From contig SKKH01000012.1 of NCBI GenBank assembly GCA_007121555.1, positions 1-64,000 on the forward strand: 64,000 bases of DNA, read 5' to 3'. Shown piece after piece: positions 1-64,000 of the stretch. Made by a program: the position numbers and the translations under genes. Source of the stretch: Gemmatimonadota bacterium (GTDB lineage Bacteria > Gemmatimonadota > Gemmatimonadetes > Longimicrobiales > Gaopeijiaceae). Under the pieces are notes generated by a model. It was not told the DNA's origin, did not search any database, and was given only the letters and a program-made list of their open reading frames with translations. The first letter of the stretch is position 1. Each line of letters opens with the position of its first letter.

Positions 1-21
1 CAGACCCTCGACGAACCGCCG

Positions 22-981
22 TCACGGTGTCCGTCTCATCACGATACTGGATTCCTCCACGGTGCAACTCGCCTCCACCAGCCGGCAGAGGACCGTAGCG
101 ACTTGCTCTATACCTTCATCACCGAACCAGACCGTCACCGTTTCGTCGGCCAGCGTCGGATCGTCAAGAACCAGGTTCACTCCGAACCGCTCCTGCAGTT
201 CGCTCCCCACCTCAAGGAGTGGAGTGGATTCAAAGGCCAGAAAACCGCCCATCCAGGCAAGCAATGGCCAGACGTCATCCACGGGAGTGACGGTCGGAGT
301 CCCCCCAGCAGAGATATGGCTGACCTCACTTCCCTTCACTTCAACCTCCATGTCCCCGGAGTCCAGTGCGACTCGGCCGTCGACGACCACGAGGCGAAGG
401 TCCGAGGCCCGGGTGCTCAGTTCGAAGCGAGTGCCCAGGACCCGAGCGTTGCCTGCTGAGGTGGCGACGACGAAGGGAGCCACTGAATCGGATGCCACTG
501 CGAAGAACGCGGTGCCGTCCAACCGCACCTCTCGACTTGCCGGGTCGCGCGGGATCGTCAGGCGGCTCTCCGGTCCCAGGCGGATCACAGTTCCGTCCGC
601 CAAATGAGTTGTGGAGGACTCTCCCACGCCCGTCACCACCTCGCTGGATCTGAAGGCGGTCGGCTCCGAGCCCCGCTCGTGGCCTCCCATCAGGTATCCC
701 AGCCCGAGGGCGAGGACGATGACGGCCGCCGCCGCCATCGTGCGAACACCCCAGGTGCCAATGGTTCGAGGGGCCTCCGCTTCTTTGATGATCGTCGTCG
801 GACCCGGGGCGGGAGGTTTATGTGACCTGCTTGTGCGGCCCGCTCCCGAGACCTTCCATACCTCGACGAAGCGGCGGTAGGAGGTCTCGTTCTCGATGGA
901 GGCAGCGCGCCAACGTCTGAGTCGTGCTGCCTCACGGCTGCTGATCCGGCCCTGAAGGGACCTGACGATTAGCTCTTCCAA
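22..981 (-). CDS. FecR-type anti-sigma/signal-transduction protein
   Basis: 319 aa with a cytoplasmic N-terminal helical part, one membrane segment at about residues 82-99, and a periplasmic FecR domain (about 115-215, with the motif LADGTVIRLGPESRL). The C-terminal 70 residues look like the STN/DUF4974 domain that receives signals from TonB-dependent receptors. The family tunes a cognate ECF sigma factor in response to an outer-membrane transporter. The sigma gene lies just upstream on the same strand (248 bp apart). The start is TTG, supported by GGAG four bases upstream. A partner TonB receptor would be expected beyond the left edge and is not visible here. Family assignment is solid; the signal is unknown. 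Confidence 0.85.
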   Translation of the reverse strand: MEELIVRSLQGRISSREAARLRRWRAASIENETSYRRFVEVWKVSGAGRTSRSHKPPAPGPTTIIKEAEAPRTIGTWGVRTMAAAAVIVLALGLGYLMGGHERGSEPTAFRSSEVVTGVGESSTTHLADGTVIRLGPESRLTIPRDPASREVRLDGTAFFAVASDSVAPFVVATSAGNARVLGTRFELSTRASDLRLVVVDGRVALDSGDMEVEVKGSEVSHISAGGTPTVTPVDDVWPLLAWMGGFLAFESTPLLEVGSELQERFGVNLVLDDPTLADETVTVWFGDEGIEQVATVLCRLVEASCTVEESSIVMRRTP

Positions 982-1229
982 AATGCTCCGGGGTCTGAGT
1001 GCTCCCCAACTGACCAGGGTCAGTCCGTCTGGACGGCTTTGGGGGAATCTCGTCTCAAAGGTTCCCGCCGCTGTAGAGGAGACACACGGGTTGGGTGAGG
1101 TCTACCGGGTGCCCCTGGAAACCCGTGGGGATGAGGAGGGTCCTCGGGTGGGTTATCACATTGATGTGAAGGCATTTGCGACGATCTTTCCGTCGCCTGC
1201 CCGTGACTGGCGGAGGTAGGGATGCGGGC

Positions 1230-1868
1230 TCAATGCCTCGTTGTGCTGGCTGGTTCGTCCGGAGAGGGCTCGGTTGGCGTGAGATGGACCTCGAGGGCTG
1301 AGCGAAGGTCCTGCATGGCCAGGCTCACCTGGTTGGCCACCGTCTGGGGAGACAGATCCAGGGTCTCGGCGGTCTCCCGATACGAGAGGTGATGAAAACG
1401 GACGAGAACGAAGATCTCTCGACGACGCTCGGGCAGCGTATCGAGGGCCTCCAGGACGGCCTCATGGAGTGCCTCCCCTTCCGCCTTCTGCAGGGGGGAC
1501 GGGGAGGGATCCCTCTCAGGCGGGGGGAAGCGCCGGAGCCAATCCCGGAAGGTGGTTCGATTTCGCCTTGCGTTGAGGGAGGCGTTCCGAACCATTCGGT
1601 AGAGTAGAGGGCGCAGGGTTTCGGTGTTGGTCCATTCCCGCCGCCGCCGCCAAAGTCGCACGAAAGCGTTCTGAACAACGTCCGCTGCCCGGTCCGGATC
1701 TCCCACGAAGCGCAGGGAATAGTCGATAAGATCCTCCCAATACCTCTCCATCAAAGGACCCAAACATGCCTCGTCTCCGCTCTTCAGGCCTTGGATCAAC
1801 TCGGATTCCAGGACCTCGAACGGGACGTCGAAACGCGTAAAATCCCGAAGGTGGAACCGGACAGTCAT
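1230..1868 (-). CDS. ECF sigma-70 factor (FecI/Bacteroidetes-type)
   Basis: 212 aa when started at the internal ATG ending at 1868. The open frame runs upstream to 2018 but those 50 residues are not sigma-like. Region 2 includes DYSLRFVGDPDRAADVVQNA, and region 4 has LPERRREIFVLVRFHHLSYR followed by a helix-turn-helix ETAETLDLSPQTVANQV. These are the core-binding/-10 and -35 recognition parts of a group IV sigma factor. It precedes the fecR-like gene and probably forms a sigma/anti-sigma pair controlling a nearby TonB-dependent uptake system outside the window. The regulon cannot be read from the sequence. Confidence 0.88.
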   Translation of the reverse strand: MTVRFHLRDFTRFDVPFEVLESELIQGLKSGDEACLGPLMERYWEDLIDYSLRFVGDPDRAADVVQNAFVRLWRRRREWTNTETLRPLLYRMVRNASLNARRNRTTFRDWLRRFPPPERDPSPSPLQKAEGEALHEAVLEALDTLPERRREIFVLVRFHHLSYRETAETLDLSPQTVANQVSLAMQDLRSALEVHLTPTEPSPDEPASTTRH

Positions 1869-2192
1869 GGGGCACCCGGGTGCCGTGGAGAAATCTTTAC
1901 TCAGATTGGACGCCGGCGGGTCGGGGCGCAAGTCGGTCTGGAGGCGGGCGAGGGCGAACCGCTCGACTTGCTGGTGCGGCACGACGGTCACCGGGAGAAG
2001 GTCCGGGCTCAACTCCACGTCGGGGATGTATCTCGTTGGTGCATGAGTGGTCCGGGCTTCGGAGATCCTGATCCGCCCTCGTCAGGCTTGAATCTCACCA
2101 GGCACTCCCAAGGGCTCTGCCGGGAAACGGCCCTCGTCCCCACGAAATACCGACCGTTCGAGGGGCTGCAATGCCTGGAGCCGAGCTTGTCG
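1869..2192. other. 324-bp intergenic stretch, no gene seen
   Basis: Lies between the end of the CIA30-like gene and the chosen sigma-factor start. It holds the upstream in-frame extension of the sigma ORF (to 2018), which lacks recognisable homology. No strong hairpin, promoter or small gene was seen. Confidence 0.5.
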
Positions 2193-2744
2193 TCAGACCA
2201 ACCCGACCCACGCCACCGCCAGGTCGGCTTCGAAAGCCGCCTGCCCCGCCACGATCCCCAGGCGCAGCAGTTCGGATGTATCCAGGGGCATCCTCAAACC
2301 CTGGGGTTCGAACTGGGACCAGGTGACCAGGGTCGTGCTCCACCGGTCGGCCACCGGGAGCGGCGCCCTGAAGTACGCCCACGGGGCTCGGGTCTGCGGG
2401 GTGCGCAGGTGCAGGAAATACCGGTGTGCTCCCTCCGGCGAGGATGCCGGATCGACGGCGCCGCCCCGATGGACCATCACGGCGATGCCCCGGTGGGCAC
2501 GTCCATCCAGGGATCCGCCCCCCTCGTCCAGCCGCCTGACCATCTGGATGAACCCCCCGCCTCGATCGAGCGAAACTGTTCCCTGGAGCCGGAGAGCCTG
2601 GATCCCCTCGACGTCCTCCAGTGAGGCCGTGGCCCGGGAGACCCCGCCCATGACCCGGTCGGTGAAGATCCGCCAGCGCATGGCGGCGGCCTTCCCCTCC
2701 CGGGTCAGATCATCGAGGACGAGGTGCGAAATATGTGATTTCAT
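2193..2744 (-). CDS. CIA30 family protein
   Basis: 183 aa. The motif WRIFTDRVMGGVSR at about residues 24-37 is the signature of the CIA30 (complex I intermediate-associated protein 30) family, a beta-sandwich related to galactose-binding folds. The C-terminal part has the usual aromatic strands (HRYFLHLRTPQTRAPWAYFR). Bacterial members have no settled function; roles in complex I assembly or as carbohydrate-binding-like modules are proposed for the family. It starts 12 bp after the M14 peptidase stop on the same strand, so the two are probably co-transcribed. An AAGG sequence lies about nine bases before the ATG. Confidence 0.75.
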   Translation of the reverse strand: MKSHISHLVLDDLTREGKAAAMRWRIFTDRVMGGVSRATASLEDVEGIQALRLQGTVSLDRGGGFIQMVRRLDEGGGSLDGRAHRGIAVMVHRGGAVDPASSPEGAHRYFLHLRTPQTRAPWAYFRAPLPVADRWSTTLVTWSQFEPQGLRMPLDTSELLRLGIVAGQAAFEADLAVAWVGLV

Positions 2745-2756
2745 TATAACAGCCTT

Positions 2757-5630
2757 CTAAGGCGCTCCCAGGGCGTCCCAGTGGATGATGGCGTTCCAGA
2801 CGAGGGCGAAGTTCCCGTGGGGCTGGTATCGGTGCATGGGGTTGAAGCCGAAGAGCACCATGTGGCCCTCTCCCATGGCGTGGTCCACCACCGCCGGTCG
2901 CCCGGCCAACTCTCCGGGGCTCACCACGACCCCGCTCATGAACAGATCGTCGGGTGTTCCGGCGTAGCGGATGGGCGTCCCGGAGGTGCGGGTGCCCACC
3001 GTCTCGATGTAGGGTCCGAATTTGTGCCAGAGCGGGATCTCGCCCTCGTATCCGAAGGTGAGGGGGTTCGAGGGATCGGTCACCTCGCCCCGGAGGATGG
3101 AGCCGGGGATGATGAGCTCCTCGGGCTCGAAGAGCCTGGCGTTTCGGGTCAGCGAGTACTCGATGGGAAGCCGGCTCGCCGATCCGAGGGTGATGAAGGT
3201 GCCCCCATCCTCCACGAAGTCCCGCAGCGCCTGGAGGCCCTCGAAGCCCATCCCCCCGGTAATGCGCTCTGCGCTGTTGGGAATCCCGTGGGCCGGAAAC
3301 TCCTCGGTCTGTGTGTAGGACAGGGGACCGTGGCGGTCGTCGATTCCCTCGAAGATCTGCTTGCCCGTGCTGTTGCGGCCCTGTTCGGGGAAGAGGATCA
3401 CGTCGAAGCGGTCTCGGAGGTCTCCTCCTCCGGCCAGCTCGGTCTCGGCCAGCATGGTGAAGGGCACCCCCAGGTAGTCCAGGGCGTAGCGGACCGCGCC
3501 GGAATCCCGGGTCTCTCGCCAGGTGTGCAGAAATCCGATTCGGGGAAGGGGCATGGGGGATCGCTCCACCCCCTCAACCGCGCTGGAGGCGAGCCCGTGG
3601 AGGTCGAAGCCGAAGCGGCGGGCCCAGCCCTCGAGCTCGTCGCGTTCGACCTCGGCCGCGGGGACGAGCCAGGCTCCGGGGCCCAGCTCTGTCCCGCCGG
3701 CGGTCACCGGACCGCGGGCCACGTGGATGGAGGCGTCTCCCAGCTCGAAACGAGCCTGGAGCGACATGGCCGAAGCCCGGGGGTGCACGGCGAACCAGTC
3801 CACGCCGTCGCCGGCCCGGATCTCTCCCTCGGGGACGATGGCCGTGGTCACCTCGGCCATGGCCAGGGCCTGGACGGCGCTGTCGTCCACAGGGTGGGCC
3901 GCGACGTTGTGCATAAGGGGAAGGGTCCAGGCCATGCCCCCCCGGATGAAGGCCACCTCCTCGCCCTCAGAGGGATAGTGTTGCACGTCCATGAGCATGT
4001 GGGCGAAGTCCCGGTAGGGCTGATCCATCCGGATCACGTAGTCACCGGCGGCCACCGACACGCCGGCGAACTGTCCGCCCTCGCTCGCCTCGTGGACCTC
4101 GATTCCGTGTTTGCGGACCAGGTTGAGCATATAGGCGGCATCGGCCTTCCGCTCCTGTGCCCGGGGCACCACATAGGCGAAAGGCGCCTCGCTCTGTCCC
4201 CGCTCCAGGCTGTTCTTCGACTTCACCCAGAAGTGCTCGAGGATCTCCTCCCGATTGGTGCTGGCCCAGTAGAACGAGTGGAGCATCCCGGACTGCTGGT
4301 AGTTGATCACGTTCCGGAAGGACCAGTGAGCGCGCTCATAGGCCGGGGTCGGCCGGAACCACTCCCGGGTCCTCATCTCCGGTCGCGGTTCCCGCACCCG
4401 GGTATTGGGCAGGGAGCTGAAGATCCCCCAGGTCTCGGTGAACCGGCCGATGGCGTTCCGGTTGTTCGTGATCCAGAAGAGGTATCCGGGGAACCATCCG
4501 TCGTAGAAGTCGTGGGTGAACACCCCGGGCATCCCGTAGCGCTCCAGGGCGGTGGACTCGTAGTTGGCCATCCACTGCCATTCCTTGATCGTGATCGGGT
4601 CGATGTACTCGTTGTAGGGTCCGGTCCCGGTGGAGAAGTAGTGGTAGGACGTGGCGTCCCCCGCTTCATGTACATCGAGGCTGATGGGGTGCTTCCACTC
4701 CAGGAAGAGGTCCAGCATCTCTTCCGACAGGCGCAGGTAGAGCTGGAGGGCGTTGCGGTTGTTGTCGTGGCCGGCGTAGTGGCCCCAGTACGGGGCAGGG
4801 GGGATGTTGTCGGCGTCGTCGTAGATGCCCTCGCCGTGGCGCTGGTACCACTGGACCATCCGGTCCCGTCCGTCAGGTTCGGTGACCGGCACCAGGAAGA
4901 CCACCACGTTCTCCATGGCCCGCCGCACCATGGGGTGCTCGGCCACCGCCAGCCGGTAGGCCATCTCCATGGCCATCTCGGGATGGGCTGTCTCCGGCGA
5001 GTGCAGGCCCGTGTACACGGTGTAGATGATGGGGAGCTCTTCGATCCAGGCTCGCGCTTCGGCCTCGGAAGTCTCGCGGGGGTCGGCCAGGGCGTTCATC
5101 CCCTCCTTGATCCGATCCAGCCGGACGAGATTCTCCGGGGAGCCGATCTGAAGGAGGCGGAATTCCCGCTCCTCCTCGCTGAGTCCCAGGGTATGAAGGT
5201 TCACCCGATCGGAGCTGGCGGCCAGCGCCTCGTAGTACCCGTAGATCTCATCCACCCGGTGGAGGTGTCCCGGCTGGCCGATGCTCTGTCCGAAGTGGTC
5301 GAAGGGCGACACCACCCCAGCCCCTTCGGGGAGGTAATCCACCAGGGGGCTGATGAACTCCGGCTTGGTGGTCCAGCTCCGGATCTGCTCCGAGGCTTCC
5401 CGCTGGATCGGCGTGCCCCAATCGGTCTCCGTGGGCAGTTCCACCTCCAGGTGCCAGTCGAACTCCTGGGGAACCGGAGGGTCGGCGGCGTTCTGAGCCG
5501 TGAGGGGCCCTCCGGCGAGCAGGGTTGCCAGCAGGGCGGCGACCAGGAGGAGCGGCACGGGAAGCGGCGAGGGCGGATCCGCCGCTCGCGGCAGGCTCGA
5601 GGACTGCGCGATGGAGGGGGATTCGTACAT
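2757..5630 (-). CDS. Exported M14 family zinc carboxypeptidase
   Basis: 957 aa. A hydrophobic signal segment at about residues 25-45 ends near LTAQ, so the enzyme is probably periplasmic or secreted. The M14 metallocarboxypeptidase domain shows the HxxE zinc motif (H210-S-P-E213 in YTGLHSPE), the HDNNRN segment at about 288 and a third zinc ligand in LDVHEAG (H321). A candidate catalytic glutamate lies in RFTETWG. The C-terminal third (about 690-957) has an alternating alpha/beta pattern as in glutamine-amidotransferase-like tails of this subfamily. It likely cleaves C-terminal residues from peptides for nutrition. The closest neighbour is the CIA30-like gene downstream. Substrate is unknown. 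Confidence 0.88.
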   Translation of the reverse strand: MYESPSIAQSSSLPRAADPPSPLPVPLLLVAALLATLLAGGPLTAQNAADPPVPQEFDWHLEVELPTETDWGTPIQREASEQIRSWTTKPEFISPLVDYLPEGAGVVSPFDHFGQSIGQPGHLHRVDEIYGYYEALAASSDRVNLHTLGLSEEEREFRLLQIGSPENLVRLDRIKEGMNALADPRETSEAEARAWIEELPIIYTVYTGLHSPETAHPEMAMEMAYRLAVAEHPMVRRAMENVVVFLVPVTEPDGRDRMVQWYQRHGEGIYDDADNIPPAPYWGHYAGHDNNRNALQLYLRLSEEMLDLFLEWKHPISLDVHEAGDATSYHYFSTGTGPYNEYIDPITIKEWQWMANYESTALERYGMPGVFTHDFYDGWFPGYLFWITNNRNAIGRFTETWGIFSSLPNTRVREPRPEMRTREWFRPTPAYERAHWSFRNVINYQQSGMLHSFYWASTNREEILEHFWVKSKNSLERGQSEAPFAYVVPRAQERKADAAYMLNLVRKHGIEVHEASEGGQFAGVSVAAGDYVIRMDQPYRDFAHMLMDVQHYPSEGEEVAFIRGGMAWTLPLMHNVAAHPVDDSAVQALAMAEVTTAIVPEGEIRAGDGVDWFAVHPRASAMSLQARFELGDASIHVARGPVTAGGTELGPGAWLVPAAEVERDELEGWARRFGFDLHGLASSAVEGVERSPMPLPRIGFLHTWRETRDSGAVRYALDYLGVPFTMLAETELAGGGDLRDRFDVILFPEQGRNSTGKQIFEGIDDRHGPLSYTQTEEFPAHGIPNSAERITGGMGFEGLQALRDFVEDGGTFITLGSASRLPIEYSLTRNARLFEPEELIIPGSILRGEVTDPSNPLTFGYEGEIPLWHKFGPYIETVGTRTSGTPIRYAGTPDDLFMSGVVVSPGELAGRPAVVDHAMGEGHMVLFGFNPMHRYQPHGNFALVWNAIIHWDALGAP

Positions 5631-5738
5631 GGCAGACGTGATGGGGTTGGAGTTGGCCGATTCAGGGGGGAGGCAGTCAGGCCGGCGGCACGTGGACTAC
5701 TCAACGACTCGATCGTGTTCCTGGAGTCCCGGCGTCAT

Positions 5739-5760
5739 GGTCCCCGATCCTCCGGGGACC
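5739..5760 (-). terminator. GC-rich hairpin after the ECF transporter S gene
   Basis: Inverted repeat GGTCCCCG, loop of six, CGGGGACC, 28 bp past the stop of the ECF transporter operon. No T-run follows, so it may act as a processing or pausing hairpin rather than a classical intrinsic terminator. Confidence 0.35.
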
Positions 5761-5787
5761 CGTCCGGCCTCGCACATCCTCGCCAAC

Positions 5788-6687
5788 CTATGGCGAGCCC
5801 CCCTTCGGCGCAGCCCTGGATCCCCCGGACCCGAAGAGTTCGGGTCGGGATCGGCAGAGGAGTAGGGCCAGGAGCAGGAGAAGCATGAAGGGTGCCACCC
5901 CTGCGATCACGCTCGTGTCGCCTCCGGTCTGGCCGAATCCAGGGAGTCCCAGCCGGCCTCCCGCTCCCAGGGAGAGGGCCATCCCGGTGAACCAGCCGCC
6001 CAGCGCCCCGACCACCATGGCCGCGGTGCCGGAGAGGGCGAGGATATGGGTCCCGATCCGAGCCCCCGTCGAGGCCGCGCCATCAGATCTTCCCCCTCCG
6101 ATCTCCTCGGGTCTCATGACATCGGTCCAGAGGAGTCCCATCCGTGACACCCGCCCATAGAGGAGTCTCAGGAGCAGCCATCCCAGGAGCACGGGGACCA
6201 GGACGTTGTTGATGGCCACGATGGTGCCGAGTACGGTGAACGGAAAGAAACGCAAGAGCTCGAGGCCCCACCCCAGGATCGCGGCGTTGGCCAGACCCGC
6301 CACCCCGACCAGGAGGCAGAATTCCAGGATCTGCCGAGGCGAGGTCATGGACGGTTCCTCTCCACTGGAGAGGGGGCCCAGTCGTCCCCAGAGCACATAA
6401 GGCACGGCTCCGAAGAAGAAGTTGCCCACGAAGCCCACCAGGCTCCCGGGCCCGAAGGTACCGAAGAGGTCGGCGATGAGGTTGCCCACGGCCGCTCCCC
6501 AGGCCGCCGCAGGACCGAAGAGGAGGGAGGCGGCGGGGATGAGAATGGGGGCCACCCGGATTTCGGTGAAGCCCGGCACCAGGGGGATCGCCTTGAAGGG
6601 GACGATGACGGCGGCGTACACCGCGGCGATGAGGACGGTGAGCACGATCATCTGCGTGCTCTTCCACATGGTGAGGAGTTCCTTCAT
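5788..6687 (-). CDS. ECF transporter S component (substrate unknown)
   Basis: 299 aa from the ATG ending at 6687 (MKELLTMWKSTQ); the frame stays open upstream but that extension reads antisense to the EcfT gene and is unlikely. The N-terminal half has the S-component pattern: membrane helix, a conserved RVAPILIPAASLLFGPAAAW stretch, and a GNLIADLFGTFGPGS motif as in QueT/CbrT-like substrate-binding subunits. About six to seven membrane helices follow. It binds a vitamin or queuosine-type substrate and partners with the EcfT and ATPase products encoded upstream in the same operon. The last ~100 residues add two further hydrophobic segments not typical of short S components. The substrate cannot be assigned from sequence alone. 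Confidence 0.75.
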   Translation of the reverse strand: MKELLTMWKSTQMIVLTVLIAAVYAAVIVPFKAIPLVPGFTEIRVAPILIPAASLLFGPAAAWGAAVGNLIADLFGTFGPGSLVGFVGNFFFGAVPYVLWGRLGPLSSGEEPSMTSPRQILEFCLLVGVAGLANAAILGWGLELLRFFPFTVLGTIVAINNVLVPVLLGWLLLRLLYGRVSRMGLLWTDVMRPEEIGGGRSDGAASTGARIGTHILALSGTAAMVVGALGGWFTGMALSLGAGGRLGLPGFGQTGGDTSVIAGVAPFMLLLLLALLLCRSRPELFGSGGSRAAPKGGSP

Positions 6688-6742
6688 GGCGCGGACCTCC
6701 GGGGAAGGCGCGAGGAGGAGGGAACGGGATGAGGGGGGCAGG

Positions 6743-7522
6743 TCATCGGATGAGTCCGGGGATTCTGAGGGCTCCGGTGGCCGCGATCCAGAGGCCCATG
6801 CCGATCCCCACCAGGGCCAGGGCCAGCAGGAGCCAGTCCCAGGCGCCCATGCGGAGGGGAAGATATCGGGTCCGACGGCGAGCGACCCCGAACCCCCGGG
6901 CCTCCAGCGCCATGGCCTGCTGATTCGCCGCTCGGAGTGCGGAGGTGAAGATGGGAACCAGGAGGGGAAGAAAGGTTCGCAGCCGACGGATGGGCCCCCC
7001 GCCGTCCACATCCAGCCCCCGCGCCCTCTGCGCCTGGACGATGGTGGTCCCGGCCCCGATGAAGGTGGGGACCATGCGGAGGGCCGCTGAGAAGGTGAAG
7101 GCGAGGCGGTGGGGCATGCCCATGGCCGTCATTCCGGCCGCGATCTCCTCGTTCCGGGTGGTGGAGAGCCAGAGGACCGAGGCCGTGATCGTTGCGGTGA
7201 GTTTGAGTCCCGTGGCCACCCCGAAGAGGAGCGACTCCAGGGTGAGGGGCCCCCAGAGCGGGGTCTCGCCCCCGGAGAAGACGGTCCACACCAGCAGCGA
7301 CACGACGAAGACGGCGATGAGGATGACCCGGACCCGAGCCAGGGAGCGCCATGCCCCCGCCAGCTGGATCCCGCCCAGCGCCAGGAGCTGGAGAACCAGG
7401 GGGAGCCAGGGCTGGTCTCCGGCCACCGCCAGGAAGATGACGGCGAGGAGGACCAGGAATTTGGTCCGGGGATCCAGGCGGTGGAGCACCGAGTCCCTCG
7501 CCACGTAGAGGTAGATGTCCAA
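6743..7522 (-). CDS. ECF transporter transmembrane component EcfT
   Basis: 259 aa polytopic membrane protein (CbiQ/EcfT family). The N-terminal LHRLDPRTKFLVLLAVI segment is characteristic. The two Ala-Arg-Gly coupling motifs that contact the ATPases are at residues 167-169 (QRARGLD) and 208-210 (EARGFG). It couples ATP hydrolysis by the double ATPase to substrate release from the S component. It starts 3 bp after the ATPase stop and is followed 55 bp later by the S gene: a complete A-T-S operon. Confidence 0.92.
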   Translation of the reverse strand: MDIYLYVARDSVLHRLDPRTKFLVLLAVIFLAVAGDQPWLPLVLQLLALGGIQLAGAWRSLARVRVILIAVFVVSLLVWTVFSGGETPLWGPLTLESLLFGVATGLKLTATITASVLWLSTTRNEEIAAGMTAMGMPHRLAFTFSAALRMVPTFIGAGTTIVQAQRARGLDVDGGGPIRRLRTFLPLLVPIFTSALRAANQQAMALEARGFGVARRRTRYLPLRMGAWDWLLLALALVGIGMGLWIAATGALRIPGLIR

Positions 7523-7525
7523 TCT

Positions 7526-9223
7526 CTATTCCTCTCGCACCAGGCACCGGGCCGCCTCGGCCACTGAGAGCAGGGGACGCCCCAGGGCCCGGGTCATCTC
7601 CACCACCTGGGGAGCCCGGAGCCGGGCCCGCTCCAGGAGGGTCTCGTCGCCGAAGACCTGACGGGTGGGGCCGTCGGCCACGATCCGGCCCTCGGCCAGG
7701 ACCACGGTGCGTCGCGCGTATTCGGCCACGACCCACATGGAGTGGGTCACACAAAGGATGGTTCTTCCCTCCCGGTTGAGACGGGCCACCAGCTCCATCA
7801 TCCGCCGCTGTTCGCCGTAGTCGAGACCGGTCGTCGGCTCGTCCAGGACGATGATCCGGGGCCGGGTGGCCAGGACCGAGGCCACCGCTACCCGCTGTCG
7901 CTCTCCCTTGGTCATGGTGAACGGGTCCTCGTCGTCGCGTTCGGCCAGGCCCACGGCCTTCAACGCCTCGTCCACTCGGTCTTCGATGCCGTCTAGGCCG
8001 TGGTTGCGGAGGGCGAAGGCCACCTCTTCCCGAACCGATTCCGCAAAGAGCTGATGGTCCGGGCTCTGGAAGACGTATCCCACCGTCAGCCCCAGCTCCC
8101 GGACCCCCATTCCCCGCGTGGGTCGGTCCTCCAGGTATACCTGGCCAGAGGTGGGCTCCAGGAGGCCGTTGAGGTGCTTGATCAGGGTGGTCTTCCCGGA
8201 TCCGTTCGCACCCACGATCCCCACGAACTCGCCGGCGTGGAGCTCCAGCTCCACCTCTGCCAGGGCCTCCACACCGCCGGGGTAGCGGTGGCCCACGCCG
8301 GAGAGGCGGAGGAGGGGCGGGCCGGCACGGAGAATGGGGTCGGGGTCTGTCGTGAGCGCGCTCCACGTATCGTCCGGTACGTGATACCCCCGGCTGCGGA
8401 GCTGAGTGGTCGCCCTCTCCACATCGAGCACGGGGGGCTCGCCGAGGAGCTCCAGGAGGTGGGCCGCGCCTGGGGGTTGGATCCCCCGGCGCTCGAGCCA
8501 GCCGGCCCGGGTGAGGATCTGGTCGGGAGATCCCACGGCCTCGATTCGGCCCCGGTTCAGGACCAGAACCCGGTCGACGCCCGTCAGGGCCTCTATCTCG
8601 TGCTCCGCCACCACCAGGGTCCGGCCCTCATCACGGAGCTGGCGAGCCACCCGCAGCACATCGATGGAGCCCGCCGGGTCCAGGTCGGTGGTGGGCTCGT
8701 CCATGACGAGGATCCGGGGGTGGAGCGCCAGGACGGCGGCGATGGCCAGGCGCTGCTTCTGACCGCCGGAGAGGGAGGCCGGCTCGCGGTGCTCCAGACC
8801 CGAGAGCCCCACCAGGGCCAGGGTGGCGGCGACCCATGCCTCCATCGTCGGCCGGTCCACCCCGAAATTCTCCAGTCCGAAGGCCACCTCCAGCGCTACG
8901 TTCGTGGCGAAGAGTTGAGCCTCGAAGTCCTGAAACACGAGGCCTACCTGGTTGGCCAGTTCCGCTACGGAACGGTGCCGGGTGGACGTCCCGAACACCG
9001 TCACCTCACCCTCCATCGTTCCCCGGGAGAAGTGGGGAATCAGGCCGTTTAGGGCCAGGCAGAGGGTGGACTTTCCGGCTCCCGAAGGCCCCAGCAGGAC
9101 AATCATCTGTCCCTTCTCCACCTCGAAGCTCACACCGTCCAGGGCCTGGTTCTCCCTGGCTCGATACCGGAATCGGAGGTCGCGGACCGCCAGGGCGGGC
9201 GAAGAGGATGGGCCAGGGTCCAT
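7526..9223 (-). CDS. Fused double ATPase of ECF transporter (EcfA-EcfA')
   Basis: 565 aa carrying two ABC nucleotide-binding domains in one chain. Domain 1: Walker A GPSGAGKS at 45-52, signature LSGGQ at 151-155, Walker B ILVMDEPTTDLD. Domain 2: Walker A GANGSGKT at 338-345, Walker B IIVLDEPTTGLD. The second signature is altered to MTKGE (437-441), so the two ATP sites may be asymmetric. It powers uptake through the EcfT and S partners encoded immediately downstream. It is the first gene of the operon; the ribosome-binding site is weak, and I could not match the 188-bp upstream region to cobalamin, TPP or other riboswitch consensus sequences. Confidence 0.93.
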   Translation of the reverse strand: MDPGPSSSPALAVRDLRFRYRARENQALDGVSFEVEKGQMIVLLGPSGAGKSTLCLALNGLIPHFSRGTMEGEVTVFGTSTRHRSVAELANQVGLVFQDFEAQLFATNVALEVAFGLENFGVDRPTMEAWVAATLALVGLSGLEHREPASLSGGQKQRLAIAAVLALHPRILVMDEPTTDLDPAGSIDVLRVARQLRDEGRTLVVAEHEIEALTGVDRVLVLNRGRIEAVGSPDQILTRAGWLERRGIQPPGAAHLLELLGEPPVLDVERATTQLRSRGYHVPDDTWSALTTDPDPILRAGPPLLRLSGVGHRYPGGVEALAEVELELHAGEFVGIVGANGSGKTTLIKHLNGLLEPTSGQVYLEDRPTRGMGVRELGLTVGYVFQSPDHQLFAESVREEVAFALRNHGLDGIEDRVDEALKAVGLAERDDEDPFTMTKGERQRVAVASVLATRPRIIVLDEPTTGLDYGEQRRMMELVARLNREGRTILCVTHSMWVVAEYARRTVVLAEGRIVADGPTRQVFGDETLLERARLRAPQVVEMTRALGRPLLSVAEAARCLVREE

Positions 9224-9411
9224 GTACTCGGGCGCCGGGTGAGGTCAGCCTTCGATGACCGGCCAAGAATGCCGTTCGCGCACGGGAAGGCGCAAGCGCA
9301 CGGGCCTCGGGTTCCTTGCCTGTCGTTTGGGATGAACATACCCTGGTCGATTCAGCCCCTATTCTGCCGACCATTCCAAATGCCCCGCCTGAGGGGAAGG
9401 ACGAGACGGAT

Positions 9412-10080
9412 ATGAAACGATCGAAGATCGGGAGTCTGATGCTGGCCGCCCTGCTGGCGGCCGCCTGCGGCAACGGAGAGGCCCCTGCGCCCGCGACCGA
9501 TACCGCTGCGGACCAGACCGATGCTGCAGCCGCCGGTGAGGTGCCTGCGGCTCGGGCCCAGCTTCCCCCGGAACAGCAGGAATTCTGGGCGAACCTGGAG
9601 GAGCACTGCGGGAACGCCTATCCCGGGTACGCCGCCATCATTCGGGAGGGGGACACCCGGCGAGAGGGGCTCTATGCCGGCTACGAGATGGTGGGGCACT
9701 TCCGCCAGTGCTTCGAGGACGAGCTCCGGATCCCCGGGCACATCGGGGAAGACCGTTCCCGCACCTGGATCCTGACCCCTGTGAACGGCGGACTGGATCT
9801 GCGGCACGATCACCGGGAGCCGGACGGATCGTCGTCTGAGAACACCATGTACGGGGCCAGCACCTCCGATCCCGGCACCCCCCTCCGGCAGGAGTTCACT
9901 CGCGAGGGTCAGCGGGGCTACTGGGTCCTGGAGATGGTTCCGGGCGAGCGCTTCTCCTATGGAAACCACGACGGTGACGAATGGCTGGTCCGCTTCGATT
10001 TCGACATCACTGAGCCCATTGATCCGCCGCCGCCGCCCTGGGGCTATGAGGACACGGAGCCCTATCCTCCGGTGGACTGA
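9412..10080 (+). CDS. Predicted lipoprotein, unknown function
   Basis: 222 aa from ATG 9412; in-frame codons continue upstream to 9316 but the lipoprotein signal begins here (KRSKIG, hydrophobic core, lipobox LAAAC with Cys19). An Ala/Thr-rich linker follows, then a folded part with LPPEQQEFWANLEEHCGNAY and a Pro-rich C-terminus (IDPPPPPWGYEDTEPYPP). No family recognised. It is divergent from the ECF transporter and is followed by the YjbQ-like gene 33 bp downstream. Confidence 0.7.
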   Translation: MKRSKIGSLMLAALLAAACGNGEAPAPATDTAADQTDAAAAGEVPAARAQLPPEQQEFWANLEEHCGNAYPGYAAIIREGDTRREGLYAGYEMVGHFRQCFEDELRIPGHIGEDRSRTWILTPVNGGLDLRHDHREPDGSSSENTMYGASTSDPGTPLRQEFTREGQRGYWVLEMVPGERFSYGNHDGDEWLVRFDFDITEPIDPPPPPWGYEDTEPYPPVD

Positions 10081-10113
10081 GGACCAGGTGAAGCGGATCC
10101 CGTCCTTCGACCC

Positions 10114-10539
10114 ATGACCGCACACACCTTCACGATCACCCGGCGCACCAGGGGCAACGACCACATTCTGGACATCACCGGGGATCTGCTGGAAGGGGTC
10201 CGGGAGTCCGGCATCCGCTCAGGGCAGCTCGCCGCCATGGTGGTGGGATCGACGGCGGCCCTCACGGCCACGGAGTTCGAGCCGGGACTGGTGGAGCACG
10301 ATCTGGCGGCGGCGCTGGAGCGGTTGGCTCCCCGGGACGGCCGCTATGAGCACGAGGAGACCTGGGGTGACGACAACGGCCACAGTCATGTGCGGGCGAG
10401 CCTGATCGGCCCCTCGGTGGCGCTCCCGGTGGTGGACGGCCGTGTACCGCTGGGCACCTGGCAACAGATCATCCTGATGGATTTCGACACCCGCCCCAGG
10501 GAGCGCACCGTGGTGGTGAACCTGGTGGGCGAGAGGTAG
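10114..10539 (+). CDS. YjbQ/UPF0047 family protein
   Basis: 141 aa, the full usual length. It has the family pattern: N-terminal strand, GIRSGQLAAMVVGSTAALT, an acidic segment with ENDNGHSHV-like conserved histidines (WGDDNGHSHVRASLIGPS), and the closing LGTWQQIILMDFD. Members bind metal at the GHSH motif and have been linked to weak thiamine-phosphate-synthase activity; the physiological role is unsettled. Likely cytoplasmic. Confidence 0.88.
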   Translation: MTAHTFTITRRTRGNDHILDITGDLLEGVRESGIRSGQLAAMVVGSTAALTATEFEPGLVEHDLAAALERLAPRDGRYEHEETWGDDNGHSHVRASLIGPSVALPVVDGRVPLGTWQQIILMDFDTRPRERTVVVNLVGER

Positions 10540-10663
10540 GTGACCTTTCGCCCCATCCGCAGGGTATCAGACCCCTTTCGTTCCACTCGCCCACTCCTCA
10601 TCTGGTGCCCCTCCTCCAGTTGGTTCCGGGGGAGAGGGAGACCGAAGGGCTGAAAGACTGCAG

Positions 10664-11254
10664 ATGAAGCGCCGCCTTTCGTACACCCGGATCCTCTTCA
10701 TCCTGATCGCTCCCCTGGTCCTCTTCACCCATCACCTCTATCAGGATGGGTCGCTGGCCGAGGTCGCCCTGGAGTCCGGTGGGGTGATTCTTCTCATCCT
10801 GGCCATGGGAGGACGGATCTGGGCCAGTGCGCACCTGGCGGGGAAGAAGGAGAAGGAGCTGGTCCTGACCGGGCCCTTCGCACGCACCCGAAATCCCCTG
10901 TATTTCTTCAGTCTGATCGGATTCGTGGGAGCGGGGCTGGTCTTCGGTTCCGTGGTCCTCGCCCTTCTCTTCGCCGGCGTGTTCTTCGCCTTTCACTGGC
11001 CTACGATCCGGCGGGAGGAGGGGCGGCTGGAGGCGCTCTTCGGAGAGGAGTACCGAGCGTATTGTGCCAGGGTCCCGCGCTTTTTTCCGTTTCTGGGCCG
11101 ACGGTCTTCTGGTGAGACGATCATCCTCGATGCGCCCCAGTTCGTCCGGATGTTGCGGGATGCTCTGGCCATCCCCCTGGTCATCATCGTGGCCGATCTT
11201 CTCGACTGGGCCCAGGCGAGTGGACTGGCGCCCGTGCTACTGGAGCTTCCATGA
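10664..11254 (+). CDS. Isoprenylcysteine methyltransferase-like membrane protein
   Basis: 196 aa with several hydrophobic helices. The segment GPFARTRNPLYF and the downstream E-x8-LFGEEYRAYCARVPRFFP are the conserved SAM-binding C-terminal features of the ICMT/PEMT (phospholipid methyltransferase) superfamily. Bacterial relatives methylate lipids or small thiols, and the substrate here is unknown. A further membrane helix after residue 170 extends beyond the core. The stop overlaps the next gene by 4 bp (ATGA), indicating translational coupling with the YaiI-like gene. Confidence 0.82.
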   Translation: MKRRLSYTRILFILIAPLVLFTHHLYQDGSLAEVALESGGVILLILAMGGRIWASAHLAGKKEKELVLTGPFARTRNPLYFFSLIGFVGAGLVFGSVVLALLFAGVFFAFHWPTIRREEGRLEALFGEEYRAYCARVPRFFPFLGRRSSGETIILDAPQFVRMLRDALAIPLVIIVADLLDWAQASGLAPVLLELP

Positions 11255-11706
11255 AGATCTGGGTCGACGGAGACGCCCCGCCCCGGGCGGTCAAGGAGAT
11301 CGTATTTCGGGCCGCGAAGCGCCTGGAGATCGAAACGCTCCTGGTGTCCAATCAGCGGCTGACCATCCCGCTGAACAACGCCTTCGTCCATCAGGTCCGG
11401 GTGGGACACGGCGCCGATGTGGCGGACCAGCACATCGTGGATCACGCCCAGGAGGGTGACCTGGCCATCACCGCCGACATCCCCCTGGCCGCCGCCCTGG
11501 TGGAGAAGGGGGTCGTGGTCATCGACCCCCGGGGAGAGGAGTACTCCGAGGAGAACGTTCGCCAGCGCCTCTCCATCCGCGACTTCATGCAGGAGCTGCG
11601 GGATCAGGGAGTGGATACGGGCGGACCGTCGGCCTACAGAGAAAGCGAGAAGCGAGCTTTTGCCGCCACCTTCGACCGTCTCCTCACCGCGCTGACCCGC
11701 AAATAG
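11251..11706 (+). CDS. YaiI/YqxD family protein (DUF188)
   Basis: 151 aa. The N-terminus MKIWVDGDAPPRAVKEI matches the VDxDACP-type start of this PIN-like family, with ADQHIVDHAQEGDLAITADIPLA carrying the acidic residues of the putative nuclease pocket. The family cysteine of the ACP motif is replaced by proline here. Biochemical function is not established. It is translationally coupled to the methyltransferase-like gene upstream. Confidence 0.88.
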   Translation: MKIWVDGDAPPRAVKEIVFRAAKRLEIETLLVSNQRLTIPLNNAFVHQVRVGHGADVADQHIVDHAQEGDLAITADIPLAAALVEKGVVVIDPRGEEYSEENVRQRLSIRDFMQELRDQGVDTGGPSAYRESEKRAFAATFDRLLTALTRK

Positions 11707-11760
11707 CCGCGGCACCTTCTTCCGGAGCGCCTGCGGGTCGGACCCTGGCTCTTCCTCGAG

Positions 11761-12423
11761 CTACCCTCCGAAGGGGAGGGACAGCATCAGAAAGAGGTCG
11801 GTCTGGAAGGAGGAGTCTTCCGACCCACTCCCCTCGATCCCGGTTCTGACGCGGGAGAGATGCCCGTTGAGTTCCCACTGGGTCCGGAGGCCCAGAAGCG
11901 AAAGCTCGGTACCCAGCCCGAGATGCAGGGCGGGTTGGGTCTGGTCTTCGACGACCCGGTCCAGGAAGTCGTCGTCGAAGCCCCGGAACTCGACGTCGTA
12001 CCGCTTGATCCCGGCGCCGGCCAGGAAATAGGTCTGGAAGAGGACGATCCTGGGAATGGGGCGGAAGACGGCGGCCGCGCCGGCCGTGGTCACATGGCTT
12101 CGCGCGGAGCAACCGTCACAGTCGCTCCAGAAGGGGATGCTGGAGTTCGTTCCGTGCCCCAGCCCCACTCGGACGCTGGTTCCCTCCCGAGCGGGTCCGG
12201 CCTCCAGCGCGAGCCCCCATGCCAACGTGCTGGCGCGCCTCCCGGCCCTGAAGACGGGGTCGCCCTGATCTCTGAACTGCCCCAGCTCTCCCATGGGTGT
12301 ATAGGCTCCGAACTGCGGCAGGAGTCGGATGGAGGTCTGGGCGTGGGCTTCGAACAGGACCCCCCAGGCGGCCATGAGAACGAGCAGAGACGCGGTAGTG
12401 GCGGTCCACTTCACGAGGCGCAT
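11761..12423 (-). CDS. Predicted outer-membrane beta-barrel protein
   Basis: 220 aa from the ATG ending at 12423, chosen because AGGAGG lies four to five bases upstream. A signal peptide (hydrophobic core, cleavage near EAHAQ) leads into alternating strands ending in the aromatic SSFQTDLFLMLSLPF, a typical barrel C-terminus. A CDGCSA dicysteine motif lies in a loop. No specific family recognised. The gene ends facing the YaiI-like gene. Confidence 0.65.
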   Translation of the reverse strand: MRLVKWTATTASLLVLMAAWGVLFEAHAQTSIRLLPQFGAYTPMGELGQFRDQGDPVFRAGRRASTLAWGLALEAGPAREGTSVRVGLGHGTNSSIPFWSDCDGCSARSHVTTAGAAAVFRPIPRIVLFQTYFLAGAGIKRYDVEFRGFDDDFLDRVVEDQTQPALHLGLGTELSLLGLRTQWELNGHLSRVRTGIEGSGSEDSSFQTDLFLMLSLPFGG

Positions 12424-12844
12424 GACTCCTCCTGGAAAGATGATCCCTGGGTCCAACACGGATACCCGGACACGCCCCGGATGACCCCGAAGTACTCAGT
12501 CGAGACTACAGGCGGGACCCTCGGAGCGGACACCCTATTGCCGATTTCTGGATCACGTTTCGTGCCGGATTCTCAAGTCTTTTCTTTTCAATGTGTTGCC
12601 GGGTTCCCAGGGGGCTGCATCCGGCGAGATCCGGCAGCTTGTTCCCACCCCACCCCTGCGCATATTGCCTCCGGTCAGTTTGCTAGTGTGGTGAGTCAGA
12701 GATTCGGCGAGGGACCGAGGGGCTCGGCGCGCCGGGTCACGAATGCCGGCGAATCTCTGACTCACCACACTGGAAGGCCGTTGAAGAAGTAGAGGGGCCA
12801 TCGTTGGGGGCTCCGGGCAGCCGCTTCCTGGGAGGACCCTTGAA
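12424..12844. other. 421-bp intergenic region holding a palindromic element
   Basis: Between the barrel-protein start and the anti-sigma stop. It contains the 87-bp palindromic element at 12685-12771 and an A/T-enriched stretch near 12570-12595 that could hold the barrel gene promoter. No coding gene is supported. Confidence 0.55.
12685..12771. repeat. Palindromic element, copy A (MITE/REPIN-like)
   Basis: Perfect 22-bp inverted arms (12685-12706 and 12750-12771, beginning AGTGTGGTGAGTCAGAGATT) enclose a 43-bp GC-rich core. The arms and core recur in inverted orientation at 37791-37955. No transposase lies nearby and no target duplication is obvious at the edges. See findings. Confidence 0.85.
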
Positions 12845-13162
12845 TCAGGAACTCCTGAACCCTTCGGTCTCCAGGGACTCCATGATCCGTTCCTTGAGTT
12901 CGTCCGGAGCCTTCTCGTTCCCCGTGGCACGTGCCACCGCCTCCCGGAAGGCCCGTTCGAAGGTGAGGAGGGGATAGCATCGCGCACAGCTCTCCAGGTG
13001 CGTCGCCACCCGTTCGTCCAGCTCCGGCTCCAGCTCCTCGTCCAGCCATTCGAAGAGGAGCTCCACCGTCTCCTGGCAGGACAGTCCGCCGGGGGGACTG
13101 AGGTACGGGACCTCATCCCGAACCCGCCGAAGGAGTTTACGGAATTCGTCCATCCATTTCAT
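12845..13162 (-). CDS. Zinc-binding anti-sigma factor (ZAS/zf-HC2 type)
   Basis: 105 aa, soluble. The zinc-binding pattern is C29 ... H55-x3-C59-x2-C62 (THLESCARC), as in RsrA-type anti-sigma factors that sense thiol oxidation through zinc release. It overlaps the upstream sigma gene by 4 bp, the usual arrangement for a sigma/anti-sigma pair. It has no membrane segment, so sensing is probably cytoplasmic. Redox sensing is inferred from the motif and the neighbours (DoxX, AhpD-like). Confidence 0.85.
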   Translation of the reverse strand: MKWMDEFRKLLRRVRDEVPYLSPPGGLSCQETVELLFEWLDEELEPELDERVATHLESCARCYPLLTFERAFREAVARATGNEKAPDELKERIMESLETEGFRSS

Positions 13163-13758
13163 CTGGCTGCCCCCCTGGGAGAGGTCGGTGAGATGATCCC
13201 CGTCTCGACGGCGTAGTCATGAAGGGCCTTCTGGAGCATCCGCCGACCTCGGAAGAGTCGGCTTTTCACGGTACCCACGGGAGCCCCGACCACCTCGGCA
13301 ACTTCCTGGTAGGAGAGGTCCTCCAGGTCGGAGAGGACGACGGCTTCCCGAAATTCCGCTGGAAGCCCCTCGATGGCCCGAAGGACCTCAGCGTCCACGA
13401 CCTGGCTCCAGAATTCTCCCTCCGGGTCCCGGTTTCGAACCGACATGAAGATCGTAGCCTCGCGGGAAATCTGCCGAGGGTCCTCCTCCGAGGCCTCCTG
13501 CACGATCTCCTGATGCCTCCGGGAGCGCTCTTCCCTTCGGATGAAGAGATTCCTGCAGATGGTGAACAACCAGCTTCGCGCCCGGGTTCCCGGGGTGTAC
13601 TTCTCCCAGTTCCGGTAGGCGCGCAGGAAGGTCTCCTGGGTGAGGTCTTCCGCCTGATCCGGTTCCCGGGCCAGCCGGAGCGCGAAGCGGTAGACGGCAT
13701 CCATCTCAGGCAGCGCCTCCTCGCGAAAGCTCTGGTCTCGGCTTGCTCGATCCGCCAC
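13159..13758 (-). CDS. ECF sigma factor (SigR/RpoE-like)
   Basis: 199 aa from a GTG at 13758, preferred over the TTG at 13770 because GGAGG sits four bases before it. Region 2: FALRLAREPDQAEDLTQETF and an RSWLFTICRNLF segment. Region 4: LPAEFREAVVLSDLEDLSYQ with helix-turn-helix VAEVVGAPVGTVKSRLFRGR. It is paired with the zinc anti-sigma gene downstream (4-bp overlap) and starts 33 bp after the DoxX-like gene, so the three may form one operon. It probably governs a thiol/oxidative stress regulon; targets are not identified. Confidence 0.9.
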   Translation of the reverse strand: MADRASRDQSFREEALPEMDAVYRFALRLAREPDQAEDLTQETFLRAYRNWEKYTPGTRARSWLFTICRNLFIRREERSRRHQEIVQEASEEDPRQISREATIFMSVRNRDPEGEFWSQVVDAEVLRAIEGLPAEFREAVVLSDLEDLSYQEVAEVVGAPVGTVKSRLFRGRRMLQKALHDYAVETGIISPTSPRGAAR

Positions 13759-13791
13759 GGCACCTCCCAAGAATTGTGCGACATCCCCGAA

Positions 13792-14217
13792 TCATCCTGC
13801 CCTCAGGCGATCCAGGACCAGAGTTTCGTGCTCCCGGAACGCGATGATGACGAGGCAGCCGGCAGCCACCGTCAGAGACGGAAAGAAGAGGGCGTTGGTT
13901 CCCTCGAGCACCCATCCCCAGGGATCCAGGATGGAGCGCCAGACCGAGAGCAACGATCCCAGATTGATCAACAGAATGACGGGGTCGACGAATCGGCGAA
14001 AGAGTCCGACGAGGGCGAGCAGCGCAATCGCCACCTGAATTCCACCCAGAATCGGCATGAGCGAGGGAAAGCTCAGGAGACCGAAGTAGAAGGTGTCGGA
14101 AACTCCAACGGCGTGTTCAGGGCTTATGATCTTGTCGAGGCCCCAGATGAGGACCAGAAGTGCGATGCCGGCGCGGAGAAGCAGGAGGGAGACGGACTGG
14201 AGAAAACCTGATCTCAT
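13792..14217 (-). CDS. DoxX-like membrane protein
   Basis: 141 aa from the ATG ending at 14217 (MRSGFLQ). Four hydrophobic helices and the early LLRAGIALLVLIWGLDKI segment fit the DoxX/DoxD-like superfamily of small quinone- or thiol-linked membrane proteins. It lies just upstream of the sigma/anti-sigma pair. A second DoxX-family gene is at 19425. Function is not known beyond family. Confidence 0.6.
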   Translation of the reverse strand: MRSGFLQSVSLLLLRAGIALLVLIWGLDKIISPEHAVGVSDTFYFGLLSFPSLMPILGGIQVAIALLALVGLFRRFVDPVILLINLGSLLSVWRSILDPWGWVLEGTNALFFPSLTVAAGCLVIIAFREHETLVLDRLRAG

Positions 14218-14357
14218 TGAGACTCCGGTGTTTGAAGAGTTGGATGAATCCCTTGCTTCGACCAATTCACAGCGAAGTCCGAGGGTTCCTGAGACGGATG
14301 AAGATCGACCAGGCCGACGCCGAAACGAACCGAAGCCACACCCAGGGAGGAGACGTC

Positions 14358-14915
14358 ATGAGCTGGATTCGAACCATCGATGAAGCTGAAGCCGACGGAG
14401 AGCTGGCACGGGTGTACGCCGGAATCGCCCGGAAGCGGGGAAAGCTCTCCAACATCATGAAGGTCCAGAGCCTGGACCCTGCCGCGATGGAGGCGCACCT
14501 CGAGCTCTACATGCGACTGCTCTTCAGGAAGGGTGGGTTGAGCAGGGCGGAGCGGGAGCTTCTGGCGGTGGTGGTCTCGGTGGAGAACGGCTGTGGGTAC
14601 TGTACGCTCCATCACGCCGAGGCGCTGGCCTCCTGGTGGAAGGATCGTGGGAGGGTGGAGCGGGTCCAGGACGATCCGGCCTCCGCCGATCTCTCCTCCC
14701 GGGAGGAGGCTCTGGTCCGGTATGCTCGAAGGCTCACCCGCACTCCGTCCGAGGTCGAGGAGTCCGAGGTGGAGGGATTGCGGAACGAGGGCCTCACCGA
14801 CGAAGAGATCCTCCAGGCCAACATGATCATCGGGTACTTCAACTTCGTGAACCGGGTCGCCGAGGGTCTCGGAGTGGACGCACCGCCGGAGGAGGTCGAG
14901 GGATACCGGTACTGA
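14358..14915 (+). CDS. AhpD-like peroxidase-related protein
   Basis: 185 aa from ATG 14358 with GGAGG seven bases upstream. The motif ENGCGYCTLHHAEAL gives the CxxC pair C79/C82 and H86 of the carboxymuconolactone decarboxylase/AhpD fold, the redox centre of alkylhydroperoxidases. The C-terminal part contains the ILQANMIIGYFNFVNRVAEG helix typical of 'peroxidase-related' members. It likely reduces organic peroxides through a thiol relay. Divergent from the DoxX/sigma operon, with which it may share regulation. Confidence 0.85.
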   Translation: MSWIRTIDEAEADGELARVYAGIARKRGKLSNIMKVQSLDPAAMEAHLELYMRLLFRKGGLSRAERELLAVVVSVENGCGYCTLHHAEALASWWKDRGRVERVQDDPASADLSSREEALVRYARRLTRTPSEVEESEVEGLRNEGLTDEEILQANMIIGYFNFVNRVAEGLGVDAPPEEVEGYRY

Positions 14916-14927
14916 CAGCCTTCCCGA

Positions 14928-15482
14928 TCAGACTTCCAGGAGCGCGGGATCGGTTCGATCCAGGATGAGCTTCAGCGCAAGCACCAGGAGGATGAGAGAC
15001 AGGGGGATCAGGATCTGGAAGACGCTGACCATCAGTGACGAGAGCTGGAGCCCCAGAATCAGCACGACCGCTGGAGCGCAGCACGCTCCCCCGGCCAGCA
15101 GGGCCGGCACGCTGGCCAGGATTCCCGTGGACCGGTTGAACCGGCAGGCCCTGGGCTGCCGGAAGGCGATCCAGGTCACCACGAGATTGAGGCCGGCGAG
15201 CGCGGCAAGAAAGCTCCCGAGCGCGATGTTCAGGGGCGAGAAGAGAATGGTGAAGCCCGGTAGGGTCAGTTGGGCCACGGGCTCGAAGGTGAAGGCCCCC
15301 GTCCTCTCCCACATCCGGCTCAGGTCCGTGGTCAGGAACGCCCACCCCCGCCCGCCTGCGGTGATGTCCTGGAGCGCCACGAGGAAGAGGATGAGGTAGA
15401 CCCCGCCCAGGCCCAGAGCCAGGCGTCGGTAGGCCGTGACCCTGAGGATGGCCCGCAGGGTGGCCAGGGCACCCGACCTCAT
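14928..15482 (-). CDS. Membrane protein with a vicinal Cys-Cys motif
   Basis: 184 aa with about five membrane helices. The third-to-last helix carries GGACCAPA with vicinal cysteines C134-C135, reminiscent of the metal-binding Cys pairs in membrane helices of MerT/MerC-type transporters, although the rest does not resemble them. The start overlaps the stop of the DUF3179 gene upstream (ATGA), so the two are coupled. A redox or metal role is inference; the family was not recognised. Confidence 0.6.
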   Translation of the reverse strand: MRSGALATLRAILRVTAYRRLALGLGGVYLILFLVALQDITAGGRGWAFLTTDLSRMWERTGAFTFEPVAQLTLPGFTILFSPLNIALGSFLAALAGLNLVVTWIAFRQPRACRFNRSTGILASVPALLAGGACCAPAVVLILGLQLSSLMVSVFQILIPLSLILLVLALKLILDRTDPALLEV

Positions 15483-16546
15483 GGGCGCTCGCTATCCGGA
15501 TAGAAGGCATGCCACGCGAAGAAGAAGGCTTCCACGGGGATCACCTTCTCAAGGGGAAGTTCCCCAGCAGCGTAGGCCTGGCCGTCCACCTCGTAGATTC
15601 CGTCGCCCATCGGAGAGATCTCGCCGAGGTCGTGGTCCGCCCTGTACAGGTAGCCCGTATCCAGGACCGGGTCGTAGACGCCACGGAAGCTCTCCGTCGT
15701 CTGTACTTCCTCGTCCCGGAGCTCGTCGAGGACGAAGTAAGCGCTTCCGCTCTCGGTCCTTCCTCCCACCACCATCGTCTTGGCGTGGTGCCGGTTGGAA
15801 CTGTGCATGAGGGGGAAGATCGTTCTGTCCTCCTGATAATAGCCTCCGAGCGGGGCGTACGAGCCGTAGGGGTCCCGGGAGTAGTTCCGGAGATGGCCGG
15901 TGCGCTCGCTCAGGACCTGGGTCTCCGGGAAGGCAGCCAGCCAGCGCTCCCAGGTGGTCCAGTATACGTTCACTTCGTCCAGCGTTCTCCCCCGGTGCTC
16001 CCCCCGGATTCCGGTGGCGGTGATCTGCGAAAAGAAGCTTTCGGTCTCGCGGTCGAACATCACGACGTTGCTGTTGAGGAGCTGGCCGGACACGCCGAGG
16101 GTCGTGTCTCCCCGCTTGAACCCCTGAGCGGTGGCGGTGAGAGGACAGTAGGTGATGGCGACGTTCAGACCGCCAACCTGGTCGTTCACGATCTCGTGAT
16201 GCACCATGATGAGCTGAGGGTAGGCCCGGGCCTCACCCTGGTGGTGGAATCCGATCACGATCTCGGAGGGATCCAGGTCGGCCTCGGAGGCGTCGATGAA
16301 GCGGGGTGCGTCGATGGCCGGAATTCCGTCCGGGGGAGGCCCTCCGGACATCATGAAGCTCTCGTAGGCGTCGATCTCGTCGGCCAGGTAGTTCGGCGTC
16401 TCCGCGAAGGGGAGGGAGGCGCTGGACGGCGTCTCCGAAACGGAGGCGACCTGCTGCGCCGTCAGCCCGCCGCCCACGAGAAGAAAGAGAAGGACTCCAA
16501 GGGCGCCGGGCCGGTCGACCAAGCCCTTTCGGGTGAGGGGTTCCAT
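15479..16546 (-). CDS. DUF3179 domain exported protein
   Basis: 355 aa from the ATG ending at 16546 (MEPLTRKG), with GGAG about nine bases upstream. A signal peptide ends near LTAQQ. The DUF3179 core follows: DGIPAIDAPRF, the ARAYPQLIMVHHEIVND segment, the invariant ITYCPLT motif, LGVSGQLLNSNVVMFDRETE and a terminal FFFAWHAFYPDS. The family is widespread, exported, and of unknown function; the conserved Cys of YCPLT suggests a cofactor or thiol role. It is divergent from a second DUF3179 gene (181 bp between starts) and overlaps the CC-motif membrane protein. Confidence 0.88.
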   Translation of the reverse strand: MEPLTRKGLVDRPGALGVLLFLLVGGGLTAQQVASVSETPSSASLPFAETPNYLADEIDAYESFMMSGGPPPDGIPAIDAPRFIDASEADLDPSEIVIGFHHQGEARAYPQLIMVHHEIVNDQVGGLNVAITYCPLTATAQGFKRGDTTLGVSGQLLNSNVVMFDRETESFFSQITATGIRGEHRGRTLDEVNVYWTTWERWLAAFPETQVLSERTGHLRNYSRDPYGSYAPLGGYYQEDRTIFPLMHSSNRHHAKTMVVGGRTESGSAYFVLDELRDEEVQTTESFRGVYDPVLDTGYLYRADHDLGEISPMGDGIYEVDGQAYAAGELPLEKVIPVEAFFFAWHAFYPDSERP

Positions 16547-16727
16547 GGTGGCCACTCCGATGATGATGGTTCGTGAAGCTCGAGATCCGGGTGCCCAGAA
16601 GGGGGGCACCTTGAGAACGCCTGGAGCAGGGGTCGCGGTTCCCGGCTGCGGGAACCTCCGCGGCCTGGGCCGAGTTGGCTCCATGACGGACCCCGAACCA
16701 GGTGTGCTCCCTATCCCGGAGGACCAG

Positions 16728-17873
16728 ATGTTTCTCGTTCCACACGTTCATTCCCCGTCACGGTCGCGGGCCTCGGCGCTGGGCGTCATCGCCTGCGTGA
16801 TGGGGGCGCTGGCCCTGAGCGGCTGCGATGACTCGGGCAGCAGTACCAGCATCGTGGAGGCGAATTTCGGAGATCTTTCCTGCAGCATCCCGGAGAACGA
16901 GATGGCATCGGGCGGTGTTCCGCCCGATGGGATCCCGGCATTGAACGACCCGGAGTTCGTTTCCGCCGACGACTCGTCGGTGGACTACCTCCTGGAGACC
17001 GATCGGGTCATCGGGATCCTGCACGAGGGCCAGGCGTGGGCCGTCCCCCACAACGTGGGATGGTGGCATGAGATCGTGAACACGGACCTCCCAGGGGGGC
17101 CCCAGATCGCGGCCACATACTGTCCGCTCACCGGCTCCAGCCTCGTCTTCGACCGCGAGGTGGTGGGTGGAGCCACGCTCGGGGTGTCGGGGATCCTCTT
17201 CCAGAACAACCTGGTCATGTTCGATCGGAACGAGCCTTCCTCGCTCTGGTTCCAGATGCACCGGGAGGCGCGGTGCGGACCGGCCGACGGTACCCCCTTC
17301 CCCATGGTGGCCGCCTTCGACATGCGCTGGGGCGCATGGAAGGATCTCCACCCCGAAACCCTGGTCGTGACCGGGGACCTCGGGAGGGGTCGGGACTACA
17401 CCCTGTATCCCTACGGCAACTACGAGCAGAGCCAGGAACTCCTCATCCCGATGCCGGGCATCGATGACAGTCGCTTCCGCAAGGAGAGGGTTCTGGGCGT
17501 GCCCGAGGACGACAATGCCGGAGGCGTCCTCTTCCCCTTCGGCATTCTCCGTCAGGCGGCGCCGGGATCGTTGGCTGTGGCGGAGGCCCAGGCTCGCGGG
17601 GGGAATGTCGTGGTCTTCTGGGACCAGAATGCCGACGCCGCCATGGCGTTCCGGCCTCGGATCAACGGTTCGGATCTGAGCTTCAGGGTGGACGACGACC
17701 GGATCGTGGACCGGGAGACGGAGTCCGTCTGGCGGCTTGATGGGCTCGCCGTGGCCGGGGAGTTCGAGGGCGAGCGGCTTCAACCCATCGCCGAGGCCTA
17801 CACTGCGTTCTGGTTCGCCTGGCGGGCCTTTCATCCGGAATCGGTGGTCTGGGAGTTGCCAGGTGGGAGCTGA
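16728..17873 (+). CDS. DUF3179 domain lipoprotein
   Basis: 381 aa from ATG 16728, supported by GGAGG five bases upstream; earlier in-frame ATGs would bury the lipoprotein signal. Lipobox ALSGC (near residue 31). DUF3179 hallmarks match its divergent paralogue: DGIPALNDPEFVS, WAVPHNVGWWHEIVNT, ATYCPLTGSS, LGVSGILFQNNLVMFDR and a terminal FWFAWRAFHPES. It is anchored in an envelope membrane and followed by an outer-membrane channel-like gene that overlaps its end by 11 bp. Function unknown. Confidence 0.88.
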   Translation: MFLVPHVHSPSRSRASALGVIACVMGALALSGCDDSGSSTSIVEANFGDLSCSIPENEMASGGVPPDGIPALNDPEFVSADDSSVDYLLETDRVIGILHEGQAWAVPHNVGWWHEIVNTDLPGGPQIAATYCPLTGSSLVFDREVVGGATLGVSGILFQNNLVMFDRNEPSSLWFQMHREARCGPADGTPFPMVAAFDMRWGAWKDLHPETLVVTGDLGRGRDYTLYPYGNYEQSQELLIPMPGIDDSRFRKERVLGVPEDDNAGGVLFPFGILRQAAPGSLAVAEAQARGGNVVVFWDQNADAAMAFRPRINGSDLSFRVDDDRIVDRETESVWRLDGLAVAGEFEGERLQPIAEAYTAFWFAWRAFHPESVVWELPGGS

Positions 17874-18732
17874 CGCGAGGCCCGAGGTCGGAGTGGGGCT
17901 GATCGTATTCCTGGTCCTCTCGGTCCTGACCGTGGGTCCGGGTGCCCTCTCCGCCCAGTGGGTTTCGTCTCCCGGTGAGGGTTGGGTGGACCTGAGCCTC
18001 TTCCATCACGACACGAAGCGTACCTTCGATCAGAACGGAGAAGCTCGAACCATCTTCGCCGAGGGGCGAGCCGTGACCACCTCCATCTTCCTGACGGGGA
18101 CCGTCGGGGTGTGGAGGGGAGTCGACCTCTGGGTGGACCTGCCCTTCCATCGCCTCCGCTTCGACAATGCAGGAGGAGAGCGGAGGAGCGTAGGAGTCGG
18201 TGACCCCAGGCTCTTCGTGAGGGCGGGTCCCGAACTGGTCGGGCTTCCTGCCTGGCCGGTCGCCGTCCGAGGCGGGATGAAGCTGGACGGAGGGCAGTTC
18301 GACGTGGACGCCGAGATCATCCCCCTGGGAGAAGGGCAGCGCGACTGGGAACTCCTGCTCGAGGTGGGGCGCTCCTTCCATCCCCTCCCACTGTGGACCA
18401 TGGGCTGGGTGGGATATCGCTGGAGGCAGGAGAACGTCGAGGCCCGTCGCACGCCGGGCAACGAGCGGTTCTGGTGGTGGAGCCTGGGGGGAGAAGTGGG
18501 GCCTGTGGGATGGCGCGCCTCCCTCGAGGGCCTGTCGGGAGACCCGTGGACGCTGGAAGGGGGGATCCGGCTTCCGTCCACCCGAAGAGCCCTGCACCAG
18601 GTCTTTCTCGACCTGGATCACCCCGTGGGTCCGGGCCGAATTCGTTTGGGGGCACGAATGCCCTTCTCCGGCCGCAATCTTCCGGCGGGGCCCGCGCTGA
18701 CGACCGGGTATTTTCTGCGCTGGGGAGGCTGA
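17863..18732 (+). CDS. Predicted outer-membrane channel-like protein
   Basis: About 289 aa when begun at GTG 17863, which overlaps the DUF3179 stop and follows GGGAG by about seven bases; the frame is open further upstream inside the DUF3179 gene. The signal peptide ends near ALSAQW. The pattern (SPGEGWVDLSLFHHDTKR, WRGVDLWVDLPFHRLRF, GVGDPRLFVRAG) resembles the transporter/'phenol degradation meta-pathway' beta-barrel group. Likely co-translated with the DUF3179 lipoprotein and may be its outer-membrane partner. Confidence 0.6.
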   Translation: MGADARPEVGVGLIVFLVLSVLTVGPGALSAQWVSSPGEGWVDLSLFHHDTKRTFDQNGEARTIFAEGRAVTTSIFLTGTVGVWRGVDLWVDLPFHRLRFDNAGGERRSVGVGDPRLFVRAGPELVGLPAWPVAVRGGMKLDGGQFDVDAEIIPLGEGQRDWELLLEVGRSFHPLPLWTMGWVGYRWRQENVEARRTPGNERFWWWSLGGEVGPVGWRASLEGLSGDPWTLEGGIRLPSTRRALHQVFLDLDHPVGPGRIRLGARMPFSGRNLPAGPALTTGYFLRWGG

Positions 18733-18733
18733 A

Positions 18734-18767
18734 TTCCGAGGGACGCATTCGGGGACGTCCCTCGGAA
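18734..18767. terminator. Bidirectional hairpin between convergent genes
   Basis: Arms TTCCGAGGGACG and CGTCCCTCGGAA (12 bp, perfect) around a 10-base loop. It starts two bases after the channel gene stop and lies 37 bp from the DsrE stop on the other strand. No long T-run. Confidence 0.55.
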
Positions 18768-18803
18768 CCAGCTCCGGCGCGATCCGCGTGCCGGTTGGCT
18801 CGG

Positions 18804-19166
18804 TCAGAAGCTTACGATCTGATACCCTTCGGCGATCCGCTTCCGGATACTCGGGTGTCCCTCATACTCGCTCAGGAAGGGAATTCCGGCCTCCTTCACC
18901 TCCGCCTTCACATCGAAGGCTCCGGCGCAGAACTCACATGCTCCGGCGATCCGGTCCTTCACGGCGTTGAAGACGGGATGAAGCTTGTGCTCGGGGTCGT
19001 TGAGCCTGGGAATCCACTCTACGGCTGCCCCGTCGAAGACGAGTTCCACCTCGTCGCCGGCTTCCTTGGCTTCCTTGGTGAGTTCCAGAGCGTTGAGGAC
19101 GCGGGCGAGATCGGAGTGAGCTTCGGTACCGGCCAGAAGGAGGACGGAGAGCTTGATCATGGTCAT
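18804..19166 (-). CDS. DsrE family protein
   Basis: 120 aa from the ATG ending at 19166 with AAGGGA upstream. The family features are an N-terminal KLSVLLLAG strand, a glycine-rich turn after EAGDEVELVFDGAAVEW, and the cysteine pair C77/C80 in GACEFCAGAF, the position of the sulfur-carrying cysteine in DsrE/YchN proteins. It likely handles sulfur or persulfide in the cytoplasm. It sits between the DUF3179/channel genes and the DoxX-like gene. Confidence 0.82.
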   Translation of the reverse strand: MTMIKLSVLLLAGTEAHSDLARVLNALELTKEAKEAGDEVELVFDGAAVEWIPRLNDPEHKLHPVFNAVKDRIAGACEFCAGAFDVKAEVKEAGIPFLSEYEGHPSIRKRIAEGYQIVSF

Positions 19167-19424
19167 GATCCCTTGAGCTGAATGGTCTGGGGGTCTGAAA
19201 GTGTTGTGTCGCAAGGATAGGGGCCGCCGCGATCCGGGGTCCCCTCCCTGTGCAAGAAGCCGCCGCGCTGCTCAGAAGTTCCCTCACGCCCGGTGGGCCG
19301 AGGGTCACGGGGCCTGAAGCCATGGGTGGGGAAGACGACCCGGGGAACTCGCACCTCCCAGCGTGGATTCGTCGGGGTGAAGGTCAGTTGGAATCCAGAA
19401 CCCCCGAAACAAGCGAGGTGCACG

Positions 19425-19889
19425 ATGTTCGCTCCGAACCCTCTGGCCCACCATGCGCACTGGGCCCTTCGATTTGCCATTCTCAGCGTCTTCCTCTTCC
19501 ACGGCCTGGACAAGTTCGGAAACCTGCCCGGGTTCGCCGAGATGGCCGAACTCCCCCTGGCCCTCGCCTTCGGCGTAGCGTTCGCTGAGGCCGCCGGAGG
19601 GATCCTGGTCTTCGTGGGGGGCTTCCTCAAAGACTGGATGACCCGCCTGGGTGCGCTCCTGCTCGTCCCCGTGATGCTGGGCGCCATCACCATGGTGCAC
19701 TGGGGTCAGTGGCACTTCATGGCCACCGAGACCCATCCTATGGGAGGCATGCAGTTCCAGGTCACACTACTCATGATTCTGGTCTACTTCCTGCTCACCG
19801 GAAATCAGACGTCCGGCTACGGGGACGCAGGTCGGGGCCGGGCCACCGAGAACTCGGAGGGTCCGCGCCCGCAGATGGCGAGGAGCTAA
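19425..19889 (+). CDS. DoxX family membrane protein
   Basis: 154 aa from ATG 19425, preceded by GAGGTG. Four membrane helices with the DoxX pattern: HWALRFAILSVFLFHGLDKF, then GFAEMAEL, AFAEAAGGILVFVGGFL and a final hydrophobic ILVYFLLTG. DoxX proteins form membrane redox complexes with superoxide dismutase and thiol oxidoreductases in some bacteria. Divergent from DsrE and about 75 bp ahead of the type III PKS. Confidence 0.85.
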   Translation: MFAPNPLAHHAHWALRFAILSVFLFHGLDKFGNLPGFAEMAELPLALAFGVAFAEAAGGILVFVGGFLKDWMTRLGALLLVPVMLGAITMVHWGQWHFMATETHPMGGMQFQVTLLMILVYFLLTGNQTSGYGDAGRGRATENSEGPRPQMARS

Positions 19890-19965
19890 GCGCAGCCAAT
19901 CGGGTAGGGGAGGCGGAAGGGTCGACGGGCCTTCCGTCTCCCCGCTCTCTCGCCTACGGTATGCC

Positions 19966-21090
19966 ATGCCCGTCTTTCTCCACGCCCTCGAGACCACGGT
20001 TCCTGATCCGCACTATCGCCAGGACTGGGCGAGTGAGAAGATGCAGGCCCACGCCACCCAGCGGCGGGGCGTGCGTCGGATCATCCGGAGCATCTACCGG
20101 AACTCGGGGATCCAGAAGCGCCATTCCGTTATCGACGACTGGGGTGGACAAGGGGGCGAGCCCCTCTTCTTCGACGCCGACGACACCCTCCTGCCCACCC
20201 CCGATACGCGAACCCGGAACGAGGTCTACACCCGGGAGGCCCGTCGGCACTTCGTGGACCTGGCCCAATCGGTCGTCGACGCCGCGCCTGGCTTCAAGGC
20301 CGAGGACGTGACCCATGTAGTGACGATTTCCTGCACGGGATTCTTCGCCCCTGGCCCGGACTACCACGTGGTGCGGGCGCTGGGTCTACCCGGCACCACC
20401 CAGCGATACCACGTGGGCTTCATGGGCTGTTACGCCGCGTTCCAGGGGCTGCGGATGGCCGAGGCCTTCTGCCGGAGCGACCCCGATGCGGTGGTCCTCG
20501 TCCTGAGCGTAGAGCTCTGCACCCTCCACCTGAGGTTCACCGAAAACACGGATGACCTCATTGCCGGGGCGGTCTTCGCCGATGGGGGGGCCGGGGCGCT
20601 GGTCAGCGCCCGTGAGCCCGTGAACCGGAGCGAGTCGCCCCCAGCCCTGACTCTGGAGGCCTTCCACTCCGAGCTCATCCCCGAGGGGGAGGGAGACATG
20701 GCGTGGACCGTGGGGAACGAGGGATTCCAGATGAAGCTCTCGACCTACGTGCCGGATCTGATCCGCGCCAACGTGGGGGCTGTCGTCAGTGGGATCTTGG
20801 ACCGCTCCGGACTGGAGAGGGGTGCGGTGGATCATTGGGCCATCCATCCGGGTGGACGGGCGATCCTGGACAAGGCGGAGGAGAGCCTCGGTCTGGGTGC
20901 GTCCGCTCTGGATCCGTCCCGGCGCGTGCTCAGCGAGTACGGAAACATGAGCAGCGCCACCGTCCTCTTCGTCCTGAAGGAGATGATGGGGAGGGGAGAC
21001 CTCAAGCAGGGAGAGCGGATCCTGGCGCTGGCCTTCGGGCCGGGGCTCACGGTGGAGTCGGGGCTCCTTCGCGTGGGACCTGGAGGGTGA
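19966..21090 (+). CDS. Type III polyketide synthase (chalcone synthase family)
   Basis: 374 aa, normal length. The catalytic triad is visible: Cys155 in YHVGFMGCYAAF, His294 in WAIHPGG, Asn327 in LSEYGNMSSATV. A closing AFGPGLTVESGLL is family-typical. These enzymes extend an acyl-CoA starter with malonyl-CoA and cyclise to pyrones, resorcinols or phloroglucinols. No methyltransferase or oxidase that usually accompanies alkylresorcinol synthases is adjacent; the DoxX-like gene precedes it. Product unknown. The start ATG has no clear ribosome-binding site. Confidence 0.92.
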   Translation: MPVFLHALETTVPDPHYRQDWASEKMQAHATQRRGVRRIIRSIYRNSGIQKRHSVIDDWGGQGGEPLFFDADDTLLPTPDTRTRNEVYTREARRHFVDLAQSVVDAAPGFKAEDVTHVVTISCTGFFAPGPDYHVVRALGLPGTTQRYHVGFMGCYAAFQGLRMAEAFCRSDPDAVVLVLSVELCTLHLRFTENTDDLIAGAVFADGGAGALVSAREPVNRSESPPALTLEAFHSELIPEGEGDMAWTVGNEGFQMKLSTYVPDLIRANVGAVVSGILDRSGLERGAVDHWAIHPGGRAILDKAEESLGLGASALDPSRRVLSEYGNMSSATVLFVLKEMMGRGDLKQGERILALAFGPGLTVESGLLRVGPGG

Positions 21091-21091
21091 C

Positions 21092-21132
21092 CCGAGGTTC
21101 CCCGAGTCCAAGTTGGACTCGGGGAACCTCGG
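21092..21132. terminator. Long perfect hairpin between convergent genes
   Basis: A 20-bp perfect inverted repeat (left arm from 21092, CCGAGGTTCCCCGAGTCCAA) separated by a single base. It starts two bases after the PKS stop and ends seven bases before the stop of the opposite gene. Probable bidirectional transcription end; no T-tract. Confidence 0.6.
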
Positions 21133-21139
21133 CGTCGCG

Positions 21140-22519
21140 TCAGTCCCAGACCTCGTACATTCCCTGACTGCGAGGGCCCAGAATCCCCAGCCGGGACGGA
21201 GCTCCCCCGACCCCGATCCGGCGCAGGACTTCACCCGCGTCCGTGTCGACGATCACGACCTCACCGGTGGTGGGGCTCGCCACGGCCGCGATCCCTTCGA
21301 CTCCGGACACCTGGTGCGCCCGAGGGCTGTCCCCTGAGAGTGCGGGGGTCACCTCGATAGTATGCACGAGCTCCCGGGTTGCGGCCGAATAGACGTACAG
21401 GGCGCCCTGGGTCGTCATCACGAGGATCCGGTCCCGCCGGGGTTCTACGGCCCAGGAATGATCCAGCACCCCCTGGGGAAGGGAGGGGAGGAGATGGACG
21501 GCACCCGTCCGGACGTCCACCGTCCCGAGCCGGCGTTGGGGCGCGTCGTGCCCCGGAGGCGTGAGGAACATCCCCAGAATCACGGAGGCGCCGGAGGCGG
21601 CCCATGCGTTTCGGAGTCCCAGCTCGGCCAGCTCTCCGTCCCACTCGTGCTTCTCCGCCGTCACCGAGCTTCCCTGGGCCTGAATCAAGACCATCCCGTC
21701 GCGACAGCCGAATACCGTGGTGGTTCCGCTTGCCGCGTTTCCGTGCATCCCTGGGCAGTTGTCCACTTCAGCGACCCGCTGCCCCGACTCGTCGTACACG
21801 TGCACGGCGTGCGGGAGTCCGCCCTCCGGGTTGCGGGGGGCCACGACGAAGAAGGATCGGTCCCCGCTGATGACCGCGCTCGAGCCACTGTGGTGGGGGC
21901 CTCCCGTCTCGATCTCGAAGGCGATCCGCGGGCTCCCGGCGAAGAAGTCCTCTTCATGAAACCAGGCGGCCAGGCCGTTCCCATCGAAGAAGGTCGACAT
22001 CCACCCCTCGTTCCCGCTGAAGTGCGTGGGAAGGGGGGCGTCCACCACGAAGTCGAGAAGCTTCGCATCGTGGAGGTGCGCTTTGTCCCCCTCGGTCCAG
22101 CTTCCGCCGTCCAGGAAGTGGACCCGGTCCGAAGCACGCTGCTGGAGCACCGCATAGCGCCCGGAGTGGGAAACGGCCACGTAGCTCGCTGGGCCCACGA
22201 GGTCGAACTCGTGGAGGGCAGCTCCCTCAGCGAGGGAGACAACCCGTCCCATGGGTTCGTTCGCGTCCGTGACCACGATCCGCTGAAGCTCCTCGGCCGA
22301 GATCAGCGTCGGCTCCGGATCGGGATCGGGTCCGGGGGCCGCCGTCGGTCCATCGTCGGAACATGCGGCGAGGACGATGAGCGACACCGAGGCCAGAAGG
22401 AAGGCGGTGCTCCGCCTGAGATCGAACCGACGGTGGTGGAACCGGGGGGACGGGGGGCAGACGGGGGCATGGGGATTCATGGCCGATCTGAAGTCGTAGA
22501 GAGGAAGTTCAGGCTCCAT
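21140..22519 (-). CDS. Beta-propeller lipoprotein, possibly AztD-like
   Basis: 459 aa from the first ATG; an alternative start ends at 22480. An Arg-rich N-region, hydrophobic core and lipobox VLAAC (about residue 52) make it a lipoprotein. Repeated strands with histidine-rich segments (HLHDAKLLD, GGPHHSGSS, CPGMHGNAAS, DHSWAVEPRRDRIL, and GEVVIVDTDAGEV) suggest a seven-bladed propeller. The overall layout recalls the periplasmic zinc chaperone AztD, but no zinc ABC transporter is adjacent, so this is tentative. An AT-rich palindromic sequence lies just upstream. Confidence 0.6.
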   Translation of the reverse strand: MEPELPLYDFRSAMNPHAPVCPPSPRFHHRRFDLRRSTAFLLASVSLIVLAACSDDGPTAAPGPDPDPEPTLISAEELQRIVVTDANEPMGRVVSLAEGAALHEFDLVGPASYVAVSHSGRYAVLQQRASDRVHFLDGGSWTEGDKAHLHDAKLLDFVVDAPLPTHFSGNEGWMSTFFDGNGLAAWFHEEDFFAGSPRIAFEIETGGPHHSGSSAVISGDRSFFVVAPRNPEGGLPHAVHVYDESGQRVAEVDNCPGMHGNAASGTTTVFGCRDGMVLIQAQGSSVTAEKHEWDGELAELGLRNAWAASGASVILGMFLTPPGHDAPQRRLGTVDVRTGAVHLLPSLPQGVLDHSWAVEPRRDRILVMTTQGALYVYSAATRELVHTIEVTPALSGDSPRAHQVSGVEGIAAVASPTTGEVVIVDTDAGEVLRRIGVGGAPSRLGILGPRSQGMYEVWD

Positions 22520-22535
22520 GGTGCGACTGAGAACC

Positions 22536-22550
22536 TGTTATCATAATTGG
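22536..22550 (-). promoter_or_regulatory. AT-rich palindromic promoter/operator candidate
   Basis: TGTTATCATAATTGG, with a TTATcATAA palindromic core, stands out in GC-rich sequence 17 bp before the start of the propeller lipoprotein. It could be a -10 element (TATGAT on the minus strand) or a Zur/Fur-type operator. A weak call from composition only. Confidence 0.3.
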
Positions 22551-22774
22551 TCCTCAACAGTACGGGCTGCTCGGGAGCCCGTCAAGCCCGCCTCTCCTCG
22601 ATGGCGGGTGGCGGGATCTCTTTCACCACCGCCCGGAAGGATCTGCCCACGGATCGCAGTGCGAGGGGCCAGAGGAACTCCAGATGGGCCTGACTCGCGG
22701 CACTCGGCTTGCAGCCGATCAGGGACGAGACCCACCCCGCGGTGGGATCATCCGACTCCGACTCCGAGGTGGTA

Positions 22775-23338
22775 ATGGCTCCCGATTCCCGAGGCTTCAT
22801 CGGTTCCGCTCTCCTGATCGCCCTGGCCCTCCTGGCTCTGGCCGCCGCGGCCGTCGAGGCTCAGGCTCCCCAGGCCCTGAGCCCCGGGACCCGCTCCCTT
22901 TCCTTCGGAATCGATGGGAGTGGGACGTCGGAAGCCGGGATCTGGTACTTCCTGTCCCAGCGTAGCAGCGTGGGGCTCCTGGGGTCGCTGGACTGGATGT
23001 CGGAGGATCGGGGTGCGGACGACGACCGGTCGCATCTCGAGATGACCTTGGGCCCCCGGGTGAAGTGGTACCTGACGAATCCGGCCCGGGTCGCCCCCTT
23101 CTGGCATGGAGGCTTCTCCTTCGGCCACGTGCGGAGTTCTCGGGAGGGGAGGGAGGACCGCACGGGTCGGACCCTGGGTGTCGAGGGGGGATTCGGTGTC
23201 GACTGGTTCCCGGTGGAGCAGATGTCGGTGGGAGGGTGGACCGGACTTCGCCTGCGCGACGAGCGTCTGCCTTCAGGCGATACCCGCACCCGGCTGACGA
23301 CCCTGACGACCGGCCTGCGCGTGCACCTCTACTTCTAG
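22775..23338 (+). CDS. Predicted outer-membrane beta-barrel protein
   Basis: 187 aa from ATG 22775 with GAGGTGG upstream. A signal peptide ends near VEAQAP. The mature part has alternating strands (SLSFGIDGSGTSEAGIWYFL, PRVKWYLT, GFGVDWFPVEQMSVGGWTGL) and the terminal LRVHLYF expected for an outer-membrane barrel recognised by BamA. No specific family recognised. It is followed by a strong terminator hairpin. Confidence 0.65.
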   Translation: MAPDSRGFIGSALLIALALLALAAAAVEAQAPQALSPGTRSLSFGIDGSGTSEAGIWYFLSQRSSVGLLGSLDWMSEDRGADDDRSHLEMTLGPRVKWYLTNPARVAPFWHGGFSFGHVRSSREGREDRTGRTLGVEGGFGVDWFPVEQMSVGGWTGLRLRDERLPSGDTRTRLTTLTTGLRVHLYF

Positions 23339-23366
23339 AGCTCCGAGCCAGGGGCGAAAAAGCCAA

Positions 23367-23397
23367 GGGGGGAGGGGCGATCGTCGCCCCTCCCCCC
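23367..23397. terminator. Strong hairpin terminator
   Basis: A 14-bp perfect GC stem (GGGGGGAGGGGCGA) with a three-base loop, followed by TCTTG. It lies 28 bp after the barrel gene stop and 36 bp from the end of pruA, so it probably ends both convergent transcripts. Confidence 0.8.
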
Positions 23398-23433
23398 TCT
23401 TGCGTCGTCGGTGTGACGGAAACGGCCCGACTA

Positions 23434-25074
23434 CTACTCTCCCATGTGGGGATACGTCCAGTCCACGGCAGGCACGAAGGTCTCCTTGATCGACCGGGGG
23501 CTGACCCAGCGGAGCAGGTTGAAGATGGACCCGGCCTTGTCGTTCGTGCCGGAGGCCCGGGAGCCACCGAAGGGCTGCTGGCCCACCACCGAGCCGGTGG
23601 GCTTGTCGTTCACATAGAAGTTTCCGGCGGCGTGCCGCAGGATCCTGTGGGCCGTCTGGATGTCGGCTCGATCCCGGGCCCAGACGGCTCCGGTGAGGCC
23701 GTACGGGCTGGTATCGTCGACCAGCTCCAGGAGCTCAGACCACTTTTCCCTGGACCACTTCGTGTCGTCGTAGACGTAGACGGTGAGGATGGGTCCGAAG
23801 AGTTCCCGGACCATGGTGTCGGAGCGGGGATCCTCGGTCCGCAGGATCGTTGGATCCACGAACCAGCCCTCCGAGTCGTCGGTTCCCCCTCCCGCCACGA
23901 TCTCCAGCCCGTCGGCCTTCGCCTGCTGGATCGCGTCCCGGTGCTTGCCGAACGCGCCTCCGTCGATCACGGCGCCCATGAAGGTGGAGAGATCTCCCAC
24001 ATCCCCCATGGTGATCTCTGCGGTGATGCCCTTCACGTGCTCCTCCACCGCGGGCCAGATCGATCGCGGGATGTACGCCCGCGAGGCGGCGGAGCACTTC
24101 TGTCCCTGGTACTCGAAGGCCCCCCGCGCCATGGCCACGGCCAGGGCTTCGGGATCCGTGGAAGGATGGGCCACGATGAAGTCCTTCCCCCCGCTCTCTC
24201 CCACGATCCGGGGAAAGGTCCTGTACTGGTCCAGGTTCTCACCCGCACGCTTCCAGAGCGACTTCAGCACCGTGGAGGATCCGGTGAAGTGAAGGCCGGC
24301 AAAGTCCTCATGCGCCATGGCCACCTCGGCGGTGAGGGCCCCGTCGCCATGCACCAGGTTGATCACTCCGTCGGGGAGCCCGGCCTTCCGGAAGACCTCC
24401 ATGGTGTAGTGGGCCGCCAGCGCCTGCTTCTCCGAGGGCTTCCAGACCGCCACATTCCCCATGATGGCGGGAGCCGAGGGCAGATTTCCCGCGATGGCCG
24501 TGAAGTTGAAGGGGGTGATGGCCAGGACGAACCCCTCCAGGGGCCGGTAGTCCATCTGGTTCCACATTCCGTCGGGAGAGAAGGGCTGCTCCTCCAGGAT
24601 CCGCTGGCCGTAGTGGACGTTGAAGCGCAGGAAGTCCACCAGTTCGCAGACCGCGTCGATCTCCGCCTGATACGCGGACTTGGACTGTCCCAGGATCGTG
24701 GCGGCGTTCAGGGTGTCCCGGTACGGCCCACTGATGAGGTCGGCTGCCTTCAGGAAGACCGCCGCACGCTCTTCGAAGGGCGTCTCGGCCCAGTCCCGGG
24801 CGGCCTTCAGCGAGGCCTCCACCGCCGACTCCACCTGGGAGCGCCCGGTGGAATGGACCCGGGCCAGCTCACGGGCGTGATTGTGCGGGGACACCTGGCT
24901 GAAGGTGCCTTCGCCCTTCACCTCCTGCCCCCCGATCACGAGCGGAGCTTCGATCGTCTCCTTCTCCATGGCTCGGACCCGAGCCTTCAGAGACGCCCGT
25001 TCCGGTGACCCGGGCGCGTAGGGAAGAATTGGCTCGTTCACTGGGGTCGGCACGGGCACTCGGCCGTCGCTCAT
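23434..25074 (-). CDS. pruA: L-glutamate gamma-semialdehyde (P5C) dehydrogenase
   Basis: 546 aa, NAD-dependent aldehyde dehydrogenase of the mitochondrial-like PruA group. It oxidises pyrroline-5-carboxylate/glutamate semialdehyde to glutamate in proline breakdown. Visible: ITPFNFTAIAGNLPSAPA, general base E293 in VGESGGKDF, nucleophile C327 in EYQGQKCSAASR, and the C-terminal QQPFGGSRASGTNDKAG. No proline dehydrogenase lies in the window. Stand-alone gene with terminator beyond its stop. Confidence 0.96.
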   Translation of the reverse strand: MSDGRVPVPTPVNEPILPYAPGSPERASLKARVRAMEKETIEAPLVIGGQEVKGEGTFSQVSPHNHARELARVHSTGRSQVESAVEASLKAARDWAETPFEERAAVFLKAADLISGPYRDTLNAATILGQSKSAYQAEIDAVCELVDFLRFNVHYGQRILEEQPFSPDGMWNQMDYRPLEGFVLAITPFNFTAIAGNLPSAPAIMGNVAVWKPSEKQALAAHYTMEVFRKAGLPDGVINLVHGDGALTAEVAMAHEDFAGLHFTGSSTVLKSLWKRAGENLDQYRTFPRIVGESGGKDFIVAHPSTDPEALAVAMARGAFEYQGQKCSAASRAYIPRSIWPAVEEHVKGITAEITMGDVGDLSTFMGAVIDGGAFGKHRDAIQQAKADGLEIVAGGGTDDSEGWFVDPTILRTEDPRSDTMVRELFGPILTVYVYDDTKWSREKWSELLELVDDTSPYGLTGAVWARDRADIQTAHRILRHAAGNFYVNDKPTGSVVGQQPFGGSRASGTNDKAGSIFNLLRWVSPRSIKETFVPAVDWTYPHMGE

Positions 25075-25261
25075 GGGCTCAGCCTCCTGTTGAGGAATGG
25101 ATCAGAAATGGATCGCGATCGTTCGCTGGGTCGGTTCGTTCGGGTAGTGGGTCCAGACTTCCATCCGGCTGGATCTGGGCCAGAACGGCGGACCACAGAT
25201 GGAACTTGTCACACTGGGACCGCTTCGGGGAAGGGTTGCGGGGCGGCACCCTCGGCTCCGT

Positions 25262-25654
25262 TCAGCGCGAGGCTGAGGCCGAGGGGGCGGCGGCGTCCTG
25301 GATATCGAGAGAGATCCGGTGCGACAGGGAGTCGCCGCCGAAGGTGAAGACCCAGGCCTCCACATCGTAGTCGCCGGGGGTGGTGTAGACATGCTCGAGG
25401 TCATGCGCCATCCAACGGGCCCCGTGTCCCACGAGGGTGTCGGCGGCCCCGTCCCCGAAGCGGGTCACGAGGAGGGCCAGCGCCTCTCCCTGCGCCGACG
25501 ACTCGAACTGGACCGACTCACCCACCTCGAGGGTGCCACCCGTCTGCACGACCTCGACCTGAAGGGGGCCGGGGTCATGAATCGACCCGTGCTCGCAGCC
25601 TCCCAGGAAGGACCCGAGGGCGGCCAGGAGGAACATGGCTCCAGCGCGCCTCAT
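25262..25654 (-). CDS. Small lipoprotein with PKD-like domain
   Basis: 130 aa. Lipobox SFLGGC (Cys20). The remainder reads as one Ig/PKD-like beta-sandwich: LEVGESVQFESSAQG, VTRFGDGAADT, and LEHVYTTPGDYDVEAWVF, the last matching the PKD Y-x-x-x-G-x-Y strand. The start overlaps the stop of the M28 peptidase gene by 4 bp (ATGA), so it is co-translated and may be an accessory surface module. Function unknown. Confidence 0.7.
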   Translation of the reverse strand: MRRAGAMFLLAALGSFLGGCEHGSIHDPGPLQVEVVQTGGTLEVGESVQFESSAQGEALALLVTRFGDGAADTLVGHGARWMAHDLEHVYTTPGDYDVEAWVFTFGGDSLSHRISLDIQDAAAPSASASR

Positions 25655-26802
25655 CGTAGAATTCCTCCGACGGTGTCAGCGGCCCGGGCCTGACGTATCA
25701 TCTCACCCTCCCGGTCGGCGACGATGACGAAGTCCAGGATCGTCTCGACGGCCCGGACAAAGAAGTCGGGGGTGATGGCATCGAAGGTATCGGAGGGATG
25801 ATGGTAGCCCGGATGGTCCTCGACTCCGAAGTAGACGAAGGGGATGCCGACCTCGTGGAAGGGGCCGTGGTCGGAGGCCATCGTCCAGTCCTCTCCCGGG
25901 GGCAGGTCCGGGGTGTCGTGCCCTCGAAGGAGCTCGACCGGGGCGTCGGACGCGACCTCGTCCACGAGATCCACCAGGAAGGGGTAGTGATAGGTGCCCA
26001 CCGCGTAGAGCTCGTCCTCCTCGTTTCGACTGACCATGTCCAGGTTGATGTTCATGATCACCCGGTCCAGGGCGAGAGGCGGATCCGCGATGAAGGCCCT
26101 GGCGCCCTGCAGGCCCATCTCCTCGGCATCCGTGAATAGGAAGAGGATGGAGTGTTCCGTCGGATTCGTCAGAAAGTAGTGGGCCAGCGAGAGGAGGGCC
26201 GCGGTGCCCGAGGCGTTGTCATCGGCCCCGTTGAAGATCTCGTCGTCGACCACGCCCAGGTGGTCGTAGTGGGCCGTGAGCACGAAAACCTCTTCCGGAT
26301 TCCGGGTTCCCTCCACCATGGCCATGAGGTTGAGGCCCCTGTAGTTCCGTCCGTCCCGCTGGTTGGTGAAGTGGAATTCGTGGATGCGCCCTCCACTCGG
26401 CGCAGGAACGTTCATGTCGTCCAGGCGCTCGAGGATGAATCGCCGCGCCCTCTCATTCCCAGGGCTTCCGGTCCGCCTGCCCTCCATGGAATCGTGGGCC
26501 AGAACCGAGAGGTCGTGGAGGAGCTGATCGCCATCGATCCTGGTGCGGACGGGGATGGCGGGGGGAAGGACCTCGAGGAATGAGGGCCCCCCGTGGACGG
26601 ACGGGGCCGCTTGGAGGGGTGAGGTCCACGCCTCCGACAGGGCGGAGTCCCGGGGCGCCTCGGCGGTGGCGTCTGAGACCCCCATGAGCGCCGACAGCGA
26701 GAGGAGAACCAGGGCCCACCAGGCCATGAGTCCGAGGGACGGGCGGTGGGATGGGAGGGGACGAGCCATGGGAGCGCACGGTCTGAGGTGGGGGGATTCC
26801 AC
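25651..26802 (-). CDS. Exported M28 family zinc aminopeptidase
   Basis: 383 aa from a GTG at 26802; an ATG ending at 26769 is an equally good start. A hydrophobic signal (WWALVLLSLSALMG) precedes a cleavage region. The M28 di-zinc site is complete: LTAHYDHLG, FNGADDNASG, FTDAEEMGLQG, NINLDMVSR and HPGYHHPSDTFD. The enzyme releases N-terminal residues from peptides outside the cytoplasm. Coupled to the small PKD lipoprotein. Confidence 0.9.
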   Translation of the reverse strand: MESPHLRPCAPMARPLPSHRPSLGLMAWWALVLLSLSALMGVSDATAEAPRDSALSEAWTSPLQAAPSVHGGPSFLEVLPPAIPVRTRIDGDQLLHDLSVLAHDSMEGRRTGSPGNERARRFILERLDDMNVPAPSGGRIHEFHFTNQRDGRNYRGLNLMAMVEGTRNPEEVFVLTAHYDHLGVVDDEIFNGADDNASGTAALLSLAHYFLTNPTEHSILFLFTDAEEMGLQGARAFIADPPLALDRVIMNINLDMVSRNEEDELYAVGTYHYPFLVDLVDEVASDAPVELLRGHDTPDLPPGEDWTMASDHGPFHEVGIPFVYFGVEDHPGYHHPSDTFDAITPDFFVRAVETILDFVIVADREGEMIRQARAADTVGGILR

Positions 26803-27016
26803 TTGACGTCTACCCCCGGGCGTCGGGTCAGGTTCGACCCCTGGACGACGGGCCTGGAGGAGGAGTCCGGTCGGGCGACACGTTGGGGACCCCTTGGGTG
26901 TAGGAGCCCGATATCATACCACGCCGGTGCGGGCCGAGACATGCCCCCGAGACATGGCCAGGGTTCGATCGCCTCGCCGAATCCATACCTTCTCCCACAT
27001 CATCACCGAGTTCCCG

Positions 27017-28498
27017 ATGCGACGACGTGCACTTCCATCTCTTCTCGCCCTCCTCCTGTTTCTCCCTGCGATGGGGACGGCTCAGGAGAGCCTTTCATCG
27101 GTTCCCCTGGGCGAGTTTGCAGACCGCCGGGCCAGTCTTGCTTCGGCCGTCGGAGACGGGTGGATCCTGACCATGGGAAGCGCAGCTCCTCCGCAGGATT
27201 ACATTCCCTTCCATCAGAATTCCCCCTTCCGGTATCTCACCGGGTTCACCGAGCCGGACGCGGCCCTCCTCCTCCGGACCGAAGACGGCCAGGTGACATG
27301 GGAGACGCTCTTCGTGCTTCCTCGAGATCCGGCGACCGAAACCTGGGAGGGGTACCGAGTCGGGCCCGACCACGTCGAGGAGATGACTGGACTTCCGGGG
27401 CGAAGCATCGACGAGATGGCGCACGTGATGGACTCGATCCTGGACGCCGACGGGGTGGAGCGCCTCCACGTGGTCGGCGCGTACAATCCGGGAGCGACGG
27501 TCCGCAACGATGTGACGCAGAGGATCGATGGGCTGCTGGGAGATCGGAGCGGTGTAGAGGTGGTCTCGGCCAACAGCCATGTGAACCTCCTGCGAGGAGT
27601 GAAGTCGGAGGCCGAGGCCGAGCTTCTCCGGCGCTCCATCGAGATCACGACCGAGGGCCATCGTGCGGCGGCCCGAGCCATCCAGATCTGGCGAAATGAG
27701 TTCGAGATCCAGGCCCTCGTCGAATACATCTTCCGACGAAACGGGTCGGAGCGCCCCGCCTTCGCCAGCATCGTCGGGTCCGGGCCCAACTCCACCATCC
27801 TCCACTACAACGCCAACGACCGGTTCATGGAGGACGGCGAGATGGTGCTCATCGACATCGGGGCCAGCTATGGAGGCTACGCCGCCGACGTGACCCGGAC
27901 CTATCCGGTGAACGGGCGATTCAGCGATGCCCAGCGGGAGATCTACCAGCTCGTTCTGGATGCGCAGCTGGCCGCCGAGGAGCTGGCGGCTCCCGGAGTC
28001 ACGGTGGGTCAGCTGAATCAGGCGGCGAACCGGGTCCTGGCCGAAGGGCTCACCGAGCTGGGGCTCATCCAGGCCCCTGACGCCACCTTCGAGGACGAGC
28101 AGGGACGCCAGGTACCCCAGCTCCGACTCTTCTACATGCACGGGCTCGGGCACGGAATCGGTCTGGACGTCCATGACCCCTGGCCCAGCACCCTGGAGGC
28201 GGGGACGGCCTTCACCATCGAGCCGGGGGTATACGTGCGACCCAATCTCTTCGACGAAGTGATCCCCGACACCGAGGCCAACCGGGAGTTGATGGCGGCG
28301 ATACGCCCGGCCTTCGAGAGGTACGTGAACATCGGGGTCCGGATCGAAGACGACTACGTGGTGACCGAAGACGGTGTCGAGTGGCTTTCTCCGGCGCCCC
28401 GGACCATCGAGGCGGTGGAGGCCCTCATGTCCGAGTCCATCGAACTCGACGGGGAGCGGCGGGATGAGTGGGTGGAGTGGTACCGGGAGATGAGGTAG
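27017..28498 (+). CDS. Exported M24 family Xaa-Pro aminopeptidase (PepP-like)
   Basis: 493 aa from ATG 27017 (MRRRALPS), whose hydrophobic start ends near GTAQE as a signal peptide; upstream codons are open but lack features. N-terminal AMP_N domain (FADRRASLASAVGDGWILTM), then the pita-bread fold with the five metal ligands in LIDIGASYGGYAADVTRT, MHGLGHGIGLDVHD, FTIEPGVYV and VRIEDDYVVTEDG. It removes N-terminal residues preceding proline. A secreted PepP is common in peptide-scavenging bacteria. Confidence 0.9.
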   Translation: MRRRALPSLLALLLFLPAMGTAQESLSSVPLGEFADRRASLASAVGDGWILTMGSAAPPQDYIPFHQNSPFRYLTGFTEPDAALLLRTEDGQVTWETLFVLPRDPATETWEGYRVGPDHVEEMTGLPGRSIDEMAHVMDSILDADGVERLHVVGAYNPGATVRNDVTQRIDGLLGDRSGVEVVSANSHVNLLRGVKSEAEAELLRRSIEITTEGHRAAARAIQIWRNEFEIQALVEYIFRRNGSERPAFASIVGSGPNSTILHYNANDRFMEDGEMVLIDIGASYGGYAADVTRTYPVNGRFSDAQREIYQLVLDAQLAAEELAAPGVTVGQLNQAANRVLAEGLTELGLIQAPDATFEDEQGRQVPQLRLFYMHGLGHGIGLDVHDPWPSTLEAGTAFTIEPGVYVRPNLFDEVIPDTEANRELMAAIRPAFERYVNIGVRIEDDYVVTEDGVEWLSPAPRTIEAVEALMSESIELDGERRDEWVEWYREMR

Positions 28499-29877
28499 CG
28501 GGCAGCGGCAGCGCCGCCGCCTCTCCGGATCCGAACCGGCCCCCCCCTGAGCGGGAGCAGGACCTGGGGGAGGGGGGCGAGGCGACCGCCGCGATCCCCG
28601 TCGTCCGTCGCCTGGCCGGGATCGGAGTGGGGCTGGGCGCGGTGGGGTTCCTCCTGTGGCTGCGAGGCCAACCCGGGCTCGCGGAGGCGCTCTACGGCTC
28701 GGGTCCCCTGGCGGTGCTGCCCCGCTGGCTCTCGCAGGCCACGGGTGTGGTTCCGGTCTCCCTGGCGGAGTTGTTCGTGGTGGCGGTGCTGGGTCGTCAG
28801 ATGCTCGGGGTGACCCGTGGGATCCGCACCGCGTCGAGGCCGCTGCACCGGGCGACGCCGGGGCTGCTCCTTCGTGGGGCGCTCCGTCTGGGCCAGGACG
28901 CGGGGGTCCTTCTGGCCCTCTTCGCCCTCCTCTGGGGCGGCCAGTACGCCCGCCCCGGCCTGGAGGCCCGCCTGGGTCTCGCGGATCCCGGGAGAGTGGA
29001 GGTGACGGAGCTCGAGGGGCTGGCCCGCATGGCGGTGGAAGAAGCAAACCGCTACTACGAGGAGATCCACGGCTCCGAAGATTCTGGTCGACCCACCCCG
29101 AGGGCGGGAGGTGACGAGCTTCGTCCCGAACTCGACGCGGCCTGGTCCGCGGTCGCATTGCGTCATGGTTTCCCGGATCGAGCGGCTCAGCCCCATGGAC
29201 CGGCCAAGGGATTTCTTCTGACTCCCCTCATGCGCCCCTTCGGCGTCGCAGGAATGTACTTTCCGTTCACGGGTGAGGCACTCCTGCTCGCCGATCTTCC
29301 AGGCGTACTGTTTCCCAAGGAGAAGGCCCACGAGATGGCCCACCAGCGGGGTTTCGCGTCGGAGTCCGACGCAAACGCCCTCGCCTTCCTTGTGGCACGG
29401 GAGGCCGACGATCCCCGAATCCGCTACAGCGCCTATGTGTTTCTCCAGAACCAACTCCTGGGCACGTTGGTCCCACTGGACCCTGAACGGGCCCGGGCGG
29501 TGATGGAGGAGCGCGCGCCCGGCGTGGTGCGCGACCTGGAGGACCGGGCTCGATACTGGGCGGTGGCCAGAGGATGGACCCGCTGGGTGGGCCTGAGCCT
29601 GAACGACCTGATGCTCCGGGCCCACGGGGTGCCCGAAGGGGTGGCGAGCTACCAGGGAAGCGTCCGGGTCTTCGTGGCGCTGGCACGGGCGCAGGGACCC
29701 GATGGGCTTCGGCCCCCTTCCCGGGGTCCGATTTCACCCCACTCCCGGCGTTCCCCGACGGCGGTGCCTCCCGCTTCTTCAGCGGGCTTCTTGAATTGGA
29801 GTGGCGAATGGGGGAGATTGGAGGGCTTTCGCCTGGGATCCTCCACACCCAATCAAACCCCTCGCCCTCCAGGATGA
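28468..29877 (+). CDS. DUF3810 family membrane protein, putative zinc peptidase
   Basis: 469 aa from GTG 28468, overlapping the M24 gene stop. The first 230 residues include hydrophobic helices; the middle contains KEKAHEMAHQRGFASESDANA, an HExxH zinc motif with downstream acidic residue as in DUF3810. RIRYSAYVFLQNQLL and the DRARYWAVARGW helix follow. About 65 Pro/Ser-rich residues close the protein and end overlapping the next gene's ATG (ATGA). Family known; substrate unknown. Likely in one transcript with the haem gene downstream. Confidence 0.75.
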   Translation: MGGVVPGDEVAGSGSAAASPDPNRPPPEREQDLGEGGEATAAIPVVRRLAGIGVGLGAVGFLLWLRGQPGLAEALYGSGPLAVLPRWLSQATGVVPVSLAELFVVAVLGRQMLGVTRGIRTASRPLHRATPGLLLRGALRLGQDAGVLLALFALLWGGQYARPGLEARLGLADPGRVEVTELEGLARMAVEEANRYYEEIHGSEDSGRPTPRAGGDELRPELDAAWSAVALRHGFPDRAAQPHGPAKGFLLTPLMRPFGVAGMYFPFTGEALLLADLPGVLFPKEKAHEMAHQRGFASESDANALAFLVAREADDPRIRYSAYVFLQNQLLGTLVPLDPERARAVMEERAPGVVRDLEDRARYWAVARGWTRWVGLSLNDLMLRAHGVPEGVASYQGSVRVFVALARAQGPDGLRPPSRGPISPHSRRSPTAVPPASSAGFLNWSGEWGRLEGFRLGSSTPNQTPRPPG

Positions 29878-31139
29878 TCGGAATCGTCGGAGCCGGCATC
29901 ACCGGCCTCACTCTCAGCTCCTATCTGGAGGAGCGGGGAGAGGAGCACCTGGTCCTGGAGGCCACGGAGCGGCCGGGGGGGGTGATTCGGACCACCGAGG
30001 TGGAGGGCCGAATCCTGGACCATGGTCCGCAGCGAACCCGGGTGACCCCCGAGATCTCCCTTCAGTTGGAGCAGCTCGGGCTCGAGTCCGAGCTGATCAC
30101 GGTGCCCCCCGACCACCCCCTCTTCGTGTGCCGTGGGGGAGAACTACGCCTGGTGCCCTTCACTCCGGCGGGGCTCTTCCGGACGAATCTCCTCTCCTGG
30201 CCCGGAAAGCTCAGGGTGTTCCTGGAGCCCCTGACCGCGCGCTGGATGGAGGACGAGACCGTTGGGGCGTTCCTGACCCGCAAGTTCGGGGCGGAGGCCT
30301 ACGAGAACCTCATGGGCCCCCTCTTCGGTGGCTTGTATGGTTCGGACCCGGGAGAGATGTACGTTCGCCATTCCCTGGCTGGGACCATGGAGGGACTCGG
30401 GGTCTCCAGGAGCATCCTCTGGCGATTCCTCCAGGGGTCCTTCAACCGATCGTCGGCCCCGGCCGCCATCTCCTTCCGCGGTGGGATGGAAACCTGGATC
30501 CGGGCTCTCCACGAATCGGTGAAGGACAGGGTTCGCCTCTCCACTCCGGTGGAGGCCCTGGAGCCGGGGTCGGATGGACGGGGGTGGAGACTCCTCCTGG
30601 GCGATGACAGCCTGGAGGTGGACGAGCTGGTGTTCACACTCCCAGCCGACGCCGCGTCCGAACTTCTGCTTCCCGTCGCCCCGGAGCTCGGTGCTCGGCT
30701 CCGGATGCTCCGGTACAATTCGCTGGCCCTGGTCCACCTGGCCGGTGAAACCGGGCTACACGGGCTCGGATATCAGGTGTCGTATGGAGAGAACCTTCGC
30801 ACTCGGGGGGTCACCTGGAACGCCTCGGCTCTGGCTCGAAACGGGGTCTATACCGCCTTTCTGGGCGGCGCTCGCGATCCTGGCCTCCTGGAGCTGAGCG
30901 ATCAGGAGATCGGGGAGATCGCTCGACGGGAGTTCGGTCAGGTGACGGGGGCCGAGACCCGCGTGCTCAGTGTGAGTCGGACCCGGGTCCCCTCCTGGGA
31001 CCGGAGTTGGACGGTCCTCGAAGGGATTCGTGTTCCCCGGGGGATCCACCTCTGCTCCAACTATGAATCCAGGGTGGGGATTCCGGGGAGGATCTCCCGG
31101 GCCAGGGCCATGGCCGAGGAGCTGGCCTCCCCGGAGTAG
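29874..31139 (+). CDS. hemG: Oxygen-dependent protoporphyrinogen oxidase (HemY type)
   Basis: 421 aa FAD enzyme. The nucleotide-binding start IVGAGITGLTLSSYLEERG, the LEATERPGGVIRTTE segment, and the C-terminal LCSNYESRVGIPGRI fit the HemY-type protoporphyrinogen IX (or coproporphyrinogen III) oxidase. It converts the porphyrinogen to porphyrin before ferrochelatase. Start ATG overlaps the DUF3810 stop by 4 bp. Convergent with hemH, 24 bp away, so haem genes lie on both strands here. The symbol hemY is also used. Confidence 0.85.
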   Translation: MIGIVGAGITGLTLSSYLEERGEEHLVLEATERPGGVIRTTEVEGRILDHGPQRTRVTPEISLQLEQLGLESELITVPPDHPLFVCRGGELRLVPFTPAGLFRTNLLSWPGKLRVFLEPLTARWMEDETVGAFLTRKFGAEAYENLMGPLFGGLYGSDPGEMYVRHSLAGTMEGLGVSRSILWRFLQGSFNRSSAPAAISFRGGMETWIRALHESVKDRVRLSTPVEALEPGSDGRGWRLLLGDDSLEVDELVFTLPADAASELLLPVAPELGARLRMLRYNSLALVHLAGETGLHGLGYQVSYGENLRTRGVTWNASALARNGVYTAFLGGARDPGLLELSDQEIGEIARREFGQVTGAETRVLSVSRTRVPSWDRSWTVLEGIRVPRGIHLCSNYESRVGIPGRISRARAMAEELASPE

Positions 31140-31163
31140 GCGCTGCGCGGGGGTCTCCAGGAG

Positions 31164-32252
31164 TCAGCTGGCCACGGCCGCAGGCCGGGGCGCAGCTTCT
31201 TCCCTGGGCCGTGAGTTGAGGCAGACGGTGCCCTCGGCTGGGCGGCACCTGCAGGCGCCGTACCTCAGACCGATGGGGCTGTCTTTTCCGGTGAGGAAGG
31301 GTTCCATGAGATCGGCCAGCACCACGGCGAATCGAGGGTCCGCGTGGGGCACTGGGACCCGGTGGAAGGTGAGGCCCCGCCCTTCCGCTTCCTCCCTCAG
31401 TTCATGATCCAGCTCCGCGAGGGTCTCCGACTGTTCGTGCATGAAGGAGACCGGATCGACCACCACGGTCTGCGCCTCCACCGTCCGGATGACTTCCTCC
31501 ACGTCGGGCTGAGTCCACTCCACGCCCCGGTTCGAGTGGTTCTGGAATCCGAGCTCGTACGTCCGAACCCCCACCATTTCGGCCACCTCCCGGCAGAACT
31601 CCTCCACGTAGCGACCGTATCCGCTTCCGTCCCGAAGGTACTTGACGGGCGTTCCGTGGGCCGAGAAGACCAGTCGGCAGGACGGGTCGTTCAGGTCCAG
31701 ACCGTGTTCCCGGACCACGGCCCGGAGGGCGTCGGCTCGAAGCTCCAGATAGCCGGGATGCCGGTGCCATCCGGTGATCCCCTCGAACCGGACCTGGTGC
31801 CACTTCAGCGCTCGGATCGCCGTCTGGATGTCGTTCAGTGATGCCACGTTGGTGGAGTGGCCGCAGAGCGGATAGGCCGGAAGGCCGATGAGATGTTCGA
31901 TTCCGTCGTCCTGGGCCTGTTCCACCATCTGGGCGATGAGGGGCTCCGTATACTGAAAGGCCGAATAGACCTCGACCTCGTGGCCTCGACGCTCCAGCTC
32001 CGCCGCCAGCGCCCGGGCCTGGGCGTGGGCCTGCTCGTTCAGGGGCGAGCCTCCGATCTCCTCGTACTCGGCAATGAGCCCGGGCGCACGCCGCTCGGCC
32101 AATTCCCGGCTCCGCTCCCTCCGGGCCCGCTCGGTGGGCTGGTCCTCGAGGGACGCGTTCGTATAGAAGATTCGCTCGAGGAAGGGCACCACATACTCGA
32201 GGGTGGGCTCTTCAGGCTCACCGAAGTTCAGAACGAGGATACCTGCCTTCAT
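31164..32252 (-). CDS. hemH: Ferrochelatase
   Basis: 362 aa. Conserved porphyrin and metal site elements: FSAHGTPVKYLRDG (His199), ELGFQNHSNRGVEWTQPD and VDPVSFMHEQSETLAELD. It inserts iron into the porphyrin. The C-terminus carries C334-x-C336-x7-C344 (YGACRCRPAEGTVC), suggestive of an iron-sulfur site like those in some other ferrochelatases, although the spacing differs. It starts 46 bp after the hemE stop: a hemE-hemH unit. Confidence 0.95.
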   Translation of the reverse strand: MKAGILVLNFGEPEEPTLEYVVPFLERIFYTNASLEDQPTERARRERSRELAERRAPGLIAEYEEIGGSPLNEQAHAQARALAAELERRGHEVEVYSAFQYTEPLIAQMVEQAQDDGIEHLIGLPAYPLCGHSTNVASLNDIQTAIRALKWHQVRFEGITGWHRHPGYLELRADALRAVVREHGLDLNDPSCRLVFSAHGTPVKYLRDGSGYGRYVEEFCREVAEMVGVRTYELGFQNHSNRGVEWTQPDVEEVIRTVEAQTVVVDPVSFMHEQSETLAELDHELREEAEGRGLTFHRVPVPHADPRFAVVLADLMEPFLTGKDSPIGLRYGACRCRPAEGTVCLNSRPREEAAPRPAAVAS

Positions 32253-32298
32253 ATCGATCTCCCGGGTGCGGGGCTGGGCGACTCCGTGGACCGGGAAC

Positions 32299-33345
32299 TC
32301 AGCCGGGGCCTTCCCCTCTCAGCTTCTCCAGGTCCACCGAGTGGACGTAGTCGACCACCGCCCTTACCACATTGTGGTCGGTCTGGGGAAGTAGGCCGTG
32401 TCCCACATTGAAGATGTGACCCGGTCGACCCCCGACCGCACGCAGAACTTCGGCGGTTCGGGCAATGGCAACGTCGGTACCCGCCAGGAGGGAAACGGGG
32501 TCCAGATTTCCCTGAACTCCCCGGTCGGCGCCGACGATCTCCCAGGCCTCGTCGATCCGGACTCGCCAGTCGAGTCCGATGACGTCGCCCCCGGCCTCGG
32601 CCATCATGGGCAGGAGCGCCGGATTCCCGGTGGCGAAGTTGATGGTGGGGATGCCCTCGGCCTCGAGCCCCTCGAGGATCCGCTTCGTGTAGGGGAAGAC
32701 CGAGCGCCGGTAGTCGGCGGGATGGAGGGTTCCGGCCCACGAGTCGAAGAGCTGGATCACCGAGGCTCCGGCCTCCACCTGCGCCACCCCGAACTTGATG
32801 AGGTGCTCGGACCAGTAGGACATGAGGACGTCCCAGAGCTTCGGCTCCTTCCACATGAAGGCCTTGGTGCCCGCTCGCTCCTTGCTTCTGGGAGACTCCA
32901 CCATGTAGGTCATCAGGGTGAATGGGGCGCCGATGAACCCCAGCACCGGGATGTCCAGGCGCCTCTTCAGGATGCGAAGGGTGTCCATGACGAACTCCAG
33001 CGTCTCTCTGGGCTCGAAAGGCTCCAGGGACCGAATCCTGTCCTCGGTGTCGTAGGGATGGGGAAGGACCGGCCCCAACCCCTTCTCGATGGTTACGTCC
33101 AACCCCGCGCCCACGAAGATGGTGGAGATGTCGGCGTAGAGGACGGCGCCGTCCACGGGAAAATACTCCAGGGGAAGCATGGTGATCTCGGCGCTGAGGG
33201 CCGGATCCCGGGTCACCTCCAGGAGATCCCGGTCTCCCTTGAGCTCATGATATTTGGGAAGGGAGCGTCCGGCCTGGCGCATGAACCAGACGGGGGTGGT
33301 GTCGAGGGGCTCCCGGCGAAGGGCGCGGATGAGGCGATCGTTCAT
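32299..33345 (-). CDS. hemE: Uroporphyrinogen decarboxylase
   Basis: 348 aa from the ATG ending at 33345. Textbook motifs: PVWFMRQAGRSLPKYHEL (substrate-binding Arg), ADISTIFVGAGLDV, GFIGAPFTLMTYMVE, QLFDSWAGTL, and FNVGHGLLPQTDHNVV. It decarboxylates the four acetate side chains of uroporphyrinogen III. The open frame continues upstream in reverse over the thyX start, but that extension lacks homology. Heads the hemE-hemH unit. Confidence 0.97.
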   Translation of the reverse strand: MNDRLIRALRREPLDTTPVWFMRQAGRSLPKYHELKGDRDLLEVTRDPALSAEITMLPLEYFPVDGAVLYADISTIFVGAGLDVTIEKGLGPVLPHPYDTEDRIRSLEPFEPRETLEFVMDTLRILKRRLDIPVLGFIGAPFTLMTYMVESPRSKERAGTKAFMWKEPKLWDVLMSYWSEHLIKFGVAQVEAGASVIQLFDSWAGTLHPADYRRSVFPYTKRILEGLEAEGIPTINFATGNPALLPMMAEAGGDVIGLDWRVRIDEAWEIVGADRGVQGNLDPVSLLAGTDVAIARTAEVLRAVGGRPGHIFNVGHGLLPQTDHNVVRAVVDYVHSVDLEKLRGEGPG

Positions 33346-33553
33346 GGCGGGCTGGGGCTCACGGAATAGGGGCTCTGAGTCGGACGAACGGACCGAATGT
33401 ATCATCCAATCGCGTCCTGCGTCATCCCGGCCCCGCCCGGACCCGGACCCCGGCGTCGAGGCGGTTGCCCCTCCGGTCCCCGGGGCTTTTATTCGAACTC
33501 GCCGGAGTCGTCGGTGACCCCTCCACCCCTTCCTCCAACCCCCGCCCTCCCCA

Positions 33554-34624
33554 ATGGAGACGAAGCGACCCACCAGCCCCCGGGCCGAAGAGATCCTCGG
33601 CGGCTACTTTCCCGTTCTGGACCACGGGTTCGTATCGCTCGTGGACTACATGGGGACCGATGAGGACATCGAGCGAGCCGCACGGGTGAGCTACGGGTAC
33701 GGCACCCGAAAGCGGTCGGCCACCCGCGGTCTCATCCGGTACCTGCGCCGTCACCGCCATACCACGCCCTCCGAGATGGTGGAGTTCAAGTTTCACTGCG
33801 CCATGCCCATGTTCGTGGCTCGGCAGTGGATCCGGCATCGCACGGCCTCCGTCAACGAGTACAGCGGACGCTATTCGCTGATGCCCCTCCTCTTCTATGC
33901 GCCCGATGCGGAGGACTTCGCCCTTCAGAGCGAGTCCAACAAACAGGGCCGGAGGGAAGGCGCGGCGGCACAGGCGCTGTGGGAGCGGGCCGACCAGCGC
34001 TGGGCCCGGGGACGAAAGGAGGCTGCGGAAACGTACGAATGGCTCCTGGGGGAGGATGTGGCCCGGGAGCTGGCTCGTATCGACCTGCCCCTGTCCACCT
34101 ATACCCAGTGGTACTGGAAGATCGACCTTCACAACCTTCTCCACTTCCTCACCCTTCGGGTGGATCCCCACGCCCAGTGGGAGATTCGGGCCTACGCCGA
34201 GGTCATGGCCGGGATGGTGCAGCGGGTGGCGCCCCTCTCCTATGAGGCCTGGGTGGACTACGATCTGTTGGGATCTCCCATGAGTCGGGGGGAGCTCGAG
34301 GCGCTGGCTCGGCTTCTGCAGCCGGATGACGGGGGTGGGGTTGGGGCTCGGGCCGGAGCCGAGACCGTGGGTCCGGAGACCTTGGCGGAGATGGGGCTTT
34401 CGCCCCGGGAGATCCGGGAATTCCAGGCGAAGCTCGACCCCCCTCCTCGTCCCGATTTCGTTCTCGACCTGGCGGACATGCGTCCCGCCGAGGAAGTGGC
34501 GGCCCGGATGGCCGAGGCCGTTCCAGGATCCGAAAGATCAGGCTCGGAGGAGAAGGGTGCCGGCGGGGAGGAGAGTGGACCCACCCGGGCAGCCGAGTCG
34601 GCCACCGCTCGAGGAGAGCGGTGA
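33554..34624 (+). CDS. thyX: Flavin-dependent thymidylate synthase
   Basis: 356 aa, with the ThyX motif RHRTASVNEYSGRY (94-107) and the downstream DLHNLLHFLTLRVDPHAQWE. It makes dTMP from dUMP with FAD and methylene-tetrahydrofolate. A C-terminal tail of about 100 residues, rich in Gly/Glu/Ala, goes beyond the usual length. Start ATG lacks a good ribosome-binding site. It shares a short intergenic stretch with the divergent hemE and overlaps the methyltransferase GTG by 4 bp (GTGA). Confidence 0.95.
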   Translation: METKRPTSPRAEEILGGYFPVLDHGFVSLVDYMGTDEDIERAARVSYGYGTRKRSATRGLIRYLRRHRHTTPSEMVEFKFHCAMPMFVARQWIRHRTASVNEYSGRYSLMPLLFYAPDAEDFALQSESNKQGRREGAAAQALWERADQRWARGRKEAAETYEWLLGEDVARELARIDLPLSTYTQWYWKIDLHNLLHFLTLRVDPHAQWEIRAYAEVMAGMVQRVAPLSYEAWVDYDLLGSPMSRGELEALARLLQPDDGGGVGARAGAETVGPETLAEMGLSPREIREFQAKLDPPPRPDFVLDLADMRPAEEVAARMAEAVPGSERSGSEEKGAGGEESGPTRAAESATARGER

Positions 34625-36138
34625 GGTTTCCCCTTCGTCTGGATCGCCCGGAGGCACTTGGCGGACTTCGGGAGCTGGCGTCGACCACGGACTTTTCCGA
34701 GCGAGGAGTGTGCGATCGGCTGGGACTCCCGTCCATCTACGACTTTCAGACGCTCAGGGCAGGGCGTGAGGGCAGCGCCGACGTTGCCGACGGACTGGAT
34801 CTCCTGATCCGCCTCTTCATGGACGGAGAGGGCGTGAGGGCGTCCAGAATCGAAGAGCTGGGGCTTTCCGGAGGGATGCGGGCCGTCGAGGCCCTGGGGC
34901 TTCTGGGGGGGCATCCCCGGGGCCCAGGCTGGCTCGGAGCCTCGGCTCTCCTGTACCCCACCGAGTCTCTGCTCATCAGTTCGGACCTGAACGAACAGGC
35001 CCCGGGGATCTCCGAGGATGGAGGTCGGCTCAGGAGGGATTCGGTCTATCCGGCGATTACGAATGCAGCGCGAGAGTTCATGTCGGACCTACCCCTGCCC
35101 GGGGCTGGGAGGGTGCTGGACCTCTGTTCCGGGACCGGGATAGGCGCGCTCGCCCTCGCCCGTGGAGCCGAAGAGGTGTGGGCGGTGGACATCACGGAGC
35201 GATGCACCCTCTTCGCGGAGTTCAACGCCCGCCTCAACGGGGTTCACAACATCCGAATCCTCTTCGGGGACCTCTACGAGCCGCTGCACGAGAGGCAGTT
35301 CGACCTGATTGTGGCTCACCCCCCCTACGTTCCTTCGGACGCCGACGAGTTCGTTTTCCGCGACGGAGGAGCGGATGGCGAGCGAATCGTGCGGCGGATC
35401 CTGGAGGGGCTCCCCGATCATCTGGCCCCTGGAGGTCTCTTCTACGCACGGTGCATGGCTACGGATCGGGACGACGCGCCCCTCGAGCGTCGGATCCGAT
35501 CCTTCCTGGGCGCACGGGCAGAGGAGTTCGATGTGTTCGTCATTCCGTCCCGTGAGATGCGTTTGTCCGACTACCTGTCGGGCGGAGTGCGATCCGGCAG
35601 GATGGGGTTCGAGGAGGCCGAGAGCCGCAGGGTCCGCCTCGAAGAGGCCGGAGTGGAGGCGTTCGTGCATGGGACGCTTCTGGTGCAGCGTCGAGCGGTG
35701 GGACGACCCGCGGTGACGAGCCGCCGCTTCCGAGCCCCGCAGGCGGGACCGGAAGTCCTGGACTGGCTCCGTCGATGGGAGGTGGCCCGCCTGGATTCCG
35801 GATTCGGAGAGGCGGTGCTCGAGATGACTCCTCGACTGCGAGAGGGTGCCGTCCTGGAGCTGCGCTATCGCGTGGCCGGCGGCAAGCCGCTCACCGAGGG
35901 GCTGAGCGTGAGGAGCGACGGTCCCTTCCCCTCGGCCTTCTTCCTGCCCGCCGACACGGCCCACCTGCTTTCGCTCTTCGACGGCGCGACGCCGGTTCGG
36001 GAGGTGTTCCGGGAGGGCACGCACAAGGAATGGATTCCCCCGGCGACCCGGGAGGAAGAATTCGTGGGTCTGCTTGTCGCGCTGTCGGGCGGCGGTGTTC
36101 TGGAGCTGCCGGGCTTTGAGATCCCCGCAGACACCTGA
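34621..36138 (+). CDS. Class I SAM-dependent methyltransferase (PrmC/HemK-like)
   Basis: 505 aa from GTG 34621, coupled to thyX. The central domain has SAM motif I GRVLDLCSGTGIGALALARG, motif II-like VWAVDITERCTLFAEFN, and a catalytic HPPYVPSD (an NPPY variant with His for Asn) as in glutamine/adenine N-methyltransferases. An N-terminal helical domain (1-150) and C-terminal part (370-505) extend it beyond standalone PrmC. Substrate unknown. The change from N to H in the NPPY motif is worth noting because this Asn normally orients the target amide. Confidence 0.78.
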   Translation: MRFPLRLDRPEALGGLRELASTTDFSERGVCDRLGLPSIYDFQTLRAGREGSADVADGLDLLIRLFMDGEGVRASRIEELGLSGGMRAVEALGLLGGHPRGPGWLGASALLYPTESLLISSDLNEQAPGISEDGGRLRRDSVYPAITNAAREFMSDLPLPGAGRVLDLCSGTGIGALALARGAEEVWAVDITERCTLFAEFNARLNGVHNIRILFGDLYEPLHERQFDLIVAHPPYVPSDADEFVFRDGGADGERIVRRILEGLPDHLAPGGLFYARCMATDRDDAPLERRIRSFLGARAEEFDVFVIPSREMRLSDYLSGGVRSGRMGFEEAESRRVRLEEAGVEAFVHGTLLVQRRAVGRPAVTSRRFRAPQAGPEVLDWLRRWEVARLDSGFGEAVLEMTPRLREGAVLELRYRVAGGKPLTEGLSVRSDGPFPSAFFLPADTAHLLSLFDGATPVREVFREGTHKEWIPPATREEEFVGLLVALSGGGVLELPGFEIPADT

Positions 36139-36413
36139 ACTCCTCGAGGAGCCTTTCAGCCTCCTCCATGCCTTGTGTTTACAGGGCCTGGACGTTTCTG
36201 TTACCTGATGCGGACCCGGTTGGTTTCTTTGCATTTTCCGGAAGAAGTCGTGAGGCCGTGGTGCGTGGTCTGACGTTTTTCAATATCTTTTGCTCTGGCA
36301 TCTGCCACAGGGGACGCGTCCAGGATGGCGCCCGAGACCCCGGCCCGCGACCTATCCAGGCCCCCGTGAGCACCCTGCACTGACATTAGGCCGGACGACA
36401 GGAGAGGAAACAG

Positions 36414-37703
36414 ATGAACGAACCGCGTACGAAACTACGTGCCCTGAAGGGCATGTCCGTGCGGCACCTGGGCGTCCTCGCTCTGGCTGGACTTTTTGTG
36501 CTCGTGGGTTGTGACGACGACCCCGTGGCTCCCCCGGCGGAGGAGGGTCCGGCGTCCGTCCAGATCACCCCGGGAGAGGCCACCCTCTCCTTCATCGGGG
36601 AGACGGTGACCCTCTCGGGCGTGGCCCTGAACGGTCGGGGCGAGGAAATGCCCCAGGTTCCGGTGAGCTGGACGACGTCCTCCGGCGCGGTTGCGACTGT
36701 GTCCGGCGGGGTCGTCACCGCGCAGGGGAATGGCACGGCGACCATCACCGCCACGGTTCCGGGCACCTCGGCCACGGCCCAGGTGACGGTGCAGCAGGTG
36801 GCGGCCGGTGTGGCGATCAGCCACGAGGAGGTCTTCCTGACCGGGATCCCGGACTCGATCCAGCTCTCCGCCGAGGTACGTGACGGCGGCGAAGATGGCG
36901 GAACCGAGATCGAAGGTCTGGAGGTCGACTGGACGTCTTCGGACGAAGCCGTAGCCGCGGTGGACGAGGATGGACTCGTGACCACCGTGGGCGAGGGTAC
37001 GGCCATGATCACGGCATCCCACGAAGGCTTCAGCGCCAGCACCGAGCTCACCGTCCGCGAAGCGATCACGGTGGAGCTCGATCCCACCCAGGTGAAGTTC
37101 ATCCAGGCCGGGACCACCGCAGAGGTGGACGTGGTCGTCCGCGATGCCATGGGCGAGGTCATCGAGGGCGCTCCGCTGGCATGGGAGTCGTCCCGCGAGT
37201 CCGTCGCCACGATCACGGAGATGACCGAAGAGGTTGAGAACGGCGAAGAGGACGAGGTGAGGGTGTTCGGGGTCATCGAGGCCGTCGGTGACGGCACGGC
37301 TACCATCTCGGTGCGAAGCGGAAACGCTGAAGGAACCGTCCAGGTCGAGGTTCGGAAGGTCGATGCCGTCCTGATCGACCCCGACGAGGTCACCCTCGAG
37401 GAAATCGGGGCCACGGCTCAATTGACTGCCACCGCGGTGGATGTCTTCGATGTCCCGGTCACCACGGCCGAGATCGATTGGAGCTCCTCTGACGAGGAGG
37501 TGGCCACGGTGGATGAGAGCGGACTCGTGGAGGCCGTGGGCGCCGGTAGCGCCACCATCAGCGCCTCGGCGGCCGGAGTGACGGGGACCGCCGAGATCAT
37601 CGTCGATGTTGAAGATGACGAGGATGACGACGATGACGACGATGACGACGACGAGGACGACGACGATGACGAGGATGACGACAACGGTGAGGGTGAGGGC
37701 TGA
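36414..37703 (+). CDS. Lipoprotein with four Big_2 Ig-like repeats and acidic tail
   Basis: 429 aa, with AGGAGAGGAAA just ahead of the ATG. Lipobox FVLVGC (Cys33). Four bacterial Ig-like (Big_2) units follow, each with a W-[ST]SS-x3-VA core: VSWTTSSGAVATVSGG, VDWTSSDEAVAAVDEDG, LAWESSRESVATITEM and IDWSSSDEEVATVDESG. The last 35 residues are almost only Asp and Glu (DNA 37611-37682). The protein is probably displayed on the surface; the acidic tail may bind calcium. The 275-bp upstream region (36139-36413) is AT-enriched and holds no gene. Confidence 0.8.
   Translation: MNEPRTKLRALKGMSVRHLGVLALAGLFVLVGCDDDPVAPPAEEGPASVQITPGEATLSFIGETVTLSGVALNGRGEEMPQVPVSWTTSSGAVATVSGGVVTAQGNGTATITATVPGTSATAQVTVQQVAAGVAISHEEVFLTGIPDSIQLSAEVRDGGEDGGTEIEGLEVDWTSSDEAVAAVDEDGLVTTVGEGTAMITASHEGFSASTELTVREAITVELDPTQVKFIQAGTTAEVDVVVRDAMGEVIEGAPLAWESSRESVATITEMTEEVENGEEDEVRVFGVIEAVGDGTATISVRSGNAEGTVQVEVRKVDAVLIDPDEVTLEEIGATAQLTATAVDVFDVPVTTAEIDWSSSDEEVATVDESGLVEAVGAGSATISASAAGVTGTAEIIVDVEDDEDDDDDDDDDDEDDDDDEDDDNGEGEG
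37611..37682 (+). repeat. GAY/GAR triplet tract encoding poly-Asp/Glu tail
   Basis: 24 consecutive GAC/GAT/GAA/GAG codons near the 3' end of the Big_2 lipoprotein gene. Only third bases vary, so selection is on the acidic residues; tract length could change by slippage. Confidence 0.85.
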
Positions 37704-37733
37704 TGCCCTGAGCTCATCCGAGTAGATGGATCA

Positions 37734-37782
37734 GGGGCCGGTACGGTTGGGGCGAGAGCTTCCGCCGTACCGGCCCTTTTCC
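37734..37782 (+). terminator. Rho-independent terminator of the Big_2 gene
   Basis: Stem GGGGCCGGTACGG paired with CCGTACCGGCCC, followed by TTTTCC, 31 bp after the Big_2 gene stop. Good classical terminator for the plus strand. Confidence 0.8.
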
Positions 37783-37790
37783 TATCGGGC

Positions 37791-37955
37791 CAGTGCGGTG
37801 AGTCAGAGATTCGCCGGCATTTGTGACCCGGCGCATCCACGATGGCCGCGTTGCTTCCGGGTCACCATAGCGCTGCTATCGCTCACCATCGCGCCTTGCC
37901 ACCCTGACGCGCCGGGCCCGTCGGTCCCTCGCCGAATCTCTGACTCACCAGACTT
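37791..37955. repeat. Palindromic element, copy B (longer)
   Basis: Arms 37791-37813 and 37933-37955 share a 17-bp perfect inverted repeat (GGTGAGTCAGAGATTCG) with those of copy A at 12685. Read on the minus strand the core equals copy A, with about 76 bp inserted that itself contains a short palindrome. It lies between the Big_2 terminator and the last codon of nosY. Confidence 0.85.
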
Positions 37956-38744
37956 CTAGAAGTTCTTCCGGTGAAAGCTCCGAAGTCCGAGGCTGAAGGG
38001 GACCGCCAGCCAGAGGAGGAGCGCGCCAACCGTCACGGCCTGCCCGGTCCCGCTCCCGAAGAATCCCTTGAATACGGCCCCGGTGAAGCCCATGAGGGCA
38101 GAGATGTCGAAGTTGAGCAGGAGGAGGATCCGCCCCAGGTCCACCGGATTCAGGAAGGAGAGGGCCAGTACGGTTCGCTCCATGGGGTAGTCCGAGAACA
38201 TGTAGATGGCCAGGAGCACGAGGCCGTTGAAGACCACGGTGAAGAAGACCCAGAGTCCCAGGCTGTAGCCCAGCCCCTTGATGCGATCCTCGGTGGCCAG
38301 GGCGACCAGGAAGGCCAGCGAGGTGAAGACCAGGGTCAGACCCACACCGGTTCCCAGGAGCAGGAGGAGGGGCCCCCAACCGGCGTCTGCGGCTCCCCCG
38401 TGGGCCCAGAACGGCAGCCCGGTCCCCAGGAGGAACGCAGTGGACGAGGGGAGACCGAGCCCGATGAACAGCCCGAAGAAGAGGCTGCGACGACGAACGG
38501 GCTGAGACAGGATGAGCTCGGTGAACTCCCGGGAGTTGTAGAGGTACATGGTGCCCAGCACCACGGAGACCAGCGGGATGGCGATGAGCACGACGTTCAT
38601 GAGGCTCAACAGGACCCGCTCTCCTGAACCGCCGAAGCGGAACAGGGCGTCGGTCATGAGCAGAAAGAAGAGTCCGTAGACCAGGACCCAGCGGCTCCGC
38701 ATGACGTCTCGGAGCTGGTATCGTGCGATCTTGAGCGTGTTCAT
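37956..38744 (-). CDS. nosY: ABC permease of copper/N2O reductase maturation (NosY)
   Basis: 262 aa with six predicted membrane helices and the N-terminal KIARYQLRDVMRSRWVLVYGL and LYNSREFTELILSQPVRRR segments of the ABC-2/NosY group. With NosF it forms the transporter that supplies sulfur for the CuZ centre of NosZ together with NosD. Start overlaps the nosF stop by 4 bp. It ends the nos operon; element copy B begins right at its stop. Confidence 0.9.
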   Translation of the reverse strand: MNTLKIARYQLRDVMRSRWVLVYGLFFLLMTDALFRFGGSGERVLLSLMNVVLIAIPLVSVVLGTMYLYNSREFTELILSQPVRRRSLFFGLFIGLGLPSSTAFLLGTGLPFWAHGGAADAGWGPLLLLLGTGVGLTLVFTSLAFLVALATEDRIKGLGYSLGLWVFFTVVFNGLVLLAIYMFSDYPMERTVLALSFLNPVDLGRILLLLNFDISALMGFTGAVFKGFFGSGTGQAVTVGALLLWLAVPFSLGLRSFHRKNF

Positions 38745-39460
38745 GCGACGACCCTCGCGGTGATGCGGCGGGCGATGGCCCGCTCCAGGTTCACCTCTCC
38801 CGACGATCCCACCAGACTGGCCACCGAATCCTGGAAGTGAATCCGCCCATCCAGGAGGTAGACCACGGTGTCCGCCAGCTCCTCCACCTCGCTCATCACG
38901 TGGGAGGTGAGGACGATGGTCCGTCCCTCGGCCTTCTCCTTCAGAATCCGGTCTTTCAGGGTGGCGCTGGAGACCGGGTCCAGTCCGGCGGTGGGTTCAT
39001 CGAGGAAGAGGATGTCGGGGCGGAAGAGGAAGGCCAGCACGGCGCTTACCTTCTGGCGGTTTCCTCCTGATAGGGTCCGGAAGGGCTTGTCGAGTTCGCC
39101 CTCGAGCCGGAGCGCCTCCCCGAGCGACATGTCGGTCTCCGGTGGATCGCCCCGGAGGTCCCGGATCATCTGGAGGATCTCCCGGGCCGTGAGGTTCTCC
39201 GGGTAGCGGGCGATCTGGGGCATATAGCCGATCCGCCGGCGATACTCCGGGTCCGATCCCACGACCTCTCCATCCACGGTGATGGTGCCGGACTCGGGAC
39301 GGACCAGTCCCAGGATGCTCTTCACCAGGGTGGTCTTTCCCGCGCCGTTGGGACCCAGGACGGCGGTGCATCGCCCCCGCTCCACTTCGAGTTCCAGCCG
39401 GTCCAGCACCTGCAGGCGGCCGTAGCGCTTCGAGAGCTCGTGAACTCGGATCATGCCCAT
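38741..39460 (-). CDS. nosF: ABC ATPase NosF
   Basis: 239 aa from the ATG ending at 39460 with AGGAG eight bases upstream; a second in-frame ATG ends at 39454. Walker A LGPNGAGKTT, signature LSGGNRQKV, Walker B ILFLDEPTAGLD, H-loop LTSHVMSE. It drives the NosDFY transporter. The gene overlaps nosD by 10 bp and nosY by 4 bp, so translation is coupled along the operon. Confidence 0.92.
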   Translation of the reverse strand: MGMIRVHELSKRYGRLQVLDRLELEVERGRCTAVLGPNGAGKTTLVKSILGLVRPESGTITVDGEVVGSDPEYRRRIGYMPQIARYPENLTAREILQMIRDLRGDPPETDMSLGEALRLEGELDKPFRTLSGGNRQKVSAVLAFLFRPDILFLDEPTAGLDPVSSATLKDRILKEKAEGRTIVLTSHVMSEVEELADTVVYLLDGRIHFQDSVASLVGSSGEVNLERAIARRITARVVA

Positions 39461-40872
39461 GGCTCGTCTCCTGTGAGGGCCTTCATGAGAGGGGATTCGT
39501 CGACCAGCGCTTCGGGCGTCAGGACCGGAAGCACCCGTTCGGCGACCTCCAGGATCTCCACGAAGAAGCTGCGAAGGAGGATGAGGGCGACCGGCTTGCG
39601 TTCCACGATGAACGAGAAGAGACGGACGGGCCGGTGGGGAAGGTCGCCTCGCCCGTCGCCGGACAGGTCGTAGCCTCTGTACTGGCTCCAGTAATTCCCG
39701 TGGAAGGTGTTGGGGTTCTGACGGGAGTTGGTGATCACGTCGAAGGTGTTGTCGACGAAGTCGTTGCTCTCGAAGAGGTTCTCCTGGCTGTTGGCCAGGA
39801 TCTTGATCGCCCACCCGTTTCGTTCGAGGCGATTCAGGCGGAAGGTGAGTCGGTCCGTACCCTCGGAGTGGATGGCGATGGTATTTCCCCGGAAGAGATT
39901 CTCGTCGATCCGGGAGTCCTGAACCTCCTTCAGGAGGAGGCCGTACGAGGCCGAGCCCCAGTTGTCCAGGAAGCGGTTCCGGCTCATCACCACCTCCCGC
40001 GAATACATGACCGCCACCCCGGCACCGTTGCGACGGAAGGTGTTGTTCACGTAGAAGCTGGCGTCGGAAAACATGAAGTGGAGGCCGTACCGGATATTCC
40101 CTTCCGAGGTGTTTCCTCGAATCACCGCACCTCGGGCGAACTCCAGATAGATCCCGTCCCGGTGTCCCTCGATGTGGTTGTCCTCCAACTGGACCCGGTC
40201 CACGTCCCAGAGGTGAATGCCGTTCCCGGAGTTGGACTCCCGGGTGCCCGAGGCCCGGAGTTGGTTGCCCCGGACCAGGCAGTCCGTGGCTCGTGCAAGG
40301 TAGATTCCGAAGAAGGTATCCTCCAGGCGGTTCCCCTCGATCCGGCACCGGCTCTTTTCCTCCACCAGGATGGCCGAATGGTCACGGACGTGGCTCACCC
40401 CGGTCCCGCGCAGGACGAAGCCCTGGATCCGCACGTCGTCGGCCTCCACCCGGAGGAGGGAGCCTTCGCCCTGGCCGTCGATGATGGGCCAGTCCTCGCC
40501 GATGAGCTCCACCGACCGATCCACGAGGATCGGCGTTTCGGTGTACACCCCCGACTGGACCCGGATTCTGTCGCCGTCTTCGGCCCGGGCAAGGGCGGCC
40601 GTGATGGTGGTTTCGTCTCCATCCGGCCCCACGACCCACTCCCGGCCGGAGAAGGTCTCCTCGCGAGGCATCGGGGGCGCAGGGTGGTGCCCTTCGTGGG
40701 CACCGTGCGCCGAAACGGTGTCGGCGCGAACCTCCTCATGTTCCTGTCCGGACGGGCTCTGGTCCGTCCAGTGTGTGGCGGGCTCGAGTGGCCCCACCCC
40801 TCCGCTCAGGATCAGGAGTCCTCCCAGGAGCAGCCCCACGGGCCAGGCGGTCCCGACACGGTCAGTGGGCAT
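39451..40872 (-). CDS. nosD: Periplasmic copper/sulfur-delivery protein NosD
   Basis: 473 aa. A signal peptide and His-rich N-region (GAHEGHHPAP) are followed by a right-handed beta-helix of repeated short strands (GNRLEDTFFGIYLARA, GNGIHLWDVDRVQLEDN, GLHFMFSDASFYVNN, GVAVMYSREVVMSRN). This is the NosD/CASH fold that works with NosFY in maturing NosZ. The C-terminal part contains the conserved YDLSGDGRGDLPHRPVRLFS. It overlaps nosL by 11 bp. Confidence 0.93.
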   Translation of the reverse strand: MPTDRVGTAWPVGLLLGGLLILSGGVGPLEPATHWTDQSPSGQEHEEVRADTVSAHGAHEGHHPAPPMPREETFSGREWVVGPDGDETTITAALARAEDGDRIRVQSGVYTETPILVDRSVELIGEDWPIIDGQGEGSLLRVEADDVRIQGFVLRGTGVSHVRDHSAILVEEKSRCRIEGNRLEDTFFGIYLARATDCLVRGNQLRASGTRESNSGNGIHLWDVDRVQLEDNHIEGHRDGIYLEFARGAVIRGNTSEGNIRYGLHFMFSDASFYVNNTFRRNGAGVAVMYSREVVMSRNRFLDNWGSASYGLLLKEVQDSRIDENLFRGNTIAIHSEGTDRLTFRLNRLERNGWAIKILANSQENLFESNDFVDNTFDVITNSRQNPNTFHGNYWSQYRGYDLSGDGRGDLPHRPVRLFSFIVERKPVALILLRSFFVEILEVAERVLPVLTPEALVDESPLMKALTGDEPWA

Positions 40873-41395
40873 GGGAGTGCCCCCCCACCACTGGTGTGGT
40901 GGCCACCAGCTCCCGGACTTCCGCCCAGGTGAGGATCTCGCCCCCGAAGCTGGCCTGGTTCTCCCGGGCCTCGGACTCCGAGGCGTAGGCCGACAGGTTC
41001 AGCCCCATGGGGCTTCGGAGGTCCCGGCTGCGCAGAAAGTGCGCGTCCTCGACCCCGAGCCATTGTCCGGGCACGTTGAAGTCGGTGACCCAGAGGGAGC
41101 GGATCCGGTCCTGCGGAATCTCCTCCTCCTCATCCAGGAACTCCGCCATGCACTCGATGGAGTCGAAGACATAGGGCCGGCCCCGGTCGGTGATGAGCTG
41201 GGTGGCGAAGCTGTGTTCAGACACCATCATCCGGCAGTGGGCACATTCTTCGGCTCCCACCTGGATGTCCCGGGGTCCATCGGAGCAGGCTCCCAGGACG
41301 AGCGCCAGGCAGATCGCCAGGCGCGGGGCCCAGCCCCCGAACCCCGGTCCAGGACGCTGCGTCAACCTCGGTGAGGCAACGGGCCGGAAGGTCAT
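40862..41395 (-). CDS. nosL: Copper chaperone lipoprotein NosL
   Basis: 177 aa lipoprotein (lipobox VLGAC, Cys37). The copper-binding CxxCxM motif is intact: C51-A-H-C54-R-M56 in EECAHCRMMVSE, with FDSIECMAEFL and a C-terminal His-rich GGHSHAH. It delivers Cu(I) to apo-NosZ in the periplasm. Start overlaps the stop of the membrane/NosL-like fusion by 4 bp. Confidence 0.93.
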   Translation of the reverse strand: MTFRPVASPRLTQRPGPGFGGWAPRLAICLALVLGACSDGPRDIQVGAEECAHCRMMVSEHSFATQLITDRGRPYVFDSIECMAEFLDEEEEIPQDRIRSLWVTDFNVPGQWLGVEDAHFLRSRDLRSPMGLNLSAYASESEARENQASFGGEILTWAEVRELVATTPVVGGHSHAH

Positions 41396-42657
41396 GATGC
41401 CCCCCTGCTGCGGACCGCCGAATCCGTCGAGGCGTCCCTGTCACCGGGTAGACTCCACTCCGACCCCACGAAGCTGAGCACCTCGTCCCATCCCATGAGC
41501 CGGCCGGTGTAGGCGTCGTGGAGATTCCGGATCATCCGGTCTCCCTGGATGGCCATGAGATTCAAGCGATCCGGGCTCGAGAGGTTGGGAGTCTGGAGAA
41601 AGGTGGCCTCCTTCGCGTCGATGAGCTTCCATCCGCTGGGGAAGTCGACCACCCGGATCTTCTCCACCCTCGAGTCGGGGACTCGGCCCTCCAGGAGGAA
41701 GGCGGCCAGGCACTCCACCGAGCGGAACCGGAAGACCTCACCGTCCTGCGTCTGGACTTCTCCTCCCCACCTCACCTCCTCCACCTCTCCGCCGCAGAAG
41801 GGATCCTGATCCTGGCCGTAGACCATACGGTCGGTCTCGTGGATCTCCCCGGCGGCGTCCTGGGGGGGAGGGTCGGCCTGACACCCTGCGGTGAAGGCCA
41901 GCGTGACCACCAGAACCGAGACCGGCCAGCGAACGGGCCGCTTGCCGGTTCCCCTCGGGCTCTCCCCATCCGCGGGACCGGGGTCCGACGAGGAGCGAAG
42001 CGCGGCCGTCTCGGTGGAGGCATCGTCCCCACCCCGTGTCCGAGCCGCTGCCGGCTGCCCTTCGTCTCCGTTCCGGGTGCGTCGGGCGCGGAACGCCATG
42101 ACCACGGCAACCGCGGCCAGCACGGCGGCCACCCCCAGGAAGAGGCTTCCCAGATGAGGCCAGGAGCTGGCCCGGATGTTCAGGATCTGCTCCGTGCCGA
42201 TGATGGGAGGCGAATAGGTCATGTCCGGGATCTTGATCGCCGCATCCGGGCTCAGGTTGTGCCCGTAGTCGATGTTCCAGAGATAGAAGTCCACCATTCC
42301 CGCGATCCCGGCCACCAGAAAGGTCCCGAGCCACCCGGCCATGACCCAGGGACGCCCGATCAGGGCTGCCAGGAGGCCGGTTGCGATCAGGGCTCCCAGG
42401 ACGATGGGCATGATCTCGAGTTCGGGCACCGTGGCCGGATCGATGGGCTGCATCCCGATGTAGTGATTCAGGATGTTGATGTTCTGCAGGTCGTGGCGAT
42501 CGTGTCCCACGATGTCGTTGATGTAGATGTGCATCCCGAGACCCTCGGGATACTGGGGTGCCGTCAGCCCGATGCTCCAGAGAGGAGTGACAAAGGCGGG
42601 AATCATGACCAGGGCCGCCAGGGCCAGCAGGAGTCGGCTCTTCGTGCGTGTCGTCAT
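41392..42657 (-). CDS. Fusion: nos-cluster membrane protein + NosL-like domain
   Basis: 421 aa. Residues 1-190 are an integral membrane part with four to five helices and the segment IYINDIVGHDRHDLQNINIL, as in the membrane protein that sits beside nosZ in clade II operons. A charged linker (190-243) leads into a second hydrophobic segment ending in AFTAGC (Cys259), a complete lipoprotein-like signal inside the chain. A NosL-like domain follows (FRFRSVECLAAFLLEG). This NosL part has a single cysteine in DPFCGGEVEE instead of CxxCxM. GAGGA precedes the ATG. Probably periplasmic NosZ assembly factor; whether the inner lipobox is used is unknown. Confidence 0.82.
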   Translation of the reverse strand: MTTRTKSRLLLALAALVMIPAFVTPLWSIGLTAPQYPEGLGMHIYINDIVGHDRHDLQNINILNHYIGMQPIDPATVPELEIMPIVLGALIATGLLAALIGRPWVMAGWLGTFLVAGIAGMVDFYLWNIDYGHNLSPDAAIKIPDMTYSPPIIGTEQILNIRASSWPHLGSLFLGVAAVLAAVAVVMAFRARRTRNGDEGQPAAARTRGGDDASTETAALRSSSDPGPADGESPRGTGKRPVRWPVSVLVVTLAFTAGCQADPPPQDAAGEIHETDRMVYGQDQDPFCGGEVEEVRWGGEVQTQDGEVFRFRSVECLAAFLLEGRVPDSRVEKIRVVDFPSGWKLIDAKEATFLQTPNLSSPDRLNLMAIQGDRMIRNLHDAYTGRLMGWDEVLSFVGSEWSLPGDRDASTDSAVRSRGAS

Positions 42658-42740
42658 CGGGGCATCCTCGAGGAGCCTGGGGGAGTAGTGGACTGGAGAG
42701 GGTGGATGGGGGTCGGGGTCGAGATCGAACCTGGGGATCT

Positions 42741-42775
42741 CCCGGGAGGGGCGGTACGAAGCCTCCCCTCCCGGG
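42741..42775 (-). terminator. Hairpin between nosZ and the accessory genes
   Basis: Arms CCCGGGAGGGGCGG and CCTCCCCTCCCGGG (13 of 14 pairs) with a 7-base loop, about 50 bp past the nosZ stop and without a T-run. It could stabilise nosZ mRNA or partly terminate, raising NosZ over the accessory proteins. Confidence 0.5.
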
Positions 42776-42824
42776 TGAAATCCATCCGCGTCTCAGCGGC
42801 TGTTCTCGGCTCGGGCCCGGTGGT

Positions 42825-44804
42825 TCAGTTCGAACCCCTGGTGCCCGTTCGCCACGCCAGAGGCACACCCGAACCCTCGGGCGAGACCCTCACATAGCCC
42901 TGCATCTCCTGGTGGAGCGCCGAGCAGAAGGCGGTGCAGTAGAAGGGGTAGATCCCGGTCCGGGTCGGGACCCACTTCATGGTCTTCGTCTGGCCGGGAG
43001 CCAGGAGGATCTCAGCGTTCTGAGCCCCCTTGATGGCGATCCCGTGGACGATGTCCCAGTCCTGTTCCAGGTTCGTCACGTGGAAGTAGACGGTATCCCC
43101 CACTTCGACCCCCTCGATGTTGTCCGGGGTGAAGTGGCTGCGGATGCTGGTCATGTAGACCCGAACCACGTTCCCGTCCCGCTCCACCCGGGCCTCACCG
43201 GGCCGGCGGGTCACGTGCTCATGCTGATTGTCGGAAAGCTCGTAGATCCGCTTGCTGCCATCCCGCAGGAGGTCGGCCCGAATCGCCTGGGCGTAGTGGG
43301 GCTCTCCGATGGTGGGGAAGTCCTTGAGAAGGACCATCTGATCACCGGACACGTCGTAGAGCTGGGCCGGGTGATTCTGCTTGGGGCCGACGGGAAGGAA
43401 GCGGTCCCGGGCGGTCTTCGTCAGCCCCACCAGGTATTGGGGCTGCGGTTCACGGGTGTCTCCGCCGGTGAGCATGAGGTGCCCGATGGAGTAGTAGGCG
43501 TCGATCCGGTCCACGACCTCGAAGGTCTCAGTGGACCACTTCACGATCTCCGACGAGATGTAGACCGATGTGTACGCATAGCCCCGCCCGTCGAACTCGG
43601 TGTGAAGCGGCCCGAGCCCCGGATCCTGGACCTCGCCGGCGATGGTGGCCTCGTATTCCAGAACGGGAATCCCATTGTCGAGCTCCTCGAAGCGCTCGTT
43701 CTCGATGGCGTCGATCATCTGCGAGAAGGAGTGCACCGGAATCACGGTGGCCAGCTTTCCGCCCGCGGCGATCAGCTCTCCGTCGGGGGAGATGTCGACC
43801 CCGTGGGGTGACTTCGGCGTGGGCAGGAAGAAGATGGCTCCCGGGATCTCCGAGGGATCCACCACCCGAACGCCGTCGTGGGCGGTAGAAGAGGCCACGC
43901 CGGTGGCCGGATCGTACGTGTTGTGGAGGTACTGCCCCGGGATCTGGCTCCCGGCGCCATTCGCCACCGCCTCCTCGACCATGCGCCAGTTCACCGCGGC
44001 GATATAGTCCTTGTCGAACCGGGACGCCTCGATCTCCAGCAGGGTATGGGCCTGCTCCACGTTGTAGGTGGTGAAGAACACCCAGTCTCCCGAGACGCCC
44101 ATCCCGGCACGACCAAGGTCGTAGTGGTAGGGAGGCATGCGGATCTGGAAGGCCAGCTCCATGGCCCCCGAGTCCTCATCCACGCTCACGAAGGTGATGG
44201 CTCCGTCGAAGTTCTCACGGTACGTGTCGATGGGGACGTCCAGGTCCTCCTCCAGCGGGATGCTGAAGCGGGTGGCGCCCACGACGTACTCGGTGTTCTG
44301 GGTGGGGAAGGAGGAGGCATGGTTCCCGCCCGTGTTGGGCAGCTCCAGGATCTCCACCGTCTCGAATTTCTCCAGGTCGATCCGGGCGATCCGGGGCGTG
44401 TTGTTTCCATTGATGAAGATCCACCGCCCGTCCGGCATCGCGTCGGTCCGGGAGAGCTGCGGATGGTGGGAGTCGTCCCATGGGATGAAGCCGTAGCTCG
44501 TCTGGAGCAGCGGCTTGGTCTCTTCCGAGTAGCCGTAGCCGGTCTCGGGATCCTGGCTGAACACCGGGATCACCTTGAACATCCTCGCCGAGGGCAGTCC
44601 CCACACGGAGAGTTGTCCGCTGTAGCCTCCTGAGAAGAAGGCGTAGAATTCGTCGTAGTCTCCAGGGGCCACGTACACGCGCTCGGCGGCGTCCTCCGCG
44701 CCGATCATGCCCACGTCTCCGGGGCAGCCTGTCAGGGCGAAGGCGAGAACGGCCACCCCTGCGGCGGCCACGCCCAGCTTCGTCCCGGTTCGCTTGTTCA
44801 ACAT
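42825..44804 (-). CDS. nosZ: Nitrous oxide reductase, clade II (Sec-dependent)
   Basis: 659 aa from the ATG ending at 44804, with AGGAG upstream. The N-terminus is Sec-type with a lipobox-like FALTGC (no twin arginine), placing it with clade II (atypical) NosZ. The propeller domain supplies the CuZ histidines (DSHHPQ, GGNHASSF, PPYHYD, KSPHGVDIS, GPLHTEFDG, NHPAQ, EPHYAQ). The C-terminal cupredoxin has the CuA ligands C623-x3-C627-x3-H631-x2-M634 in YCTAFCSALHQEM. It reduces N2O to N2 in the periplasm with electrons from c-type cytochromes. Confidence 0.97.
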   Translation of the reverse strand: MLNKRTGTKLGVAAAGVAVLAFALTGCPGDVGMIGAEDAAERVYVAPGDYDEFYAFFSGGYSGQLSVWGLPSARMFKVIPVFSQDPETGYGYSEETKPLLQTSYGFIPWDDSHHPQLSRTDAMPDGRWIFINGNNTPRIARIDLEKFETVEILELPNTGGNHASSFPTQNTEYVVGATRFSIPLEEDLDVPIDTYRENFDGAITFVSVDEDSGAMELAFQIRMPPYHYDLGRAGMGVSGDWVFFTTYNVEQAHTLLEIEASRFDKDYIAAVNWRMVEEAVANGAGSQIPGQYLHNTYDPATGVASSTAHDGVRVVDPSEIPGAIFFLPTPKSPHGVDISPDGELIAAGGKLATVIPVHSFSQMIDAIENERFEELDNGIPVLEYEATIAGEVQDPGLGPLHTEFDGRGYAYTSVYISSEIVKWSTETFEVVDRIDAYYSIGHLMLTGGDTREPQPQYLVGLTKTARDRFLPVGPKQNHPAQLYDVSGDQMVLLKDFPTIGEPHYAQAIRADLLRDGSKRIYELSDNQHEHVTRRPGEARVERDGNVVRVYMTSIRSHFTPDNIEGVEVGDTVYFHVTNLEQDWDIVHGIAIKGAQNAEILLAPGQTKTMKWVPTRTGIYPFYCTAFCSALHQEMQGYVRVSPEGSGVPLAWRTGTRGSN

Positions 44805-44909
44805 GGTTTGGTGCTCCTGTGGGAGAATCGGTTCGGGGTTCGAGTCAAGCATTCGATCAGGGATTTCATGCGTTCCGGGGTCCGTCCAGGGCCCCTCGGA
44901 GGTCACGTT

Positions 44910-45377
44910 CTACCGGGTGGTACGGAAGTATTCCACCATGGCCCTCGCCTGCTCCTCCGAGATGTTCTGGTAGGGCATGACCATGGGGTACTGCTGGAGG
45001 AGCTCCCTGGCCACGGGGTGACGCTGGGTCATCTCCTCGGGGTTCATGATCATGTTGGCGATCCAGGTCGGGCTCCTCCGGTCCAGGACGTCGCCCAGTG
45101 CCGGTCCCACGAAGCTCTCGTCCAGCATGTGGCAGGCCTCGCAGTTGAACTCGTAGACCTCCTGCCCCATCCGGGCCATTTCTTCGTCGACCTCATCGGC
45201 CAGGACGATCTCGTCGGTGAAGGGGCCGATGCCGTGCTCCTCCTCGAAGGGGGTGAGACCGGTCTCACCGGCCTCGGTCTCAGGGGCGCGGTCGGTGGTC
45301 CCGGTGTCCCCCTCGCCGCAGGCGGCCAGGGTGACGAGGAGCAGGGCACTGAGAGCCATTACGGCGGATCGCTTCAT
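44910..45377 (-). CDS. Lipoprotein cytochrome c of the nos operon
   Basis: 155 aa from the ATG ending at 45377, AGGAAA upstream. Lipobox LAAC (Cys20), acidic linker, one haem-binding CEACH (C79-C82-H83) and a likely axial Met in YPMVMPYQN (about 134). It is positioned first in the operon, 105 bp before nosZ, the usual clade II arrangement, and is the probable electron donor to NosZ. Confidence 0.92.
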   Translation of the reverse strand: MKRSAVMALSALLLVTLAACGEGDTGTTDRAPETEAGETGLTPFEEEHGIGPFTDEIVLADEVDEEMARMGQEVYEFNCEACHMLDESFVGPALGDVLDRRSPTWIANMIMNPEEMTQRHPVARELLQQYPMVMPYQNISEEQARAMVEYFRTTR

Positions 45378-45470
45378 GGTCGGTTTCCTGGGGTTTTCGG
45401 TAGATGGATCCGGGGGATTCGCAATGTCCCGATCCGGCATACGGACCGTTTCCTCGACTTGAGACGAAAG

Positions 45471-46655
45471 CTAGGATTTCTGCAGGTTGGGGTCTGTCGG
45501 AGGATTCCCGGGACCCGTTGTCGGGGATTTCCCCACACCAGCGGACCCGGTCGCGGGAGCAGGGTCATGGCCCCGTCGGAGGTCCTCGGGTAGCATGAGG
45601 ATGACCAGGGTCCCCTCTCCCGGGGCCGATTCGATATGAAGCTTTCCTCCCGAGTGACGAGCCCGTTCCAGCATGCGGAGAATGCCCATGTGGTCCTGGG
45701 GATCGGTGGTGACCCGCTCCGGTTCGAAGCCCGAGCCATCGTCTTCGAGACGCCCTGTGACCCGACCAGGCTCCACCTCTACGAAGAGGTCGACCGCGGT
45801 GGGCTTCCCGTGGATGACCGCGTTGTTCATCGCCTCCTGCATGACCCGGTAGAGAGTCAGCCGCTGGTCCGGGCTCAGCTTCGGCGGTGAGTCGGGTGGA
45901 CGGACTCGGATCGGCACGCCCACCTCCTCCGAGAGGCGACGGGCGTGAGCCTCCAGGGCCTTGAGAGCCCCCAGCTCATCCAGCTCCGGTGGGTGGAGTC
46001 CCCGGGCAATCCGCTGGATTCCGGCCAGTGCCGAGAGAAGCTCCCGACGCGCCGCCTCGAGATCGGGAGCGGGATCGGGAGGAGGGGACCTCCCCGGCGC
46101 GGCGTCGCTCCGGCGCGAAGGTACGGGAAGCTTCCGACCGGCCAGTTGAATGTGCAGGAGGGCGGCGGAGAGGGTCTGAGCGGTATCATCCACCAGTTCG
46201 TGGGCCATCCGCTTCCGCTCGGCCTCCTGGGCCTGGATGCTCCGGGCGGCCAGCTCCCTGCGGAGTGCCCGGTGGTCCTCCGCGGAGTCGAGGACCTGAT
46301 TCAGGGCGCGGCCGAGTCGGTGGAGGTCGGCGTCCGCCAGGGGAGACGGAGGGACCCGGGCCGACAGATCTCCCTGCTGGACCCTTTCGGCCACCTCCTC
46401 GATGCGGCGGAGCGGCACGAGGGCGAGGTAGCTCAGAGCAGCACCGATCCCGATCACCGCGAGCACAGCCCCTCCCCACAGAGCCCGAGAGAGAAGCGGG
46501 TCCGGTCCTTCCGGCTCGAGTCCAGAGCCCAGCCCCAGGGCCAGGATCCCCAGAACCAGGACCGGAATCCCATGCGCCAGGGAGATCTTGAGGAACAGGG
46601 GTACCCGGAGGGCCCGCTCGAGCCAGGCTGGAGGGGGGGATGGAGGGGAGGGCAC
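45471..46655 (-). CDS. Membrane sensor histidine kinase (NarX/HisKA_3 type)
   Basis: About 394 aa from GTG 46655, chosen because AAAGGAG lies six bases before it; the upstream ATG ends at 46661 directly against that SD. Two membrane helices (22-47 and 60-85), a HAMP linker (PLRRIEEVAERVQQGDLSARV), and HisKA_3 with the phospho-His in ERKRMAHELVDDTAQTLSA (Val for the usual His after HEL). The HATPase domain has EAMNNAVIHG and EDDGSGFEPE. No extended periplasmic sensor domain. It lies upstream of the nos operon on the same strand with no obvious partner of its own, so it may signal through the adjacent NarL-type regulator. Confidence 0.85.
   Translation of the reverse strand: MPSPPSPPPAWLERALRVPLFLKISLAHGIPVLVLGILALGLGSGLEPEGPDPLLSRALWGGAVLAVIGIGAALSYLALVPLRRIEEVAERVQQGDLSARVPPSPLADADLHRLGRALNQVLDSAEDHRALRRELAARSIQAQEAERKRMAHELVDDTAQTLSAALLHIQLAGRKLPVPSRRSDAAPGRSPPPDPAPDLEAARRELLSALAGIQRIARGLHPPELDELGALKALEAHARRLSEEVGVPIRVRPPDSPPKLSPDQRLTLYRVMQEAMNNAVIHGKPTAVDLFVEVEPGRVTGRLEDDGSGFEPERVTTDPQDHMGILRMLERARHSGGKLHIESAPGEGTLVILMLPEDLRRGHDPAPATGSAGVGKSPTTGPGNPPTDPNLQKS
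45519..45538. promoter_or_regulatory. Candidate operator palindrome, copy 1
   Basis: TGTCGGGGATTTCCCCACAC, inside the 3' end of the kinase gene and about 140 bp upstream of the cytochrome c start that opens the nos operon. It matches copy 2 (46795-46814) at 18 of 20 positions. See findings. Confidence 0.45.
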
Positions 46656-46794
46656 CGCCATCTCCTTTCCCGGTCGGTGGGACGGCGAAGGTCAGGTTCG
46701 GGACCCCGCGGTGTGCGGAGCTCCTGAATTGGTGATCACAGGGGAATGTTGCATCTTCAGAGGCGAGAATCTGTCAGGGGATGGACGAGAGTTC

Positions 46795-46814
46795 TGTGGG
46801 GGATTTCTCCACAC
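46795..46814. promoter_or_regulatory. Candidate operator palindrome, copy 2
   Basis: TGTGGGGGATTTCTCCACAC, 36 bp before the PAS kinase start and in the shared region between the two divergent kinase genes. It matches copy 1 except at two positions. Its interrupted dyad (TGTGG...CCACA) fits a dimeric regulator site. Confidence 0.45.
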
Positions 46815-46850
46815 GACGCGAGTGCAAGCCGGAAAGGGGACAACGACGCC

Positions 46851-47963
46851 ATGACCGAGGTGCCGGGCGGAGGGGCCGATGAACGTTCCGAGCCGCCGGA
46901 GGGGAGCTTTTCCCCGCCGGTGGACTATGCCGCCGTCTTCCGGGCCGCTCCCGATGGAATCCTCATCGTGGACGAGGGCGGCATCGTCAGAGATGTGAAC
47001 CCTCAGGTCGAGCAGCTCCTGGGATACTCCCGTGCGGAGCTTCTTGGACGTCCCGTGGAGCGGCTGGTTCCTCCCGACGCACGGGCCGGCCATTCCGCCA
47101 AGCGCGAGGGGTTCATGGAAGGTCCGAGCGCCCGACCCATGGGGGTGGGGCTGGAACTTCGAGCACTCCGGAAGGATGGACTCCAACTGCCGGTGGAAGT
47201 CAGCCTCCGGCCCTACTCCAACTCCCTGGGTCGATTCGTCATCACCGTGGTCCGCGATGTGAGCGAGCGGAACCGACTCCGCCGCCTCGGCGCGGGGACG
47301 ATCCAGGCCGTGGAGGAGGAACGGCGCCGGATCGCCCGGGAGCTTCACGATGACTCGGCCCAGCGACTGGCCGCCCTCCTCCTGCGCCTCCGGCTCCTGG
47401 AGAAGTTGGAGGATCCCGGGGAGCGCGATCGCGTCATCCGCCAGGTCCAAAACGAGCTGTCCGACGCGGTGGAGGGGCTGGGCAGAATCTCCCGGGGACT
47501 GCGGCCACCTGCGCTGGCGGATGTGGGTCTCGACGCGGCGATCCGTTCCCACCTGAGACCCTACGTGGGCCCTCACTCACTGGATCTGACATTGGAACTG
47601 GAGCCGGTGGGATCCCTTCTCGGCGAAGACGCCCAGCTCTCCGTGTATCGGGTGATTCAGGAGGCGGTGTCCAACGTGGCCCGACACGCCGAGGCGTCGC
47701 GGGTGCGGGTTGCCATGCGTCGGGAGGGAGAGGAGATTGTGGCCGAAATCGAGGACGACGGTCGAGGGTTCGATCCGGAGAAGGCCTTCCTGGATGGTGC
47801 GGGGCTCGGCCTGTTGGGAATGGACGAAAGGGCCCGCCTGGCGGGGGGGCGGCTCATGATCCGGAGTCGCACGGAGCGGGGAACCCGGGTGGAATTGCGT
47901 CTGCCGATCGAGGAGAGCGCTGGCTCAGAGGCCTCTGAGCAGGAGGGTCGCGCTCATGGCTGA
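46851..47963 (+). CDS. PAS-domain sensor histidine kinase (HisKA_3)
   Basis: 370 aa from ATG 46851 (MTEVPGGG). A soluble kinase: N-terminal PAS domain (VDYAAVFRAAPDGILIVDEG to RDVSERNRL), HisKA_3 with phospho-His in EERRRIARELHDDSAQRLAA, and HATPase with QEAVSNVARHAEASRV and EDDGRGFDPE. It probably senses a cytoplasmic redox or oxygen signal through its PAS domain (no haem-ligand evidence). It overlaps the response-regulator gene by 8 bp and is divergent from the membrane kinase. Confidence 0.9.
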   Translation: MTEVPGGGADERSEPPEGSFSPPVDYAAVFRAAPDGILIVDEGGIVRDVNPQVEQLLGYSRAELLGRPVERLVPPDARAGHSAKREGFMEGPSARPMGVGLELRALRKDGLQLPVEVSLRPYSNSLGRFVITVVRDVSERNRLRRLGAGTIQAVEEERRRIARELHDDSAQRLAALLLRLRLLEKLEDPGERDRVIRQVQNELSDAVEGLGRISRGLRPPALADVGLDAAIRSHLRPYVGPHSLDLTLELEPVGSLLGEDAQLSVYRVIQEAVSNVARHAEASRVRVAMRREGEEIVAEIEDDGRGFDPEKAFLDGAGLGLLGMDERARLAGGRLMIRSRTERGTRVELRLPIEESAGSEASEQEGRAHG

Positions 47964-48612
47964 GCCCATCCGGGTCCTCCTGGCCGATGATCACACGATC
48001 TTTCGGGCCGGCCTGAGGGCCCTGCTGGAGTTGGAGGACAGGGTCGAGGTCGTTGGAGAGGCGGCCACCGGGGAGGAGGCCATCGAACAGGCGCGCAAGC
48101 TGCGACCCGATGTCGTGATCATGGATCTCTCCATGCCGGTCATGAACGGGCTGGAGGCCACCAGACGAATCGCCGCGCTCCAGCTGGGTGTGCGGATCCT
48201 GGTGCTCACGGTGCATGCCGAGGAGGAGTACCTGGTCCCGGTGGTGGACGCGGGGGCCAGCGGGTACCTGACCAAGGACTCGGCGGACCGGGATCTCATG
48301 GAGGCCATCCGGACCGTGGCCCGCGATGAGGTGTTTCTCCCGGCCCGAGCCACCACCCTGCTCCTGCAGCAGTACCGGACCGCGGAGGAGAAGGAGGGAG
48401 GAGGTCGCCTCCGGGACCTGAGCTCACGGGAGCGGGAGGTGCTGGCCCTGACCGCCGAGGGATTCTCCTCGTCGGAGATCGGCGAGAAGCTCTTCATCTC
48501 GCCGAAGACCGTGGACACCTACCGGTCCCGGATCATGAAGAAGCTGGGATTGAACCACCGCTCCGAACTCGTTCGTTTCGCACTCAGGGTGGGACTTCTG
48601 AAGCATCTCTGA
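47956..48612 (+). CDS. NarL/LuxR-type response regulator
   Basis: 218 aa. Receiver: acidic pair DD11-12, phospho-acceptor D57 in VVIMDLSMPVMNG and conserved Lys in GYLTKDSADRD. The C-terminal LuxR helix-turn-helix is LSSREREVLALTAEGFSSSE ... FISPKTVDTYRSRIMKKLGL. Cognate of the upstream PAS kinase (8-bp overlap). Candidate binder of the two 20-bp sites near the kinases and thus a possible regulator of the nos operon (inference). Confidence 0.93.
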   Translation: MAEPIRVLLADDHTIFRAGLRALLELEDRVEVVGEAATGEEAIEQARKLRPDVVIMDLSMPVMNGLEATRRIAALQLGVRILVLTVHAEEEYLVPVVDAGASGYLTKDSADRDLMEAIRTVARDEVFLPARATTLLLQQYRTAEEKEGGGRLRDLSSREREVLALTAEGFSSSEIGEKLFISPKTVDTYRSRIMKKLGLNHRSELVRFALRVGLLKHL

Positions 48613-48655
48613 CTCCCCGTGCCCAGCCCCCATCCCTTCACCTCCAGGAGGCGCT

Positions 48656-48889
48656 GTGTCCGAGAAAACCTTCCAGAGCAAAGCCCGGCTGAGCATCATC
48701 GCGATCCTGGCTCTCCTCGTCTTCATCCTCGTCGTTCAGAATCAGGAGACCGTCTCCACCCAGGTCTACTTCTGGACGGTGGAGATGCCCCGTTTCGTGC
48801 TCCTGGGCACGTTCTTCTTCGTGGGAGGGTTCGCAGGATACATGGTGGGACGCGGCACACGATTGGGGAAGAAAAAGAAGGAGGCATGA
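48656..48889 (+). CDS. LapA-family small membrane protein (DUF1049)
   Basis: 77 aa from GTG 48656, CAGGAGG six bases before it. Two membrane helices with the LapA pattern LLVFILVVQNQETVSTQVYF and FVLLGTFFFVGGFAGYMVGR, and a Lys-rich C-terminus. LapA-type proteins act in LPS-assembly regulation in E. coli; bacterial relatives are generic. Stop overlaps the next gene's ATGATG. Confidence 0.8.
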   Translation: MSEKTFQSKARLSIIAILALLVFILVVQNQETVSTQVYFWTVEMPRFVLLGTFFFVGGFAGYMVGRGTRLGKKKKEA

Positions 48890-49386
48890 TGTCCGCCCGG
48901 TCTCTCTCCGGACATGAAGGCCTGCCCGAGGATCCGCTGGACACGGTCGACGCGCCGGTGGACCTCCGATTCGAGGTGGAGGTCGAAGCAGGACCCGCTC
49001 CGGTCTGGCGCACTCTTTCGGAGGTGTCCCGGTGGCCGCTGTGGAATCGGGGAGTGAGCTTCGCCGTCCTCGATGGAGAGCTTGCCCCCGGAACCCGACT
49101 CCACTGGCGAGCCGACGGGATGCGAATCGCCTCCCAGATCGCCGAACTGGAGCCGCAACGGCTGCTGGGACTCACCCTCCGGACCATGGGGGGACGAGGA
49201 TACCATCGCTGGACGCTCGAGCCCCTGGAAGGGGATCGGGTGCTGGTCCGAAGCGAGGAGATCTGGGACGGGCTGGGAGTGCGGATTCTCCGCCGAACGC
49301 TGCGAAGGACCCTGTCGCGATCCCGCACCCACTGGCTCGAGGCCCTGAAGAATCAGGTCGAGGGCTCGGGGGAAGGGGACGCCTGA
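48886..49386 (+). CDS. SRPBCC (START-like) family protein
   Basis: 166 aa from ATG 48886 (a second ATG follows at 48889). The pattern VDLRFEVEVEAGPAPVWRTL, WPLWNRGVSF, and the TRLHWRADGMRIASQIAELE strands fit a polyketide cyclase/SRPBCC ligand-binding fold. Ligand unknown. Translationally coupled to LapA. Its 3' end overlaps the convergent mtgA 3' end by 34 bp. Confidence 0.75.
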   Translation: MMSARSLSGHEGLPEDPLDTVDAPVDLRFEVEVEAGPAPVWRTLSEVSRWPLWNRGVSFAVLDGELAPGTRLHWRADGMRIASQIAELEPQRLLGLTLRTMGGRGYHRWTLEPLEGDRVLVRSEEIWDGLGVRILRRTLRRTLSRSRTHWLEALKNQVEGSGEGDA

Positions 49387-50375
49387 CTCCCTGAGGGGGA
49401 TAGCGTGTCTGGATCGGGGGGGAGGGTGTCCGGGTCGATGGGCACAGTATCGGGATCCGCCGCGCCCGGGAGGTCCCGGGGCGGGAGAGTGTCGGGCTCG
49501 GGCACCGGGAGTTCCTCTACCTCGATCCGTGGCTCCTCGATGTCCTCCGGCACCGGTTCGGCGGGGGGGACCGGAGGGGCACCCCCGCCCATCCTTCCCA
49601 GAATCAATCCCTGCCGCCACTGCATTCGGGCTGGATTCTGCGCCGGATTCGAACTGAGTGGGTGGGGAAGGGTCGCGGCCAACGCCGCCGCCTGCTCCCT
49701 GGAGAGATTCGCGGCCGAGCGATCGAAATACGCCTGAGCGGCAGACTCGACGCCAAAGATGCCGGGTCCGAGCTCCGCGACGTTCAGGTAGAGTTCGAGG
49801 ATTCGTTCCTTCGAGAGGAAGAATTCGAGGCGGCGGGCCAGGATGAGCTCCTGACCCTTCCGCACGAAGGCCCGATCGGGAGACAGGTAGAGGTTTCGAG
49901 CCAGTTGCTGGGTCAGGGTGCTGCGCCCCCGGACATCGTCCCGATGCTCCCTCAGGTACTCCAGGGACGCCCGCAGGGCCGCTCGATCCGACTCGGACCG
50001 GAGGCGCGGCGGGATCTCTCCCGCGTATCGGACCTCCTCCGCCAGGGCATTCCAGTCCACCCCCCGATGCTCATGGAACCGATCATCTTCGGCCACCAGG
50101 ACCGCCCGAACCAGGGCGGGAGTCACGGAGTCCAGGGGGATCCAGCTCCACTGCAACTCGAACGACTCTCCCCGCTCCGACGCCTGGGCGGTCCGGTGAT
50201 CCACGTAGGCCGTGGTCGCGGGATTCACCCAGCGAAGCATGATGGGCCAGGGGTGGAGCAGCCATGCCAGGACCGGCAGAGACGCGACGAAGACCAAGCC
50301 CAGGAGGATCGACCGTCCCCGCCGCGGGGAGGGGCGCGGGTGTGCGGAGCCGTTGCTTCTTTCAGTCGCGACCAT
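49353..50375 (-). CDS. mtgA: Monofunctional peptidoglycan glycosyltransferase
   Basis: 340 aa. A single N-terminal anchor (SILLGLVFVASLPVLAWLL) precedes the GT51 domain: VAEDDRFHEHRGVDW (catalytic Glu), GRSTLTQQLARNLYLSPDR, KGQELILARRLEFFLSKERI and ELYLNVAELGPGIFGVESAA. It polymerises lipid II. About 75 residues at the C-terminus form a Pro/Asp/Thr-rich tail with repeated PDTLPP-type units, beyond the normal MtgA length. Confidence 0.92.
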   Translation of the reverse strand: MVATERSNGSAHPRPSPRRGRSILLGLVFVASLPVLAWLLHPWPIMLRWVNPATTAYVDHRTAQASERGESFELQWSWIPLDSVTPALVRAVLVAEDDRFHEHRGVDWNALAEEVRYAGEIPPRLRSESDRAALRASLEYLREHRDDVRGRSTLTQQLARNLYLSPDRAFVRKGQELILARRLEFFLSKERILELYLNVAELGPGIFGVESAAQAYFDRSAANLSREQAAALAATLPHPLSSNPAQNPARMQWRQGLILGRMGGGAPPVPPAEPVPEDIEEPRIEVEELPVPEPDTLPPRDLPGAADPDTVPIDPDTLPPDPDTLSPSGSQASPSPEPST

Positions 50376-50647
50376 GATCGTCTCCTACCCGCCAACGGCC
50401 TCCGAAGGACCGATCCGTCGAATCGTCGTCTTCGAACCGCGGCACCCTGCCTGCGCGTACGGTTCCCACTCCGACGGGGTGGCCACTCCGGTTCCCCACC
50501 ACCCTGGTGTACAGGGAACTTCCGCACGGGAGGAGGCGTTTGCAACGGAGAAGGCCGCGTGGGCCCGGAGCCGAGCCGGTGCCGAAACGGCCGGTGAACC
50601 GACGGGTCCTGCAGCCCTCCTTTCTCATTCTCAAGAGGACATCTCTG

Positions 50648-51565
50648 TTGGGTAGAGTCGAATTGGCGGTCATCGATGACGCGCCGTCCGTCGCACTCCA
50701 GGCCCTGGACGAACTCTGGTTCCAGGTCGCGGGCACCGTATGCAATCTCCGGTGCCACCACTGCTTCATCAGTTGTGCGCCGGACAACCACTCCTTCTGG
50801 TTCATGACCCGGGAGCAGGTGGCCCAGGCCCTGGAGGAGTCGGTCGAGCTCGGGGTGAAGGAGTACTACTTCACCGGGGGCGAGCCCTTCATGAACCAGG
50901 AGATGGAAGACATCCTGGTCGACACCCTCGCTCTCGGGCCGGCCACCGTCCTCACCAACGCCACCCTGATGCCGCCGCGCCGCGCCCGGCGTCTGGCCCA
51001 ACTCTCGAGGGCGTCCATCTACACCCTGGAACTCCGGGTCTCCCTGGACGGCATCACCCGCGAGATGAACGACGCCATCCGGGGAGAGGGAGCCTTCGAC
51101 CGCTGCGTGGACGGTATCGAGCAGCTGGTGAAGGTCGGGTTCCTCCCGATCATCACCTGCATGCGAAGCTGGCCCGAGCACGAGACCGAGCGATACCTGG
51201 AGGGCTTCCGACGCCTCCTTTCGACCGTGGGATACGAACGGCCTCGCATCAAGATCCTGCCCCCTCTCCTCATGGGGGAGGAAGCGAAGCGGACCCGGGC
51301 CTACGACGAGACCGAGCGGGTCACCCATGAAATGCTCGAAGGGTTCGACGAAGGGCAGCTCCTCTGCTCTCGGGCCCGGCTGGTGACCGCTCGGGGGGTG
51401 CAGGCCTGCCCCATCCTTCTCGAGGCTCCCTCGGCCCGGGTGGGAGACACGCTGACGGAGGGGGCCAGGACTCCGGTGACCCTGAAGGAATCCGCCTGTT
51501 TCACATGCTACCTTTCCGGAGCTATCTGCTCCAATTCTCCGTCTGGAGCCGGAGGGGATCGCTGA
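50648..51565 (+). CDS. Radical SAM protein with SPASM-like C-terminus
   Basis: About 305 aa from TTG 50648 (GAGGA eight bases upstream); the frame is open back to 50507. The [4Fe-4S]/SAM site is VCNLRCHHCFISC (CxxxCxxC), with YYFTGGEPFM and VSLDGITREMND typical of the fold. The C-terminus has further cysteines (ACPILLE, ACFTCYLSGAICSN), probably an auxiliary cluster. Stop overlaps the next ATG (TGATG), so it is made with the phosphoesterase-like protein. Substrate unknown; no small precursor peptide is visible. Confidence 0.85.
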   Translation: MGRVELAVIDDAPSVALQALDELWFQVAGTVCNLRCHHCFISCAPDNHSFWFMTREQVAQALEESVELGVKEYYFTGGEPFMNQEMEDILVDTLALGPATVLTNATLMPPRRARRLAQLSRASIYTLELRVSLDGITREMNDAIRGEGAFDRCVDGIEQLVKVGFLPIITCMRSWPEHETERYLEGFRRLLSTVGYERPRIKILPPLLMGEEAKRTRAYDETERVTHEMLEGFDEGQLLCSRARLVTARGVQACPILLEAPSARVGDTLTEGARTPVTLKESACFTCYLSGAICSNSPSGAGGDR

Positions 51566-52518
51566 TGTCGGGGCGTCCCTTTTCCCACCCGTCGGGGTCC
51601 ACGGATCCAGGAGACCGGAGCGCTTCGGGTCCTGGCCAAAATGCGAATCTGGATTCGCATTTTGGCGAGGCGCCCGGGACGAACGGCCGGAGGGAGGCTC
51701 CGGACTCGCGGGGGCTCGGCGATGTCGCCCTCCGGAGGGTCGCGGCGTTCGGAGGGGTCTACTCCAACCACCGGGCCCTCCGCGCCGCCATCCAGGACGC
51801 CCGGGAACGGGGGGCCGAGGCCCTTCTCTGCCTGGGGGACCTGGGAGCCTTCGGGCCCTCTCCTGACAAGACCGTCCAGATCCTGCGGGACGAGGGAATC
51901 CCGGTGGTCCGGGGCAACTACGACGATTCCATCGCGCGAGGGTTGGACGACTGTCAGTGCGGATATACCGATCCCCGGGACAACCACTACGCCAGGATCT
52001 CCTATGACTACACCCTGGCGAACACCGCCGGGGAGCACCGGGAGTGGATGGCCACCTTCCCCCCGGAGATCCGCTTCCGCCTCGGTGACCTGCGGGTGCT
52101 GGCCTTTCATGGGAGTCCGCGCAGAATGAACGAGTTCCTCTGGGAAACCACCACCCCGACCCACTTCCTCGAGAGAATGGCCCGGAAGGCGGGAGCCGAT
52201 GTGCTTCTGGGCACCCATACCGGGATCCACTGGAGCCGCCGACTGGGTGACAGGAGCTGGTACGTGAACGCCGGCGCCCTGGGTCGGCCGGCCAACGACG
52301 GCCGCCGGGAGGTCTGGTACGCCATGCTGGAGGCACAGGCCGGCGAGTCCGAACTGAAGGTGGAGTTCATCCCCGTGGAGTACGAGGTGGAGCTCCTGGC
52401 CGACGAAATGCGAGACGAGGGGCTCCCCGACGAGTTCATCGAGACGATCCGCACCGGGTGGTGGACCACCTGCCTCGAGGTGCTGCCCGGCAAGGAGCGA
52501 AAGGGCGGACGGTGGTGA
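51565..52518 (+). CDS. Metallophosphoesterase-like protein lacking the DxH motif
   Basis: 317 aa from ATG 51565 (TGATG overlap with the radical SAM gene). From about residue 55 the YfcE/calcineurin-like order is recognisable: CLGDLGAFGPSPDKTVQIL, VVRGNYDDS, VLAFHGSPR, LLGTHTGIHW and NAGALGRPAND. Motif I, usually SDIHGN, reads AAFGGVYSN, so both metal ligands Asp and His are missing. A DNA hairpin (51636-51665) is translated in the poorly ordered first 60 residues. Either a modified-metal-site enzyme or a non-catalytic binding protein; function unknown. Confidence 0.75.
   Translation: MSGRPFSHPSGSTDPGDRSASGPGQNANLDSHFGEAPGTNGRREAPDSRGLGDVALRRVAAFGGVYSNHRALRAAIQDARERGAEALLCLGDLGAFGPSPDKTVQILRDEGIPVVRGNYDDSIARGLDDCQCGYTDPRDNHYARISYDYTLANTAGEHREWMATFPPEIRFRLGDLRVLAFHGSPRRMNEFLWETTTPTHFLERMARKAGADVLLGTHTGIHWSRRLGDRSWYVNAGALGRPANDGRREVWYAMLEAQAGESELKVEFIPVEYEVELLADEMRDEGLPDEFIETIRTGWWTTCLEVLPGKERKGGRW
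51636..51665. repeat. Perfect 14-bp inverted repeat inside a gene start
   Basis: CCAAAATGCGAATC and its inverted complement separated by two bases, AT-richer than its surroundings. It lies in the N-terminal extension of the phosphoesterase-like gene and reads through in frame. Could be an old repetitive-element insertion or an attenuator hairpin. Confidence 0.7.
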
Positions 52519-52654
52519 CGCCCGCGAAAACGGTGTTCTAGCAGTCTGATCCTCCCGATGCGTTGCGCTCGGACCCTCGGAGGCCGATCTTGGCCGCCAT
52601 GCGAATCGCCTGCCCGCACCGTGACGAGGACCCGCCACCCCCTGGACCGGGCTG

Positions 52655-54226
52655 ATGCAGGAAGATCTGGCCCCCGTCGTCCAGGCGGATGTCTGGGCGG
52701 TGGCCGCATTCGTCGGCTATCTCCTGATCCTGGTGGGGATCGGGGCCTATTCGGCCCGGTTCTCCTCGCGGGGCATCGGGAATTTCTTCGTGGGCGGACG
52801 GGTCATGAACCGGTGGGTCGTGGCCCTCTCGGCCGTGGTCTCCGGGCGGAGCGCGTGGCTTCTCCTGGGGGTCACGGGGATGGCCTGGCAGATGGGGGCT
52901 TCGGCGCTCTGGGCCGTGGTGGGCTACACGGCGGTGGAGTTCTTCCTCTTCTTCCACTTCGCTCCCCGCCTCCGGCGCTTCTCCGAGGATCGGGACTGCG
53001 TCACCGTCACCGACTTCTTCGCTGAGCGGTTCCAGGATCGCCGGGGCGTCCTCCGGATCTCGCTGGCTGCGGTGCTCCTCGTCTTCATGACCGCCTACGT
53101 CTCGGCGCAGTTCGTTGGCGGAGGAAAGGCCATCGGGGCCAGCTTCGGGTTGGATCCTCAATTCGGGGTGCTACTCACGGCCGTCATCGTCCTGCTGTAC
53201 ACGACGGTGGGTGGCTTCCTGGCCGTGAGCCTCACCGACACCCTCCAGGCCGCCTTCATGATCGTGGCACTCCTGGGGATCCCCCTGCTGGCCGTGACCG
53301 GCTACGGGGGATGGGGACCGGTCTTCACCGAGCTGGCGGTCTACCAGCCCGCACTCGTGGACGCGCTCTCTCTGGGAGGAGGGGCCTTGCTGGGGCTGGT
53401 GGGCATCGGACTGGGATCGCCGGGCAATCCCCACATCCTGGTTCGCTACATGTCCATCCGAGACGCCAAGGACCTCAGGTTCGCCGCCTGGACCGGGACG
53501 TCCGCGAACGTGCTGATGGGGGGTGGGGCGGTCCTCACCGGACTCGTGGGACGGGTCTACTTCCCCGAACTGGAGATGCTTCCGGCGCAGGACACGGAGA
53601 ACCTCTATCCCCTCCTGGCCCAGAGCCTTCTACCCTCGTTCCTCTTCGGGATGGTGGTGGCCTCCATCTTCGCGGCCATCATGTCCACCGCCGACTCCCA
53701 GCTGCTCGTGGGGGCCTCTGCGGTGGTCCGCGACATCTACGAGAAGGTGATCCGGAAGGGAGAGGCGATCCCGGACCGACGCCTCGTGATTCTTTCCCGG
53801 AGCGTGGTGGTCCTCCTGGTGATGGCGGCCCTGCTCCTGGGGTGGGTGGCAGAGGACCTCGTGTTCTGGCTGGTGCTCTTTGCCTGGGCCGGGCTGGGGG
53901 CAGCCCTGGGACCCACCATGCTCCTGGCGCTCTACTGGCGGGGGACGACCCGGGCCGGGGTCCTGGCCGGGGTGGCCACCGGCGCGCTCACCACCATCAT
54001 CTGGTACCTGACTCCGGCGCTGAGCGCACTCATGTACGAGTTGATCCCCGCCTTCGTCCTGGCGTCCGTCGTCACGGTGGTGGTGAGCCGGGTGACCCGG
54101 CCTCCGCCCGGAGTGGCTCGAGACTTTCAGATCATGGAAGGGGTTCTCCCAACGCCACCACCGCCGCCTCGGGCACGAGGTGGAGATCATCTTCCACAAG
54201 GTGGGCGGCCTCCGCGAGCACGATGA
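52655..54226 (+). CDS. Sodium:solute symporter (SSS/PutP-like)
   Basis: 523 aa with about 13 membrane helices. The PutP-like features are RGIGNFFVGGRVMNRW, FVGGGKAIGASF, GGFLAVSLTDTLQA, and the STADSQLLVGASAVVRDIYE segment around the Na2 site. It imports a sodium-coupled solute, possibly proline given pruA elsewhere in the window, but substrate is not provable. The last 35 residues are Pro/Arg-rich and irregular. Confidence 0.88.
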   Translation: MQEDLAPVVQADVWAVAAFVGYLLILVGIGAYSARFSSRGIGNFFVGGRVMNRWVVALSAVVSGRSAWLLLGVTGMAWQMGASALWAVVGYTAVEFFLFFHFAPRLRRFSEDRDCVTVTDFFAERFQDRRGVLRISLAAVLLVFMTAYVSAQFVGGGKAIGASFGLDPQFGVLLTAVIVLLYTTVGGFLAVSLTDTLQAAFMIVALLGIPLLAVTGYGGWGPVFTELAVYQPALVDALSLGGGALLGLVGIGLGSPGNPHILVRYMSIRDAKDLRFAAWTGTSANVLMGGGAVLTGLVGRVYFPELEMLPAQDTENLYPLLAQSLLPSFLFGMVVASIFAAIMSTADSQLLVGASAVVRDIYEKVIRKGEAIPDRRLVILSRSVVVLLVMAALLLGWVAEDLVFWLVLFAWAGLGAALGPTMLLALYWRGTTRAGVLAGVATGALTTIIWYLTPALSALMYELIPAFVLASVVTVVVSRVTRPPPGVARDFQIMEGVLPTPPPPPRARGGDHLPQGGRPPRAR

Positions 54227-54419
54227 TCATGACGCCGGCCGCCAGTTCGTCGCTCCCACCGGCCATGGGATCCACGTCCAGGGGAGAATGGACGACGACC
54301 TGACCTCGACGGAGGGCCGGGTCGGCACAACTGCCGACCAGCCGGACCGTCACCCAGCCGGGTCGAGGGGTCCAGGACATGTTCTTCGAGGTTCGGATTC
54401 GTGTCTCTCTGGCGCTCAT
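54132..54419 (-). CDS. Weakly supported small hypothetical ORF
   Basis: 95 aa on the minus strand, overlapping the symporter tail. It reads MSARETRIRTSKNMSWTPR and later VMIIVLAEAAHLVEDDLHLV, with a balanced composition, but no family or ribosome-binding site. It may be real or a shadow. The rest of the 324-bp stretch 54227-54550 shows nothing else. Confidence 0.25.
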   Translation of the reverse strand: MSARETRIRTSKNMSWTPRPGWVTVRLVGSCADPALRRGQVVVHSPLDVDPMAGGSDELAAGVMIIVLAEAAHLVEDDLHLVPEAAVVALGEPLP

Positions 54420-54550
54420 ATGGGCGCTCGCGGTTAGGGGTCGCAGTCTCCGGATGCCATTCGGAGAGGCAGGGCGGGTCGTACGCCGCCGGCGGCCAGC
54501 CGTTCCCGGTCATGGGGCGGGGCCGGGCCCGCGGGTCCATCGATCCCGGT

Positions 54551-55000
54551 TCACTTCTTCTCCAGCTTGAGCTTGCCCTCCACCAACAGGTCCACCGTGG
54601 CGCTCTGTGCCCCGGTCGGATCCGGGGGAAGGGAGATGGGGATCGCCCGGACTCCCCGGTCCTCGGGGAGGTGGAGGATCAGATTCCGCCAATCCGGCAA
54701 GTCTTCCAGGGTGTGAGACCGCCCTTCCTCATCGACGACCACGGTACGACCCGGGTGAAGCGTGGATGCCAGGCCGACCCCGAACCGCAGCCAGGCCTGC
54801 AGAGGTTCGGCCTCTCCCTGCTGGATGGGCTCGATCACTTCGCTCTTCCAGCGCGACACCATCTCCTGGTAGGTGGCTTCATCGCGACTCTTGAGCTGTC
54901 GGAGCAGGCCCCGATACGACTCGCGGGGGTCCAGGGCTCCGGTGGCCTCCAGCGCCTCGTTGAACCGCCGGTCCGCCTCGTCCTGGGGACTCCTCTTCAT
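54551..55000 (-). CDS. Hypothetical protein
   Basis: 149 aa from the ATG ending at 55000, GGAGGAG about ten bases upstream. A charged helical N-half (EADRRFNEALEATGALDPRE) is followed by a strand-rich part with HPGRTVVVDEEGRSHTLEDL. No family recognised; cytoplasmic by composition. Divergent from the phosphoribosyltransferase gene. Confidence 0.6.
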   Translation of the reverse strand: MKRSPQDEADRRFNEALEATGALDPRESYRGLLRQLKSRDEATYQEMVSRWKSEVIEPIQQGEAEPLQAWLRFGVGLASTLHPGRTVVVDEEGRSHTLEDLPDWRNLILHLPEDRGVRAIPISLPPDPTGAQSATVDLLVEGKLKLEKK

Positions 55001-55207
55001 GTTCGATGCTCCTCCATCGTTGGAACGCGCCGCTTCGTTGGAAAGATCGGCGCAACAGTCTCGTGGCCCGTCCCGCGGTTCCATGCCAGGGTCCAGGCGT
55101 TGCCTCCATCCGGCGATTCCGCCTACGTTTCGGTTCGCCTGATGCCCTTCGGCTCCCGGGGGCCGCCTTCTTCGGGTCCTTCCAACCTCCAGCGTCGCGG
55201 ACGCCCT

Positions 55208-55798
55208 ATGCCCTCCTCCTCAGACACCCCCTCGGGCCCCCGGCCCACAGATCTTCCGGCCCACCAGGGAGGCCCCCCCTCCGAGGGCCTGGTCCGATCG
55301 GATCAGTTCCTGGAGATGGGATGGGAGATGTTCGGAGAGCTATGTCGAGCCCTGGCGATGCGGGTGGCCCGGGAGTACAAACCCGAGATGGTCGTGGGGA
55401 TCGCTCGGGCAGGAGTGATCCCCGGCGCGATCCTGGCATCGCTCCTGAGCATCGACTTCTACTCCATGAAGATCTCCAGGAGGCAGGGAGGTGAAAAGGT
55501 CAGGGATCGCCCGGCCGTGCTTTCGGCCGCACCCTCCCAGGCCCGGGGCAAGCGGGTGGTGCTGGTGGACGAGATCAGCACCTCCGGGGACACCCTTCGT
55601 CTGGGGCTGGCGGCTCTCCGGGACGTACACCCCGCCGAGATCCGCACCGCCACCACCTTCGTCCGACCCATGGGATATCAGCCCGACTACCACGCCCTCG
55701 AAACGGACCAGACGATCATCTTTCCCTGGGACCGCAAAGTCTTCGACGGGGAGGAGTGGATCGTGAATCCCCGATATCAGGGCGCCATCGAGGGGTAG
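55208..55798 (+). CDS. Phosphoribosyltransferase family protein
   Basis: 196 aa from ATG 55208. The PRPP loop is KRVVLVDEISTSGDTLRLG, with the YKPEMVVGIARAGVIPGAIL and FYSMKISRRQGG segments of the xanthine/hypoxanthine phosphoribosyltransferase (Gpt-like) group. It likely salvages a purine base, or acts on another base. N-terminal 25 residues are Pro/Ser-rich and probably disordered. Specificity is not certain. Confidence 0.8.
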   Translation: MPSSSDTPSGPRPTDLPAHQGGPPSEGLVRSDQFLEMGWEMFGELCRALAMRVAREYKPEMVVGIARAGVIPGAILASLLSIDFYSMKISRRQGGEKVRDRPAVLSAAPSQARGKRVVLVDEISTSGDTLRLGLAALRDVHPAEIRTATTFVRPMGYQPDYHALETDQTIIFPWDRKVFDGEEWIVNPRYQGAIEG

Positions 55799-55920
55799 CG
55801 CGCCGGGGTCACTCCAGTTCTTCAACAGCCTTCCAAGGGGCTACGTCGGACGGAGCGCTGACGGACCGGAGACCCCCCGATGGACCGGACGGAACCGGCC
55901 ATGTCGTGCTGGAGCCGTCT

Positions 55921-57171
55921 CTACTCCGCCTGCATCGAATCCAGGAACTCCTGGTTGGTCTGGGTTCGCTTCATCCGGTCCATGAGGAACTCGATGGCCT
56001 CGGGGGGATGCATGTCGGAGAGGAAGTTCCGCAGCAGGTAGACCCGGTTGAGTTCGGTCTCGCTCAGGAGGAGTTCCTCCTTCCGGGTCCCGGAGCGGTT
56101 GATGTCGATGGCGGGGAAGATCCGCTTGTCGGCGATGTGTCGGTCCAGGATCAGCTCCATGTTCCCCGTTCCCTTGAATTCCTCGAAGATCACCTCGTCC
56201 ATCCGGCTTCCCGTTTCGACCAGGGCGCTGGCGATGATGGTGAGCGATCCACCGTCGTCGATATTCCGAGCCGCTCCGAAGAAGCGCTTGGGTTTGTGAA
56301 GCGCGTTGGCGTCCACTCCCCCCGAGAGGATCTTTCCGGAGTGGGGCACCGTGACGTTGTAGGCCCGGGCCAGCCGGGTGATGGAGTCCAGGAGGATCAC
56401 CACGTCCTTCCCGTGCTCGACCAGCCGCTTCGCCTTGTCCAGGACCATCTCGGCCACCTGGGTGTGGCGCTCCGCCGGCTCGTCGAAGGTGGAGGAAATG
56501 ACCTCTCCGTCCACGTGCTCCTCCATGTCCGTCACCTCTTCCGGTCGCTCGTCGATGAGCAGGACGATGAGGTAGATCTCGGGATGATTCGCCGTGATGG
56601 AGTTGGCGATCTGTTGCAGAAGAGTGGTCTTCCCTGCCTTCGGGGGCGAGACGATCAGTCCTCTCTGTCCCATCCCGATGGGGGCGATGAGATCCATGAC
56701 GCGCATGGAGATCCCCCCATCCTCGTGCTCGAGCTGGATTCGCGTCTCTGGATACCGGGGCTTGAGGTTGTCGAAGGCGATGCGGAGCTTCGACTTGTCC
56801 GGTTCGTCCAGATTGACCTGTTCGACCTTCAGGAGCGCGAGATACCGCTCTCCGTCCTTGGGGGGGCGGACCTGACCGAGGATCGTATCCCCGGTCCGGA
56901 GGTCGAACCGCTTGATCTGGGAGGGGGAGACGTAGATGTCGTCGGGACCGTAGAGGTAATTCCAGTCCGGCGAGCGGAGGAACCCGTACCCTTCGGGCAG
57001 GACCTCCAGTACCCCTTCGCCGCGCAGCACCACATCGGTATCCAGCAGATTCTGCTCGATCCTGAAGATCAGGTCCTGCTTGCGGAGCCCGGAATAGTTC
57101 TGGATGTTCAGTTCGTCTGCGAGTTCGTGCAACTCGGAGACGTTCTTTTTCTTGAGTTCGGCGATGTCCAC
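55921..57171 (-). CDS. rho: Transcription termination factor Rho
   Basis: 416 aa, full length. N-terminal Rho_N helix bundle ([20 protein letters not shown]), RNA-binding cold-shock-like domain ([20 protein letters not shown]), ATPase with Walker [10 protein letters not shown] (175-183), Walker [14 protein letters not shown] and the Q/R-loop region [20 protein letters not shown]. It is a hexameric helicase that ends transcription on unstructured RNA. Divergent from the site-2 protease. Confidence 0.98.
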
Positions 57172-57359
57172 GGAGTGTCTCCAGATGGTCTGGGACCGAG
57201 GAATGGGGGTATGGTGGGAGTGAAGCGATCCGGGGTCGACCCGGCCGGGTCTATTGGAGCGCAGCCCGTGGGCTGGGTAGGTCGAGGAAAGTCGGGTTCC
57301 GAAGGGGTCGGTAATCTACACCGAGCGGCCCCCGATAATGAGGAATTTCGGCCATAGTA

Positions 57360-58388
57360 ATGGGCGGGGGTGACCGGGTCAAGACCCCGCGACGCGTCGT
57401 GTCGGATCCGCCGCGGGAGAGTCCGGAGGAACACCTCGGTCCGTCGGAGGATTCCCCCCGCGAGCCCTGGTGGGAGCCCTGGGTGAGCACGCTGCTCGTC
57501 CTGCTCACCATCGGCACGACGCTGACGTCCGGTGCGCTCCTTCAGGGGGTCGATCCCCTGGGGCTGGAGTTCAGGACCCTCTCGGGGATTCCGCTCTGGT
57601 GGCCCACGCGGCTTTCATTTCCGGAGCTCCTTTCCGGCGCCACCTTCTCCCTTCCGTTCGTCACAATTCTCCTGGTTCACGAGTGGAGTCACCGGATCGC
57701 GGCCCGTCGGTATGGGGTCCGGACGAGCCTCCCGTTTCTGATTCCCTTTCCCGCGCACATTTCGGTCGTAGGCACCCTGGGGGGATTCATCCGTCTCCGG
57801 AGTGCGATCCCCAGCCGCAGGGCGCTCCTGGACGTGGGGCTCTCGGGGCCCCTCTCGTCGCTGCTCCTCTCGATCCCGATCCTGGCCGTGGGACTCGTGC
57901 TCTCGGTTCCGTCGGACCTGCCGGCACGGGAGGGGCTCCCCTTCGTGATCCTCTTCCAGGACATTCCCATCCGTCTGGGTGAGCCCATGCTGACCCGGGG
58001 GCTCCTGGCCCTGCTCCCCGTCGAAATGGCGGGAGCGGCCCTCCACCTTCACCCCCTTGCCTTCGCCGGATGGCTCGGGCTGATCCTCACCTTCCTGAAC
58101 CTCCTCCCCCTGGGTCAGCTCGACGGGGGCCACATCCTGTACGCGCTCCATCCGGGGCGTCAGCGGTGGTGGTCCCGGGCCACAGTGGGGATCTTTCTCG
58201 TTCTGGGGTTCCAGTGGGCCGGGTGGTGGGCCTGGGCGGTGGTGATGCTCCTCCTGGGACGGGGCCGTGCGCTCCCACCCGACGCGGTGGGTGCCGAGCC
58301 GACGCCGGACCGCCTGCGTCGGGTCTTGGCGTGGCTCGTCATGGCGAGCCTTCTCCTTCTCCTTCCCCCGATCCCGATCTCCTTCTGA
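57360..58388 (+). CDS. Site-2 protease family (M50) membrane metalloprotease
   Basis: 342 aa. A hydrophilic N-terminus of about 40 residues, then membrane helices. The zinc motif HEWSH (H107, E108, H111) and the second-ligand motif LGQLDGGHILYAL are present, as in intramembrane S2P/RseP-like proteases. It lacks a PDZ domain. It probably cleaves a membrane-bound substrate; target unknown. The start ATG has GAGGAA about 15 bases upstream. Confidence 0.88.
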   Translation: MGGGDRVKTPRRVVSDPPRESPEEHLGPSEDSPREPWWEPWVSTLLVLLTIGTTLTSGALLQGVDPLGLEFRTLSGIPLWWPTRLSFPELLSGATFSLPFVTILLVHEWSHRIAARRYGVRTSLPFLIPFPAHISVVGTLGGFIRLRSAIPSRRALLDVGLSGPLSSLLLSIPILAVGLVLSVPSDLPAREGLPFVILFQDIPIRLGEPMLTRGLLALLPVEMAGAALHLHPLAFAGWLGLILTFLNLLPLGQLDGGHILYALHPGRQRWWSRATVGIFLVLGFQWAGWWAWAVVMLLLGRGRALPPDAVGAEPTPDRLRRVLAWLVMASLLLLLPPIPISF

Positions 58389-58398
58389 GGTCGGGCCC

Positions 58399-58845
58399 GT
58401 GGCCGCGGGTGCCGTCTCGCTTGACACGGGGTTCCAAGGCGGGGACATTCGCCCGGGAGCGAAGGGACCACTCGAGGGAGCGGCGTACGTGGCCAGGCAC
58501 AATCGGGAAGGAACTGGAGTAGACCAGCGGGGCTTCGAGTATCGCATCAGCTATCAACCCGATTGGCTGAAACATGTGAAGGTCAGTCGGGCGCTTCCCA
58601 CGGGGCGGCAGTCCACGATGATCCTCTTCCGGAATCCCCACGAGTCGGCCGAGCGACGTCCAGGGCGGAAGATCCGAACCCGGATCACCTGCGCGGCCCA
58701 GCATGTGGATGTGGAGGTGGTGCTGAGGGACAGCCGCCATGGGGTGAGCAGGGTCGCCGTGGCCTGCTCGGTGGCCTGTCCGGACGGATCGGGAGAGGAG
58801 GAGCTGGTGTTCACCCTCGAGAATGGGCTGCCCACCCCGGGTTGA
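58399..58845 (+). CDS. Hypothetical protein
   Basis: 148 aa from GTG 58399, 11 bp after the S2P stop, with GAGG upstream. Sequence includes RGFEYRISYQPDWLKHVKV, HESAERRPGRKIRTRITC and ARVAVACSVACPDGSGEE-like cysteine pattern. No family recognised. Probably in one transcript with the protease. Confidence 0.55.
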   Translation: MAAGAVSLDTGFQGGDIRPGAKGPLEGAAYVARHNREGTGVDQRGFEYRISYQPDWLKHVKVSRALPTGRQSTMILFRNPHESAERRPGRKIRTRITCAAQHVDVEVVLRDSRHGVSRVAVACSVACPDGSGEEELVFTLENGLPTPG

Positions 58846-59131
58846 ATCGAGGGGCGGCCACTCGTTCCCGGCGGTCTCGGAATCGCGTTGTGTTCCTGGT
58901 CATCGAGCTGGATTCGAGGCCCTCGCCGACCTCGTCCTCGCGCCGCTGGGTGGCGCCGAGGCGAGAGCCTCGCTTACCTTTGCGAACTCTCTTCTTGCGT
59001 TCAGGGATCACCCCCGTTCCAGGACATCCCTTCTTGCCTCCTGATCGGTGGTGGTCCTCGCTCCTCCCGCCGCATCGGCTTCGGGCCACTGAGGTGTGTG
59101 CCCGGGGCGAGCCCTCGCCATCATACCGCAT

Positions 59132-59914
59132 ATGACCCGCATCCTTTCGCAACCCTTCATCTCCATGGGTCGGGGCGCCACCCTCCTGGCCGCCGGGATC
59201 GGCCGCTGGGGGATGCTGACCGCCGAGACGGTACGGGCTCTCCGGCACGTGGATGTCTGGCTCCGACTCCTGGTTCCGCAGATGGCGCGGGTGGGGGTGG
59301 ATTCGGTTCCCATCGCCCTCTTCATCGCTCTCTTCACGGGAATCGTGCTCTCCCTTCAGGCCTCCTACACCTTCACGGGGGCCATTCCCCTCTACTTCGT
59401 AGGGGTGTTGGTCGGAAAGACCATGATGCTGGAGCTGGGTCCGGTTCTGACCGGATTGGCCCTGTCGGGCCGGGTGGGCGCGAACATCGCAGCCGAACTG
59501 GGCACCATGCGCGTCACCGAACAGATCGACGCCCTCGAGACGCTGGCGTACCCCCCGGTGGCCTACCTCGTGGTGCCCCGGGTCCTGGCCTCCATCATCA
59601 TGTTTCCCATCGTCACGGCGCTGGCCATCGCGGTGGGGATCGCCGCTGGATGGATCACGGCGATTCAACTACTGGACATGAGCACGGCGGAATTCGTGAA
59701 CGGGCTGACGCTGTTCTTTCTGCCCTTCGATGTGACCTACGCCCTGATCAAGGCCACGAGCTTTGGATTCATGGTGGCCACGATCGGGTGCTTCTTCGGT
59801 TTCCACACCCGGGGAGGCGCCGAGGGGGTGGGACACTCCACCACCCGTGCCGTCGTAGTGAGCAGTATGGTGATCCTCGTCCTCGACGCCTTCTGGGCAG
59901 TGACACTTCTGTGA
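59132..59914 (+). CDS. MlaE-family lipid ABC transporter permease
   Basis: 260 aa from ATG 59132. The MlaE features are a long hydrophobic permease with VPIALFIALFTGIVLSLQAS, LGPVLTGLALSGRVGANIAAELGTM and EQIDALETLAYPPVAYLVVPR. It forms the inner-membrane part of a phospholipid transport complex with the ATPase and MCE protein encoded next. No ribosome-binding site is evident. Confidence 0.92.
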   Translation: MTRILSQPFISMGRGATLLAAGIGRWGMLTAETVRALRHVDVWLRLLVPQMARVGVDSVPIALFIALFTGIVLSLQASYTFTGAIPLYFVGVLVGKTMMLELGPVLTGLALSGRVGANIAAELGTMRVTEQIDALETLAYPPVAYLVVPRVLASIIMFPIVTALAIAVGIAAGWITAIQLLDMSTAEFVNGLTLFFLPFDVTYALIKATSFGFMVATIGCFFGFHTRGGAEGVGHSTTRAVVVSSMVILVLDAFWAVTLL

Positions 59915-59927
59915 GGGGCCAGAACCC

Positions 59928-60677
59928 ATGTCCATCGTGATTCGCGATCTTCACAAGGCCTTCGACGGAAAGGTCGTCCTGGATGGATTCGAGGTTGAGG
60001 CCAGGGATGGAGAGACTCTGGTCATCCTGGGAGGATCGGGGTCGGGCAAGTCGGTGACGCTCAAGCACGTGGTCGGGCTCCTGACGCCGGACAAGGGCCA
60101 GGTGGAGGTCGACGGTGAGGTGGTCTCGGATCTGCGCCGCGAGGAGCTCTTCGTACTTCGGAGGAAGGTGGGGTATGTGTTCCAGTTTGCCGCCCTCTTC
60201 GACTCCATGAGCCTCGCCGACAATGTGGCCATGGGGCTGAGGCGGCAGTCGGACATGGACCGGAAGGAGATCGAGGAGCGGGTGGAGGAATGCCTTCGGC
60301 TGGTGGATCTGGACGGGTTCGGTCCCCGGGCCCCCTCCGAGCTCTCGGGAGGACAGCGGAAGCGGGCGGGGATCGCCCGGGCCATTGCGACCCGGCCCCA
60401 GTATCTTCTCTATGACGAACCGACCACCGGACTCGACCCCGTGACCCGGGCCATGATCGATCAACTGATTCTGAGAATGAGCAGCGAGCTGGGAGTGACG
60501 GGGATCGTCATCACCCACGACATCGACAGCGCCTTCCGGGTGGCCGACCGTTTCGCCATGCTCCATGAGGGCCGCTGCCGGTTTCAGGGTACGCCCGAGG
60601 AGATCAGGGAGACCGACGACCCCGTGGTCCGGGGATTCATCGAAGGACGTCCAGAGCTGCTGGAGAATGCATCGTGA
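59928..60677 (+). CDS. MlaF-type ABC ATPase
   Basis: 249 aa. Walker A LGGSGSGKSVTLKHVVGLL, signature ELSGGQRKRAGIARAI, Walker B LLYDEPTTGLDPVT and H-loop VITHDIDSAF. Provides energy for the MlaE/MCE lipid transporter. It begins 13 bp after the permease gene and overlaps the MCE gene by 4 bp (GTGA). Confidence 0.93.
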   Translation: MSIVIRDLHKAFDGKVVLDGFEVEARDGETLVILGGSGSGKSVTLKHVVGLLTPDKGQVEVDGEVVSDLRREELFVLRRKVGYVFQFAALFDSMSLADNVAMGLRRQSDMDRKEIEERVEECLRLVDLDGFGPRAPSELSGGQRKRAGIARAIATRPQYLLYDEPTTGLDPVTRAMIDQLILRMSSELGVTGIVITHDIDSAFRVADRFAMLHEGRCRFQGTPEEIRETDDPVVRGFIEGRPELLENAS

Positions 60678-61663
60678 GTCGATCAAAGGAAGCCCTGGTG
60701 GGCGTCGTGATTCTGGCGAGCGTCATCGTCGTTACGTTCGGTACACTCTGGCTCCAGGGGGTCACGCTCGCGGCGACGGAGACCGAGATCACCGCGGTCT
60801 TCGCCAACGTGGGGGTCATTCGTCCGGGAAACCCGGTCAAGTACAGGGGAGTCCGGGTGGGCCGCGTCCGGGAGATCACGGTGGATCCGGGAGGGGAACT
60901 GGTCCGGGTCGTGGCCCGGATCCAGGAGGATACTCCCATGCCCGCGGATGCCGTGGCCATCCTGGCGCCCGAGTCGCTGTTCGGCGACTGGCAACTCGAG
61001 ATCACACCTCGGGACCGGTTCCCCGAGTACCGTTATGCGCAGCCCGATGACCCCGACCACCTTCCGGGATACGCCATCCCGGACATTTCCCAGCTTACAG
61101 CCACCGCCGACCGGATCTCCGCCGACATCGAGATCCTCACGGAGCGGGTGGGGATCGCGTTCTCCGAGGAGACGGCCCGGAACGTCGCCTCGCTCATCGA
61201 CAATGTGGAAGAGGTGACCCAGCGCCTGTCGGAGCTGGTCTCGCAGCAGGCCGGTGCCTTCACCGACGTGACCGGCGAGATCCAGGAGGCGACCCAGCGG
61301 ATCGGAGAGGCGGCGGCCAGTGCTCGGATGAGTTTCGATCAGGTAGGCGAGACGCTGTCCCGGGAGGAGCTGGCCCGGATCCTCGAGGATCTGGCCGTCG
61401 TGGCCGAGAACACTCGGGAATTCTCCGGGGACCTGGACGAGACCGGGTCGGAACTCCGGGGAATGGCTGCAAGGGCCGACTCCACCTTCGCCAGGGTAAA
61501 CGTTCTTCTGGCCCAGGTCGAGGCGGGGGACGGAACCCTGGGACGGCTTCTCCAGGATCCGGCCATCGCCATGGAGGTGGAAGGGACGTTGCAGGAACTT
61601 CAGCTCCTTCTGGAAGACATTCGGGAGAATCCTCGGCGCTACCTTCGCCTCTCCATCTTCTGA
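60674..61663 (+). CDS. MCE (MlaD-type) periplasmic lipid-binding protein
   Basis: 329 aa, GTG start coupled to the ATPase gene. One N-terminal anchor (ALVGVVILASVIVVTFGTLWL), then the MCE domain (ITAVFANVGVIRPGNPVKYR, GVRVGRVREITVDPG) and a long alpha-helical region (about 160-320) that probably forms the channel-like needle. It ferries phospholipids between membranes. MlaB and MlaC genes are not adjacent. Confidence 0.9.
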   Translation: MSRSKEALVGVVILASVIVVTFGTLWLQGVTLAATETEITAVFANVGVIRPGNPVKYRGVRVGRVREITVDPGGELVRVVARIQEDTPMPADAVAILAPESLFGDWQLEITPRDRFPEYRYAQPDDPDHLPGYAIPDISQLTATADRISADIEILTERVGIAFSEETARNVASLIDNVEEVTQRLSELVSQQAGAFTDVTGEIQEATQRIGEAAASARMSFDQVGETLSREELARILEDLAVVAENTREFSGDLDETGSELRGMAARADSTFARVNVLLAQVEAGDGTLGRLLQDPAIAMEVEGTLQELQLLLEDIRENPRRYLRLSIF

Positions 61664-61680
61664 GTACCGAAACCCCTCCC

Positions 61681-62280
61681 ATGGCACCCGATTCGCAGCC
61701 TCCTCCCCGTCCCGTCCGAGCCGGCGGCACGCCTGAAGACGCCCGAGGGCTTCGGGTGGAACGTAGCGCTGGAGGGGTGGTGGTGCGGGCCCTGGACGGC
61801 GAACTGCAGATTCTGCTCATCCGCGATCCCTATCGAAAGTGGGGCCTGCCGAAGGGGCACCTGGAAGGGGTCGAGGACGAGGCCGAGGCCGCGCTTCGGG
61901 AGGTGCACGAGGAGACCGGCCTCGAGCACCTCATCCTGGGACCGGATCTGGGCCAGATCGATTGGACCTTTCGCATGCGAGGACGGCGGATCCACAAGTT
62001 CTGCAGATTCTTCCTGATGTCCTCTCCCCATGGTGCCACCGCTCCCCAGGTGGCCGAGGGAATCACCGAATGCCGATGGCTCTCTCCCCCTGACGCCGTG
62101 ACACGGGTGGGATACGAGAACGCTCGTGGGATCCTCCGCAGGGCCCTGGAGCGGCTGGTTCTTCCCGAGGGCCCGGAGGAGCTTCCCTGGCGGGTCCCGG
62201 AGCGGGATCCCTCGGATTCACCGGATCCGCGCTACTCGGCACGGAGGACGGACCCCCGAGCGGGTGAGGCGAAGGGGTGA
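61681..62280 (+). CDS. Nudix hydrolase
   Basis: 199 aa. A complete Nudix box G-x5-E-x7-REUxEExGU is visible in GHLEGVEDEAEAALREVHEE followed by TGL. ERSAGGVVVRALDGELQILL and the WGLPKGH lead are typical of the Ap4A/MutT-like subgroup. It hydrolyses a nucleoside-diphosphate-linked compound; substrate unknown. Stop overlaps the next GTG by 4 bp. Confidence 0.93.
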   Translation: MAPDSQPPPRPVRAGGTPEDARGLRVERSAGGVVVRALDGELQILLIRDPYRKWGLPKGHLEGVEDEAEAALREVHEETGLEHLILGPDLGQIDWTFRMRGRRIHKFCRFFLMSSPHGATAPQVAEGITECRWLSPPDAVTRVGYENARGILRRALERLVLPEGPEELPWRVPERDPSDSPDPRYSARRTDPRAGEAKG

Positions 62281-63596
62281 GCCGGGAGGATGCGTACCTC
62301 CGCTGGAGTGCGGTGGGCGCCGGAATCGTGGTCCTCACCTTCCTCCTCCTGGGCCTCAGGGAGGTTCTGAACCCGGTCCTCCTCTTCGCGGGGCTGGTGG
62401 GGGTTCTCTACCCCCTGCGCCGCTCCGCTCTCTTTGCCGCGGTTGTGAGCTCCGCTGGAGGCCTGGTGCTCTTCTGGCTCTTCCGGGAACTCGGGTTTCT
62501 CCTGGCGCCCTTCGCCCTGGCGCTGGTGTTGGCCTACATCCTGAACCCTGCAGTGGGGTGGCTCGCCGGCCGTCGCCCCCTGGTCCGACTGTCCGGCTCG
62601 GACGGTCAGGGACGATTGGCCCGCACGGCGGCAGTGCTCCTCTTGGCGATCCCGGTCGTGGGAGGATCCACCGCGTTGCTCATCTGGGGGATTCCCTATC
62701 TGGCTCTGGAACTCACGGGAGTGGTGCGAAGGGCTCCCGAAGCACTGGAGCGGATCGCCGACTTCATGGTGGGGCTGGAGGAGCGGCTGGCCCGGATTCA
62801 ACTGCCGGGTCTGGACGGAACCGAGTGGTTGGCAAGGCTCGGAGACCTCGAGGCCGACGACGTGGTCGTCTTTCTCGAGGAGCGCAAGGAGGTGATCCAG
62901 GAGTGGGCCTGGGAAGGCCTGCTGGGAGTGGGAAGGGGGCTCGGGGCGGTGGCCTCGGTCCTCGGGTACCTGGTGCTGGCTCCGGTGCTCACCTTCTACC
63001 TGCTCCGAGACTACGACCGGCTGGTCACCGGCGTCGATGGGCTCATTCCTGCGGGCCGGGCCGGCATTCGAAGGGCCCTGAGCGAATACGACCGGCTCCT
63101 CTCGGCCTACCTGCGGGGGCAGGTCCTGGTTTCGGTCACGGTGGGGACCATGACGGCGGTGGGGCTCCTCATCGTGCAGTTCCCCTACGCCCTCTTCCTG
63201 GGCGCCGTGGTAGCCGTCTTCAACGTGGTGCCCTACCTGGGGTTGGTGCTCAGCTTGATTCCCGCCGTGGCCATCGCCCTGGCCAGCGGGGATCCGGGGA
63301 TCGCCCTCCTCAAGGTCGGGGTGGTCTACACCGTGGCCCAGTCGCTGGAGAGCGGGGTGGTGAGCCCGCGGATCGTCGGCGACTCGACGGGTCTTCACCC
63401 GGTGTGGATCCTGCTGGCCATTGCCGTGGGCGGATTCTTCTTCGGGTTTCTGGGGCTCCTCATCGCCGTCCCGGCCGCCGTGGGGATCAAGCTCCTTCTG
63501 GGCACGGCGTTGACCCGATATCGGGACTCGGAGTTCTTCCGGGCGGACGGGGGGGAGGCGGACCCCGCGAGGATCGGGAGCGGAGAGGAGGGGTAG
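62277..63596 (+). CDS. AI-2E family transporter (PerM/YhhT-like)
   Basis: 439 aa from GTG 62277, coupled to the Nudix gene. About eight membrane helices, with the family features GLVGVLYPLRRSALFAAVV, LVLAYILNPAVGWLAGRRP, LAPVLTFYLLRDYDR, and VFNVVPYLGLVLSLIPAVAI plus ESGVVSPRIVGDSTGLHPVW. Members export autoinducer-2 or act as ion/solute transporters; the substrate is not established. Confidence 0.9.
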   Translation: MSREDAYLRWSAVGAGIVVLTFLLLGLREVLNPVLLFAGLVGVLYPLRRSALFAAVVSSAGGLVLFWLFRELGFLLAPFALALVLAYILNPAVGWLAGRRPLVRLSGSDGQGRLARTAAVLLLAIPVVGGSTALLIWGIPYLALELTGVVRRAPEALERIADFMVGLEERLARIQLPGLDGTEWLARLGDLEADDVVVFLEERKEVIQEWAWEGLLGVGRGLGAVASVLGYLVLAPVLTFYLLRDYDRLVTGVDGLIPAGRAGIRRALSEYDRLLSAYLRGQVLVSVTVGTMTAVGLLIVQFPYALFLGAVVAVFNVVPYLGLVLSLIPAVAIALASGDPGIALLKVGVVYTVAQSLESGVVSPRIVGDSTGLHPVWILLAIAVGGFFFGFLGLLIAVPAAVGIKLLLGTALTRYRDSEFFRADGGEADPARIGSGEEG

Positions 63597-63637
63597 CCGA
63601 AATCGACCGCTCCGGCGACCGTTCCCGGGGGCGGTAG

Positions 63638-64000
<363 letters not shown>

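Follow-up and report, generated by a model that had tools for sequence, protein, structure and literature searches.

A pair of overlapping genes in a Gemmatimonadota bacterium probably belongs to an organoarsenical pathway that has not yet been described, in which a metallophosphoesterase-fold protein (MPP) with a thiol redox site and a single remaining metal site would work with a radical SAM enzyme that takes the role of ArsS. We put the probability of this reading at roughly 60%. The pair lies on the forward strand of the 64,000-nucleotide stretch of DNA that was analysed (positions 1 to 64,000 of contig SKKH01000012.1, assembly GCA_007121555.1), hereafter the window. The arsenic link of this locus comes from homologues: no arsenic gene was recognised adjoining the pair in the window, where the neighbours, named by eye, are a histidine kinase, a transglycosylase, an SRPBCC protein and an SSS symporter. 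The symporter gene (52655-54226) lies downstream of the MPP gene, as it does in several close relatives, and an SSS-like gene is found 5' of the radical SAM gene in Bacteroidota loci.

The radical SAM enzyme (50648-51565, 305 residues) matches Pfam PF04055 at 65.9 bits, above cut-off; its TTG start is the one chosen in the preliminary description, and the reading frame is open farther upstream. The MPP (51565-52518, 317 residues), a Car1-like protein in which one set of metal ligands is gone, matches PF12850 (Metallophos_2) at 42.4 bits, also above cut-off. The two genes overlap in TGATG (51563-51567), as had been reported, with the radical SAM stop codon (TGA, 51563-51565) sharing a base with the MPP start (ATG, 51565-51567). 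Between 51565 and the MPP domain there is no further in-frame ATG, GTG or TTG, so the N-terminal stretch of about 50 residues is probably translated. Within its coding sequence lies a perfect inverted repeat (51635-51666, 15-bp arms and a 2-base loop), which a genome-wide check found nowhere else in the genome; conservation of this stretch is limited to close relatives.

The preliminary description had listed GDLGAFGP, RGNYD, FHGSPR and GTHTG as motifs retained in the MPP and had noted that FGGVYSN replaces the DxH of motif I. The first three motifs and the motif I replacement are present as described. The string GTHTG is also there, but it does not represent an intact motif V, as a gap-free register shows GHTH changed to THTG (52213-52224), with His218 kept and the second His replaced by Gly220. 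In a family alignment with sisters and 10 outgroup proteins, motif I (GGVYSN in place of SDxHxN, 51751-51768) has Gly and Tyr in 51/51 family rows, against Asp and His in 24/24 sisters. The second position of motif V is Gly in the same 51 rows and His in 24/24 sisters and 10/10 outgroups. Asp92 of motif II, the bridging metal ligand (51838-51840), Asn118 in the GNYD of motif III (51916-51918), His182 of motif IV (52108-52110) and the first His of motif V are invariant, being the same in every aligned row. The Gly, Tyr and Asn of GGxYxN are likewise invariant in 92/92 aligned family members. One of the scan patterns included GGxYxN itself, and 20 extra members were thus taken from motif-independent whole-genome profile searches. 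All 20 carry GG[V/I]Y[S/N]N and C[Q/R]CGY without DxH, and THTG (or THSG) was seen in 19, one being missed by the pattern used. Across the 112 family members inspected the motif is GGxYxN and never DxH (112/112).

In MPPs generally, the three lost residues are ligands of the first metal only, and the four kept are second-metal or bridging ligands. Given these roles and the pattern of loss in the alignment, the MPP has lost one metal site whole and kept the other whole. One of the two ligand sets of a two-metal calcineurin-like phosphoesterase is thus gone, and the earlier suggestion of a changed metal set is supported by the absence of the Asp and His of motif I and of the second His of motif V.

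Absent from the preliminary description is an invariant CxC ('DDCQCGYT') that follows GNYD in the MPP. Its cysteines, Cys130 and Cys132 (51952-51960, invariant in 92/92), form a putative redox pair equivalent to Cys74/Cys76 of Car1. A third invariant cysteine, Cys303 (52471-52473, 92/92), lies in a family-specific tail, GWWTTCLEVLP, which is missing from the DxH sisters shown in the alignment. According to PMC12124457, Car1 of Rufibacter tibetensis (Shen et al. 2024) is an MPP-fold enzyme that reduces As(V) and cannot do so without Cys74 and Cys76; both cysteines are retained in a Paraclostridium relative about 40% identical to it. Our comparison with Car1 was made through the sequences of its relatives, not its own. 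A homologue on a Paraclostridium bifermentans plasmid, encoded in an ArsR-MPP-ArsM operon, has its CxC at 74/76, as do homologues in Hymenobacter, one Mucilaginibacter copy and a sister in the window's own genome (G000, locus L115).

The family CxC aligns with that of these ars-operon sisters and is absent from the outgroup MPPs. The sister clade keeps both DxH and CxC and is found mostly inside ars operons. In Gemmatimonadota, ArsR with ArsM, ACR3 or ArsA is adjacent to the DxH sister in most of the 20 loci fetched (at L115 the order is ArsR-ArsA-ACR3...MPP), and sisters with DxH and CxC also occupy ars operons in Pontibacter, Hymenobacter, Mucilaginibacter and Paraclostridium plasmids. In the tree the GxY clade is monophyletic (100/100) on a long stem, and the GxY family and the sisters together split from the outgroup at 78/89. 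The window family shares with the Car1 type and its ars-operon relatives the calcineurin-like MPP fold, the CxC in the loop past motif III and a deep clade, together with an HGSPR-NE(F/Y) region conserved in most. It differs from them in lacking DxH and the second His of motif V, whereas DxH and a complete GHTH are found in all ars-operon relatives examined; it also has the extra tail with the third invariant cysteine and has radical SAM and FAD partners, and the window locus lies outside any ars operon.

Further MPPs with a CxC were also noted. A distinct DxH-less MPP (GCVYGN, CGC, THTG) is encoded in an ArsR-MIP-ArsC-ArsM operon (L194, 4392-5255) and branches with the window family. DxH-type MPPs with CGC but GNHD occur near heat-shock or chaperone genes outside ars operons (L187, L188, L189), so the CxC is not confined to ars operons.

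The CxC, taken with the retention of one metal site and the loss of the other, makes the MPP most likely a reducer of As(V) or a holder of As(III), and not a two-metal phosphatase. The best placed alternative, although unlikely, is that it is a single-metal hydrolase in an arsenosugar-like pathway: the radical SAM enzyme would make a sugar or nucleoside intermediate, and the MPP would cleave phosphate or arsenate from it. The full ligand set of D92, N118, H182 and H218 is kept without exception, and the nearest solved fold is an Ap4A hydrolase. The AlphaFold2 model of the MPP (pLDDT 91, with both loops that bear the cysteines at about 61 to 66) is closest to SapH (3qfn), 3rqz and 1nnw, at TM 0.75 to 0.80. 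SapH/Spr1479, an asymmetric Ap4A hydrolase (3qfm/3qfn), keeps DxH and GHxH, unlike the window MPP, whereas Pyrococcus 1nnw likewise lacks DxH (NIAGN); in neither is a CxC visible in the aligned PDB regions, in contrast to the window protein. In line with this alternative, a radical SAM and phosphatase pair is also known from octosyl acid biosynthesis (PMC5365060). Such a hydrolase would, however, leave the invariant CxC and the third cysteine unexplained, and with all ligands of the other site gone, two-metal hydrolysis would be expected to be weakened or abolished.

A contig scan recovered 80 MPP loci, with phylum labels, taken from the records or the tree, of Gemmatimonadota, Planctomycetota, Bacteroidota, Ignavibacteriota, Calditrichota, KSB1, Verrucomicrobiota and Acidobacteriota, together with MAGs labelled Pseudomonadota; the gene set spans at least seven phyla. 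At 62 of the 80 loci a same-strand radical SAM gene is found no more than 6 kb away, directly 5' of the MPP gene in 59 of those 62. For 14 of the other 18 a radical SAM match was found elsewhere in the genome (13 full-length, 1 a contig-end fragment). Among 249 Gemmatimonadota genomes, all 34 that are MPP-positive also have the radical SAM gene. These data support the dedicated, conserved pathway that the preliminary description had proposed. It had named normal-DxH homologues beside the radical SAM gene, or an unconserved pair, as evidence to the contrary; since GGxYxN is present in all family members, the former were not found, and neither was the latter.

The radical SAM gene also occurs without the MPP in 19 Gemmatimonadota genomes, several times beside a DAK2-DegV gene, which counts against the organoarsenical reading, and some Gemmatimonadota hold it without the MPP or FAD gene. 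At six Gemmatimonadota-type loci (L010, L015, L016, L017, L019, L028) the gene immediately 3' of the MPP gene is a FakA/FakB-like DAK2-DegV fusion, and a gene of this kind adjoins the radical SAM gene in MPP-less genomes at four others (L107, L109, L110, L114). A role in lipid or fatty-acid metabolism was considered, given this FakA-like gene and the phosphopantetheinyl transferase, ACP and ketosynthase genes near some Gemmatimonadota loci. It was rejected because the genes follow lineage: across the 80 loci DAK2 matches are nearly confined to Gemmatimonadota, and phosphopantetheinyl transferase matches are few.

Using a simple gene caller and profile searches of the neighbourhoods, we identified a third partner, an FAD/NAD(P) oxidoreductase that is Pyr_redox-like and of no specific family. 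In Planctomycetota and some other groups its gene lies 5' of the radical SAM gene; it is present at 18 of the 80 loci, and it is a neighbour of the radical SAM gene also in cases where the MPP gene is located elsewhere. In 199 Planctomycetota genomes, strong matches to MPP, radical SAM and FAD proteins fall in the identical 10 genomes (again with kinship ignored), with the FAD gene away from the pair in three Planctomycetota genomes (G304, G417, G474). Among the 249 Gemmatimonadota genomes it is present in 30/34 MPP-positive and 2/215 MPP-negative genomes (Fisher 5e-32, kinship ignored), on contigs other than that of the pair; in the window's genome it lies on contig C49 of G000 (L157). One KSB1 MAG encodes the FAD and radical SAM enzymes as a single protein of 734 residues, followed by an ArsM-like gene and then the MPP gene. 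Searches of open-access papers yielded no description of the MPP, radical SAM and FAD gene set.

The Gemmatimonadota FAD gene is often next to a racemase-like gene and not to ars genes, which we count against the organoarsenical reading. At five loci (L157, L158, L159, L161, L169) it is clustered with genes that by eye resemble a GlcD/GlcF-like oxidase, an M20 amidohydrolase, a GNAT-like protein and a racemase (MenC/N-succinylamino acid racemase-like); the organic moiety of the product could come from genes clustered in this way. At another locus (L156, 1186-4217) the FAD gene is directly followed by an adenine-deaminase-like gene, again named by eye, a neighbour suggestive of adenosine-derived products.

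The homologues that connect the set to arsenic are of several kinds. In Planctomycetota-group genomes (L184, L185, L186) divergent radical SAM proteins carry a fused ArsM-type arsenite methyltransferase domain, which for L184 and L185 scores about 238 to 242 bits against PRK11873, slightly under its cut-off of 263. The gene following the L184 fusion encodes an arsenosugar glycosyltransferase of TIGR04283 (239 bits against a cut-off of 182). Scores of about 250 to 350 bits place these fused enzymes far from the main family, and no GxY MPP is present in the genomes that encode them; both points weigh against the organoarsenical reading. At L191 another divergent radical SAM gene is directly 3' of an ArsM-like gene. 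In the main family, the pair has an ArsM-like gene beside or close to it at L033, L056, L059, L065 and L071, and ArsM-like, radical SAM and MPP genes are adjacent at L152; altogether, ArsM-like genes were found near the pair at 4 to 5 of the 80 loci, plus L152. Glycosyltransferases of TIGR04282 (L051, 184 bits) and TIGR04283 (L009 and L056, 227 to 231 bits) also occur near the pair, and genes similar to one or the other were seen at L058, L062, L065 and L076.

ArsS itself, the arsenosugar radical SAM protein (TIGR04167), is matched by the window enzyme in the core only, at 59.8 bits against a cut-off of 300. The likeness to ArsS lies in context: some genomes place the window-type radical SAM gene beside the same ArsM subfamily and the TIGR04282/TIGR04283 glycosyltransferases, and at L163 that ArsM subfamily occurs with ArsS (427 bits) and both glycosyltransferase types. 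This neighbourhood is absent at the window and is found near relatives in several phyla. None of the 19 Gemmatimonadota genomes with ArsS contains the window-type radical SAM gene (P about 0.009, kinship ignored), a mutual absence that fits the radical SAM enzyme being an alternative to ArsS.

This context bears on the binding or scaffold role in a dedicated modification pathway, here taken to be unrelated to arsenic, that the preliminary description had offered as one option for the MPP-like protein. We consider that role improbable, and place it after the hydrolase. The loss of one metal site, the strict pairing with the radical SAM gene and a window locus without any recognised arsenic gene all agree with it; against it, the CxC is common to the ars-operon sisters, ArsM and glycosyltransferase genes occur as neighbours or fusions, and the third partner is a redox enzyme. 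The CxC, the Car1-type sisters, the FAD partner and the ArsM fusions point instead to thiol redox chemistry on an arsenical. There is, further down the scale, a small chance that the set serves to degrade or detoxify organoarsenicals, with the radical SAM enzyme breaking the C-As bond while the MPP and the FAD enzyme keep the arsenical reduced. The arsenic-related context would be identical in that case, and the window's genome has a separate ars operon (L115), but the arsenosugar-type glycosyltransferases and the ArsM fusion fit synthesis better.

The radical SAM enzyme carries the CX3CX2C motif for the SAM-binding [4Fe-4S] cluster (C32/C36/C39, 50741-50764), invariant in 41 homologues. The C-terminal cysteine cluster noted previously holds up as a set of five residues, C240, C254, C284, C287 and C294 (51365-51529), all invariant in the 41 aligned homologues; they form a twitch/SPASM-like set that may bind a putative auxiliary cluster. 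ArsL, the radical SAM enzyme of arsinothricin synthesis, has 428 residues and three conserved cysteines, probably for one cluster (PMC8552651). Window-type enzymes share with it the CX3CX2C motif and the presence of ArsM in one gene set; the window enzyme differs in its 305 residues and its five extra invariant C-terminal cysteines. The best NCBIfam score of its core, 102.8 bits, is to the Rv1681 family (NF049973), far under the cut-off of 380 and with the C-terminal part unmatched. The AlphaFold2 model (pLDDT 85.9) is nearest to SkfB, BlsE, anSME and MoaA. Maturation of a SPASM-type peptide (RiPP) or protein with an unlinked precursor is highly improbable: the model resembles SkfB, anSME and SuiB and there are weak profile matches to sactipeptide and other maturases, but these lie far under their cut-offs, with no curated RiPP maturase profile above cut-off among the best 25 listed, no precursor was noticed in the neighbourhoods read, and the partner genes are not RiPP genes, in agreement with the earlier view that a RiPP is not shown.

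We propose the following scheme for the organoarsenical pathway. Through its CxC the MPP would most likely bring an arsenical from the pentavalent to the trivalent state, starting from arsenate or from a methylated or organic As(V) compound, with the remaining metal site holding the arsenical substrate; alternatively, As(III) may be held on the thiolates, and it is tempting to speculate that C303 might be the third thiolate of such an As(III) site. Electrons would come from the FAD/NAD(P) oxidoreductase, either for re-reduction of the CxC disulphide, a task that may otherwise fall to the cellular thiol system, or for the radical SAM step. The reduction and disulphide recycling steps are modelled on homology to Car1; that the window MPP has lost the DxH site which Car1-type relatives keep counts against a role in reduction. 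ArsM, where present, would methylate As(III). The genomic context suggests that the radical SAM enzyme would most likely then form a C-As bond on the trivalent, often ArsM-methylated, arsenical in the place of ArsS, and glycosyltransferases may complete the product in some lineages. In the window organism, too, arsenic would be the substrate.

The set of MPP, radical SAM and flavoprotein genes is present in Gemmatimonadota, Planctomycetota, Bacteroidota and others, abundant bacterial groups for which, to our knowledge, no organoarsenical biosynthesis has been described. We tentatively suggest, at slightly less than even odds, that a radical SAM enzyme, an MPP with one metal site acting as a thiol reductase and a dedicated flavoprotein constitute a third organoarsenical route, besides those of ArsS to arsenosugars and ArsL to arsinothricin, leading to an arsenic natural product or lipid. 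The natural fusions, of radical SAM with ArsM and of the FAD enzyme with radical SAM, show which proteins to co-express, and this makes the question of substrate directly testable. If the organoarsenical reading is correct, another radical SAM lineage would be active in biological carbon-arsenic chemistry, and the MPP would be a clear example from nature of the two-metal hydrolase fold bearing a thiol redox site, with one of its metal sites given up.
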